Shown: positions 1 through 64,000 of the stretch, piece by piece
How the letters are laid out: every line of letters begins with the position of its first letter
Numbering within the stretch: the stretch's first letter is position 1
Assembly (NCBI GenBank): GCA_914767715.1
Contig: OU612074.1
Coordinates: forward strand, 8,387,501-8,451,500
DNA: 64,000 nt
Source of the DNA: Membranipora membranacea
Taxonomy: Eukaryota > Bryozoa > Gymnolaemata > Cheilostomatida > Membraniporidae
Direction of reading: 5' to 3'
Program-made: the position numbers and the translations under genes
The notes under the pieces: generated by a model
Database searches by the model: none
Seen by the model: only the letters and a program-made list of their open reading frames with translations
Told to the model about the DNA's origin: nothing

Positions 1-226
1 ACCTACTGCTCGCAACCCAAAATTTTGAAGTTTTGTTGGGTTGTCCCCCTTATTCCTTCTGATGGCTATCAAACTTTGTGAATTAAGTCACTGTCTATCG
101 GTCAGAGATAAACATACCACTGTTTATCATGTGATCAGTGTGCTTTCACGCTATTAATTTACCATCGAAGATCATACTCAATGACACGAGATCTTATCAT
201 GTCCGTTGCGCTCTCTTTCATAACAG

Positions 227-2451
227 GTGGGGTTTACCATGATTGCCTCGTACACGATATCGATCTGATATGCTGGATACTCGGAGATTATCCTCAACAA
301 GTCTACGCATACGCTCATAGCTTCAGTTCTGAAATCGCTGCTATGAATGATGTCGATACGGTAGCCGCAGTAATGAAATTCTCTTCAGGAGTCTTGGCTA
401 TGATTGATACAAGCAGAGACTCAAGATATGGTTATGACCAGAGAATTGAGGTGAGTCCATAGACTTAATATTATTGTTAAGTCTATGGGCGAGTCTAGCG
501 TTTAAGCTCTTGCAGACACGATCCCGGATATACCGTTGAATCCCTAAAATATAACTTGAGATATTCGCAAATACATGCACCAATGTCTTGACATAATGAC
601 AGCATGGGAATTTTATTGGTTCTGAGGGTGCCATTCTTGAAAGGATTAATCCATTGGCCAGCCTAAGGCTTGCTTGAGTTGGTTACACTCTATTATTTAA
701 CTCATAGAAGAATGCCTTGATATCAGGGTACGCCTTACTCCGCCCAACTTTAGGCCTTCACACTTACCCTTCCTAATGCGCGGAGGGCACAACTCCAACC
801 TTTTTTACGAGTCTTAATTATTCACGGATCTCAGGCCCGCGAATGTGAGAGGATAACTGCTCTATAGTATTAGTAGTATTCTATTTTAAAAAAACCAGAC
901 CTCAGCGGGATTTGAACCTGCAACATCTCTTTCAGTGGAATTATAAAGCACTTATTATTTAGGCACTAGACTTTTATAAAGTTTATTTAGAGAGTTTTGA
1001 GTATTCGGTTTCTGTCATCGCTAACCGCGAAATATTAAACCACTTGAAAACATAAGGTCAGTAGGGTAGGTTAGGTTAGTTTAAGTGCTCATATGTTGTT
1101 TAAATGTCCGATGGGAATTAGGCCAATCACGAAATTGTGCCATTGTGCGATTGAGCAGTTGAACTATGATAAGGCTAGCCTTTATTTGAAGTTGACCCTC
1201 ACTTGTGAGTGTAGTGAATTTATTAGTTTATTTGAAAACATTCAATATGTACTGCTGCTAAGTTTTGCCTGGACATGTTGATGCTTTAAAAAATAGATAA
1301 CAATAGTTATCCCCGCGGATTAGAGGAACATATCTACCGCTGATCAAGCATATGTAAATTTACTGCATGGTTGCTGGGAACATATTTCTCAACTTTGATT
1401 GGTCCACAGCCTACATCTTGTCAAACGTTTTTCTCAAGTAGCTCTACTGACTTTTTGAAGAGTGATACTGGCACTTTAATCAATCAATGCATAAGGTTAA
1501 AGCTACCAGATTTTTTGCTGGATCCAATTTGCGATACAAAGTTATCTACTGATGTTACTTCTCTGCAAGTAGCTTTACTGTGTTTTTTACTGATCCACAA
1601 ATTCATCTCAACGGTTATCTCAGTAGACTCGTTTTGCAGACTTCAAAAAAATATATCAGTTTTTTGAGGAAAGTATTACAGGAATCCATTTTCAAAGGGA
1701 CGTGTTAGTCAGCATCTATTGAGAGATACTTTCATTCATGATTTAATTTAACTTAGTTTAATTTTTGAGTTAATTTCTTCATTGGATCTTCATTCATATT
1801 CAGGTATTTGGTGATAAAGGTATGCTTGTTAACAACAATCGGAGAGCAGATAATCTGGTATTTGAGGGTGAAGAGGGAGCCTCTACAGGAAGGATGTACA
1901 ACTCATTCAATGACAGATATGCTCAGAGTTACGTGGAGGCTCTCAATCACTTTAAACGACTCCTTAGAGGTACATATAGTTCTGTAATTGTCCCCTCTTT
2001 AGCAGGGTAATGACGACTCAATTATTTTCCTGTTAGAGCAGTTTATGTTATTATATGCTCTGGAGACTTTTAATAATCTTCTGGTAATGTTACTCTGAGC
2101 GTTTCAACATTTGAAAACCTAACTGAAAGGGTGGTCATGGAGTATTTGGAAAGTTTTGGATAAAAAAATGTGTTCTAATTAATCTAATCCCCGTATATTA
2201 CTGAATTGGTGATATACAAGGTCCAGCAACCGACTGTGTAGTCGATTCAGTTAAGGGCTGCTCGCAGACTGTGAACAAAAACTTATGTGCACATCTCACA
2301 TATGTATGTTTTCTGTTTACTAGGAGAGGACCCAGTGGAAGTCACAAAGGAGAATACTATCAATGTGTCCAGGATAGCCTCAGCTCTTGAAGAGTCGGGG
2401 AAAACAGGCCATCAGATACCGATGATGTACTCACGTCCATTTTTCAATTAA
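227..2451 (+). CDS. Gfo/Idh/MocA oxidoreductase, inositol 2-dehydrogenase-like (3' part)
   Basis: C-terminal part of an NAD(P)-dependent sugar or inositol dehydrogenase; the Rossmann-fold N terminus lies left of the window. Three exons are visible: 227-450, 1804-1969 and 2324-2451, with clean AG/GT borders and compatible phases (phase-1 entry, then phase 0 and phase 1), ending in TAA. The first exon holds an HDCLVHDIDLICW motif; the D-x3-H arrangement matches the catalytic Asp and His known in inositol 2-dehydrogenases (the catalytic Lys would be upstream, unseen). The last exon reads ...VTKENTINVSRIASALEESGKTG in separate pieces, the usual family C terminus. An AATAAA lies 160 bases past the stop. 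The family is clear; the substrate (myo-inositol, scyllo-inositol or a sugar) cannot be told from this piece. Confidence 0.82.
893..935 (-). repeat. tRNA-derived SINE-like fragment (B-box)
   Basis: On the minus strand this contains GGTTCAAATCC, a pol III B-box consensus, flanked by a short pairing stem (GCAGG..). No convincing A-box or cloverleaf surrounds it, so it is a tRNA-derived relic, possibly of a SINE, in the first visible intron of the oxidoreductase gene. A similar fragment lies at 63828-63895. Confidence 0.35.
1320..1640. repeat. Dispersed repeat, copy 1
   Basis: This intronic stretch shares order and sequence with 11705-11960: an AACATATCT block, then GGTTGCTGGGAACAT / GGTTGCTAAGAGGCAT, CTTTGATTGGTCCA, CAAACTTTTGTCAAGTAG-like, and AAAGTTA..CAGTGATGT-like segments. 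The copies are clearly related but diverged with indels. No coding potential is evident. Confidence 0.6.
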
Positions 2452-2610
2452 TAGATCTGAGACATCGACATCGAAATATGTACCAGATGCCGAACAGCTT
2501 ATTCATAGTTTAAATGTTTGTTTTGCATGAAAACCTCGTGATTTGGTCAATTTGTTTTCGAATCGGCTGTTTTTGTACAAACCACAATGTGGACCCATTT
2601 AACGCATGCC

Positions 2611-2616
2611 AATAAA
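2611..2616 (+). promoter_or_regulatory. Possible poly(A) signal of the oxidoreductase gene
   Basis: Canonical AATAAA 160 bases downstream of the TAA stop. It is the expected distance for a short 3' UTR, but AATAAA is common by chance in AT-rich DNA. Confidence 0.35.
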
Positions 2617-4799
2617 TAGCGGACAAGATGCAAGATGATCTATGCAACCTTTATCCTTCAAGTACTTCGCTATAAGTGACGCTGAATACAGATTACAGAT
2701 TAATAAAACACATGTACTATGACATTGTTGATCGGTCCTGTCATGGGTGGGGGTATGGTTCATATTCTCAATTATCATGCTTTTATCTATGCGACGTATT
2801 AACGTCAAACTTGAACTTGTTTAAAGTCCCAAGTCAGCAAAATGCAAAATTCTAGTCAATGCCCACTGCTATCAGGCAACTCTTGGATGAATGATATGAT
2901 CTCAAGGATCTTGGGCACCTCTAAATGGGGCTTACATCCTTGGGGAACCATTTTAAAGATTCACTTGTAAGATGCATGCATTACGGAATCAGCAAGACAA
3001 ATCCGCTTAATCCATTTTTGGACCTTGTCTACTTGTTCTTTGTCTATAAGAACAGAGAAGTTGCCGAAGAGTCATTTGATCATTGGGATTGAAGAAAAGC
3101 CTGTTTGTGTCGTGTACTTCATGACACGGAGAAGACAACATTAAGGAGTTCTGGACAGACTCTTGATTACACCATACACTAGTTTTTAAACAGCCTTATG
3201 ATTCATACAGTCAGGGAGTTTTCGACTGCACCGATCTTGTCCCATTACGTTCAAATCTAAATAACTATGATTGCAGAAACTCTACGATTTATTTTGAGAA
3301 ATTTACTAAATCTTAAGAAATTCACAAAATGGACTTTTGGATAAACGAATATTTAGTATTCCCTACTCATGTAACAGTATAAAACTCAATCTCGCATCAT
3401 ACCTAATGCTTGCGACAAAATAAACCAACCAACCATGCAGCTGTATAAACTTCTCAGAAAATATGGTATCGATTTATTGCAGTTTCTGTTTGCTCAGATG
3501 AAGATGGCGGGATAAAGATCACTTTCCATTTTTTCTGTTTAATATAATGTAACATACTCTGTAAAAATAAAACTTTTGGCCACTGTATTTTCTTTAAGCA
3601 TAATGTAATTGTAAGTCTTTTTTGGTTTGGGGATCTATAATCCCAATACATTTCTACTTGAAAACACAAAATACCCAAATGTACCACTAACTTCCGACGA
3701 GGCAATATTGCGACAACTCAAGAAGCCGACATATCCTATGTCTCATATCGGCCCACGGAAGTGAGAGGTAGTAAGTATTTCCCATTTTCTACCAGCACAT
3801 ATTTTTATCCACATACCAGCCCTCCTACATCGATACACTTTGATGTTCTCTACCATAAGGTCTTAGATAGCCTCTGATTGAGGCGTTAGGCACAGGTACC
3901 CACCAATCCTACTCATCCTAATACAAACGTGCTGTATGTATGTCAACAAAATAAAAAGGCTGGAACTCCAGCTGTAGTTGTTCAATCACTTGTGTAGTAA
4001 TTTCGTAAACTACAGGAAAGAAATCCCTGGTAAGTCTCATTGATAAGTTTCGGCACATTTGATTGCAGTTGCCTGCACTTTGTTTCAGTTCAGAAACAAA
4101 GTGTCTGAATACCAGCTCTCCGTTTCAGATTCAAATATGTATAAAATATAATACATCCACTAATTTGAGCCGAATGTCGTCTTAAGTACCCGCATGTCAA
4201 TGTCAAATCAATAACAATGCAGTATGTGATTAAGTTTTTCCGCTATGCTACTGGTAGGGTATGTTGACGTGTGTAGTACTACAGACAACTATTTATGAGT
4301 TGTTTGAAGTGAGATATCCCACCATTACAATCTGATCTAGGTATTGAAGCAGCTGTGAAAGTGATAGTTGATTGCTGTTTACAAATCATTATAGTCAAGT
4401 CAACATCACAATGTAAGTAAAAAATATCCCTTTGCTTTGTTACTGAGCTTAATGCGAGTATAGTGAATTTTATGGTATGCGTATTGATTCAGATTAAACT
4501 GGAGCCAGTTTGATCCAATTTGCCTGCATTTGGAATTGCTTCCTCTTCCACCGCCAGTGGCTTACGAAAGGGAGGTCTTTAGGGGGTCTTTAGATGTTTT
4601 ATATGTTGGCCTGCATTTAGCGTGCTGTCGGCAAGGGAAGTGAGTGACTCATAATGCGGACAAATTGAATCAAACTTGTTTTATAGGAAGAAGGCTACTA
4701 CTAATTTATCGGATTCAGATTTATCAGATCATCAAATACTGTATCAACTTTTAAAAGTCAACTTACTCAACTATCTCACCAACAACTATCACCTCAAGT

Positions 4800-4915
4800 C
4801 ACATACCTTTACAAACTGCCTTTTTTTCCCTTTCCTCTTTTGGCACATAACGAAAAGCAGATTTATTCTTAACAATGATTATGATGCCAATAAAATTATT
4901 AAAAAAATCTAATGC
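4800..4915 (+). repeat. Dispersed AT-rich repeat, copy 1
   Basis: Shares CTTTCCTCTTTTGGCACATA and a following AATGATTATGATGCCAATAA block with 7258-7352 in the same orientation. No terminal repeats seen, so the element type is unknown. Confidence 0.55.
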
Positions 4916-5064
4916 AGATAAATGGGATCCAGTTTGACAAATCAACTGCCATGTATTTTTTGCCTCTTTGGCTTCAATGACAATAATTACTCCCAAATCT
5001 GTACGGAGAAAGTCATGACAGACAAGGTTCTGTTCTGTCCAGAGGCCTTGGCAATACCAAAGAG

Positions 5065-5275
5065 TAAAGGTAGAAACACACTGGCGATTATTACTAAGCG
5101 AATCCGCAAGGCGAAATGTTAGAAAATCTATGCAGACAACATCATTTGACGCTGGGCGATTAAAATATTAAGATACTGAGAGTATTCTCCAGCGACACAA
5201 TGGTTTTTCATCTAATGCAATTGTTTCGCTTTGACGATACGCTTTGTAACAATCGCCAGTGTGTTTCTACCTTTA
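5065..5275. mobile_element. MITE with about 52-bp terminal inverted repeats
   Basis: A 211-bp segment begins TAAAGGTAGAAACACACTGG and ends with its exact reverse complement; the first 25 bases pair perfectly and imperfect pairing continues for roughly another 25. The outermost TA on both sides may be a TA target duplication, which would suit a Tc1/mariner-type element, but that is inference. It has no coding capacity. Confidence 0.75.
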
Positions 5276-5403
5276 GGGGCGAAGAGTGATAATTCTCCCA
5301 AATCAATTTTTGAGCTTCCTCTTACTTGTCATATACAGTTGATATCACAGTTACTCATATCTATAAAGTTACTCCTAGTCAACACTATTCTCCTTTATTT
5401 TAG

Positions 5404-5532
5404 ATGATACTGCCATTCGCTCGTGTGATGAAGTCGGTTCTGCTTACATTGGTACTCTCTAATGCGGTGAACAGTCAAGGATTTTCATGGGTTGATGTTA
5501 ACAAACGAGGCGTTAAATATTTCTCAAAATAA
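5404..5532 (+). CDS. Short ORF with signal-peptide-like N terminus
   Basis: A 42-codon frame starting ATG and ending TAA. The N terminus has a basic residue then a hydrophobic stretch (MKSVLLTLVLSNAVNS) that resembles a secretion signal with a plausible small-residue cleavage site, followed by about 19 residues including an NKRG dibasic motif. It sits 130 bases past a MITE. I do not recognise it. A chance frame is quite possible, and it could also be one exon of something larger. Confidence 0.15.
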   Translation: MILPFARVMKSVLLTLVLSNAVNSQGFSWVDVNKRGVKYFSK

Positions 5533-6239
5533 GTTTTAAATTGTGAAAATTATAATGACACTTTATTAATAAAAGTTTCAGTAATTTGATTAATTATTAA
5601 TTGTAGCATCAATAAAAACCTCCCCAATCCATGTAGAGCAATACAGTTTATGAAAAATCATTAACTTATTTCAGAATTTGATTAGATAATTACATACTAG
5701 TCTCAATCAAATGTCACAAATGCATTGGTAGAAAATTGTACATTCCATGTGATGCTTTGTCAAATATTGAAATCTGGTGTGGTGATTTTTTCTTCGTGCC
5801 CTTGTTTGTGAATGTTTCTGCGTGGCTTACCGTTGTGTATGGATCTGGTCAAATATCAACACTTGCACAAACGATTCACACGATGAGTTTTCTCTCAGTC
5901 CGGCTCTTGATATTTATCTCTTCCATGATATAAATCAATTGGTGATCAATTTGGTTCCTAGGTTGAAGGCAAACAGCACTGCTTTAGTATCTACCACAAA
6001 TACTACAGCTAATTTTGAGTGAAGTTTTATCAATCAAACCGGACAGCCAATTAATCAAATCAGACAGCCAATCAGATAACATTTTTTAATAATTTATACT
6101 ATTCGCATCCGTGCATCGTGAACATACAACGTTTCACGAAATCGTGGGAATCCCAATTCGTACGTGAGTTTTCGTGGAAATTTTCTCCGAATCGTGAGAA
6201 AACAACCCCCTGAAACCATACCTTAAATAAAAGCTAAAT

Positions 6240-6480
6240 AATAAATGTGTATCAAATTTCAGACCTCTTGCTATAGTACATCACCATGAGGTCCAGTTGT
6301 GATTCAGTTTGTTACCCAATTTACCCCAAAAAATAGGGTTATCGGAGCTATTTTTGTAAATCAAAAGCTTTTTTGGCGAGTTTTTGGCTATATTCACTAC
6401 TACTATACCATCGACTATGAGTATCAAATTTCAGAACTCTAGCTATTATACATCATCATGAGGTCCGGTTGTGATCCATT
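6240..6480 (+). repeat. Diverged tandem duplication, about 170-bp period
   Basis: Two blocks, near 6250-6305 and 6420-6475, share the order GTATCAAATTTCAGA, CTCT.GCTAT, ACATCA.CATGAGGTCC, GGTTGTGAT. Intervening sequence is diverged. No coding signal. Confidence 0.55.
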
Positions 6481-6711
6481 TGTCTTATGGTCCATGCTGT
6501 ATGCGGTCCATTGTCTTGTTGTCCATTTGGTGTGTGGTCCATCTTTCAGGGTGCCAAATAATGAATTAGACAAGATGATGGTGTTGGAAACCTTCATCTC
6601 AAATTGCATACATGTGGTACTGCGACACATTCATAGGACACAATTATAATTAATGTGATGAACGATCACAGGTTGGATTCATATCTATTCCATCCTCGTG
6701 TTGTAAAAGTG

Positions 6712-6793
6712 CGCAGTTGGCAGGAGTCGAACCTGAGCGGGCAGAGCCCAATTAATTTCTAGTCAATCGCCTTAACCACTCGGCCACCACTGC
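6712..6793 (-). pseudogene. Degenerate tRNA-Ser(AGA)
   Basis: 82 bases resembling the tRNA-Ser(AGA) genes of the 23-34 kb array, in reverse orientation. The anticodon loop CTAGAAA is intact. The acceptor stem has one mismatch (position 6 with 67), the T-stem has one mismatch at its first pair, and one anticodon-stem pair is G-U. Its flank carries the same AGGGGGCGCTGAACAG segment seen (reverse complement) upstream of array copies, so it is a dispersed member of that repeat unit. It may be decayed or weakly functional. Confidence 0.75.
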
Positions 6794-7257
6794 TGTTGCT
6801 TCAGGAGTTGGTCTCTCATGATAGGGGGCGCTGAACAGATTGGGCCAAGAAATTGAATTTTATCCAAATGCAAAGTTTTCTTTGTTGAAAATCTTTTTGA
6901 GACAAATCATCGATAATAAAGGGAAGCGTGCCAACTTGGATTTCTAAATTTTATTAAAAGATTTGGTGACAATGGATTGAATGGAAAGTGATCAGCTCAT
7001 CCTGCATAAAACCTGCCAATCCAAAAATTTGAAATTTGATCCTTGTGCTTGGTGGCTTCATCATTTAGTAGTATCATTATTGTTTGGTGGGTGTGCAGTA
7101 TTTCCACCTGGATAGCCAACAGAAAATTCATTATCCTCTAGAAATCTGGACATCATGGATGGTGTCTGACTTGAAGAGCTGAAACATATATTAGAATGGC
7201 TACATCTGAAGATCATGCTGCTCTACATGAACTGATAGATGGATGATAATTATGTCA

Positions 7258-7352
7258 AAGATATTTTTCTTTCCTCTCTTGGCACATATCTAAAAGCATT
7301 TTGTTTTCTTAAAAATGATTATGATGCCAATAAAAGTTTTAAAAGAATAAAA
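7258..7352 (+). repeat. Dispersed AT-rich repeat, copy 2
   Basis: Second copy of the 4800-4915 block, with the same TGGCACATA and AATGATTATGATGCCAATAA segments separated by a diverged stretch. Confidence 0.55.
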
Positions 7353-8984
7353 CTCTAGCCGCTCTTGGTTTGGCTGATTGCAAATAACACCAGGAATATA
7401 TGTTTTTCACATTTATAATAACTCTATGATTTTTCCTCATATAATCTTTTGAAGTGCTTGATAATTATTTCTTCTGCCAGTTCTCCCGGAACACTTTGAG
7501 CGCTTAAGCTAGGTTATCGTGGTATTTGGAACCCTCAAACTTTCTGAACCAGCGCAATTTTATAAGATGTCATTGTGAGTGTGAGAAGGGTTTATTTTAC
7601 ATCTCATTTTAATAGTTCACGCTACTTTAAAACTGTAACAATGACTGAAATTGCTGAAAGCAGTTTAATTGCCAAAGATAAGCTGAAGGAGAGGTAAATG
7701 GTGAAGCATCCAGCATGCATCAAGCATTTCATTCAATGAAATAAAGCAATAAAATTCCTCCCAAAAAACTCACTCAAATCAGCACTGTGCATTGAGATTT
7801 GTTTTGAAAAAGTTAATGAAGATTCGGTCTTTGGAAAAATCAAAAGGTTTACAAAAGATGATCGGTTAGCCCATTTATGCTACCAGCCACGTTTAGTATT
7901 AAGATTTATTGTGATAATGACACAACTAAATCAAAATATTGGCTGTCTGACACATAGTGGATTCTTGCCAATTTTTATTTGTTTCTATGTATAACTATAG
8001 GGATTAATAAATTACTGTAGCTTGTGGATGAACATGGATAAGGTATAGGCACTACAAAATTTCTGGGTTTATCAATCGTAGTGTTAGTTACCCATCACAA
8101 AATCAATAATCACTACTCAATTCTAAATAAACATGAGTTTTTGCCAATACTAATAGAATTAATCTCTTGCTGTCTGTAAGGTAGTAGTTGTACATATGAA
8201 AATTTATGTTGCAGGTAATTGCTTTGAAATGGAAGATTGTACAATAATGCGAAAACCCTGATCTAAATTCCCATACAAACAATCCATCGCTGAGACTCAT
8301 CTGTCCCGTATACAGAAAAGCCTGAGCTACTGAAGGCACACGAAAACCATGTAGATCAATTCAGCCAAAAGGTATGATATTTTATTGCTCCAATCTACCT
8401 TCAATGGTGGTTTTAGATTTGAATTACATGATGTGTCAATATTTTTGAAAACAATCATATATAATAGGGCTGCAGTTCCAGGTTTTTCTGATAAAATGAT
8501 AACTCAGCCCCACCATTAATGGCTCCGACCTGCCTGCAAACTGAGAGCAAATGGGCGCAGATATTGCAGCCTAGCCCCTAAGGCAACTAGTATTTCGCCG
8601 CCCATGCTTCGGGATGTGGCGTGTGATATGTCATCTGATTTTAATCAACCTTTTAGTCAACCTTTTTGATGTTGTCTTTACTACCCTGACTTGAAGCTTT
8701 AAAAATTGTGAGGTTACAACTTAGCAAATTTTAATATCCGGTTCATCTAAATTATGTGAGCTGAATTACATATTTGAAAACAATAAAAATGACAACAATA
8801 TCATTAGGTAAATTCTTTAATTAAGAGCTGAGAGAAGTAATGTCATGATATTTCTTGGAAACTTTGCTTATCTTCTTCTTGCTCTTGTCTACCTGGTGAC
8901 CCTTTCTGCAAAGCCTGATTTTGTTACCAAGGTCACATTAAGGTTAAGCCACTGATCCTGACTTTCCTGGCTCAAAGGTGTGGC

Positions 8985-9420
8985 GCAGCGTCATACTGAC
9001 TCTCGTGATCTGACTGGGCATGTAGATCACTGATAAACTAGGCTATCATTACCACAAAGCAGGTGTCGTAAGGCTAAGTATGTATCATGCGTGACTTGAA
9101 TTTGCGCATGTGCAAGAACAATGAGTTTAGTTTGGGTTCTGATTGCAACTTTGGAAAGGGGAAATGGGATATCCCCTGCATAAACTGTCAATCAAAATCA
9201 GCTAATAATGACAAGGGAGGATAACTATTAATAACAAATCCGCACGCTTTGGGGAGTATGTCACCAGAGCAGGTAGCCAATCAGATGGCTTCGGAATTAC
9301 GTGACTCAATTTTGCAGAGATCAGCTCATGCCCAGAGCTGAGCATGCGCAGAATGGCGCAGCGTGAACGCAGGTGCAGATATAAAGCAAAATCACTCAAG
9401 CGCATAGTCCTTATCTATAC
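8985..9420 (+). repeat. Dispersed repeat, left arm of a long inverted pair
   Basis: This block reappears in reverse complement at 13900-14290. Shared segments include CAGATCACGAGAGTCAGTAT, TAGGCTATCATTAC, GTCGTAAGGCTAAGTATG, AACAATGAGTTTAGTTTGGG, GGGATA(T)CCCCTGCATAAACTG and CTGATTGGCTACCTGCTCT (in one or other orientation). About 390-430 bases are related. No coding capacity seen. Confidence 0.7.
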
Positions 9421-9632
9421 TGATTGTTTATGACTGTGACGTGATGTCATATATAAGCGCACAAAATGTGTTGCCTGCTAGAATATAAAATGCCTGAGTA
9501 GCATCAACCAGTATACTTATGTTCAGATCTAGAGTTTGAACTTTGTAAAAATCAACCTGCTTTCAGTCCAGGGAGATGATAAAAAAAGGCAGAAATCCAG
9601 GGTGAATGAATAATTTTACGGCATATTTGCCC

Positions 9633-9638
9633 TTTATT
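9633..9638 (-). promoter_or_regulatory. Possible poly(A) signal of the sulfotransferase gene
   Basis: AATAAA on the minus strand, about 183 bases past the TGA stop. Distance is suitable; the motif alone is weak evidence. Confidence 0.35.
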
Positions 9639-9820
9639 TGAGATTGTACTTGCATCTAAGTTCTGCAGTCCACTACTGACATGTATAAGATGATCTTTGA
9701 AGCGAATCATGCAAAAAGATTGGAAAATCGGTAAATCTCCTGATTGATAGTAGTATTATCTTAAGACTGGGCTACAGTGACATGAAGGGGGCGAGGTTAA
9801 ATGCATCCCTTCTACAGCCT

Positions 9821-12800
9821 TCACTCGTACTCAAGCTTAAGATCTGGCATATCCTTCATGTTTTCTTCTATATAGGCGTCGGCAAAATCATTTTGCTCTA
9901 CTGTAAACTTTGACCTCCAACTTCCGCTCTTTCCTACAAACAAATTTATTGTCAGCTAAAAGTAAAGCAAGTACATTCCTGGCATTTGGGCTCAAAATAA
10001 GGGTACAATATCATGTTACACACATACCCTGGAAGATTCAATTTTAGCGAGAGTATAGTTTAGCTAGTTTGAGCTGGGAGTCAAGTAAAGAGAGTGAATC
10101 AAATTTAGCTAGCCTTTAAAGTAAGCTACATTACATTTGCAAAATGACAAACCATTTCTCCTGCGAAAATTTTACTCCTAGAAAGCATACATACAGCAAG
10201 GGAACAGTAGGCCTACACTTTATTGGAATTCCTCCATTCTCTTCTTTAGCATCCTCAGATTCAAATATTCGAGTTTTTATTTTCCTACACTTTCTTGGAT
10301 ATGTTACAATGAGGGAACAACTCCTCATTCAGTGGCCTTATTTTTGTATATGCCATATCGATATTAACCTTTATTATAGATGGGGTGATATTTTCCAGAT
10401 GACTTCTTCTTGTTAGCGAAGGTATTCTCAAACACAACCTGTTTGACTTCCTCCTCTGTCAACTCAATCCCGATAAACTGAGCGATTCGCCTCACATGAC
10501 CATCCAAATCCTATCAAGATCCATAATAAATATTACTGATTGGTTGGGAAGAGAAGATTGATCTGGCCCTAAAGAGGGACCCAAAGTGCTCTTACCCCTC
10601 AAGCTGACAGTGCAATGCATCCTAGAAACAAGATTGATCTTAAGAGTGTGAGGTAAATTTGCTCCCAAAATGTACTGCAAGCTGACAGAAACTGAACCAG
10701 GCGCTAATCAGCTATTGGTTGTGACAATTTGATATTAGCAATCAGGCTGTTGAGCACCTGTGCCACCTGCCAAATTATAGATATTTGATTGTGAAAGCTC
10801 CTGATGATTAACCTGCAGTTTCAGCCGAGTCAAAATCACAGAAGCTGCACATTTTTACCTTTTTGCATTTGTGTAAACAATGCGCTCTCATAGGTTTTAA
10901 AAGTCGTAGATAATAAGAGATTTTATATGACAGCTCTATACAACAACGTTCTTCTCAGTCCCCAGCATGGAATCCTTCATTTGTATATTGTTATTTTGAT
11001 ATTTTTATTCCGACGAGGAGACTAAACTCGATGGTCTAAAATTATCAGAGAGACCCATTCGCAATGCAAATCTTGTCTGGAATTTACATCAGGATCGTTT
11101 AAACATGGTATAAGATGAGTTGGTCGTCTGCATGTAGGTGATGCGGGCTTTTATAGCAGTTGTGAGGGTATGAGAGAATGGAGATACGGGAGATAATGCA
11201 AGTTGGATCCACTTTGCAGGCTGCAGCCTATCAGTAGAGAGAGCAACTCAAAAAGCAGGTAAAGTGAATCTAACCTGATCAAGGGGTAAGTCTAGGTGCT
11301 AAGACAGCTGCAATGCATCTGTCTGAGCACTTACACCATCAGAGCCGGATAACTTACTTTGATCATAGCCTCGAAAGTCAGATTCAGTAGATTAGACTGG
11401 TTTCTGTGTGGATACCAGTCCTTCAAGTATGAAATGTAGCTACCGGTAAACACTGAAACGGGAATGGATGATTTTAATTTAAAGAAACTTAGGAGATTGT
11501 GCTAATATTTCATCACATTTGGAACTTGTGTCAGTAGGACATTTTAGGACAATGCTCTATGATGGAAATGAAAATTTTGTAGAAGTTTAGGACTGATTTA
11601 ATGCTGTAAACGTGTCCATGCAATTATCTGTGATTTCATCATGTATTCAAATAGACGACAGCCTATGTCAAGCGTCAAACTAGCTGTTAATTACACTGAT
11701 ATATATCCATGAATAAAGGGAACATATCTGACCCTGCTCAAGCATAGGGCAATTTACATGTGGTTGCTAAGAGGCATTTCCCATCTTTGATTGGTCCAAA
11801 CGTTCAGTAATTCAAACTTTTGTCAAGTAGGTTGCCTGGAATTGAAGGTTGTTGGGATGTAAGTGGATGTGTAACGCAAAAACTGCCAGATTTTTAGCAA
11901 GTTCCAATTACTGACCCAAAGTTAAACAGTGATGTGTTCCTCTGCACATTGTTCATCCTGTATATAGTCTTAGTCCTGGCTGCTGCAGGTTTGACTTTGT
12001 GACAAACTCGTACCTGCAGCTGTCTGAGCACTTAGACTAGCCTGTATGTAAATATTACTTAATCCAAATAAACCTGTTGTTTAAAATAAATATTACTTAC
12101 TGTTTTCGGAGAAGAAAAGGTTGAAGAATTTATCCCAGGTCAAGCCCCCAATGAAGAGGTTCATTTTGGTCATGAATGGGAAGCTACTGCAAGCTACATC
12201 CTTTATATTCCCCATACAATGAATTGTCTGGAAAAAAGAATCAAAAAATGTATTAGATATCTGGTATGATACATATTGACTGATATATTGTGGGTGATAC
12301 CATTAATAGTTACCAGGGGGTGATTTAAACTTGCTCATGAAGATAATTAATCAAAAACGTAGTATCTCAGAGAGAAAGAAAAAAACTCCACAATCCATTA
12401 TGTTTAGTTTAACTAGCCCTGTTTATGACAAAACAGAGGGTGGGCTGCCCCTAAAGAGGGACGCAAGTTGCCCGGAGTCCTTGTACTGAGAGTGTGATAC
12501 ATCCTAGTAAACTAGAATGCATCCTAGAGGTGAGGCCATGATTGACCTCCTAATCATAAGTGTGCAGCAAGCTGCCAGAAACTGAAACAGGCACTAATCA
12601 GCCATCGGCAGTGACACTTTGATCTTAGCCAATAGGCCGAGAAGTTTAACTAGCTGAAGACGTAGTGGGAGTCTATATAAATGGAAGAGGGTGAGTAGAT
12701 GTTAGCTAGCAATAAAATAGTTTTTCAAGCCTGTGTGAAATGGCATATTTTTCCTCCAGAGAATATTTCACTCCGCTAAGGTATAGTGTATAGTGCACAC

Positions 12801-15800
12801 ACCTTGACCTTGCCATCTTGAATTGGTTGTGGGAGACATCTCCATGGAAGATGGCTGACTAGAAGTCTGGGACTTTTACAATCATCCATATCTTGAGTAG
12901 AATTCGGGTCGGTGGAAAAAAAACCTTCAAATATCAGATGAGCAAATAGTAAATATACCAATCATACTGTAAGCGTTCAAAAATAGATCACAGGGGGGGC
13001 CTTAGTGCAAAAAATCAAACCGGTCTGCAATGGCCATGCTAGGGAAAATATTACATTAGCCATCAATCTATTGGATGGATCATGACCATGGTCTCTCGGC
13101 AAAAAATTGTGGTCAAATGGGTAGTTAGGACATTAGTTACAGTATAGTCATTGATTTTAAACAATGATCATATTGATGTACAAATAATATATAAGTATTA
13201 TGTTGCAAGTATAAGTATCGCATCCCATAACTTGATTGGCAGTTGAGTAGATTATACAGAGTTAATTACATATATTACCTTGGAAAAAGACCATCATTGC
13301 CGGCCTCATTTCCAGCGAAATGATATTTTCCAGCGAGTTTACTTTCGCTAATCCTTTGGTTGCGTAGATAGACTGTATCACTCCCATTGTCAGGTGAGTC
13401 CCTGTCAGGAAAAGGTTACATGGATTCAGGTAAATTATAGAATTACTGCCGAAATATGGTATTACCCAGGGCCGAAGTTTTGAATAACGGTAGGGGAGAC
13501 AAAGACCTTGGAGGATGGAAGGCAAGGCAACTCTAAGGGGGTATGTGGTTAGCATATGGAAATCCCAGAGGAGCTGAATCTGCTTTTGATTTGTAAAATA
13601 CAGTGTTTAGGCCAGTGAATTATTCAGCATCCCCTGCTGCCCTTAGAACTACGGACATGCTTCCTACTGCCAGTAAAATAACGATGGGTTCACCTTCGAA
13701 TAAACTGGAGTCAAGCATACTTGCCAAGTCTCCCGATTTAGGCGTGACCCTCCAGATTTTTACACCCACCTCCCACTTTTTGTAAATCTCACTATTTCCT
13801 CCAGATTGAGAGAAAACAGTCCAATTGCAATTTTTTGAAAGTTATCCAAGCACATGTTGTTGTTGACTAGTTAATGTTAAGGTCTTTGCACACAAAATTG
13901 AAAGGAATTATCAAATTAGCAATCATTCTGCGCATGCTCAGCTCTGGGCATGAGCTGATCTCTGCAAAATTGAGTCTCGGAATTCCGAAGCCATCTGATT
14001 GGCTACCTGCTCTGGTGGCACACTGCCATTTGCGTGCGGAATTGTTAGAAAGAGTTATCTTCTATTGTCACTATTAGCTAAATTTGATTTGCAGTTTATG
14101 CAGGGGGTATCCCATTTCCTCTTTCCAAAGTTGCAATCAGAACCCAAACTAAACTCATTGTTCTTGCACATGCGCAAATTCAAGTCACGCATGATGCATA
14201 CTTAGCCTTACGACACCTACTTTGTTGTAATGATAGCCTAGTTTATCAGTGATCTACATGCCCAGTCAGATCACGAGAGTCAGTATGATTAGCAATACTA
14301 ATAAATTTACCTGTTTTGTTAAGATTCAGCCTATTATTGTAAATGACCAATAGCATCCTCTTTAACTCACAACACTGACTGTCATTGGTCACAATATAAA
14401 GTAGCTAGTCAAGCGAATAAATTTGGTTTTCATTTCCTTTCAGATCACAAATTTTTTAGTATTAATTTTGTACTGTCTACTCTAGTTAAATTCAAGTGAA
14501 GGGAAATAGAAACCTAACAATTCCAAAGGTAGGTCTACTACAATTTAACAAAGCTCGGACCAAAGACTTTGAAACATATTTAATGTTAGTCAAACAGGAA
14601 TATAGTACCTTATCTGGATTCTCACTGTCTGTGACTGAGCACATTTTCAGATCTTGATGATGCATGGACACTTGTAGCCTGTCTTGACAGGCAAGGGCCC
14701 CTGGGACTTACATGCCTCTACTTTGCCAATGGGGTGTTTGATACTGGACATTGACAATGTAAATGCATGTATGTAAAAGTCCCAGGGGCCCATGGATTGA
14801 TTGTAATTGTTTAAAGTGTATTTCACCTCAGTTTGATATTTAAGTACTAGTACAAACATGAAATTATTTGGGGTCAAATATACCTTTTTAGCCCTTCCTA
14901 GTGGCTGGAAACGCTCTCAGAGCTTCTGCAGACCGGGCTCCGCCCCGTACCCTGTTGGGGGGCTCACACCGCCCCCCAAACCCCCAGGTGGGTGACTCGG
15001 GTGCGTCGCACCCTCGAAGCAGTGGTGCAGTATCGCCGTAAATTGGAATCTCCCTATTTTGTATTCAGATTACTTGGCAAGCATAAGTCAAAGTTCATGG
15101 TCCAGAGGTGGTACAAATAAAATTGTCCAAATAGAATGGGCCTGCACACTGCGCACTGCGCCAAGAATAGTTCCCAACTCTCTGCAGCTGGTCAACTACT
15201 ATTTGCCTTTCATAAAATACTGGACCATAGATTATATAATAACTCTATGGTCTGGGCTCTTAACTATTGCTAGAGATCACGAAATCAGAAATGATGCGGG
15301 AAGATAACTCTACACATCATGATATGATATGCAGCGCAAACTTACCAGCTTTAGCATAAGTGAGTACAGCGAGATCATCCGGTCTGAAGTTGTTATACTT
15401 TTTCACATTGGCTAGTAGACTTGGAGGGTGTACCAGGGAGCTGCATGGGAGGTCCCCGTACATAAAATGGCCGACGATACCATGCTTTGTTGGTATCAAA
15501 CCTGAAGATAAAGATAGAGTAGACGTGAGTTTGTTAAAAGGCTACCTAATGACTAAGCCAAAGACCAACGCATGCTTTAGACAGTGTTAGAGTTACTTCC
15601 CCCTTATGGAGTGCACTCTTCCCACCAACAATTGCTCATGCCCAGAAGAGCATTGAAAATTTTCACCATGCAAAGCTCACATAAGTTCATCCTAAGATAC
15701 CATCTGACTATAACATGCGTTGGTCTTGACTCTTTTGGTAGACTTTAAGTGTTCAAATTTTGTTTGGTGGCTTGTATTGGCATTTCATTATCAACCACAT

Positions 15801-16323
15801 CTTGTTTGAATGCCGTTGATATTGAGATTCCAATAACAGCAACCCTGGCGGTACTTAAAATAACTAATATGAACTGTGAAGAGAATCCAAAGGCAATCCG
15901 CAGCGCCTTCCCCTTCTATAACTTGATAGAGGCACAGTTTAGTTATTTAGTAACAGCTACATATCAAATACATCCATAACTGCTAAAAATCTATGTGGGA
16001 CATATTTCTCCTTGAAGGAACTTACCAGACAACTTCATAGATAGCGTTAGTTAGGGGGGTGTGACATAAGTTGGATTGAGTTTCATAGAATAGTAGGCTA
16101 AGGAGAATATAATTCAAGGCATGCATCAAACCTTTAGTATCTAGAACTTATACACAGCACAGCACAGCAATGAAGTCGAGCTACATGCTCTCTTATAAAT
16201 AGTCGATCTAAATGAGGCTTACTTCTCCAACTTACCGAAATATATCCGTATCTTGTTGAAAAGAAGTTGAAAGTATAAAACCCAAGTCAGTATATAGGTC
16301 TTTATGTCTGCTAGGCTAACCAT
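9821..16323 (-). CDS. Sulfotransferase (SULT-like), complete, N-terminal hydrophobic segment
   Basis: Transfers sulfate from PAPS to small molecules in the SULT family; substrate unknown here. Eight exons on the minus strand: 16236-16323, 15346-15501, 13279-13401, 12803-12924, 12101-12227, 11358-11452, 10369-10510, 9821-9933; total 966 nt, 321 aa, all phases joining correctly, TGA stop. The start ATG has A at -3 and G at +4. Family signs: FRPDDLAVLTYAKAGTH (about 68-84, PAPS loop), SPRLLVSHLP (140-149, with the catalytic His 147), IKDVACSS (171-178) and a C-terminal KGKSGSWRSKFT. Odd points: the loop reads YAKAGT rather than YPKSGT; the Arg of the RNPKD motif is Gly 169; the Arg of the RKG motif is Asn. 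Residues 10-26 are strongly hydrophobic, unlike soluble SULTs. The last intron uses a weak GTTAAT donor and the fourth exon has a poor pyrimidine tract. Family sure; activity uncertain. Confidence 0.85.
10540..10750 (+). repeat. Dispersed repeat, copy 1 (sulfotransferase intron 6)
   Basis: Related in direct orientation to 12430-12640: both run CCCTAAAGAGGGAC.CAA, a GCATCCTAGA block, GCAAGCTG(A/C)CAGAAACTGAA, CAGGC(G/A)CTAATCAGC and TTAGC(A/C)AATAGGC-like segments. Diverged, no coding potential; it lies between exon 7 (ending 10510) and exon 6 (starting 11358). Confidence 0.65.
11705..11960 (+). repeat. Dispersed repeat, copy 2
   Basis: Partner of 1320-1640 in the same orientation (AACATATCTGACC, GGTTGCTAAGAGG, CTTTGATTGGTCCA, GCCAGATTTTTAGCAAG). 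It lies in sulfotransferase intron 5, directly before the small palindrome at 11965-12039. Confidence 0.6.
11965..12039. repeat. Small imperfect palindrome (MITE-like end)
   Basis: Begins TAGTCTTAGTCCTGG and ends with CTGAGCACTTAGACTA; the ends pair as TAGTCTAAGTGCTCAG against a diverged left arm, and CTGCAGGT pairs with ACCTGCAG further in. The terminal pattern resembles the TAGTTTAAGTGCT(C/G)A ends of the element at 45781-45905. Confidence 0.5.
12430..12640 (+). repeat. Dispersed repeat, copy 2 (sulfotransferase intron 4)
   Basis: Second copy of the 10540-10750 element, with an extra block around 12505-12540. Insertion into two introns of the same gene suggests an active family in the past. 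Confidence 0.65.
13900..14290 (-). repeat. Dispersed repeat, right arm of a long inverted pair
   Basis: Reverse-complement partner of 8985-9420, inside intron 2 of the sulfotransferase gene (13402-15345). The two arms are about 4.5 kb apart, so an RNA or single strand spanning both could fold; the left arm lies just past the sulfotransferase stop. Confidence 0.7.
14690..14791. repeat. MITE-like inverted repeat
   Basis: GGGCCCCTGGGACTT at 14695 onward pairs with AAGTCCCAGGGGCCC near 14790, with TACATGC / GCATGTA continuing inward. About 22-bp arms enclose a 55-bp spacer. It lies in sulfotransferase intron 2. Confidence 0.65.
14920..15025. repeat. GC-rich island inside an AT-rich intron
   Basis: About 105 bases of strongly GC-rich sequence (CCGGGCTCCGCCCCGTACCC, then GGGGGGCTCACACCGCCCCC and GTGCGTCGCACC) in an otherwise AT-rich intron. 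It contains several short self-complementary stretches and no exon signals. It looks like the end of a GC-rich transposable element or an RNA-folding insert; origin unknown. Confidence 0.4.
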
Positions 16324-17354
16324 CGTGTCCTTTTTGTATAGTTAACTATATGAGTGGAGTAGACAAGTTGCCGCGATGTACTGTTGATCTGTAGGGGTTA
16401 TTGTCTTATATACTAAAGGAAACCGGTACTAACTAAAACTTGTATCTTGGCGTGGCATATGATAAAGCCTAATGATGAAACTTCATATTGGCAAATATCC
16501 ACAGCTTAGTCTAGAGCTGTGCTGTGCATTATGCAGGCCAGGGCGATATATTACAGTTGCGTAATGCATTCAGTTAAACTAGATAACCAACATTCATCAA
16601 GCAAGGGAAAAAAAAGTAAAGGTATTATCATACATTTTTTTAAACCAAGATCATAGATATACTGCCTTTAGAAGAACAACAAATTTAGATGATGTGCAAT
16701 GCCCAGCCCTAGTTTTATCAAACAGACCACTGAACTCTACTTGTCCCAGTAACTGACCTTGCCATGTTGGAGTTTGTTGTTTACTCAGTGGCGTCATGTA
16801 TTTCAAAATATTATGATTAGGATATATCCTCTGTGATGACTGATGATAAGCTTGTATTTATCAGATATTTAACCCATCGATCATTTTATTTATGCCAGTC
16901 ATAGTAACATTGCCTACAAAGCAGCATCATCTAACAACAGTAGTAGTTTTTTTTATAAAAAGGCTGTCATGCTGCAATCGCTCCAGCATATGAGCTGAAA
17001 TGTTCAAAATTGCCTTTTCTTTGATGGTCATTTGCAGACTCTTCTACTTGCAAACTCTGCTTCAGCACGGGTTCCCGGCCTCTCTAATCCTCCCTGAAGT
17101 GTACCTGACTTTAAAGGCCATGAATAGTATGCATGATATGTAGGTCCTAATCTGAGAAGGAAATACTAGTAAAATAACATTACCAATATAATAGATATAC
17201 ATATACAGTTCACTCCACAATATTCAGACTTTATAATTTGGAACTCCCGCTAAATCATATATGGAATAGCGGTCCCTACAAAAAGATATCAAGATAATCA
17301 TATGTCACTACATACAGACTTTGCTTAGTTTGGACAGCTGGTTTGAACTTAGTG

Positions 17355-17863
17355 AAATGCTGAACGGACTGAACAGCTGAACAGAATTTCTCAGACTAAA
17401 ATTATTATTTGTAATCATTTCTCTGGCTGACTATTACTTCTCAAACACATTCCTCCTAACCAAATGATTTGATGAGTCACTAAGGTCCTGTTGGCACCTA
17501 ATATAACCAATTTAGGGCAAGCAAATGAAGCAATCAATGTGCCAATTATGACAAAATCTGATGTGTTCTGGAAATTGGATACCAGAAACATTATCCAGCT
17601 CAACCTTCCATCTAGCCAGTCTTAACAAGCTTTGTTTATAGATGGGGGGGGGGGGGCTACTTTCCATCCATTCACTAGTAGTGTAATGCCGAAAAAATTA
17701 CTGAGAATAAAATTGAATGAAACCAAGGTGAATGCAAACTTAAAATAAATGATTTTATGAGAAGAATATAAAGAATTGTCCATGCTCATGCAAAATTAGA
17801 CAATCATGGTCTGAGAAATTCTGTTCAGCTGTTCAGTCTGTTCAGCCTGTTCAGCAATTTACA
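17355..17863. repeat. Inverted repeat, arms about 45-50 bp
   Basis: Left arm 17355-17398 (TGCTGAACGGACTGAACAGC, then TGAACAGAATTTCTCAGAC) pairs with the right arm 17809-17863 (GTCTGAGAAATTCTGTTCAG, then CTGTTCAGTCTGTTCAG). The right arm has one additional CTGTTCAG-type unit. The 410-bp spacer is noncoding. Likely a non-autonomous element or a local inverted duplication. Confidence 0.6.
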
Positions 17864-19784
17864 GTTACCCCTCAAATGCCATGTTTATTTTCTAAAATGC
17901 GTTGGGCACTATATTTGTGACAGGTTTGATGAGGGTTTCAGAAAGATTGTAAATTTAAACATCCAGCAGCTGTAACATCGCAATAATGATGATCTTATAG
18001 CAATATAATATGATGTCATCAATGGAAACAAGATTGTAGCCTCCAATCTTCTGGCCAGCACTGATGAGAAAACCAAGTGCATGTTAATTGAGTGGTTTTA
18101 AGGTTCCCAGGCTACAGGTTAACAATAATTGCCCAATATCTTACTATGTAAATATCTCCACGTACTCAACTATGCGGTGGTTTTCATTCACAACTCTGTC
18201 CCATTCAGTGGCCTTGCCATTATAGTTAGTATTATTACAACAGCCTTTTTACCGCCAGATTGTTAACATCATATAAATTATTATTTGTCACATATCTTAT
18301 GAGTGTATAGCAGTTTGCAGTCGTTAATACAATTCTTGCGCAGACGTGAGTATGAATGTTTTGTCACCAATCAGCTCTTGCCTACAAGGTAATGAATGAA
18401 TATCAGCTTTCTTGCACTTGACAGAGATCTTTAATAATTGTCCAGACAGATTTAAAAGGTGATTTTTTTTCAGTCTTACCATCCATGCAACAATATCACC
18501 CCAATCTCTTGTTTCTCAAGGTTGTGATACACTACCAGTCAGCATCCTAATAGTCACAGATTTCTCACTTGAACATTTGGTTTCTCCCAGAACCCTGACC
18601 TGTAAGACTGTGCTGTCTCACAGGCTTCATGTGTATATCCTTTCCCGCACTTTCAGGTTGGTTTTCTTTGCACCATAAGGTTTGGATTAATCCAAATGAG
18701 CTCGAGCGCTCAGATTGAAACCTCACCCCTCCGCATCGGGTAAATGTTGGCTTCTATATGCAAAATGTAATTCAGACAATTGGGCCACTTTGTTGCACCG
18801 TCGCTAGGTGCAGAGGGACTCGTATCTCAAAGTCAATCAGCAGGCAGTGTGGCTTTTACATGATCGTGAGAACCTCTTGCAATATGGCTGGGAAGTGTTT
18901 CATATTGCATTGAACATATTAGATAGGAGATTGAACCTATAGGGTCTGGCGGTAAGCATTCTGCAGGCGTATGTTCATAAGTTTAATTTTTGTCGTGATT
19001 CCCATTCACCTCAGAATTAAAGGAAGTAAATGCTCTCATATCTAAATTTAGCAACCTGGGCAAGAAATATGAATTACTGACAATTGTATAAATATTACAA
19101 AATATTTTGAAAAGACTAACATTGCAATATTTGCCAAAATGTTTCAATTAGGACTCAAAATCAAATACCTCTAAAAACCTTTTTCAACATGTAGGGTAAG
19201 ACATCTCTCGCTGAAGTCCTATTTTACATTATATATTATGGATGGTGATTTCCTATAGGCCTACCACATCAGACAGATTCAGTGGTAAGGGAAATGAGGG
19301 ATACACTTGGTGCAGAGCCGCCAGGCTATATATATACCTATGAATTTCTTTCGCAGCAACAATATTATCTGGAACTTTAATCGTAGCAGTATCAGTCGGA
19401 AGATTTGCATTATATTACATATATATATATACATCAGATATCTTTAAAAATTGTATTCTGAAGCAGGTCCTGCTTGGTATACCATATATTTTAAGGCTTG
19501 GTTGATCGCAGGATACGGCTAAATATATCATTTTGTCAAGAAAAACACATAATCCTTTATTTATCCTCCACTTATTCAGATCAATTGCTTCAGTCCAGAA
19601 CCTTAACTGGGATGACGCATCCCAACATGGAGCCGTTTGCTGGAGAAAAAAGAAGCAAGGCCACCAGAATTTCCCAACTTTGATATATATGAGAGTGTTG
19701 TCCTGTTCATGTGACTTTGAATGTCCTCTAATAATTTATGCTACCATCAATTCCTCAGCAGTCAGAACTTTGAGTCATAACCTA

Positions 19785-21095
19785 GCTGTGGGAAACCTGA
19801 CCCTGGGAAAACCCTAGCTGTAGGGAAAACCAAGCCCTGGGGAAAAATGTAATATGGGGAAACCCCAGCAGTGGGGAAGACCAATCTCTGAGGAAAACCA
19901 AGCTGTGGGAAAATCCCAGCGGTGGGGAAATCCCCTCCCAGGGGAAAACCGATCAGTGGGGGAAACCAATCGGTCGGGAAACCGAGCTATTAGGACATCC
20001 CAGCAGTATGGATATCCCATCCCAGGGAAAAAACTGAGCTGTGGGAAAACCGAGCTGTTGGGAAATCCTATCAGTGGGAAATCCCAGCCCTGGGAAAACC
20101 AATCTGTGGGAAGAACACAACCCTGAGAGAAAAAACGAGCTAGTAGGTAAATTCGCGGCCTTGGTATTTATATTAAATAATCAATAAATAATCAATGGAA
20201 ATCCCATTTTCATTGGGAAATCCAACTTGAATTCAAGTTGTCTCCCTGTTACCAATGAGGAGATAATTCTAAGTTTCATGACATGAAACTTAGAATTATC
20301 TCCTCATTGGTGATATGGAGACTTGAATTCAAGTTGGATTCAGTTGGATTTTCCAATGAAAATGGGATTTCCATTGATTATTTATTGATTATTTAATATA
20401 TATACCAAGGTCGCGAATTTACCTATTGGGAATACCCAGCTGTGGGAACATCTCAGCCCCAGGAAAACCGAGATGTGGGGATAACCCAACCCTGGGGAAA
20501 ATCGAGCTAAGGGGAAATCCAAGCCCAGAAGAAATCCCAGCCCAGGGGAAAACCGATCTGTGGGTGAAGCCCATCCTTTGGAAAAACCGAACTATGGGGA
20601 TATCCCAGCTGTGGGACAAAAGGAACTGTTGTAAGATCCCAGCCCTGGGGAAAACCCAACAGTGGGGAAAACCAAGCTAATGGGAAATCCCAACAATCGG
20701 AAAATCCCAGCATTGGAGAGAACCGAGCTAATTGGAAACCCTTGCAGTTGGGAAATCCCAGCCCAGGGAAAATCGCTCTGTGGGGAAAGCCCAGCCCTGG
20801 GACAAACCGATCAGTGGGGAAAACCAAGCAGTAGGGAAATCCAGGTTTATGGAAAAACCGATCTGCGGGGAAAACCCATCCCTTGGGAAAACCCAACTAC
20901 AGGGAAATCCCAGCAGTGGAAAAATCCCATGCCAGGGGAAAACCCATTCCTGAGGACAACCGAGCTATTGGGAAATCCCAGCAGTGGGGAAAACCCAGTC
21001 CTAGGGAAACCCAAGCTGGGGGGAAATCCAGTCCTTGGGAAAACCTTGCTATGGGGAAGCCAAGCTGTCAGGATACCCAAGCCCCGGGGAAAGTC
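19785..21095. repeat. GGGAAA(T/A)CCC minisatellite
   Basis: Roughly 1.0 kb of degenerate tandem units of about 15-18 bases, each a variant of GGGGAAA(A/T)CC(C/G)AGC followed by (A/C)(G/C)TG or CCTG. It is split into two blocks, about 19785-20143 and 20426-21095, by the palindrome at 20144-20425. Each unit is itself partly palindromic, so both strands read alike. Many units contain GGGAAATCCC or GGGGAAAACCC. Confidence 0.9.
20144..20425. mobile_element. 282-bp near-perfect palindrome (fold-back MITE) inside the minisatellite
   Basis: Starts TAGGTAAATTCGCG and ends CGCGAATTTACCTA; the two halves are reverse complements over almost their full 140 bases, meeting at TTTCATGACATGAAA near 20281. 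A few small indels distinguish the arms. The flanking GAGCTA / TTGGGAA reconstitutes a minisatellite unit, so it inserted after the array existed, perhaps with a 2-3 bp (TA or CTA) duplication. No coding capacity. Confidence 0.85.
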
Positions 21096-21502
21096 ATTTT
21101 TTAGGATCATTGCAAATTTGCCCATGTCATGATGAACGCTATGTCTTTGATGAAAGAGCATAGCCCTCAATTCATCATGGCTTGACAATACAAAGAATAT
21201 CAGCATAAGAAACAGGGTTTATGACAGCAATTTGGATACGATCATATTTACTTAATGCAGTAACTTGATTTCACAGTTACAATTATTAACTAAAATGTTT
21301 GATCATTGATACTAAAAACATGGAACACAATTGTTGAAAAAAGTCACCTGCAAACAAATATGTTATAATTTAACTCTTAGTTTATCATCCCCTGTAATAT
21401 ACTGTCAGTAAACGACACAGGAGCTATTCCCCTATTTAAACCAATGGGATCGCAATCTGTCAAAGGATCTTTTGTTTTTATGCAGATTGTCAATTTGAAC
21501 AT

Positions 21503-24500
21503 TCATTTATAGAGTTTTCCAGATTTGCTTTTCTTCTCTTTTCTGTCCTGACTTGGAGAGGAACTGAGGTCTTTTCTTGATGCCTGTTCGTGTTTCTCTG
21601 TCTTTTTTGCAGCACGAGATGAAGGGCTAGGGCTTTTCGACTCATCGGCTCTTGAACCTTTACCTCTGAATCGCAGGTATTTCTTCAGCTTCTCTAAAAG
21701 GTTTATGAAAAGTCTTGAACAGATTTAGGTTGTCAGGTAGAATAGTAGGAAACTTAGTTTCAAGGCCATTCAGGTTAAGCCTACAGGTGATTTTATTACA
21801 TTTCGTCTTCACTGGAAGCACATATCACAAAACCTCACTACTCAGTCACTACTAGAGTGAATGGGTGAATGAGTGAATAGCTGTGTTTTGAAAAATAGTT
21901 TTTCATTTATAAGTAGCCTTACACTTACTCTGCGTGGCCTTGATTGACTCAGTCATTTTTGTACATGAATCATCATTGTTAGGGAAACAAATATATACAA
22001 ACAATATATAAACATTGGCTACCAATCTTATGACATGGAGATCATTTAAACAAATCAGTGGCAAAATAATCTCCGAATACTTACTGTCCATGTCTGGATT
22101 GACCTCTTCTACGAGCGGCACCAGATTCTTAAAGTTACCCTCATTTGTCTCTGTGAAATAAAATAAAGCAGATTTTGTATTAACTTGATTGGCTGTGAAG
22201 GTAGTTTACTAACAAGCCTTATGGACTAGAGTGCCAAATTGTTTAGCCTAGAACTGAAGCTAAAGTATCTTAATATACTTATTGAAGACAAGAGATGCAA
22301 TGACCCATCTACTAACTCCCTTTTATATCTCTATGGTTTAATTCAATAAGCAGCCTTTCCCTTGAGACATGGGTACCTTTGACCGAATTATACTGTACTA
22401 CAATATAGTTTTTAAACATCTCTTTGGGTTTTAAAACTTGAGGGACTTCAAGAAATGGTTGATATTGTCAATATTTTTCTTTTTAAGTCTCTGATCAGGC
22501 CACTGCTTACTCATTTGAACTTAGCCACTGCGAAGTGCAAGAAAAGGAAATGCTATGATATCTAGTCCTGTATCACTGATCTCATGAACTCATAAACAGC
22601 TTCTAACATTTTGAAGGTAAAGAGGGAAAGGGTTAGTCTGAGATTCAGGCCAAAAATGGTCCATGACTGTCATAGAGGTTTTGTTCTGGCGTAACCGAGT
22701 ATACAAACAGGGCCTTCATTCTTGATCTGAAACGCAAACTAGCAAATGGTAGAAATGAAGTAATTTAGCATTTAGCCATCATTTAGCAGCAAGTCTGAAT
22801 TTGATCTGTCTTGAGCCATGTACACCATACATGAGCACAAATCAAGGCTGGACCCATTATTACAAATATTTGTATGTATGTATGTATGTACCTTTATTAT
22901 ACCACTACTGATAAATAAAATTGCTGGACTGCTGATAAAACTGTAAAATGAGCTCATAAATAGAAAACAAAAGTGGAAAAACATGAACATGAGTATAGCA
23001 TACAGTAATCTTTTATTTAGTGCTTGTTTATCTCAAAGTTGTGTGATCACCTTGATGGTGTCAATCTTTCATGATGTGGCTATCATCATGTCTGCAAGGC
23101 AAATTTATATTTCAAACGATCCAGTAATTGCATTCTGTCCCCTCAATAACAACACAGAGTAATGATATTCTTACTCACTTAGTAACATGGTTGCTAGGTA
23201 TTTTGATCTTGGCATGATTCCGGCCAATCATGATTAATTGGCAATCATATCATTTTAATCAGCGGTTTTGCACTACATCTGACTTTACGGTGAAAGTCTA
23301 TGTTTATCTGGGGTCTTATCATTTGCCTTTTTATCTTACCATTAGCAATATGAACATCTGCAGTCGTGGCCGAGTGGTTAAGGCGATTGACTAGAAATCA
23401 ATTGGGCTCTGCCCGCGCAGGTTCGAATCCTGCCGACTGCGCACTTTTGTTTAGCTTAAAGGATACACACACTACAAAGCTGCCTACGTCGGTCCATAAG
23501 TTAGATATCTGCTGCAGACTCTTTGTACAACCCATCGATTGATTGTGTTATGCTTGAAACTGCCGAAGTTTGTCAAAAAAAGAAATCGCTTGAATTGTCT
23601 AAGCCACATGTCAGAAACAATTGATATTGTTTCGGTGGCAGCCCCCCCCCCCTCCCATGTTTCACTTCAAAATTACAAAATTTGGTCAGTAGGGGTGACG
23701 GATGTATCTGGTAGAGTTTGTCATGCTGATCGCAAATTTTTAATTTACATAATGTAGCACAATAAGCAGCTGATTGCTAAAACGCTGCCGGCAAAATGGA
23801 ACTTTATCGAGAATAATGATGGCATCAAAACAGTTAAAATCCAAAAATACATACCAATTGATAACAACGCACACAGAGCATTGCAAACTAGTGTAATGTG
23901 TAATGCAGAGTTGGTGATAAGCATTCCAATCCATTTTTATTCTAAAAATAACATCGTAAAGTGATGAAAATACATCTGATGTCACTCAAAATTTCCCAGT
24001 TCAAATGATTTCAAATCATCGCTTCAAATTACATGGGTTCTTATCGTTCGACTTTGCCGTTTATGATCTATGGCTTTAAAGGTTGCCTAGATACCGTTGT
24101 CAAGATCGAAATTGAATTTTGTAAAAGATCCTACAATCTCAAGTGTGATGAGACAACAGAACAATGGCTATATCATAAGCTGGATTCAACTTTATTTATG
24201 GGCGTCTGCAAATCGCAATTTCTTAAATAACACACTTGACCACTTGAAAAAATATCAAGTGCTTTTCATGCAATGTGGACTGGCTGTTAGAGGTGGAGAC
24301 CAAGGTCAGTTATTACACTGATCAGCCATGTTCTTGCTTGTCACCAGCTATAACTATGACTCTGATTATGACTGATGCTTATAACTATGTTTAATCCCCC
24401 CCTCACACCAGTTCAGTTTCCTACCCCCATCTCATCAGCTGCTACGACTGATCATACTATCTTTACTAAGTTATCCTGCTTCCATATTTTGACAAATTAG

Positions 24501-27500
24501 GCCAGCATCTAACTAAGCATTCCGGCAGAACTCCAACTCTAACTCTAACTCTAGGATCAATGTAGCCTTTAATAACTGACTATTTTGAAATGTATGTATC
24601 ATCTGAGCAAGCTAAAAGTGCGCAGTCGGCAGGATTCGAACCTGCGCGGGCAGAGCCCAATTGATTTCTAGTCAATCGCCTTAACCACTCGGCCACGACT
24701 GCAGATGTTCATATAGTGTATGGTAAGATGAAAAGCCAAATGATAAGATGTAGGAAAACATAGACTTTCACCTATGAATTCGGATATAGTGCAAACTGCT
24801 GATTAACATTGACATGATTGCCAATTAATTAAATGATACACATAAATCATGCCAAGACTAATAGGTGAAGCAACCTTTTTATTGGGGGTGGAAGGAGATG
24901 TAAAAATGAATTGAGATATATCATGAATTGACATAATAGTTTCCTCTTTTTGAAAATCAGGCAACAATATCCACATTTATGTTAACAAATTGTGCACATG
25001 TCAAGTGACAATGCAAACATATTTATTTGTGATTATTTTGTTAATAATTTTAGCCTCTAAAGTTATCATAAATGCATTTAAGAGCAGTCTATGGGGATTG
25101 TACAGTTTGGGTAGCTTCATACCAACCATCATCATTATTATTTGAGCCAAAGACAGAGATTTTCTTCAATCTTTCCACAGGAGAGCTTTGATATTTTTCA
25201 CTGTGGTGATAATCAGCTGTTTGCACTACATCTGACATCACCAGTGAAAGCCTATTTTCTTCTGGGTAAATCTTATGTTTTGTGTTGGAAATTGTCCCTC
25301 TTTCTCATCTATGAGGTGTTTATGCCTAGTGCTGTACCAATCCAATAAGAAATCACTTCCAAATGCTTTTCATTACTGAGTTTATTTATCCACTGAGTTA
25401 AAAACAATTATATTTTCATCGTCAGGAGAATTTTTCCAATTGTAAATAATGTCATTCATAAATAATTCATAATAATTCATAATAAAAAATTACAGTTCTC
25501 TAATGTAGTAAGAAGAGAAAGCTAATTGGGCCTGTGCATCACTCGGCATAATGAATATCATTAATTAGTATGAGTTTTTATACTGTAAAGCGATTGTATA
25601 ACTGCTGGAGAACTAGCTGCCAGACTAAATGTTTCTCTGGTCAACATGTAGTATTAAAGGCTGAAAATATCCAGATAAGATTACAAATAGATAAGTTTTC
25701 ATTGTCAGGTGTGTATGTGTACAATAGTAGTTCGCTCCCTGCATCAGCATTCGTGGATATTGATGTCATGCGTTCATAATGATAATAATATCATGTCTGT
25801 TTTTTTTTTACATTGTATAGTAATTATATTCTTCCACTCTATCAATCTTGGCATGATTTATATGTATCATATAATTAATTGTCAATCATATCATGCTAAT
25901 CAGCGGTTTGCACTATATCTACCTTCATGGGTGACAGTCTAGTCTATATTTAATTCTATATACTGGCTCATCTGCAGTCGTGGCCGAGTGGTTAAGGCGA
26001 TTGACTAGAAATCAATTGGGCTCTGCCCGCGCAGGTTCGAATCCTGCCGACTGCGCACTTTTGGCCATCTCAATTTACAAGATGGAACGAGGAAATGTTT
26101 ACAGAGAAAACGAAACCAAAGCTGCAATCAGCTTTCAATGACATTTTAGCCACAATTCAGAAATCAGAATTTATTCCTATATGCTAGAGGAAATGAGTCC
26201 AAAGCTCTTCATTTCTTTTGTGTTCGATTGAAATAAAGTGAAACAAATTAAAGTAATAAAACTTCAGTAAGCCCAATGAAACTCAGTTACAGGAAGGAGG
26301 ATGTCATTAAAAGAGAATATACTCTTGTTCTGCAAAAAAGTTCATATTCATATTAAGTTATTGATTTCACTGTATAGTCGTTAATATATTTATTACGATG
26401 AAGTCAAATGAATATAATTTGTTATTTAAAGACTTTTCCTGCCACCAATCTTTTCAAGTGAATTTCATGTAATATTCTAAATTCAAACCTGGTTCTTAAT
26501 TTCTTCACATAATTTTAATAATATATATCTCTGTCTGTCATACCAAAAAGTGGGAGCTGCTCCAGTGATAGCAAGTTCTTGGTCGCATCTGTTCAGCGCC
26601 CCCTATGACGAGGGACGACTTCTGACACAAAAGCAGTCGTGGCCAAGTGGTTAAGGCGATTGACTGGAAGTAAATTGGGCTCTGCTGGCGCAGGTTTTTG
26701 TCAATAAATAAACAATCACAGTTATCACCTATTGTTATAAAGTTATTGAAATCATCATCAAGTCATCAAATTGGCCAATAAAAACAGAAAAAATTTCAAG
26801 AAGATTTTTTCAATGAGAAGACGCACAGATCAATTTTGGGAAAAGCAAAAGATGATTGCATTGTCTCCTGTATGACATCACTTCTTCTTTAATACTTCTT
26901 ACACATCTTAGATCTCTGATAAGATGGGTGTTAATAACTAAGAAAGCCGAAACCAAAAACCAGAGCCCGCACTGATGCGATTTAAGTTGAAAGTCAATAT
27001 ATACATTGCTATCTCAGCATTTTGAATCAAGCCTATTGGTTTCCTGGGGTAATGTTTCCAACATATTGCTTATCAATGCTAATATAGAGTGATATGAGCA
27101 AAACTTTCGAGCGAACCATTGACTTAATAATAAACTTAGACAGCACACAAAAATCCAGCTACAACGAAACACTTAATTGTGAAGTAGCAATGTTGATTTG
27201 CTGCCCATACTCCATGTTTGTTGTGTGAATAGGTCAAACAATTTTGATCGGATTTTGAGTTTGCAAATTGCTTTACATTGAGCAGCTTCCTGTGATCAGT
27301 TTGTTGGGTTTTTCGGAAAAGATTATTTAGGTAGAAATTAATTGCGAAGTTGATAAAAACTTATCTGCAAAAACTTGCAGGTATGTTGACTGCAAGTAAA
27401 TTATAAATCAATGATAGTACACAGGTCAATGTCATAATGCCGCCAACAATCAATGCCTCAACGCTGATACTCCAGAAAGTTTCATGTCCAGGTTTATTAC

Positions 27501-30500
27501 TGGGTCTACATAGAAAACTAATCGCTTTGAAACTTTGTCACTGGTCAATATCATATAAAATAGTATATAACTTATTATGTTGCCTGAAATATGGTACTCA
27601 ACATATCTCATCAAATTCATAAAGGACCTCTCCCCACATGTGCTACAGTCACACTTGGGTTTTCTAAAGTTATATCGATATGGAAACTGGGTATCGTTAA
27701 TTCCCATGTAATATTATTGTTTTAATAGTTTTTCAGTTTAGGCCTGACCTTATAATAATCTCTAAATTTGGAATCAGTTGACATCATTTACCCCTGTAAC
27801 ATTTTTATGAATGAAATTCGTCTTGGCAAGCCTTGCATATATGACATTGTTCTTCAGAAAGAGAGAAACAAAAATTCTGCTATTGCAAGAGGTAAATACT
27901 TTATTCAGAAATTTAATTAATTTCTTAAAGGCTACCCAAACGCCAATGCATGTTATAGTCAGGCAGTTACTTATGATGAAGTAATGTCAGATTTACATGA
28001 TAAAAAGTTTCAATGCTCTACTTGACATAAATTATTGATGGTGGAAAGAGTGCCTCCCATAAGCTAAAGAAACTCTCATTCTCTGCATTATGATGTCACT
28101 AAGAACAGAAAGTCCTTGTTTCTTGTCTTGCAAATTCTGCATAGTGACATCATAATGAGAGTAAGCTTATATGGGCGGCACTTTTTTCACTTTTCACCAT
28201 TTACCTCATCATCATTTCCCTGGCTGCCAAACCAAATATTGTGATCTGCTTGAACAATGCCATTTATACAAAATTGGAGCTTCTCGTTTGCTTCAGTTTA
28301 GCGCCTCCTATAATGAGAGACTAAACCTGTTATAACAGCAGTCGTGGCCGAGTGGTTAAGGCGATTGACTAGAAATCAATTGGGCTCTGCCCGCGCAGGT
28401 TCGAATCCTGCCGACTGCGAACTTTTGGCTTGCTCAATTTGCATGATGTTACATTGATGAAAGCATTAGAATGGTGCAAGCAGTCTTCAACGACACCTTC
28501 AATGTGTGCAATTACACTATTCACAGTCCATACATGGCATTTAAAGTCTCACGGATTCATCACGTCTAATTTATTTAAAAGCTTTCTTTAAATAGGTTCC
28601 CAAAGTAGATTTTTTTAGACAACAGGCAGCGCTCAAAAGTAAGGTTAGTGAGTTATAAGTGCCACATACAACATTCACAGAGTGAAAGCCTGATTATCCT
28701 AATTTGATCTCACCTGAATGACTTATTTTTCTAAATTTGCAATTTAATTGGGGTTATGTTTTTTGGAGATCATTTACAGTTGAGACCATAGGTTTGCACA
28801 ATTTCACAAATGAGCCTCTTTTTCCCTGTAAAATCTGCAATTACAGATAACCATATTTAAACTCAGTATTCAGTTATCCAAACATTCTACCTATATGCTG
28901 AAGGAAAAAATGTCCAAAAATCTGTATTTTCATTACACTTCAAATAAAATGATAATAAAAATGTTGAAAAATAAACGCCTCATCAATCTCAATGAAACTT
29001 AGTGTCAGGAAAAATGTGCAAAAGCAAAAAAATCAGGATATATATTAAGTCATGGAATCAAATAAAGAATTATTTGGTATTAATAAAAAATCAAAGGACT
29101 ATATTATCTCAACAAATTTTTATGCAACCAATCTATATGTGAATAAATTTCTAATTCAAAACACGATCTTTTTTATTTTTAATTATTTCAACGGCGTGTT
29201 CCATATGATGTAATATAGATAAATTTCATGTCAGCTCAAGACGCATTAGAATATCGAATCATTTTATTCCTATCATTATTGGTATTCAGATCAAATTGTA
29301 CGAAATCTGTTTCAATGAGAGCATCAATAAAAATAATTCTTGGACTAATTTGTTCAGCACCCACTATAATGAGAAACATTGCATTACTCATCAGCAGTAT
29401 TGGCCGAGTGGTCAAGGCGATTGACTAGAAATCAATTGGGCTCTGCCCGCCAGGTTCAAATCCTGCCGACTGTGCACTTTTGGCCAGCTCAATGGGGTTA
29501 TGTTTTTTCGGAGTAATTACCCTTATTCAAAAATGAGACCATACTTTTGCAAGGTTTTATATAAGTCATAAAGGAAACAGATGTGACCGTTTGCTGTAAA
29601 AACTCCTTGGTTTCAGCTAACTACAATTGATCTGATTACTAATCCGTAATAAAAAAGTTTGAAATATTTATGCTGAAATAAAAAGTATTCGAAAATGTTA
29701 ACTTTTAATACAATTAAAATTAGATAATAATATAATAATAATAATATTGAAATATAAAAAGCTGATCAACCACACAAAATTCAGTCTTAGGAAGGAAGGT
29801 GTCTTGAAATATGCAGCTAAATCATTTTTGCAAAATAATTCCATATATATAATAAGTTATTGTATAAAATATAGAATTGTTTTAATTTTCAGGTTAGATT
29901 TATATAATATTCAAAATTCTAAGCTGGAGTATTATTATTTCTCTATATTTAAATGATATATTTATAATAATATCATTAATATTATATAATATCAATAATG
30001 TTATAATAATTATTATTATTATTAATTATTAATATCAAATTATATTCGCAGTAAATATTTGTCTCATTAAGTGGGTCAGCATAATCTGCCCTCATTTTGA
30101 TTCTATCTTAATTTCCCTGGCTGCCAGAACAAAAAGTGTAATTTGCTCCAATGATAGCTTATATAAAAAGTGCAACTTTATGGTCTCATTAAATTAGCGC
30201 CCCCCCCCCCCCAACCCTTTAATAAGGGACAACTCCTGACACAACCCAATTGCATGAAGAAACGAAAACATGATTGTAGAGCAAACAAACCTAACCTGTA
30301 ATACGTCTTCAATGACATATTCAACATGCAAAATGACACCAATTACAGGGAAAGATAGTGGTTAAGGTGATTGACTAGAAACCAATTGGGCTCTGCCCGC
30401 GCAGGTTCGTGATCTATTACTAACATTGCAAATTTTACCCCAGTAACAAAGCGTCATTTTGATAAATGAACTTTTTTTTTGGAAAACATAGTACGTTGCT

Positions 30501-33500
30501 CCACAAAAAAGAGAAAAACTTAGCTTCATGGGCCAAAGGCATCAATATTTATGATGATTGTTATTATGCCTTGCTTCAATTCGGGTCGCAATCCAACCAA
30601 CCAATTTTTTTATATTACCATATAAATAAAATGATTCTAAATGTTGAAATATGAAACATCATCAATCACCATTGAAGCTGAGTGTCAGGAAGCAAGTGCC
30701 ATGAGAAAACCAGTCAATGTTGTTTTGCCCAAAATTTCAAATTATGTATCAAGTCATAGAATTAAATATGAAATTATTTTGTAATAATAGAAAATTAAAT
30801 GAATATATTATCTAATTCCAAGATTGTTTCATGGGATTAATATCTTTAGGTGAGATTTATGACAATCAATCTTCATTTTTCTCATATTTCTAATGACATT
30901 TTTTTAAAAACTATAGGCCTTACATACATTATTGAAAGTTCTCCGGTCAGCGACTGCGCAATTTTGTTAATGAACCATACCAGTGTATATGTTCTGAAAT
31001 GATAAAGTGACAAAAGAGTTTTAGGCAGGATTAAAAAACACACTAAATCAATAACTTTGTAATAAAATCATATATCACATGATTTGATGACATATTTCAA
31101 ATCAGCCAGTATTTTTATTCTTCTTATACTTTTTTGACAATTTGAATCAACTTGAAATGAAATTTTTACTGTTTCTAAAGTGTCTTTGTCAAATATAGGG
31201 GCCAGATCAATGTTGCAGAAGAGCATTAAAATGATTCTTATTTCTCCCTGTATGTATGTCATTACTTCATATATGAACTTTTATATATCTCCGGTATGAT
31301 AGGTGTTTATAACTAAGAAAACTTAAATTGAAAACCCAACCCGGTCCCGATTTTTGTTACCCATCCCAGCATGATTTACTGAGCCCAAAGTTTGATTTTA
31401 ATTAAACTTTTTCCAATTAAGATCTAAAATGTATGAAAAATTATCATCTCTACACATCATCTGAGTTGTTAAAGGGCAACCAAGGTTTCGCAGCAATGCA
31501 TAAGTGGGTAGTAAATAATGTGCTAGGCAGCATCAGCTTTGTGCATGACACAGCGCAAAACGCAAACTAGTTGCTGACTCTAAGTTGGGTAACACTTCAG
31601 TTTAGGGAGGTTCAAAGACATTGCTTTAATAATGATAGAGCACAGGCTAAATAATAACAGGAACAGGAAACTGCTCTGTGGTATTCTATTTTAGCTGAGT
31701 TTGAGTACCTGATGGATTAATTGTTTCACAAGAATTATGGCTGAAGAATACTCAAAGTCAGATTTTGTCTTTTTTCCGATGCAGCAGGTGCAATCTGCTA
31801 TCAATCGATGAGAACTTGTTTGAAACCCTAGTTGCCCCTAATTTATCTCCTCATGACTTAATTGCCACATGAGTTTTTACTGCCTTATCACTCAGGTCGG
31901 AACAAATCAACGAAGCTGAAAATTGTCCGATTGAGAGAGGTTGAATCTAAAATTAATTGTGGCAGTAAGGCTAAGCTTTGATCTTCTGCTTTTAATTTGA
32001 TATTTAATCTTTGACCTTGGAAAGTTGGCATAAAAATAAAAGACACTTTTTGGCACAAGTGAAGGTCTGTCAAAAGGTCCTTATCTGAAAATTGTACATT
32101 GAACACCACAAGTAGCCAGAATTTATTTTATCCAATTGATTTATTGCAGTCTTATTGTTTGTTTTATATATTTAATGCCTTATCCTGAGGACACACTACT
32201 ATGACAATTTTGCCTGCCTCAAGAGGTGTTGCTACCACTTACGGCATCCATGTTTTTCTGCCCCCATATATGTTAAGTTTTGTTACCATGGCTACCATGC
32301 TTCAACAGCAGTCGTGGCCGAGTGGTTAAGGCGATTGACTAGAAATCAATTGGGCTCTGCCCGCGCAGGTTCAAATCCTGCCGACTGCGCACTTTTGGCT
32401 AGCTCAATTTGCATGAAGTTTCATTGATGAAAGCATGATAATGAAGCGAATGATCCTAACCTACAATCATTCTTCAATGTGATATTCAATTTGTATAATT
32501 GTATTATTTGCGGGAAAGATATAGCACAGTCTAAACTGGAATTTAATTTATTTATTATATAATTTTTCTTTAAAGTGGACCTTATTGTGGTATATAAACA
32601 TCAGGCCATGCTTATAAACAAGGTTACCATGATACCAGTGCAACATAGAAGATGCATAGACTGAGAGCATTTGATTTTACTTTAATGACTTTTTTCTTAA
32701 ATATCAAAATTAATAGGGGTGTGTTTTTCAGAGTTACTTTCCTTGATCATTTACAGATGAGACCAAATTTAAACTCTGTATTTTGTTATCTAAAAATTTT
32801 ACTTATATGCTGAAGCAAAGAAGTATCCAAAATCTTTATTTCAATTACCATCTAAAGAAGCTGATAATAACTTTGAATTCAAAACCCTCATCAATCACAA
32901 TTAAACTCAGTGTCAGGAAGGAAAGTGTCATAAAAAGAGCAGTCAATATTGTATCGCAAAACATTTCCATATATATATTAATTTACGGAATTATTGAATT
33001 ATTTGTGTCAATTGAAAATTAAAAGAATATACGTAATTTGAAAAACTTTCCCTGTAATCAATCTTTTGATGTAAAATTTATGACACATGCTAAATTTAAA
33101 TATCGATCCATATTGTTTTTTTCTTATTTTAGTGCCATATTTATTATAACATGTAGATACATAATATTGAAATTTTAAGGTCAGCATTAGAAGCCTTCTA
33201 ATATTGTTTCATTCTATTCCTATCATATTTTCTCTGGCAGCAAGACCAATAAGTGCGATCTGCTACAATTAAAGCATTTATACAAAACTGCATTTTCTTG
33301 ATCGCATCTGTTCAGCGCCCTCTATAATGAGGGATAACTTCTGTCTCAACAGCAGTCGTGGCCGAGTGGTTAAGGCGATTGACTAGAAATCAATTGGGCT
33401 CTGCCCGCGCAGGTTCGAATCCTGCCGACTGCGCACTTTTAGCTAGCTCAAGTTACTTGAACGAGAACTTGAACTGACTTTGTTCACAGTCCAAACGCCG

Positions 33501-36033
33501 GATTTAAATTCTCAAAAATCTAATTTATTTATTTGACAGGTCCACATTATAGTGTTTTTTTTTACAATAGGCAGTGGATAAAAGTATGGGTACCATGTTA
33601 TGAGTGTCACATACAACATCCATAGGTTGAAAGCCTGATTATCCTAATTAATTTATCTGAATGAATTTTTCAAAATGTCAAAAATAATGGGGTTGTGTTT
33701 TTTTCGGAGTTACTTCCCTTGACTTTTGCACAATTTCAAATTAACCATATGACTGTTTGCCCTAAAAACTCTATGGTAACAGACAACCACATTTAAACTC
33801 TGTTTATATTTTCCAGAATTTTTACCTATAATATGTCGAAGGAAAAATTTATCAAAAGATATTTATTTATTTTACAATTCAAATAAAATGATAATGTGTA
33901 GAAATATAAACACCTCATCTATCGCATTGAAAGTCAGTAGGAAAGAAGGTGTTATAGAAAAAGCAGTTAATTTAGTGTTGCACAAAACTCCAATTAAATA
34001 TACAATCATTTTGTATATATAAATGAATATACTATTTAATTGTTCAATTTTTCTACAACCAAACTTTTCAGGTGAGATTTATGACATTCATGTCATTAAT
34101 TTAAAACTCAATCTGTGTTATCTCTAATTATCTCAATGACATATTTAGCAAAATATATGAAATATTGACATTTTCAGGTCAGCCTAAAACGCCTACTACA
34201 ATCACTTTATTTTATTTCCATCATTGTATACCTGGTTGCCAGGCAAAAAACCTGTGTGCTGCCTAAATAATAGCATACAGATAAAACAAATGCAGTTTTT
34301 TGGTCGTAACTGTTCAACGCCCCTTATATTGGGGGACAACTCCTGTAACAACAGCAGTCGTGGCCGAGTGGTTAAGGCGATTGACTAGAAATCAATTGGG
34401 CTCTGCCCGCGCAGGTTCGAATCCTGCCGACTGCGCACTTTTGATGAGATGCTTTTCTCATCTGGGAAATTTGGCTCAAAGAGCTCTAACAGCGATCTTT
34501 GTTTGACTCATTGCTGTTTGAGGCTAATAGTTGCACTAATTGGAAAATTTTTTCAAACAAAGCGAATTTGAGTTGATTGAAGAAACAGTTAAAATTTCTC
34601 CAATAGCAAAAATAAAAAAGATTTTTGTTTATAAGACCTACACATTAGTAGGCTCAGGTATGGTGACATTTCAGCTTTCTTACAGCGATGGAATATCAAA
34701 ATTTTCTAATGAACTCTCTGTGTTGATGATTAGCCGAAATTGTACACTTGAACACACACCCCCACACTGCATGTTAAATTAGTTAAATACTTACTCGTTA
34801 CTAGTATTGGTATGTAAGTACATCGATTGTCAAATACAGTACAGACATTCTCTAAGGCTGGCTTCTCGGGTAAGTATCTCAGGAATCCCAGCTCATCACA
34901 CAAATCTAATGTCCACGGTCCTAGAAGACAAGAGGCACTCTGTGTTATGAGTGACAATAAAGTTGGAACTGGCCAATGTGTTGCCTCTGATCTGATTGGG
35001 ATCGGAAAAGAGAGGCATTGCTAGGTCACTGAGAATTGCAGGGAGTTTGGGACATTTTCCAAAACTCTCTGCTGAAAGTACCATCTGACCTGGCATTTTC
35101 TCTCTCCATCCCACCGGCTGATCTGAGACAGCATAGGTAGGAACAACAAGTAGACAAAACTCACAACTGGTCCCCTCAATTCATGATGTGACACTTTAAC
35201 TCAACCTCACCTCGACAGAAATAATAATTATGAATCGCTACAAAGATTTCAATGGCTGTTATTAATGATGTATTAATGATTTTAAAGAATTGCAGAACAT
35301 ATATGGCGCCAAAAAGGAAAAAAAGGGAGCAAATTGTTATTGTTATTTAAATAGTTGGCCGCGAATCTCGATGTTACGGTCCTGTCAACGCCAAGCAATA
35401 TTCTCTTCATCAAATAAAAATCTCAAAATAAAAGTTTGTTTTATTCTCCTAATCCCATACAAGTAGAGTTTGATAAAAGTTGGTTCACAAAACATTGCAT
35501 CGAGTTTAAAAAAAAGATCTTTTTTGAGCATGCATTCATGCCATCATTTGAAATTTTGACCAACTTATTTGAGTGTGATCATTTCAACAAGGTAACGCTC
35601 TTGCTTTCACTTGAGCTCTCTCTAGCTATCTAGTATCGGCAGATAATACCGTTTCTTTTAAACCGCTATTCTGGTCTGGGGGTCCAAGCCAAGGAACAGA
35701 GAGAATGAGCTCTACTTAATTGGATATGCTTGGAGAATGAGTGAATCTCACTGGGTGCACTGATATAAGTGATGTCTCAAGACACTATCAAGATCTCAAA
35801 GTCAGTTCACCCAACACAGAGGTAAGAAATTTAGAGAAGATAGTATGATCATGTAGCTAAACTGATGCTCTGATTGCGAGCAAGTAAATGCACATACCAT
35901 CGTCATCATTCTGTGACTCATATGTCTGGATAAGAGGTATTTTCACTCGGATGTATGCTATGAAGTTCTTACAACAACAGTCTGGATTTACAAACACTGG
36001 ATCCGAACCATCTGAAAATGGGATAAACAGCAT
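21503..36033 (-). CDS. CXorf65/C22orf15-like protein, four exons
   Basis: Unknown function; the CXorf65/C22orf15 family is small and poorly characterised. Four exons on the minus strand: 35898-36033, 34795-34920, 22085-22150, 21503-21693; total 519 nt, 172 aa, TGA stop. All three introns are phase 1 and every border has AG and GT(A/AAGT). The N terminus (MLFIPFSDGSDPVFVNPDC) matches the family pattern of a beta strand followed by an NP-x-C motif; exon 2 has TLDLCDELGFLRYLPEKP, like the family's IDLCDE(T/S)G segment, and ends CTYIPILVT. Exon 3 contributes NFKNLVPLVEEVNPDMD; exon 4 is a Lys/Ser-rich tail. The joining of exons 1-2 to 3-4 crosses a 12.6-kb intron (22151-34794) filled with the tRNA-Ser array. 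That join rests on matching phase, strand and family layout, so it is less sure than each half. If wrong, exon 2 could read on to a stop at 34730. Confidence 0.62.
22872..22891. repeat. (TGTA)n microsatellite
   Basis: About five TGTA units within the large intron of the CXorf65-like gene. Confidence 0.8.
23360..23441 (+). tRNA. tRNA-Ser (anticodon AGA)
   Basis: 82 bases folding as a serine tRNA with a long variable arm: acceptor GCAGTCG/CGACTGC, anticodon loop CTAGAAA (anticodon AGA), T-loop TTCGAAT, discriminator G, no encoded CCA. Intact A- and B-boxes. A TTTT terminator follows within 10 bases. Identical to the copies at 24621, 25974, 28338, 33352 and 34354. Confidence 0.97.
24534..24554. 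repeat. (CTAACT)n short tandem repeat
   Basis: Three to four CTAACT units near the inverted tRNA-Ser copy. No sign of a function. Confidence 0.6.
24621..24702 (-). tRNA. tRNA-Ser (anticodon AGA)
   Basis: Exact reverse-complement copy of the 23360-23441 gene, so its transcription runs with the host gene rather than against it. Flanks match the 23-kb unit in inverted orientation. AAAA in the plus strand just before it gives a TTTT terminator. Confidence 0.97.
25974..26055 (+). tRNA. tRNA-Ser (anticodon AGA)
   Basis: Identical to the 23360 copy over 82 bases, followed by CACTTTT (pol III terminator). Upstream block is of the 23-kb type. Confidence 0.97.
26633..26699 (+). pseudogene. Truncated tRNA-Ser, anticodon changed to GGA
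   Basis: Matches the tRNA-Ser(AGA) from its 5' end through the first half of the T-arm (GCAGGTTTTT), then departs; the 3' half of the T-arm and the acceptor stem are missing. The anticodon loop reads CTGGAAG, so the anticodon is GGA (still serine), and the anticodon stem is weakened (ATTGA against TAAAT). Not expected to give a mature tRNA. Confidence 0.85.
28338..28419 (+). tRNA. tRNA-Ser (anticodon AGA)
   Basis: Identical to the 23360 copy. The trailer begins AACTTTT instead of GCACTTTT-type context, still with a T4 terminator. First clear member of the 1-kb direct array. Confidence 0.97.
29394..29474 (+). pseudogene. Degenerate tRNA-Ser(AGA)
   Basis: 81 bases. The acceptor stem reads GCAGTAT against CGACTGT, giving two mismatches at positions 6-7 and a G-U at position 1. 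One base is lost at the variable arm/T-stem junction (CCCGCCAGG). The anticodon loop CTAGAAA is preserved. Confidence 0.85.
30356..30409 (+). pseudogene. tRNA-Ser fragment, both ends missing
   Basis: Starts within the D-arm (AGTGGTTAAGG) and stops in the T-loop (GCAGGTTCG); the acceptor stem is absent on both sides. One anticodon-stem base differs (AAACCAATT). It marks a decayed array unit. Confidence 0.9.
31469..31841. mobile_element. MITE (TTAAAGGGCAACCAAGG ends), copy 1
   Basis: About 373 bases starting TTAAAGGGCAACCAAGGTTT and ending GAAACCCTAGTTGCCCCTAA. The same element lies in opposite orientation at 53411-53791, matching along its length (for example GTAATGCACAAAGCTGATGC against its reverse complement). 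It interrupts the tRNA-Ser array where a tRNA would be expected. Confidence 0.8.
32308..32389 (+). tRNA. tRNA-Ser (anticodon AGA), T-loop variant
   Basis: As the 23360 copy except the T-loop reads TTCAAAT instead of TTCGAAT; A at this site is common in eukaryotic tRNAs and keeps the B-box. All stems intact, TTTT terminator follows. Confidence 0.95.
33352..33433 (+). tRNA. tRNA-Ser (anticodon AGA)
   Basis: Identical to the 23360 copy, with GCACTTTT behind it. Starts 1044 bases after the previous copy. Confidence 0.97.
34354..34435 (+). tRNA. tRNA-Ser (anticodon AGA), last array copy
   Basis: Identical to the 23360 copy, with GCACTTTT behind it. Starts 1002 bases after the previous copy and 360 bases from exon 2 of the host gene (antisense to it). 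Confidence 0.97.
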
Positions 36034-37212
36034 TTCAAAGTTCGCATGCAACAACAAGGACACCCAAAAGACCCCCCGACTTCATAGTTATCATTGGTCG
36101 ACATATCATAAGCACTCAGCATAGCTACAAACCTGATCCAAGCCAGGAAAATTGGGACTGCTGACACTTTTTGCCCAGACTATTTAGATATTCTCTCGCT
36201 TTCAATTCCTCATACATCCTTTCTTTTTATCAGGAGCTTTTTATATAAAACATCAAATTTGCCAAATTAGTAAAATTGACCCTCAACTCCATACTAAGTC
36301 TCTCTCAGGTTCCAATTAGGCTTCGCCTCGTCCCTTAATAACCTTACACAAGGAATTTTGGATAGGTAAGCCACACAGACATAAACCTGTCTAAGCAGTG
36401 CCCCTCTTTTCGCATAATTATAATAATGTAACAAGAACTATTCCTAATCATAAATCAGCTAACTTATTCTCGCCTTTGTAATTATGATCGCTAGTTATAA
36501 TTTCAGGTGGCCCACGCTGATTGCAAAAGTTATAAAACCTGCAGCTACTACTTACCTCCATATTTGATAGTAATAAACATCTTGTAGGCAGTGAACTAAC
36601 TTGTTTGGCAGAATAAAGATCACGATCAAGATCACAACACGATGTGCAGCAGTCAGAACATTGTGAAACCAATGAGTAGTGCAGTGTGTAAAATATTTTA
36701 CTGTACGTTTTCTATTGTTGGTGAAAATTACCGTGTATGCGTACTTTGTGTATTATTACTGTCCTAATTATCATATTTTGTAATTTTTATTACTATTCAA
36801 TCATTGGTTAGGGAGCAAAGGCAAATAAAAAAAATCTGAAAAAATAATAAATTGGTCCCGTGGGTACAGCAAATAGTTGTGATAAAAATGCTCTTATGTT
36901 ATAATGCAATGGAAGACATAAAAAATGTTCTAGATCAGGTCATCCCTGGACTTTCTAAGTAGGGAAACTAACTCTGCCTTACTGAACTGACTTGGTTTCA
37001 ATTCAAAAAATGTTTCAGATACTGAGCCATAGCTATCTGTCATGGAAAATTTGTTCCACACACTATCATTTATTCAAATACTAAAAAAGCATACGCGAAA
37101 TGAAGATAGAAATTGAAATGAGTTGTTGGTGGTGAGAATTCCCTTAGTTTTATTCAAAACTTTTGGATTAATAATCATCATAATTCACTTTGGTAAGATA
37201 CTGCTCATAATA
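36034..37212. other. Intergenic spacer between hexokinase and CXorf65-like gene
   Basis: Both neighbours are on the minus strand, so this 1.2 kb must hold the hexokinase 3' UTR and the CXorf65-like promoter. Apart from a possible poly(A) signal at 37069-37074, I see no distinctive site. Confidence 0.6.
37069..37074 (-). promoter_or_regulatory. Possible poly(A) signal of hexokinase
   Basis: AATAAA on the minus strand 139 bases past the TAA stop of hexokinase. Confidence 0.4.
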
Positions 37213-40200
37213 TTAATGAACGCCATTCTGAGGGGAAGCAACTTCGCCATTTGCGGTTTCATCTGCAAAATAAGAGAGAAATTAATTGATGTTCTTATAG
37301 CCTTTAATCTGTTTGCAATCAGCTTTTTGTCATACTTTCTATTCATCAAACTACTCTTTTGAAAAGAAATGTTCCCAGTGTGAACAACATCATTGTTAAC
37401 CCATTTTTCAATTGATTAAACTGAACTATTGACCTAATAGTAAATTTATCAAAATATGGCGAAACAGACATGGTAAAGAAGTCCAAGTTCAAGTTTTGTG
37501 ATACCTCCATCCTAGCCTGGGCAGGTTGTCTGGGGTGGGTGCCAGACAGCCTGCCCAGGCTACCTCAGTGCTTCATCATTCACATCATAAAAATCATTTA
37601 ATAAAATGATTAAAGATTGACAATCAATCAACAATGTATATATCCGGTTGAAAAAGGGTGGACGAGAAAGGAATACATTCACTGAAATGCCGGATCTTTT
37701 GACACCTTTCAAACATCCAGTATTAAATCAGCCTATCCATCCTCAGAAGTGATTTAAAGTTTCTAATGCATATCATTTTGAAAGGTAAACTTACTACTGT
37801 CTTTGTGTGAGTGTATATTGATGAGTCCTTGTTTCTCCATACGATCAGCTACTGCTGCCACGTAGGCTGCACCGAATCCGCTACCATCCTTTACTAGAAT
37901 GAACTTAGTCTACAAAAGAGATTAGATGTTTGATGATGAGAAGATAAAGGTAGAAGTAGTCAAATTATCTGAGAGCTATCCTAGCTTGTATCAAGACCTA
38001 TCGTTCTAACTTTCCATCAATTCTTATGTATATCCGTTTCAGCTGTTTATCATTGATCATTGGAACAGGAGAGAGATATCAATCAAACTTTGAAAGTTGT
38101 CAGACTGTTTTCTTTTGCAGATTCTATTGTGGAATTAAATTTTGTTTCCACCTTGACGGTTTCGTGGTATTCCATTATATAACACTTGCAAGTTTGATCA
38201 TGGATATCACCAGATGGGGGCTATTTGAACTCTCAGTCTCTATGCCCAGGCTGATATCACTATCCTAAATACAATTTTCATATAATATTATATAAAGTTT
38301 TGTGTGAATCATATACCATCTGATGCATACAATTATAATGTGGTATAACATTACATATGTTTATTGATGACACATACCTCCGTGGCAGGTATAAGATGTG
38401 CGACGAATTCTCTCATCATATTAGGTATAGTGGGATGAAGCTCAAATAACGATCCGTCTATAGCCACTGTAACCTTCTCCTTATGTATATGCTGTAGTAG
38501 TACTGTCAGCGCTGTCAACATTTAGATCAAAGTAATTATGTAAACCAATGAACTTCCTCATCCCCAGGAAAAACAACAAGGCCATATTAACCAATCAACA
38601 ATCAGTATGGCTGTAGCTATGTCTGTGACATTTTGAAAGACATTTGTTAATGTTGAGAGGGAGTTCATTGTGTGATCTAGACCAGCCATGCTCAGCCTCG
38701 GCCAAATCGGCCAATCCGGCCAAATGGGTCATTTTGTTCGGCCAAATGCGCCCTTACGGCAAAAAATAATTGAGGCACATTCTCTCGTCATATAAATAAA
38801 CAAATTTAAAAGCAAAAAATGTAAGCCGTCCTTCAGCACTTGCCCACATTGTGGAGGTATGTTTTGAGGCAAGAAGTCAGTTCGCCTTGGTAATGCCGCA
38901 AAGAGGGTGGGTGAGAGCAGTACAAGTTTATTCCTTCTGGTGGTGGATCGAAATTGAAAAAGTTAGGCATCAAGGCACCAGGCCTTGATAAACAACTTCT
39001 TAAATAACCTTCCAGACGGAAAAAAACCTAGCAAACTATCAATTGTTTTGGCTCTGATTGGTGGGTGGGTGGGAGAATAAAGTACCATATGGACCTGGCA
39101 TTGGCTCTTTTTCTCCTCACCCACCAATCAGAGCCAACACATTGGCAAGTGAAAACAGGAGGCTTATTGGCAAGTGATACCACTTACCAGAGGAGAGAAT
39201 CTTAGCAGCTCTGTTGGATACAGATGCACACAGATACTTTATTATTAACAAATCATCAGCTGAAGGGTTCACTACTCCATGATCCTTGAGAATCTTTTCA
39301 ACTGCCGTGTTGACCTCCGCAGCATCACTGAAATTACATGATAATTTTACATAAAACAATCAAGTATTCAGTCTTATTATAGAGGCAGTTTGGCGATAGT
39401 AGGATAAAATTGGTCGCTTTCATCCACTGCAGGATTTGATACTAGATCTTGGATATACCTCATTATGAATAAGTATATTATATTAGTCAGTCATTTCTGG
39501 CAAGTCTGTGTTGTTTCCAACTAACCTATCAGGCAGTGAGGAGATTTGTGCCATAAAACTAAACTTGGCCGGTATATTATTTAGCCTTTAGCACACATAA
39601 ACAAGCAAAACTAAAAAAACTAAGCTCTAGCTTATACGTATTCCTCTTACAGACAAAACATGTTGTTTCCCTGGCCATCGGATAAGATGATGGTGACCAT
39701 ACTGACTACACAACTTATTTATTTCAGACCCACCTCTCAATAACTGACACATTTTTGGTAGGGAATGAGTGATATGTGTGTATCCACTCTATCTCTGATT
39801 TAGGAGTATCAGTAAACATCAGTCCTTCCTTCTCTAGCTGTACGATTGTCCATCTTACAATCTCACCAAGAAACAAACCAGCAAACAACTTCTCAAACCT
39901 GACAACATTGAAATAATAGTGGTGGGATGCAATGATTTGGGATAATAAAGAAACATTGTACCATGTTATACATACCATAATATAAATAATTGTTTATTGC
40001 AAAAGGTGAACTAATTACTGTGAAAATCATTGCTGCAAATCCTGAACACGGTCAGATCCGCAATGATCTTTAATCACGACCCTCATAAATGGAATTTGGA
40101 TACAGTTAGTTATTATTTCACAGTATCTGGTTGATCTCATGAAAGAGATGGGGGTTTTAACCATTAAACTATCTTGTGTGACAGACTCACGTAAAAGATC

Positions 40201-40338
40201 CTACATGGTTTGAGTGTTTATCTACTTGAAAGTCAGGCCAAAGCTTGAAGAAGTCAAGGACACCATTATCTCCGAAAGCTCCCCATTCAATATCTATGAT
40301 CTCCTTCAAAATAAAAGCAAGAATATTTTGCGTAATTG

Positions 40339-40374
<36 letters not shown>

Positions 40375-43300
40375 TTCAAGTATAACAATAATACCGGACG
40401 CCAAAGAGTTGTGTTACCTTTGGGTAAGAAAAAATAACTCTAAAGCATTTCTAGTTCGCATCAAATCAGATGTGAATGCTTCAGTAATTGCAGCCAGTTC
40501 CATTCGAACATTAGCACATTGAAACGGGGGTTCGTCTGGCCAGTTAATTTGGATTGTGGTCGAATTGTAAAAGTAGCTGAAAAGAAGAGCCCTCTCATTT
40601 TGACCACTTCTCAACCCATTCTAACCGATGCATACCAAGAACTTCAGATTTTATTTTGATTGGGAGCCATGGCGAATATTCTACAAAGTCATACCAAGTC
40701 AAGTCACATGACATACAAACATGACTTGCGACTTGGCTCTAAGTGGCTTGACTCTATATGTGACTTTGTAAATTGAATACCTGAGATCCAGCCTTGAGAT
40801 CACCTGACCATTTATCTACTCTGTCTAAGTATTCTATATAAGCTGCATTACTCCCTGTACCTGAAAACAAAACAAAGCCTTTGATCCGAGTATGGTCAGC
40901 ATGATAGCGAGGGTTTGAGTGAGGTTGTCACATTAAAAGTCTGAGCTTCGATTCATACTTGTTGTCGGTTTGAGGATCTTGGGTAACGGATTTCATTCAC
41001 AAACCAGGAACAGTATATGTTGCAGAGGGGAATTTAAGACAAAGGAAGCGGTATTATCCATGCCCACACTGGGGTTGGTCTCCTAGATCCCAAATGAGCA
41101 TTGCTTTCAAAGAATAGTTTCCACAGAACCTTGCGTAATTTAATGTTGATCTAGAGCCTATTCAACAATGCACCAAATGTGACAGATTTATTTACTCTAC
41201 CATTTGATCATTTGTTTGTTTCATGGCCGTATAGTATAATATCATTTACAGGTAACATACTGTCTGGGTTGCTGATAGTGGCTTACTATTATCAACCACA
41301 GGTTGGGCTGTGGTTGATAGTGGAACGCCACTATCAGCAACATCTGCAGGGTTTGTACTTTTATTTACCCATAATAATTCCAACAGCACAATTCTGATCT
41401 TCATAAGCGCCAGTCATCAAAGTACCAACTGTATCATTAAGTATGGCTTCTACTGTCACATTTATTTTCTGCAACAAAACATGAGATCAAGTATTAGATT
41501 TACTCAAATAAGTTTATTGCTACAAGGGGGCAAATTTCCACAGTCCCACAATGCAATATTAATTAGAAATTCAAAGAGGGATCAAATCAGATTTTTCTTT
41601 GATCTGATCTGAGAGGAGACTCAAAAATCGGAAGTACATATCTTTAAAAAGTTGTAATTTGACTAGTCTAGTGGAACAATGATTAGGATGTTAGGGAAAT
41701 AGTGGAACACTTTTTGTTAGATCGCGTAAAAGTGAAAAAATGTCACCAGCCAACAAAAAGACCCTGCCTGATTATAATTGACTCAGTTGGTACATTGATG
41801 ACAAGCTGCCATTATGAGTGATGATGTCATACCGATGCCGAGACCTATATCTGTACTGGAGTCTTCATATGAACCTGTCATCAATACACCAACTACATCA
41901 TTGATTATAGCCACTACCCGTATAGCATTCTGCATGTCAGCCTATTTGTCAATGATTACAAATTATAATTTTGAACTTTTATTCAAGCATCAGAGTTAAC
42001 ACACAGCAGTGTACGAAATATTGGCGAATAAAGCGTAACGATAACGTTCCCATAATCCAACAGGACCTGGAATTGTGAAGAGAGACTAAATCAAACCAAG
42101 CCAATGCGTTAACTCTGATTCACTCAACTCAACCAATCAGAGCCAACACATTGGCTAGTTCGAACCCTGTCTTTGTCATCAAGACAAGACCATTTCGTCA
42201 GGATGTAAAAACCTGAATGATGCCAGACAGCGACTACCAGGTATAGTTTTCTTACAATTTAGCTTGTAATCAACAACAAAAGCATACAAGAAAAGTTTGT
42301 TTTGTTAAAACTTGAACTCTGTACAACAGACTAGACTAGCTGGCTCACCCTTCTTTTGAAAGCATCTTCTAACATTTGAACCACATCTTGATTTTCACAT
42401 CCTGTACATTTGAACTTCTTAGTCCATGTAAGAAGTAAGGCACTGTTCAAACTGCTCTGCACCATTGGAAAGGAAAACGTGAAACCTGAAATAATAAAAG
42501 TAATGTTTGTAGGTAATGATCACATATCACATAATGTGACATGGTCATTATAATTATAGCATCACTGTGCTTTAAATAAACCCACCCCCCCCCCCCCCCC
42601 CCCACCCCGATAAGCCAAGATGGCAAACGACACAAATAAGAGTTGTCCCTTCACAATATTGCACACATTTTTAGAAAAAGCCAGTGATATGGGGAACTGT
42701 TGACTCTATGCTAGCTGAAGTGCTCAAAGTCTCGCCCTTGTTCTTGATATGGTAGGATTCATGATCAACCACATCCAAATCTGTTATTGATATTAAGATG
42801 GTCTTCCAGCAATCATGGCAGAGTTTGGGCACTAACTCTATAACATCCTTTGATCTATGTGGTTGTCATCTGTTTGAACAATTATATGTCAATATGTCTT
42901 TTGAATGTCAACACCCATGTTGTTTCCTTCAAGAAACCACATCACATGGCTTCGATAGCAATCCATACAAGTACTATTTACTATTTACACATTCTGCTGT
43001 ATATGTAATCTATTACATCACTTCACCTTATTTAAGACTTGCCATCCCACCCCCTCAGTGGCTCAGTTATCGAAGGATCAATCTCGAGTTTTGCCAAGTT
43101 TTGATATTGCATATAGTTAGAAAAATATTGATGTGAAAAAACGCGTCTCTATAATTTACTTATCATTTAGAAGGGGAAGTAGGGACAGGAAGTGGGGAGA
43201 ATTTGCAGAGGCTGACATCCTGTCTGGAGTGTATATTTTTTTGTACATAGGGGGCTTAGATACATACCTAGAGGAATAGGGTTTTCGCTTTTTATGTTTT

Positions 43301-46300
43301 CACTCTTTATGAGGTGAGCCACACAATCAGCCAGGAAATCCATCAGTTCTACTCCTGTACCAACCAGGATACTAAAATAACACAAACAATGGTAATAACG
43401 TTACTTGCTTGTGAGTTTTCACACAAAAATGTTGGAAGTGGCAAGACTAGAAAAAAAGCACATTTGTTATACTCTGTCCGATTCTCCCAAAAGGAGAGAT
43501 GAGGTCGGCTTGGGTTAGGTGTGTTATAAATATTGTTATAGCAATACTGTATGAAACACATCGATGGTAGAGGAGTTCACTTTGAACGAGGTAGCTCACA
43601 AGTCGCCTGCATACCTACATAGGTTATCGATATATTGACTGATAATATGTTGGGATTCCAATGATTGAGTATAGCCTAGTTGTCAGCTAACCAAACTAAG
43701 GGTTCAAAATTATTATGGTGAAACTCCCCCCTCAAAATCCCTGTGCCCCATCTTTTCTGTGTGTACTCTACAGGGCTAAGTTGAAACTATTTGAGCTATG
43801 ACCGCAAAAGTCAGTGTTTCTTTGATCGGTCCAAATATGAGATTAACTTACTTATCAGGTATAACATAGTAGTGTGGCATAGTCTTTGTTCTCACTCCGT
43901 TTCTCATCTCAACATAAATAACTCTAAAGTTTGTTCCCCCTAGATCTAATGCCAGGTAGTCTCCATGTTCTAAGATAAACAAGTACAATAACAGAGAAGA
44001 AGATCTAAGAAAAACACCAGCGCTCCCAAATCATTGTGCAGGTTCATGGATGTCGTTGTTTGTCTGTAAGCCATATTCTCCTCACAATTATGCTAAACAA
44101 CCAGGATCTGGTGACAGTTTCAACCCAATCGTGTCAGGGTCTGGTCTGGTAACATTCAGAATGTGTAGGTTTGTCCAAATTCTTGCAGAAAACTGCTCTA
44201 TGACACTGTACAGAGACCCACAATGTAGGCTCAGCCGGACAACTTGCTTGCTGATGCAGTATTTAAAGAGACCAAAGACCCAATATAATGAATATATTAT
44301 CATGATGAAGTCCATACCATAATATTAGTCAAGACATGAATCGACATACAAATAGTATTTTCACAATGCAACTCTAGTATATACTAACAATGCATTCAGA
44401 CCCGCACCATGTTACCTTTGTCCTGATCTCAATGGGAATTCCAAAATTGAGCATTTTGTGATACCTAATCTAACAGCAGTATTTAGCATCACACAAAAGA
44501 CCCATTGAGTTAATTGTCTCGGTCTCAATACTCGATACCTGTTGAAATTCTCTCTAACCTTGTCCACATGGCTACTTTTTTTTGTGTTGTTTCCCAAAAC
44601 AAAAAAAGTTGCTGCTTGACAAGGCTAAATTCTCTCAGCTTACCAGTTCCATCGATAGTCTGATGTACGAATGTATTCTCCATCTGTAGTGAGCTCTTTT
44701 TACGATCCTCAGATTTCCTGCTCAGCCCAAGAGACATCTCAGACTCCATGACCTGCATGATCTGTCTCATCTGAGCTTCAGTAAGGTTATAACCTCCTAC
44801 TAACGCTTCTACCTGCAATCATAGGAAATAATGGGAACTTCTAAAAGTCATCATGGTTAAAATATGGATGAAATCCTTGAACGAAGTCATAAATTCCAGG
44901 TAACTTCACGAACCCTTCGTACAATTATCTCTATCCTGTGGAAAGTTTTGCCTAAATGAAATTTCATTGAATTTCAAAATAAAATAGTTCGGGTGTAGCA
45001 ATTTGTCATATAGATGGATCACCGCAGGGGCTGTCGTTGGCAATGTCAGTAATAAATCAAGCTGCAATCATTTTACCCACTCCTAGGTTGCTCAACTGAA
45101 ATACACAGCCAGCTGGCTTACAAAGAAGATGTCACTGGATGTATTTTGGATGGATATTAAGGAAAAAGCACAGCATATTGAGGTCAGGGTACCCTGATTT
45201 TTGGGACTGCAGCTGACCCTCCGCAGGTGTTGTAAATTTTGGGTACTGTACAGTTTCTCAACAGCACAATAATATATTGTCCACAGTTTAACCTTAGAAG
45301 GACTCTCTGATAAGCCAAACAAGTAGTGGAGGAACTGCTGGGGTAACAACTGCTGTCATTTTGTTTTTACTTTAGATCTCAGAAGGGGGAACAACATGAT
45401 TCTGCATGCTGTTATACAGCTCTACCACTGGCTAACATGACCAATGGTGAGAATTTACAGCATTTTCACCCAACAACCACAACAATAGCTTTGAATATTT
45501 TCTGGTACACAATCTGTAAATACATTCAACTTATATCAGTTCCATAAATTAACTGCGATCTGGATAGATCTGGCTTGACACTGCACTTATTTTGGAAAAC
45601 CAGATTTCCCTCAATCTCATATAACTTGTAATAGATCCTGGTAATTCCAGGATAGAGTGCCAAAATAGACTTTGATATACATCATGGTACCGCAAGTTAT
45701 GTCTGATGATGCATCAGCTAAGAGCATGGTGTTAGCATGGTGTTAGTATTTATAATCTTTGGTGTTAGCCTGTGATAATGTAGTTTAAGTGCTCAAACGG
45801 TGCAAGATGCTGGTAGAGGCATTTCATTATCAACCACTTTCTCCCCTCGTGGTTGATAATGAAATGCCTCTACCAGCATCTTGCACCGTTTCAGCACTTA
45901 AACTAGTGATAATGTAATCCTACCATGAATATTACGTTTGGGGAAAAATTGAAGATCCCAAGCAATGATAGATGACTTACTACAGCCAATGATTTAGTTC
46001 ATTGCTACAGCTGCCAATGATCACAACAACAAATTCCTCCCTGCCGTTATTGGAACGTTCAAGACCAGTTACTGTTTGCTGATTTGGTATGGAAAGACCA
46101 AGTTCACGCTAAATCCTGATTATAAGAGAACAAATTATTCAAGATCTAGTAAAATTATTGTCTTATTATTTTAAGGCAAATAGCTATTGTATTTTTCTAT
46201 GACTACTTTTCTATCTGCCTTCAGAAACAGCCACTGGCAGGGAGTATTTGAGTTTTGAGTTCATGACAATTGATGAGAGGTTCAATATTTCTTAGTACAG

Positions 46301-47125
46301 CTAATGACACAGGCCAAACTTAGCCTAAATCCAGGCCTAGATCATGCTTGTTGGGGATGACAGTATTAAATTGGTTCCATTCATGTTATGCACATTGTTT
46401 AATGCGTAGAACACATCACATTGTCAGCTGTGACTTTCACTGATTTTATCATTATATTTTTAATGTGAGACTCTATGTGGTCGGAGTAAATGTGTCTGAT
46501 GTGCCACCATTTTAAGTGCATATTGTCCGAGATTATCTTTGATTTTGGCACTGACACAATGCAGCTTTTGACTTCGATTTGTCTTGGCCGTCATATCGGT
46601 GGCAGATATGTCTACTAGTAACACAGCTGATACCACTGGTTAGACCATATACGAACTCAATTTTGACTACTCAGCTCTTGATCGTTAGATTCCAACTGAA
46701 TTTAGTTGTCAGACGATTCAGAGAATGCAGGATATCGCCATGCCCTCTACAGTATATAAATCTGTCTTGCCTAGCAAACACAATTCAGAATTTTCAACAC
46801 GACTTGGAGATGGCAGTGAATTGAGCATCTTGGGTTATTTATCATATTGTGCTAAATGAAAATAGCCTTTGTCGAGCTAGTCTGGATCCCGATGATAGCT
46901 TAATGAGCAGGCACCCTTTGGCTCTCCTGCCCAGACTATTTGGCAGCTTGCAATTGGATGCTTGGCACAACAAATTTATGACACCTGTGCTCAAGGGTGC
47001 AGCAGTACTGCCTCTTGTGCAAACTGAGGGCAGTAGTTAGCCAAGTTTTCAAAGCGGACGCTTACCTTGTCAAAACGTGGTCCACTAGGAAGAGTAATCC
47101 GTCGCTTCTCCAAAATAGACGCCAT
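37213..47125 (-). CDS. Hexokinase, 50-kDa single-domain type, complete
   Basis: Phosphorylates glucose with ATP, first step of glycolysis. Exons on the minus strand: 47066-47125, 44644-44812, 43852-43969, 43268-43371, 42349-42485, then either 41833-41941 (6a) or 41369-41468 (6b), then 40781-40860, 40191-40303, 39734-39898, 39188-39327, 38378-38511, 37795-37909, 37213-37262. The protein is 497 aa with 6a or 494 aa with 6b, one catalytic domain as in glucokinase-size enzymes. All phases join. Motifs (6a numbering): DLGGTNFR at 85-92 (phosphate loop), LTWTKKF about 169-175 (glucose Thr-Lys), Asn-Asp 210-211 (glucose, catalytic Asp), GTGSN 233-237, EWGAFGD from 265, FEKLFAG from 298 (glucose Glu 299), IDGSLF from 416 and KDGSGFGAA from 450 (ATP). 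The start ATG has G at -3 and +4. No mitochondrial-binding hydrophobic N terminus is evident. The short final exon (NGVH end) rests on splice signal and phase only. Confidence 0.93.
37513..37562. repeat. Strong short hairpin
   Basis: Arms of 21 bases (TAGCCTGGGCAGGTTGTCTGG and its near-exact reverse complement, one mismatch) around an 8-base loop, in the last hexokinase intron. GC-rich compared with its surroundings. Could be a tiny fold-back element or an expressed hairpin RNA. Confidence 0.75.
39048..39137. repeat. Inverted repeat, 20-bp perfect arms
   Basis: TTGGCTCTGATTGGTGGGTG at 39048-39067 pairs exactly with 39118-39137. It lies 50 bases past the donor of the exon at 39188-39327. A related ACCAATCAGAGCCAACACATTGGC segment occurs near 42130, also in a hexokinase intron, indicating a repeat family. 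Confidence 0.75.
40343..40372. repeat. (TA)n microsatellite
   Basis: About 15 AT dinucleotides in the hexokinase intron between exons 7 and 8. Confidence 0.95.
41268..41341. repeat. Fold-back element beside hexokinase exon 6b
   Basis: 34-base arms (41268-41301 and 41308-41341) with four mismatches around a 6-base loop; the outer 15 bases (GTTGCTGATAGTGGC) pair perfectly. It begins 27 bases past the exon 6b donor in transcript direction. It shares ATTATCAACCAC with the element at 45781-45905. Confidence 0.8.
41369..41468 (-). other. Hexokinase alternative exon 6b
   Basis: 100 nt, phase 0 to phase 1, acceptor TTGCAG and donor GTAAAT. It encodes 33 residues plus a split Gly, including [17 protein letters not shown], closer to the usual NDTVGT motif of animal hexokinases. 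It aligns with exon 6a (16 of the last 31 residues identical by eye), so the two arose by exon duplication. Using both or neither shifts the frame. Confidence 0.85.
41833..41941 (-). other. Hexokinase alternative exon 6a
   Basis: 109 nt, entering in phase 0 and leaving in phase 1, with acceptor ATAG and donor GTATGA. It encodes 36 residues plus a split Gly, including [17 protein letters not shown]. The Asn-Asp pair that binds glucose is kept; the Thr usual after Asn-Asp is Val, as is the Thr three places later. Confidence 0.85.
42585..42603. repeat. Poly-C/G run
   Basis: 19 consecutive C on the plus strand (G on the hexokinase strand) in the intron between exons 4 and 5, about 100 bases upstream of the exon 5 acceptor. 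Confidence 0.95.
45781..45905. mobile_element. Palindromic MITE with 9-bp target duplication
   Basis: 57-base arms (45781-45837 and 45849-45905) with one mismatch around an 11-base loop. The ends are TAGTTTAAGTGCT(C/G)AAACG. GTGATAATG flanks it directly on both sides (45772-45780 and 45906-45914), a 9-bp target site duplication as seen with Mutator-type transposases. It lies in hexokinase intron 1. Confidence 0.9.
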
Positions 47126-49331
47126 GACAGCAGATGATAGATTGTCCAGTTCCAAAATTAATCGTCAGCCACTTCTAACCCAAGTGTTTTTCAACCAGCA
47201 GGTTATCTAGTTGCAGGTACACCACGCTGTGCAAACCTAGCCTTTGTGAAGCGATCCCCTCTAAGTAATCGTGTAGTAATGAGACCTTGATGTGAATGCG
47301 TAGTATTTATATATATATTTATATCCCTGACTACTAACTAACGAGCTTGCAGGCCTCCGAAGGCTGATGTGACAGTAGAGCTCAAGTGCCCTTTGTTGAT
47401 GGAATGCACAAGATGAATGAAAATCACCTCCTATTATTGACTTACATTCAATAATCCCAACTATTCAATTTGCTTTTTATACAGTAGTGATGAAATTTCT
47501 TCGTCAACACCCAAGATACAATGCTGCAGGGAGCAAATGTGCTTGCCAAATCCGAATTGGATTGGTCAACTTCAGCACATCCTATTGGAGGTGTGTCATT
47601 TTAAACCAATCATGAATGATCTGCTAAAATCATTGTTCATCACTATTTTTTAGTGTTGGCACCCTAATTCAAAACAATATGGAAATTTGATCTGAAAAGT
47701 CGTCAAAATATTTAGAAGGGAACACTGTTAGTTTTTATCAGTGTGGATTTATAGGACTGTGCTCATTAACTGTTATCTCTTTTGCAATGTTCCTCCAGGG
47801 AAACAAGTGAAGGAAACCTGCCTTGATTTATGTTCTAGAAAAACCAGGAACAGACTCAATGAAAGTGGGACACAACCATAGGAAAGATAAATATTTATAA
47901 CTTTCTGATCTAGTACTTATAAAAAGTGAAGACCGAATTGTTCTACATCACCTAGGCGTGTCACATAGACTGATGTATGAGGAGCTAAGTAGGACAAAAA
48001 GTAGTTCAACTAAAAATACAAAATGACATTATTCAGCAGGACAACTACCAAGTTTTTGAAGTTGTTACAGACACTAACTAAAATCGAATTATCCTTTTCG
48101 CCCTTACTAACTGGACAATCTAGATAGCTTAACCAAACTTGGTGAAGAGTACCTAGATATTCACACTTGGCAACTATTGAATATTATTAAAAAATGGAAT
48201 CTTAATTTTGCATTTCAATACTGTGTCAATGCTATCTGGGTAAGATGAATAATGCATTCAGAGTCTTCAAATTCAAGCTTTGCGATACAACGATTTCCAC
48301 TACAGTGTAGACGTCGCCTTCACTTGGTTGCAAGCATAGGAGTATATGCAATATCACCGCTTTTTTCCAATGTTTTTGTTCCAATTTTTCCAATTTCCAA
48401 ATTAAATATACATATATCAACATCGATGTGTTTAATGCACTTACATTTATTAAAAAATTAAAAATTAAATTGAGACAATAAAGACACAATGCGACTAGCT
48501 TCTACATGATAAGCGAATTTCTAATAATATCTGTATCATAATGACTTGCTACTACACTAACTACTAAACACATGCTCCTGTTGTAGGTTGAGAAATTGAT
48601 GGGAATTCAGATCCAGCAAAATAGAACAGAAGAAAATAGAGTTCCTCACAATCATCTCAATTTGTTATCAATAACTTTGGCACAAAACGCTAGGGCCAGT
48701 ATCCAGGTTCTTGAGTCCCTCCCCACCATCTGCCCTTGCAAAGAATAATCAGTAATCCCGACAAAAGAACTATGAGCCACAATGATGAGGCAATTAGAAA
48801 AGTACAAGAGAGTATCATCCATGATCTAGTTTACTGAATCAACATGCAAGGGGATGGAGATGTTGGTTTGGTTTTAATCATCCGACCAATTCTAATAAAC
48901 CCTACCCTAACACATGCTAGACAATTCTTTAGCAGGAGATGAAAATAGTTTCATGACAAACAACAATCTTGATTTACAAAACTAGCAAAAAAGTTTGGTT
49001 CTGGTACCAAATGAACAGAAGACAGAATTGAAATGAGACACTGTCAGATAGCATGGCCCCGAAATGATGTGAGCGTGTGAGGTACAATGCATGATTTGCC
49101 GAGCCTTCGTCAAAACATCTATTATGCTGTTCTTTTCTTGATGTTAAAATATGAATTGTATAGAGCATGTTGATTGGCCAGACATTGCTATGCAAAAATA
49201 TTATAGAATGATAAAATTGGCTAAATATGTACGAGCACTAAATACTATTTAATATGTAATTGGCTACCCTACAGTCCATGTTCTCAGACTGGAGAAATAA
49301 ACCTATCACATTTACCTACAGTGCTGAATTC
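47126..49331. other. Intergenic region between MPC1 and hexokinase
   Basis: 2.2 kb between the MPC1 stop and the hexokinase start, both on the minus strand. It must include the hexokinase promoter. A TATA-like AT stretch (TATATATATTTATATCC) lies about 190-200 bases before the hexokinase ATG. No further gene or clear repeat seen. Confidence 0.55.
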
Positions 49332-52300
49332 TCAGACTGCCGATGCTTTTTGGGCTTTTGCAGCTAGTTCTTCGGCAGCTTTTTGCTCGGCGAGTTTCTT
49401 GAAATGGAGGTTTATTTCTTTCCTCTGTTCATCTGTACTCATGTAACTGTGGGCAAAAAATCACAGATAGACAAAGTGACATCAAAAGCTTATCGATCAT
49501 AAGAATCTAATCCAATACAGACATTGGTATATATACATATGCGACAGGTATTTTGATGATGGCTGATAATGTTGCCGACATCGGCAACAAAATCTTACCA
49601 CTCTATCTGACCTAAGCGTCACCTTGCGGAAGATCTCAATGCTTGTCAAGTAACGCTTTCTCTGTTTTAAACACATGGGAAGGTTAGATCCTATATAGTC
49701 AACTTTTCAATATAGCGTCAGCATCAAACTTGGGTATAGCAATGATAGACCACAATTGAGAACCTTGATGGTATAAGAGAAGCGATGTAGTGATGAGACT
49801 ACTTAGATAGTCACAACGTGCAACATAAAAAATCCAAATCCTTTAGAGCTGGAGCACAAATCAACCAAGGGTGCTCTTCACGATTGCTATGTACTGATTA
49901 AACTTATCTGGAAAACAGATTCATCTCCTCGGGGAAACAACAGATGTATGAAGGGATGATGATGTTGAGAAAAAGATACTCCGGGAAAGTGGCCATCGCT
50001 ACGCGGCTTGATATTCCAGTGTTTTATATATTACCTAATTATATACGTTTGACAGGTACAAAAGTACACTTTTGATTTTGAAGTTATCATTTACTTCATT
50101 CAATGACAGGCATTGGGTGTGAGCCAGATAAACACGTAGACAATCTTTGAAAATTTGGCATGCTTTCTCATTACTACATTTTGGTACTAGACAGGCGTGC
50201 TTAAATTAAAACCAGAGTTAAGAGTCTAAATGATAGACGTTAAAACTACTAGTCCATCTTCAAAACAGGAACTATGGATATTGTGACAGCCAGAGTCACG
50301 TGATGTAAGAATTTATTCAGTGCCACAAACTCCCTGCCACTTAAAAACTAATAATTATTGATATGAAACCCATTTTTCTAATATTTATCCTGATAAACAA
50401 AAGCATATGTCCACGTATCACAATAAATTTGAAAATGACAAACCACAATGTCATGGGGTGTGACAGATTGATAGTATTTATAGTCTATAGGATATATTTT
50501 TGGTGCACGATGTCCCGACACTATGAGATCCTGATGTGTTGAATAAGGCTTATGAAACCACAGTCTAAGCAATCAAACTGTGCCTGGATGGTTGGTAGTA
50601 GCATTCCTATCACTATGGAAAAACATGAAAAGAAACTGCCCCGGCGGCCTCCCGCGTGCAATCCCTTTGAAGGCATTGTGTGCAAGCGCGCTAACCATTC
50701 AGCCACGCGCCAATTAGGAAATGGGTCGAATAAACACGGTATAGATATTCGCGTCCAAAAAGTCATTCGTCACAATCGGAATTTGACTTTAATGCCATTT
50801 CCATGGGGCGATTACTCCCGAAATCCTTACATAATCGACCCATGGAACCATAGTGATCATCCAATCGTTTCCCCACCTAACCAGCACCAGTATGACTGCA
50901 CTAGTAAATCTGGGTTGTTACTTATATGAATACTCGATGATCTTATCTGGAAACAACAGTTCAGCTGTTTCCGGAGAAGAATATAGGGTAATCATCCAAG
51001 TTACAGCCCAAGAGAAACCTGACTATTCTGGCCATGGCCAAATCTGCTTTAAAAACCGGACTAGATAAGAATACCACTGTGATAAAGACATGAGTTCAGT
51101 ATTTGAAAATATCTTGCGTGCAATTTGTCGGTTTTTCGCTTCAACAAAATCAACATAAAAAGTATGTTTTGATAGTAGTGCCGACGTGATAGGAAAATCA
51201 AACATCCTGCAAATATCCCAATAGACTAATCAGTACATACTTTTTACTGAATGTATCTACTGATAAGACCCAACATCTCTATATAGTCTTACGACTGCTC
51301 GGACTTATACAAAGTGAAACACACATATGGTTACACAACAAATCAAAAAACTGACTAACCAACCAACTGCTGATAGCTACCATGTACTTTCTGTTTACTA
51401 ATAAGTACTCACTTGTTACTCAAACTACTTACTTCACACTGACAGTACTTACTGATAGTTGATGAATCTGTATCCCTGTAGTAGTTGAGCACCTTCGTTA
51501 GTTCCGTGACAAGCAAATAATAACCAATTCCTCGGCTGTACCTTATAAGCAAATCTCATGAAGAGCAGAGAGTAGATAGATAGAGCTGTAACACCATAAT
51601 ACATTATATTACATTACGATACTTTACATGACTCTTTTCAACTCTCTGTTAATACAATTAGCCTAATATGCAAATTATAAAAAAGTGAGTTTTTAAAGGC
51701 TCCAGTGATGCGGCGATAGTTTTGAATTGTCTCAACATCAATAGGTCAACAAACTTTTTGTCATGAATTTGCAAAAAAAATACATCAGTGTGAGATTCTG
51801 ATTGATATGGTCACTATGCCCCTTTATGATTAGTATCGGTGAGGAGCTATACTCTTTTGTCGGCAGTGGGCTTCATATTTAGCATATAATAGACTTCTTA
51901 TCTGGAAATGGAAGTCCAATGGGAGAGTTGTCCCCTCACAGCCAATGAGGATATAATCACCTTAGAGTGTATGACCCTAACACAGCAAAAGCAACATTCC
52001 AACAAGTTGTTTGACAGTTAGAAACAAAATTAATTTTTCCGCTTGAATCTAGCTTAAGCCTGACCAAAAAAAAACAAAGCTGAATTTCAGATGGTTCAAA
52101 TTTGAACAGACAGATTCTAGCTAGTGATTACCGTACATGATGCTAATTGACAGCCAAAGTAAGTTCTATATATTGATGGAGATTATCCGTTCTTAATTAT
52201 TCCAATGAAGAGAGAGTTCATTGATTATTCTAACCCTTGGTTGTTTTATTTTTTAGATGCAAACTCTCCCAGAACCTATTTTAAATAGTATCATCTCAGA

Positions 52301-53942
52301 TATTTGCAAGCTAGAAGCTGAATGTAGGTAGCCACACAATAACAATGAACATACCTCCTGTCATTTTACCGCTGATGTATTCTGGGTCCCTCTTTGTATC
52401 AGCTATGGCTGCTAATGGTAATCCCCAGTTAGCTACTGGACCCCAAAAATGCTGTAAAAGACAGAGATACAAACTGTAACACGAAGATAAAACCAAGAAG
52501 TGACAGCAAGAAACATGAAAAAAAATCCAAAATGGTGCCCATTGTGCTGAGGCTAACATATATAGACAGTGCCATTATAACATATATACAGAATTTGGGA
52601 GTTATTTCTCCTTTCCTCTGTTACTCCTTGATAAAATTGACAACAAGATCATTGGCATCAAATAAAACTGACAACAAGATCATTGGCATCAATTGTATTT
52701 AGCTCAAAATCTGTTTACAATCTTTTCGTAGGTAGCAGCATTCTATTTAACATGCAATAAAGATTCCTTCTATTTAACTTTCATAACATTTTTAAATTTT
52801 AATCTACACTTTGCGCATAACGAATATTAATTCCATGCAACGCCCAATGCAAAACTATAAAAAGCGAAAGATGCATCTATCTGAATTAATCTATTGGTTA
52901 TATTTTGAATGAGGTTAGTTTTCCTTATATTATTGATCACATTGACCATTTTTAGACTTTACTGGGGAACTGGTAGTAGAGCAATGATCCCCGCACGATC
53001 ACCAAGATGAACATCTTCCTTAATTTACTGAAATATGATCAACAATAAAAATTTCATTAAAAAGACTTCTCAAAGTTTACAAAAGAGCGTTTTTTCGCAG
53101 AAAATGTGAGAAACTCTCATTTATACCGAATATAAATCATTGAGAAATTTGTGTGTTAAGATATCAACCAGCTTGTCACTGAAGTTGTTTTATATTACTG
53201 TGTATTTCATATTACTGTGTAGGCCTATATCATATTACTATATTTATATATTATATGTTCAATACATCACCATAGGCCAGTCACTCAATGTTCAAACTCA
53301 CCGTGCTACAAAAATAAAACAAGCCAAATGTTAATGGGGAGCTCATGCAGGTAATTAAAACTCAAACACACAATTACAGGTAAAAGTCAATTATGGAATA
53401 TCTTAATAGCTTAAAGGGCAACCAGGGTTTCAAACAACTTATCATTGATTGTATCTATCTAATAGCAGATTGCACTTTCTGCATATGGAAAACGATAAAA
53501 ACTAATTTGGATGATTATTCAGCCAGAATTCTTGTGAAACATTTCATCCATCAAGTACTCAAACCAAAAATAGAATACCAAAGAGCAGTTTCCTGTTCCT
53601 GTTATTATTTAGCCTGTGCTCTATCATCATTACAGCAATGTCTTGAAACCTCCCCAAAACTAAAGTTTTACCCAGCTTAGAGTCAGCAACTACTTTGAGT
53701 TTTGCATCGTGTAATGCACAAAGCTGATGCTGCCTAGCAGATTATTTACTACTCATTAATGCATTGCTGCGAAACCTTGGTCGCCCTTTAAAACCTAGGA
53801 AATGCCATTAACATTTGTGCAACACTCAAAATATTTGTTTGGCCTATGTACTGAATTGGACAACAATAACAACAAACATAGCCTACCTGCAAAAGTATGC
53901 AACCCACTCATTCTTCATAGCTTTCCGGAAAAATGAGGCCAT
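49332..53942 (-). CDS. MPC1: Mitochondrial pyruvate carrier 1
   Basis: Subunit of the inner-membrane pyruvate carrier (works as a heterodimer with MPC2). Exons on the minus strand: 53887-53942, 53302-53305, 52355-52451, 51453-51585, 49332-49446; 405 nt, 134 aa, TGA stop. The ATG sits in AAGATGG, a good start context. Recognisable MPC1 segments: [16 protein letters not shown] at the N terminus, [60 protein letters not shown] and [11 protein letters not shown]. The Ser-Thr before HFWGP is made by the 4-nt second exon. The C terminus is longer than in vertebrate MPC1 and ends in an Ala/Lys/Glu-rich, probably helical tail. Intron 1 beyond the microexon holds a MITE (53411-53791). Identification is firm. 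Confidence 0.95.
50635..50720 (-). pseudogene. tRNA-like relic
   Basis: Minus strand reads GCGCGTGGCTGAATGGTTAG then CGCGCTTGCA, a good pol III A-box and D-arm with acceptor-like start, but the expected T-arm and B-box are not present at the right spacing. Probably a decayed tRNA or SINE head, in MPC1 intron 4. Confidence 0.4.
52630..52691 (+). repeat. Perfect-core tandem duplication, about 31-bp unit
   Basis: TGACAACAAGATCATTGGCA followed by TCAA occurs twice in a row, 31 bases apart, in MPC1 intron 3. Recent local duplication. Confidence 0.85.
53302..53305 (-). other. MPC1: 4-nt microexon of MPC1
   Basis: On the minus strand: TTTTATTTTTGTAG, then CACG, then GTGAGTTT. Exon 1 ends in AG (phase 2) and exon 3 begins CAT TTT TGG in phase 0, so a direct join shifts the frame, while adding CACG gives AGC ACG CAT: Ser-Thr-His, the conserved residues before FWGP. 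Donor GTGAGT and a long pyrimidine-rich acceptor are both strong. Confidence 0.88.
53411..53791. mobile_element. MITE (TTAAAGGGCAACCAGGG ends), copy 2
   Basis: 381 bases with inverted ends TTAAAGGGCAACCAGGGTTT and GAAACCTTGGTCGCCCTTTAA. Partner of 31469-31841 in opposite orientation. It sits between MPC1 exon 1 and the microexon, about 105 bases upstream of the microexon acceptor. Confidence 0.85.
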
Positions 53943-55947
53943 CTTGATCAGCAGTTACTCTGTATGTACCTCTCTGCAAAAATTGGGTGAATAATTGTAG
54001 CAACAAGCTTTAGATAGCACAGACAAACACATACTCCAGCATGGACAACTTACCTCCTAGGCCACTCAATCAATTTAAAGTTCCATATTAACTTTCAGTA
54101 TCACTCGTCATATGCAACTCTTTAGAAGAGCAGACCAAAACCGCAAAGAATCAATACTCAGGCAGACAAAATAGGTGCTTGTCTAACTTGTGCAAAGCTG
54201 ATGCATCTGGGTCAACAAGCAATATTAGAGGTTGTTTTATATATCACCACAGGCCTTTGTAGTTGGTGCAAGTAGTCGACGCCTTTTCCACTTGGGCACA
54301 AGACCACTGGATTTGCACCAACTACAGAAGGACAGTGTTTATCACTACTACTATAACTTGACAGACACGGACAATGTGTTCCAACATTTGGTAGGTGTTG
54401 GATCAGCTTTCAACATTTAATGACTACAGGACACAGCTTTGTTGTGCACGCAATTCATACTCATGGACCTAAGCATTTATGTTCTGTATGTATGATCAGC
54501 TTGAGCGTGGCCAGTCATCCACTGAATAAAAATTAATACATCTTGATCTATCTCCTCTCTCTTTTCAATTATTGTTGCTCATTTTCTTTGGTTCAATTTT
54601 GGCCCATTATCTGCAATGTCGCTGGTCAATTAGTCATATTTTTGGTTCAAATAACTCAGTGGTGAAATGGTTACTGGCCATGTGAGCTTAGTTTTCTCAG
54701 ACAGTGATAGTTGTAGCTGCAGAAAGTTCCCAAGTTAGCAAATTTGTGGATCACTTCTCTGCAAGAAAAGCAGCTGCATGAAAACAGTGCGATTCCAATA
54801 CATTACTGGACACTCCTACTTTACCCTCTATTGCTTTGGCATTTAATTTCAGGAATATTGCTAAAGTGACCTACTCTCAAAGAAACGGTTTTAATATCTC
54901 AGATTAAACCAATCAGAATGCAGCATAGAACCTCTTGTTCATAGAGAGGAAGAAATCAGGTCGCCCATCTCCATAGTGATCATTGGTCAATATTTTGCTC
55001 ATAACTTTTTTTCTTACTGTTTGTTATTATTTTAAGGTAATCAGTTCTTCCCATCTTTTAAATGCAAAATTAAACATCTCATTCAGTGCATAAAATGCCC
55101 TGTTTGTGAGAGTGACAAAGCTATTAAAGACAGGCTACACCTAATAGTACATTCAGCACTTAATTCCTACATGCTGTGACTTTGAGCATACCTGTATTTA
55201 TTATTTTTATTTGATATATATATATATATATCATAAAAACAATCCATATTTTCACCGTACTGCTAACCATCTACCATCTGCCATCAATTGAATAACTTTT
55301 ATTCAGTTTGATTTGGTCAGACAAGGAGTATCCCTCTGGGTCATTGAACTGTGGCTCCTTCCGTTTGTTGAGAGACACACATCAGCCATAACTGGCAGGT
55401 GCCCCTACAAGTTCTCAACTATACTTTATTTTGAAATGCTTATGAATGAATGACACAGTAATTTCTCAATCATAAAACATACCAGTTATCAAGCAGAGGG
55501 AGGTCTTTCAAAGATACTGGAATGAGTTGATGTGTCTTATGGCAAATTATTGCTACAGATCCCCGCTCAAAATTAGGCCTACCACTCATAGGCTATGGCC
55601 TTTCAATTAGACACATCCTTAGAATTATACATTTCCGTCAATGAGTGAGCAACTTATTAGAAACAGGCCCATAGCAGGTCCCATTGCTCATCAAGTGAAT
55701 GATAAGATAGTGATTTAAGCTGTTTCAATCGAAAGAACCCCTGACAAACTTTTTAATGTCCGGACACCCGAATCAAATGTCATAGAGAAGAGAATCAATA
55801 TGCGATTTAGTGTGCAATCTTAGTTTGCAGACTGTAGCTGAGCAGTTATTTGCTAAAAGATTGCTGCTCGGAAATTCGATTGACTTATTGTATCCATTGT
55901 TATGCCTCATTGTAGATGCTGACAACTCATTGATCACAATATAGGAT
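53943..55947. other. Intergenic region between divergent MPC1 and NWD-like genes
   Basis: 2.0 kb between two head-to-head genes, so it holds both promoters. It includes a hairpin (54254-54331) and a short (TA)n near 55217-55231. I see no gene; first noncoding exons could lie here. Confidence 0.55.
54254..54331. repeat. Hairpin, about 17-bp arms
   Basis: TTTGTAGTTGGTGCAA near 54256 pairs with TTGCACCAACTACA near 54313, then AGAAGG against CCTTT with one bulge. A roughly 42-base spacer separates the arms. Confidence 0.6.
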
Positions 55948-58900
55948 ATGGAGTATGTAGAGGCCGAGGCCTTTGGCCAAGATGAATTTGGATTTGATGA
56001 TCCACCTAGCAAGACTGGACGTGGGAAAAAGAAAGGAGGTGGAAAGACTCGGATATTCGGTAAAATATTCAGACGGTTTCCTTTTTGACCTTCAAAATGC
56101 ATTTTATTATTACAGTGATCATCATAGGCTATGCATAGGCACAGTTATCTGTCTCCCTCAATCGTCATACATCCTAATAATGGTTAATTGACATATAATC
56201 AATTTTAAGACATGAACTAAAGCCTCAGCCATCAGCGACACATTAGGGTCTAATCTAACAACACTTAACTTCTCAGTGGACAAGAGTGGCTGTGGCTTAT
56301 ATTTCTCAGTTAAATGATGTCTGTTTCAAGAACTTGGGGAGGGCTTTAATTTGAGTTCCCTTGCTATTACACAGCTTTAAACCTATTAAAAGTTTTCCAA
56401 CGCTTTTAACTGTTATTTAACTTATGGCTGTAACCCAATTTGTTGTTATTATTTCAGAGGATTCAATCGAGATTCCCTCAAAGATTTTTGTTAATATACC
56501 CCTTGCTGAGGGTGATGAGGAGTGGGTGCCCACCCCGGAGGAGCTCCCTCTATATGTCCTCATGGGTAGACTCAATCACATCCCTCCTCCACTCAATAAA
56601 GTCGTCAAAATCTTTCTCAGTTCTACCTTCACAGGTTAGTTTGTATTATAAACATTGACATGAATTCATGGATTAGTGGTAAAATACACAGTATGGCAAT
56701 CTGTGGAGAAATTTTATCAGTATATTACTTGCTAAATTTCTGGCAGCTTCATTGTTATGCATTGACTGACACCTCGGTAACGACCTTTGAAAACTCAGGC
56801 AATAGAAATTGTGTCAAGCAATCATACATAAATTGCCATACGCTTGTTCAAGGTCAGATTGTTTCTTTTGAAGCCCATCAATTACAATCATTTTCTTCAA
56901 ACAAGAGTTCCAAGCAAATAAGATATCTATTCGCAAAAAAAAATCTCTATGGACGAGCCTTTTTTGGGATTTCAGACAGTTACTCGAATAGCTGAATGAT
57001 CTCCTGTCGTAGAATCGCCACTTGCTGAGGGTAATTTGCGACTTTATATCTGATTTTTATCATCACAGTTTAGTCATTTGTTATTATGACACCATAAGGG
57101 TTTATTGAATTCGCAAATTTAGTTTTGCGTAGTTAATTTTTTGAGCCAGGTCTCTAAATTCAAATTTATTTTTGGGTTTTGTGGAAAGTAGGTACTGATC
57201 CCCCGTTATTCTCACCAGTCCCTATCAGATCTTCATCCTATAAAACAGTTGAGATTGTACAGATAATCAACTTAGACGACCTAGATTGGCATAAAAAGAA
57301 TTCACAGCAAACCACATTAGTGAAACATCACAGAAAGTCCATTCCTGGCTAACAAATACAGAAATTAGCGAATTTTGCTAAATAGCAAATTTGTAAAAAC
57401 CAAAATGCCAGTAGAAATTTGTCAGGATTTGAACAGTAAGTTATTGTATTTGAATGTTATGTAGACATGTACGTGGAGCGTAACTATTTATATATGAATG
57501 TCTATCCCAGACTACAGAACTACTGTAGGCTCAATCATAATCTGGAGTTCCAGGTAAGTACCGTCCCGGCTGTCGCTCTTCACTGTCTTATTACCTAGGG
57601 AGTTTTTTATCTTTTCATGCGAGTAAAGTTTAAGCATGCTAGGCAAAACCAGCAAACTGCCTACCAAATATCAGTGTCAGCTACCAAAGCTTACTTTCTG
57701 ACCGAATTTCAAATTGAATATAAATCAACTAATTTTACACGGGAAAGGTTGATAATTTGGTAAGCAATCATCAAACTTAAAACCAATTTTTGAATTTTCT
57801 AACTAGTGCTCTCTAATGCAGAGCAAGTATTTATATCTGTTGCTTTGGTTTGGATCAGATTATAATCATTACCGATGTCAGACAGCTATATACCTTACCT
57901 CTGTAGATCTCTAATAAAACTTTCCTATTGAAACAAAACCTCTAATGCCTCTCAGCTGGTGTTTACGCAAGGCATGCCAGTAAAGACTGTTAGTTTGCAC
58001 AATGTCTAGCCTCAGTGCTCAACCTCTGGATTAAATTGGTTTACATTGTATGAAGCTAAGGAACGCAGACTACACCACTTGGGTGGTCTGTTTTCATGCC
58101 TTGATTCTATATATGTTATTTTCCCATATGTGTTATTTGTTGACAGGTGGTAGATATGAGATGGGGAGTTAGAGATGAAGCTAGTATGGATCACACAGGA
58201 CCTCAGACATGTATGGATGAACTCAGATCATGTCAGGAGTTGTCCCTGGGTCCTAACTTTGTCGTATGTATTACGCTCCCATCGATTTACAAATAAATAC
58301 ATTTTCATTTACAATGACATCCACAGAAACGGATCCTCAGAAACTTCTCCATGATTGAATTATAAAAACCAGCGCTTCACCATATTTTAGGAAATAGATA
58401 TAATTATTATGGAGCTGTTGACTCAGGGAGTTTGGTATATAAACTCCCTTTTTGACTTACATGGGAACTTGTAGTTGTGCTCTCATTTTCTCATAGGATC
58501 AAAGAGAGGATAACTTTTGATTATTTTAAAATTGATGAGCCCAGAAGTGTTATGACTTCTTTCAGTGTCAAAATATCATATAACTACTTCAGTCCTAGCT
58601 GCCAGACTATATATTGTTGTCTTCAACTGATCACATGTCCCAAACTCACCGCTGACCAGCATCACCTTGCTTGGCTAAGTGATAGGCCAAGTCAATACTG
58701 TGTTGAAGGAATGATACTGTCTCGCAAATTCTGATTTTATTGATCCAATACAGGGTTGTTGTTAAAAAAACTGGTAGGGCCGGCACAAGTCCAAGGCGAG
58801 TCCAAAGTACCACCAGGAGGGGTGCTATAAGCTATTCACCAAGCAATTTCAGGCATATGATTTGCAAACTAAAATCCCAGAACTGCAATATATCATTAGC

Positions 58901-61900
58901 GCTCCCTTTGCAGTGCTTGCTCGGTCAGCGTTATGGTAGCCGAGCTCTGATGGCAGAGATAGATAAGCAGGAGTTTGATTTGCTGATTGAGTCCTTGACC
59001 TCTGTGACATCACACGAGGAGATTGAGGACATTGCTGCTGCTGCCGCTCTACTCAGAGATTGGTATAGAGCTGATGAGAATGGTGTACCACCAGTCATGG
59101 TACTCATGGTATGTATTCAGGATTAAAAATCAAATTTATTTCATTTTATTTTGAATTTTTATTTTGTGATTGAAGCTGTACATTGTTGTTTGTGGATAAC
59201 TAATGAATCATTAAGGAAAATCTATAAATTGGTATCAATGTACATATAAGAAATTGCCATGATTGCTAGTCACTGACATAGACAGACTCACTCGTTGACG
59301 ATGTTTACAAAAACCTGCTGTTTATAAAACAAAAAGAAGTTGGTGTCCTCCTAATAATTCGGCTGTCTTAATTGGTGTCTCCTATTAGTTGGTGATATGT
59401 AACTAATGTATTGTTTGTTAGCCTCTAAATGAAAGAGACCCACAGATTACACCCTCAGACTTTGACTCGATAGCCGGAGAGCTACATAAGGGTCTGAGAA
59501 TCGGAGCCACACAAGCACTGAAAGATGGCAAGATCAAAGAGACAGAAGCACAAAAGTACTTCTGGTCAGGTAAGGGGGGGGGGGAGAAAGTTGATGGAGG
59601 TGTGGGAAGCGAATGAAATAAAGTTTTATGAGAGCCTCAATTCATTCTTGACTGAAAGTGTTGATCATAAACATATAAATACTATACTAGTATACTAGTA
59701 TTTATATGTTTATGGTGTTGATAAACTTTCAAACGAGACTAAAATCATCTGAGTAACTTGAAACTGTAAATTGTTTCATTTTTGTAAGCAGTTCATAGTG
59801 AAAACATTAATAAAACATCAAATTTGAGACTTACACACTATCGATTTGGCACATAGAAAGAAGTTGCCCACTCTCAATTCAAGTCAATTGCTTACGGATC
59901 ATATCATTATTGATGAGACTTCAAAAATACCCGCTCAGATACGCCCCCTTCAAAGTAACACTTTTAACCAAAGTGAAAGAAGGATCACGAACCGGTGCGA
60001 AACAAAATTAAACCAACGCTATTTCCATGGTTCGATAACTCTCGAAATTGATGTGAACTCGGTGCATGGAAACTTAGGGATTGAAATACATAAGCCTGAC
60101 TCGAGATGTTATTTTACTTGTTCTGCTGAGCAGTGACTGAAGAGGAGGTATATAGAGGTGTGCTTTCACAGCCTGATGCTAAGGATCACTGTCTGTGCTT
60201 TGAGAGAACTCTAGTGGATATCGACCTGAAACATCCTAAAGTTAGCAGATTTGTGGAACTAGAGAAACCAGGTAAGTCATTTAATGATAATAATTATACA
60301 GACTATTCCAGAGGTGTAAATATAAGCGAGAGTTCTGTTTATCTAGTTTGGAGGTACTAAATGTTATCTAGCATTGATTTAAGCTATTTTTGCTCAAAAC
60401 ACAATAGTTTGGCTGGTCTGGCCAATGTTAGAATTGAAGAGTGTTTATGATGACTTCCAGCTGCTTGGCTAGTTTGCGCCCTGCTAGAAAATGTTTTAAT
60501 TTTTATGTCGAACATAGAGTTTGTATTATATAAATAGAATAAAGAAAGAATTTCTACTATTTTCCAAAAGCTTACTGTTTTAAAAAGTGACAATGCTATG
60601 CATTAAAGCAACATCCTATCAAATCTGAGCTTATGTTCAACGTTCGGGTTTTTCAATAAGGTGTTATAAACAAGGACACCACAGCCCGATTGGAGACTCT
60701 TATCACTAAGACTAAGGACCAGCTGGGAGAGGAGAACTGCGCTAAGTTTGATGGCATCAAGTGGAACAAGAAGGGAGGCACTAATGAGGAGAGTTTAGCT
60801 GAGTATCTCGTCGAGTTTGGCAAAATGTTTGAGGAGAAAGTCATCATGCTCGTTGAGCGGGTAAGGATATAAAGCTTTTATAGAGTTTATTTGGTTGCTT
60901 GCTGGTTCTATGATGATGCAGGTATCAACCAAAGCTCAAACTTACAATTTTGGAGAGCGAAGCCCAATGCCTAATCACAGCAAAGATTTGTTTTGAAATT
61001 TCTTGATAGTACACAATATGCCTGCAGTCCATTCAATGAGCATCAACTAGTTAAAACACATGAAGATGTAGTTCAAAGAAATAAATTCATATTTACCTTC
61101 TAGAACATTTTAACATCACTCACGAAAACGTTTTGTTGCGCTAGTAAAATGCAACCAGAATATTCAACTTTTGCCTAACTTTTTTTGTTGCAGGGCTGTA
61201 CTTTCATTTTAATTTCTTTATGTTTATAGGCGGCGTCTAAAGTGAACCCTCTACAAGAGCATCAGTATGCCAATCTCCTAACAGAGATAGCCGAACATGA
61301 TTATCAGGCTAAAGCAAAGATAAAAACCTTCCAGGGTAGACAAGATATCATGGATAGTATCAAGAAGTACATCATGTCAAGGTACAGTAACGTTTACATT
61401 GAGCCATTCACTAAGTTTCAATGCATGGGTGTAGTACATCAATTGGAGTTGCCCCCTCTCAATTCAGATGGAATGCTTACGGTTCCTATGATGATGGAAC
61501 GTTGAAAAGATCTAACGCGGGTCTCCCTCATCTCAGTTTTTGATGTCTACAATTACTTCCGAACCCTAAGCCTCCAAAACTTACTATATAAGGCATAACA
61601 CCTTCATAATTAATAATATACAGGAGCTTTTCACAAGCTGATCAATTTCAAACACAAAGCAAAATCTCTGCATTAGTCAGTGGTGACATTATTAGCTGTA
61701 CATTGACCATCTTGGACATTTTCAGTGAAGATTCTGATGTGATATAATTTGCTGTATGGTTGTTTTTCTATTTTCACTATTCTTTTTTGCACTATCCCAT
61801 ATATAGATCTAACAAACCCTATATCATGTACGGAGAGTCGGGTTATGGTAAGACCAGTCTTCTAGCTGTAGCAAGTATGCGAGTATTCGACTGGATCGGT

Positions 61901-63714
61901 CAGGACGCTAGTGTGATTGTGGTCAGACGATTCCTCGGGACAACTCCCAACTCTACCAATGTCGGCTCTCTACTGAAAAGTGTCACTGACCAGATAGCTC
62001 TGGCCTGCAAGTAAGAATGAGACGTTTTTCAATAGAGTGAACATGAGTCACTCAGATTTCAAGTCACAAGTAGCTGTCTGCCTTAGGACTCCCACACCCG
62101 TGGCTCAAGTCAAACACAAGTCAAACTCAAGTCAAACTCAATTCAAACTGAAGTCAAACTTAAGTCAAACTCAAGTCAAACCCAAGTTTAACAGATCTGC
62201 TTTCCAAGTTCTTATGAATACTTATATTGAAAATCACGTATGCAATACAGTCCAAAGATAATAATTATGATCAATTTTATATATTCATATTGTCCTGACA
62301 GTAATAGTTCCCTACATCACCTCAATATTCATTAATGATTGAGATAGTTTTCCACAAAAATTACGCATATAGGATTCTAAGGTCTAAGCTTTATTAAAAC
62401 CTCTCGTTATTGAATAAATCATGCAATAATTAAGTTTAAAAAGGTCAACACTGAGGTTCTAACATACAAACTCCAGATCTGTAACCTGAAGTTACACTGT
62501 ATATTCACTAGATCAATTTTGATCCTGTGTGCTTGAATTCGTGTTGACCCCCTCCACTGAAAAGCCGCAAGCAAGAAGGGTATATTTGCCTCCAGCTTGT
62601 AAATGGAGGGCAGTATTAGATATGCTGGAATATTCGTTGGATTTATTTATTTACAGCTACAAGCCTCCACATACAGAGGATGCCATGATGAAGCTTATGT
62701 TTACTCTGATATCTCTGCCCAGAAACTACAGACTCGTCATATTCCTCGATTCACTCGATCAGCTCTCGTCATACGGCAAGGTCTGTCTTAATAAAATATA
62801 TATGATTAATGAATATTATAAATAATAGAGTATTAAATGATTGTTCAATAGATATAAATTTTTAATATTTATTGTAATATGTCTCAGATCTTTAAACATT
62901 TGACTACATTTTATTGTGGAAAATTTTAAAATCGAGATGCAGTCCGCAGGCAGATTGATTCTAGGGAAAATAAGTGGTACAATGCTAATGAGAGATTCTT
63001 AAAACTTAAAGATCATAATGCAGTTTACCTACTAATAATAATAATAACAGTTCAAATTGGCCTGTTCCTCCCAAAGATTTTTTAGTTAAATATGCCTATA
63101 CCGATAGGAATTTTTCATATACAACAGGTACCTCCATTCAAATCTAATACATACTGAATTTTTACCTGCAGGCACACACTTTGCTATGGCTACCCGCTCT
63201 GTTTCCTGATAATGTCAAGGTCATTGTGTCAACACTACCAAAAGATCACGGTCTTCTCGATCTTCTGAGGTACAGGCGTTACTCTGACAAACAGTTTGTT
63301 GAGGTACAAAAAAATTATTCTTTGTTTTTATTTATCCATTGTATTCACTGATCAAGCAGATAGATACAAGGCAATGTGTACATAACACCATAAGGTACAT
63401 CAACTTTACAACAGAGGAAAAATAACCTATCGCAGTCAAATTCATGGCAACACAATATTTCCTGGTCAGTAATGATATGGAAATAAACAATAGATATACA
63501 TAACTCGATTAGCACAGATTTCTCTGCGTAGCAGCAGTAGTTCAAGTTTCTTTTCACTTCACTTCTCAAAAACTTTTTGAGGCTTAATTTTTGTTGTTCT
63601 TTGATGATAGGTGAACATATTGGAGACGAATCTTTCTATGAAGCTTATGGAGGATTGGCTGATGGCTACAAACAGACGACTGACCGATAATCAGCTAGAA
63701 GTGGTGAAAAACAG
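55948..63714 (+). CDS. NWD1/2-like DUF4062-NACHT protein, 5' part
   Basis: N-terminal 630 residues of a STAND-type NTPase that continues beyond the window; family members carry C-terminal WD40 repeats and act as signalling scaffolds, but the rest is unseen. Exons: 55948-56059, 56458-56634, 57465-57553, 58147-58263, 58914-59108, 59422-59569, 60134-60271, 60661-60860, 61230-61381, 61807-62010, 62657-62780, 63172-63303, 63611-63714, every phase joining; the last ends in phase 2 at a GTAAGA donor. Domains: basic N-terminal stretch GRGKKKGGK (about 25-33); DUF4062-like region with KIFLSSTFTD (88-97) and VVDMRWGVRD (127-136); a linker; NACHT with Walker A GESGYGKTS (452-460) and Walker B LVIFLDSLDQL (537-547). 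The donor of the exon ending 62780 is GTCTGT, weaker than the rest. The start is the first ATG of the exon; an earlier noncoding exon may exist, as AG precedes it at 55943-55944. Confidence 0.85.
59666..59714. repeat. Perfect AT-rich hairpin
   Basis: CATAAACATATAAATACTA (59666-59684) pairs exactly with 59696-59714; the 11-base centre TACTAGTATAC is itself largely palindromic. It lies in intron 6 of the NWD-like gene. Confidence 0.85.
62098..62185 (+). repeat. 11-bp tandem repeat (AAGTCAAACTC)n
   Basis: About eight imperfect 11-base units (AAGTCAAACTC with variants) in intron 10 of the NWD-like gene, 90 bases past the exon donor. Confidence 0.85.
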
Positions 63715-63827
63715 GTAAGATGATGAAGAATGTGGGGGTAATCACAATGCTTCGATGCGTTGAATCGGGCATCGTATGAATTGTCCGCTCTCGATTCGAA
63801 TGAATGATGAAACTTCAAAAACATCTG

Positions 63828-63895
63828 CTGCGGTGGGGATTTGAACCTGGGCATCCCGCCAGCTCTCAGTCTTTGATGTTATCCATTTATCCAAT
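63828..63895 (-). repeat. tRNA-derived SINE-like fragment (B-box)
   Basis: Minus strand contains GCCCAGGTTCAAATCCCCAC, a good B-box/T-arm. No matching A-box; probably a SINE relic. It lies in the intron after the last visible NWD-like exon and overlaps the start of the hairpin at 63876-63930. Confidence 0.4.
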
Positions 63896-63930
63896 CTTTA
63901 TAATATAAAGCATGGATGAATGGATAACAT
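63876..63930. repeat. Hairpin, 18-bp arms
   Basis: ATGTTATCCATTTATCCA pairs with TGGATGAATGGATAACAT with one mismatch, around a 19-base AT-rich loop. Confidence 0.75.
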
Positions 63931-63935
63931 ATTAT

Positions 63936-63961
63936 CTATATATATATATATATATATATAA
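63936..63961. repeat. (TA)n microsatellite
   Basis: About 13 TA units close to the window end. Confidence 0.95.
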
Positions 63962-64000
63962 ATACATATATATTATATTTTAGTATCCTGTCAGTAATGT

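Follow-up and report, generated by a model that had tools for sequence, protein, structure and literature searches.

A duplicated active-site exon and an inverted intronic copy of its core in a hexokinase gene of the bryozoan Membranipora membranacea

Described precedents for competing RNA structures and exon swaps

The human ATE1 gene has mutually exclusive exons, 7a and 7b, for which the elements R1 and R4 are described as competing for R3 (PMC11802352, PMC8052449). In the docking-selector systems of Dscam, 14-3-3zeta, Mhc and srp, according to one published account, duplicated exons compete for a single element, and the model of Ivanov and Pervouchine presented there holds that such structures arise from duplications that copy one arm of a stem (PMC6071210). 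Among sugar kinases, ketohexokinase (KHK) has splice isoforms, KHK-A and KHK-C, which are reported to differ in their kinetics (PMC11332825). The region exchanged in KHK is described as homologous between the isoforms and adjacent to the active site, both isoforms having the catalytic arginine, and the same source indicates that the swapped duplicated exons of human genes tend to avoid ligand sites (PMC9741552).

The window analysed here, a stretch of 64,000 nucleotides from the genome of Membranipora membranacea, contains a hexokinase gene in which exon 6 is present as two tandem copies, 6a and 6b, and in which an inverted copy of the exon-6 core, missed by the original prediction, lies in the intron just 3' of 6a. 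As in ATE1, there are two homologous exons and two sites that would compete for one element; unlike in ATE1, where the elements are intronic or overlap splice sites, the predicted arms in the hexokinase gene are the bodies of the exons. Tandem duplicated exons and competing pairings to one element are likenesses to the docking-selector systems as well, but the selectors of those systems are intronic and their pairing is considered to promote inclusion of the chosen exon, whereas in the hexokinase gene it is the exon itself that would be engaged in pairing, and the element sits between the two exons. Because its arms lie within 6a and 6b and not within introns, the hexokinase element would 'work like' a docking-selector element and is not a member of the classical layout. 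Ketohexokinase, also a sugar kinase and one whose fold family differs from that of hexokinase, is on its published description a precedent for the swap of duplicated exons beside an active site, but its swap has one ligand-contact residue, whereas the hexokinase swap spans the Asn-Asp core and two flanking threonines. The gene differs from ordinary glucokinases and single-domain hexokinases in that its exon 6 is duplicated and one copy reads NDVVGV; among the papers listed by a literature search there was no hexokinase or glucokinase whose exons are described as duplicated or mutually exclusive, and the novelty of the arrangement is provisional.

The hexokinase gene and its exon 6 pair

A complete gene for a single-domain hexokinase, with 14 exons if 6a and 6b are each counted, occupies positions 37213-47125 of the window on the minus strand. 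It opens with a candidate exon 1 (47066..47125), which has a phase-0 GTAAGC donor and is a weak tblastn fit to the Watersipora N-terminus (E 3.2), and continues through exons 2 (44644..44812), 3 (43852..43969), 4 (43268..43371) and 5 (42349..42485), the last of which is constitutive, ends in phase 0 and lies upstream of the exon 6 pair. Downstream of the pair lie the constitutive exon 7 (40781..40860), with GTGSN, exon 8 (40191..40303), with EWGAFG, exons 9 (39734..39898), 10 (39188..39327), 11 (38378..38511) and 12 (37795..37909), and finally exon 13 (37213..37262), which holds the end of the coding sequence and the stop codon, all on the minus strand. With the candidate exon 1 included, the predicted protein has 497 residues with 6a and 494 with 6b; spliced from exon 2 on, the gene encodes 477 and 474 residues, respectively. 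Whichever copy is used, the domains PF00349 (Hexokinase_1) and PF03727 (Hexokinase_2) are matched over nearly their full lengths, with scores of 206.8 and 196.6 bits for the 6a form and 217.1 and 199.2 bits for the 6b form (cut-offs 24.3 and 24).

The best two single-domain relatives of this protein, among the 120 listed of 2866 matches, are bryozoan: Bugula neritina P0002 and Watersipora subatra P0003, with 62% identity each. The latter bears the name 'hexokinase-4-like isoform X2', a label which implies that another isoform has been predicted from the same Watersipora gene. When the 6b form is aligned to human hexokinase 1 (HK1), the sugar and nucleotide motifs are retained, as are the residues taken to bind the sugar and to act in catalysis, and the borders of exon 6 are presumably the same as in human GCK. 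No duplicated exons beyond 6a and 6b were found in the window by tblastn with both isoforms and with the Bugula and Watersipora proteins. The genome contains two paralogous hexokinases, C2 near 38.32 Mb and C1 near 35.90 Mb (L008, L009, L020), each with a single exon 6 between exons 5 and 7, and both carry NDTVGA, not NDTVGT, at the active site.

Elsewhere in the window are nine tRNA-Ser genes (anticodon AGA; 6711-34436), eight of them within 23-35 kb and several sitting in diverged repeated units; a degenerate tandem array (19781-21065) whose GGGAAAACCCAGC-like unit is about 17 nt long and which has long open frames on both strands; and an open frame at 112-462 on the plus strand, which we take to resemble an oxidoreductase of the Gfo/Idh/MocA type.

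Exons 6a (41833..41941, 109 nt) and 6b (41369..41468, 100 nt), both on the minus strand, enter in phase 0 and leave in phase 1; the original prediction had their coordinates, strand and phases right. Both have AG/GT borders and lengths of 1 mod 3, and splicing in both or neither breaks the frame, as had been predicted, with the first stop falling at residue 223 (both) or 185 (neither). The claim that both exons are open also holds, one copy alone, be it 6a or 6b, giving a full-length hexokinase, but openness by itself is weak evidence, since a neutral copy at the divergence of 6a and 6b remains stop-free in 41-46% of simulations. About 16 identical residues out of 31 had been reported, and tblastn within the window gives 51.6% identity over 31 residues (E 2.6e-5), while an ungapped comparison of 33 codons gives 15 identical residues. 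The Asn-Asp pair lies within the swapped segment and is present in both exons, and the motifs were read correctly as NDTVGT in 6b and NDVVGV in 6a, the positions that differ being both threonines of NDTVGT. The two exons are 464 nt apart, with 43 differences over 99 aligned positions, and an allelic or assembly duplicate was rejected on these grounds. A search for retrocopies that would record splicing found none, all 20 genome matches lying in the window gene or in the two paralogous loci. The 6a/6b pair is real; from its sequence we infer that both exons are used, and the best reading, because of their homology, their shared phase and the frame lock, is that this use is probably mutually exclusive.

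The splice sites of 6a score lowest in the gene, with values of -12.8 for the acceptor at 41941 and 1.5 for the donor, whereas those of 6b score 6.7 (acceptor) and 4.1 (donor); the scoring matrix was built from the gene's other sites and gives -9.9 for the acceptor of exon 12, so the scale is rough. A second possible acceptor of 6a, 12 nt downstream and scoring -10.2, would start the exon at 41929, with CAG before the junction and AAT after it, for a length of 97 nt that is also 1 mod 3; the residues ADMQ would then become intronic.

Among the readable motifs of the retrieved proteins (119 of 120 and 77 of 87 listed, in sets that lean towards vertebrates and arthropods), T, A and S are the residues found at the first Thr position, and T, A, C and, in one read seemingly running into an intron, K those at the second; none has Val at either position of the active site. 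The string NDVVAP in P0180 was rejected as an active-site motif, judged by its flanks. Single changes around the Thr positions are found in the nearest relatives, with NDAVGT in Bugula and NDTVAT in Watersipora. A search for a 6a-like exon in relatives with residues 165-230, by a method that requires shared 5-letter words, returned 12 candidates, none with E<=10, and a 199-residue query returned 87 matches, none with same-species-level identity across exon 6. Two predicted proteins, P0202 and P0203, from ENA contigs of 853 and 2000 bases, contain only an exon-8-like piece, 92% identical to that of the window, and judged by this identity DNA of a close relative is present in a public metagenome.

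The two Thr positions at which 6a and 6b differ are, by our own alignment and on numbering that we assume to be correct, T206 and T209 of human glucokinase. Variants T206M, T206R and T209M of that enzyme are reported among MODY2 cases (PMC7274558), and T206 is described as lying near residues of the glucose site and T209 near residues of the allosteric site (PMC4098773). The MODY2 variants suggest by analogy that the two positions matter; Val is not among them, so they make no prediction for 6a.

The inverted intronic element and its predicted pairings

The inverted copy of the exon-6 core (41765..41817, plus strand) occupies positions 16-68 of the intron after 6a and was first seen as an unexpected plus-strand match to the 6b segment in a tblastn search. 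Its ungapped 36-nt core (41771-41806) could pair at 32 of 36 positions with an arm of the same length in exon 6a (41873..41908, minus strand) and at 29 of 36 with one in exon 6b (41409..41444, minus strand). As inverted repeats, the element and 6a match at 76% of 33 nt, their arms lying 72 nt apart, and the element and 6b at 88% of 24 nt, with the arms 342 nt apart. Antisense alignment within +/-500 nt scores 37 for 6a and 41 for 6b, compared with 17-24 for the gene's 12 other exons and 18 and 19 for exon 6 of the paralogs; the 6a and 6b scores were each reached by 0 of 2000 shuffled introns, the best shuffle for 6b scoring 40 against 41. The element is the sole antisense 36-mer in the window that resembles both exons (26/36 and 27/36, the runner-up having 21 and 21), and the best result in 1000 shuffles of this test was 21, against 26 observed. 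No second match was found in the 339 Mb assembly, in a search that disregards simple repeats and very common words, either for the element (a 96-nt query) or for a 573-nt region, each of which matched only itself; a mobile repeat as the source of the element is not supported.

The exons differ from each other at nine of the 36 core sites, of which the element agrees with 6a at three, with 6b at four and with neither at two. The three 6a matches have a P of 0.03 if the element is a recent copy of 6b, and the four 6b matches a P of 0.006 if it is a recent copy of 6a. These values fit a recent copy of neither exon, so the element may date back roughly as far as the exon pair. Its retained match of 26-27 of 36 positions, set against near-saturation of the silent sites between the exons, is the best hint of selection on pairing, drawn from nine sites picked post hoc.

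Two near-perfect palindromes, with GTGGTTGATA common to both, occur at 45781-45905 (arms of 57 nt, 98% complementary) and at 41268-41341 (34 nt, 88%), the latter lying 28 nt past the 6b donor; from their sequences they look like short inverted-repeat elements.

A 611-nt segment of the pre-mRNA is predicted to fold at -142.1 kcal/mol, and in this structure 6a and the element share 44 pairs. When these pairs are forbidden, the predicted energy is -136.0 kcal/mol and the element makes 39 pairs with 6b instead; with both pairings forbidden the energy is -126.6 kcal/mol. The two competing predicted structures differ by 6 kcal/mol. The isolated duplexes with the element are predicted to be similarly stable, at -45.2 kcal/mol for 6a and -47.5 kcal/mol for 6b. 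The helix with 6a contains 23 unbroken pairs over 41873-41895, five of them G-U, starting at the first Val codon and ending at the Gly that follows MT, and the Asn-Asp codons fall in its interrupted outer part. The codon of the second Thr-to-Val change lies inside the run of 23 pairs, and its two differences from the element are both G-U compatible. Overall, G-U-compatible differences from the element number 6 of 10 for 6a and 2 of 9 for 6b, an excess that is not significant (P 0.17).

Neither of two regions compared with their shuffles folds better than these (z -1.12, with 24 of 200 as good, and z -0.41, with 7 of 20), and the intron-wide duplex energy was matched by 85 of 500 shuffles for 6a and by 1 of 500 for 6b. 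The donor of 6a is predicted to be unpaired at 0.46 with the element and at 0.30 with the element shuffled, and the core of exon 6a at 0.17 versus 0.35; because this prediction points to a more open donor instead of a less open one, the direction of the element's effect is uncertain. The predicted ensemble of 6b is unchanged by the element, because the 6a hairpin dominates at equilibrium.

We give an even chance to the reading that exon 6 underwent an old tandem duplication and that its copies are used singly, with the choice set by competing RNA structure. The element is probably a docking element for which 6a and 6b compete, in a model built on one species. The starting point would be an old tandem duplication of the exon for the Asn-Asp segment in a single-domain bryozoan hexokinase gene. 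Exon 6a and the element, being transcribed first, would form a local hairpin with about 70 nt between its arms and the 6a donor in its loop, and once 6b had been made the element could pair with it instead. Only a single pairing would exist at any time, and the exon tied up in it would be disfavoured while the other exon would be used. The frame lock would remove errors, as the inclusion of both exons or neither leads to an early stop, presumably followed by mRNA decay. Exon 6b is expected to give the default form and 6a the regulated form, because the splice sites of 6a score low. Such a gene would yield a standard hexokinase (6b, NDTVGT) alongside a variant (6a, NDVVGV) in which Asn-Asp is kept and both adjacent threonines are replaced; the variant would most likely have altered kinetics or lower turnover. 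The original prediction had proposed isoforms that might differ in glucose affinity or sugar preference. As modelled from one sequence, the RNA switch is a good lead.

A more far-reaching version, which we put forward tentatively and with considerable doubt, is that the gene carries a dual code, in which the active-site codons of both exons double as competing arms for one intronic antisense copy. The duplication would then have brought its own RNA switch, with the selectors in coding sequence, and NDVVGV would have evolved under the joint demands of catalysis and base-pairing.

Alternative readings and significance

Exon 6a might instead be a little-used, decaying or 'poison' copy, with 6b used nearly always and the occasional inclusion of 6a together with 6b only cutting mRNA output. 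Such a copy would be consistent with the lowest acceptor and donor scores in the gene, with the double change at the two Thr positions and with the finding that chance openness is not rare; yet 6a retains its phase, its length class and its Asn-Asp core. Compared pairwise, the two exons have a dN of 0.47, a dS of 2.04 and a pS of 0.70, which is close to saturation, and the exon duplication is old by this measure. The 15 of 33 residues that are kept exceed the 9.2 +/- 1.9 expected of a fully neutral copy (P 0.002), which argues against decay. The outcome of a one-sided model depends on how many silent changes are assigned to the 6b side: with 4 and 8 the P for neutrality is 0.01 and 0.017, against the decaying-copy reading, whereas with 12 and 16 it is 0.057 and 0.15, and neutrality of 6a is not rejected. 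Across models the P for neutrality of 6a alone spans 0.003-0.15, on pairwise data from one species. Coding constraint on 6a itself is likely, though not proven, and on balance we consider it unlikely that 6a is a copy of this kind.

A rather unlikely reading leaves the exons as they are and removes the switch: exclusion would need nothing beyond the frame lock, protein factors and the strength of the splice sites, and the element would be an inert relic of an inverted partial exon duplication. Overall fold energies are indeed unremarkable, and inverted repeats are common in the window, with 32 pairs of at least 20 nt within 600 nt, but a relic does not readily account for an element that is about as similar to 6a as to 6b and has unique states in common with either exon, that has kept its 26-27 positions despite near-saturated silent sites between the exons, and that has no such counterpart for the gene's other exons. 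It is very improbable that the hairpin between 6a and the element is a substrate of A-to-I RNA editing, the element being an editing-site complementary sequence with no splicing switch involved. An imperfect inverted copy of an exon in its downstream intron, able to pair at 32 of 36 positions, is compatible with editing, and insect nAChR alpha6 is reported to combine editing with the splicing of duplicated exons (PMC1919356); the element also pairs with 6b, however, a pairing for which an editing site in 6a has no need.

With single use of 6a and 6b under competing RNA structure as the preferred reading, the swap hits the active-site core of the enzyme with which glycolysis begins. If the element works, the locus would provide a compact test of exon duplication creating its own competing RNA structures, with the arms in coding sequence, and if both forms are made, a colonial animal would obtain two hexokinases from one gene.
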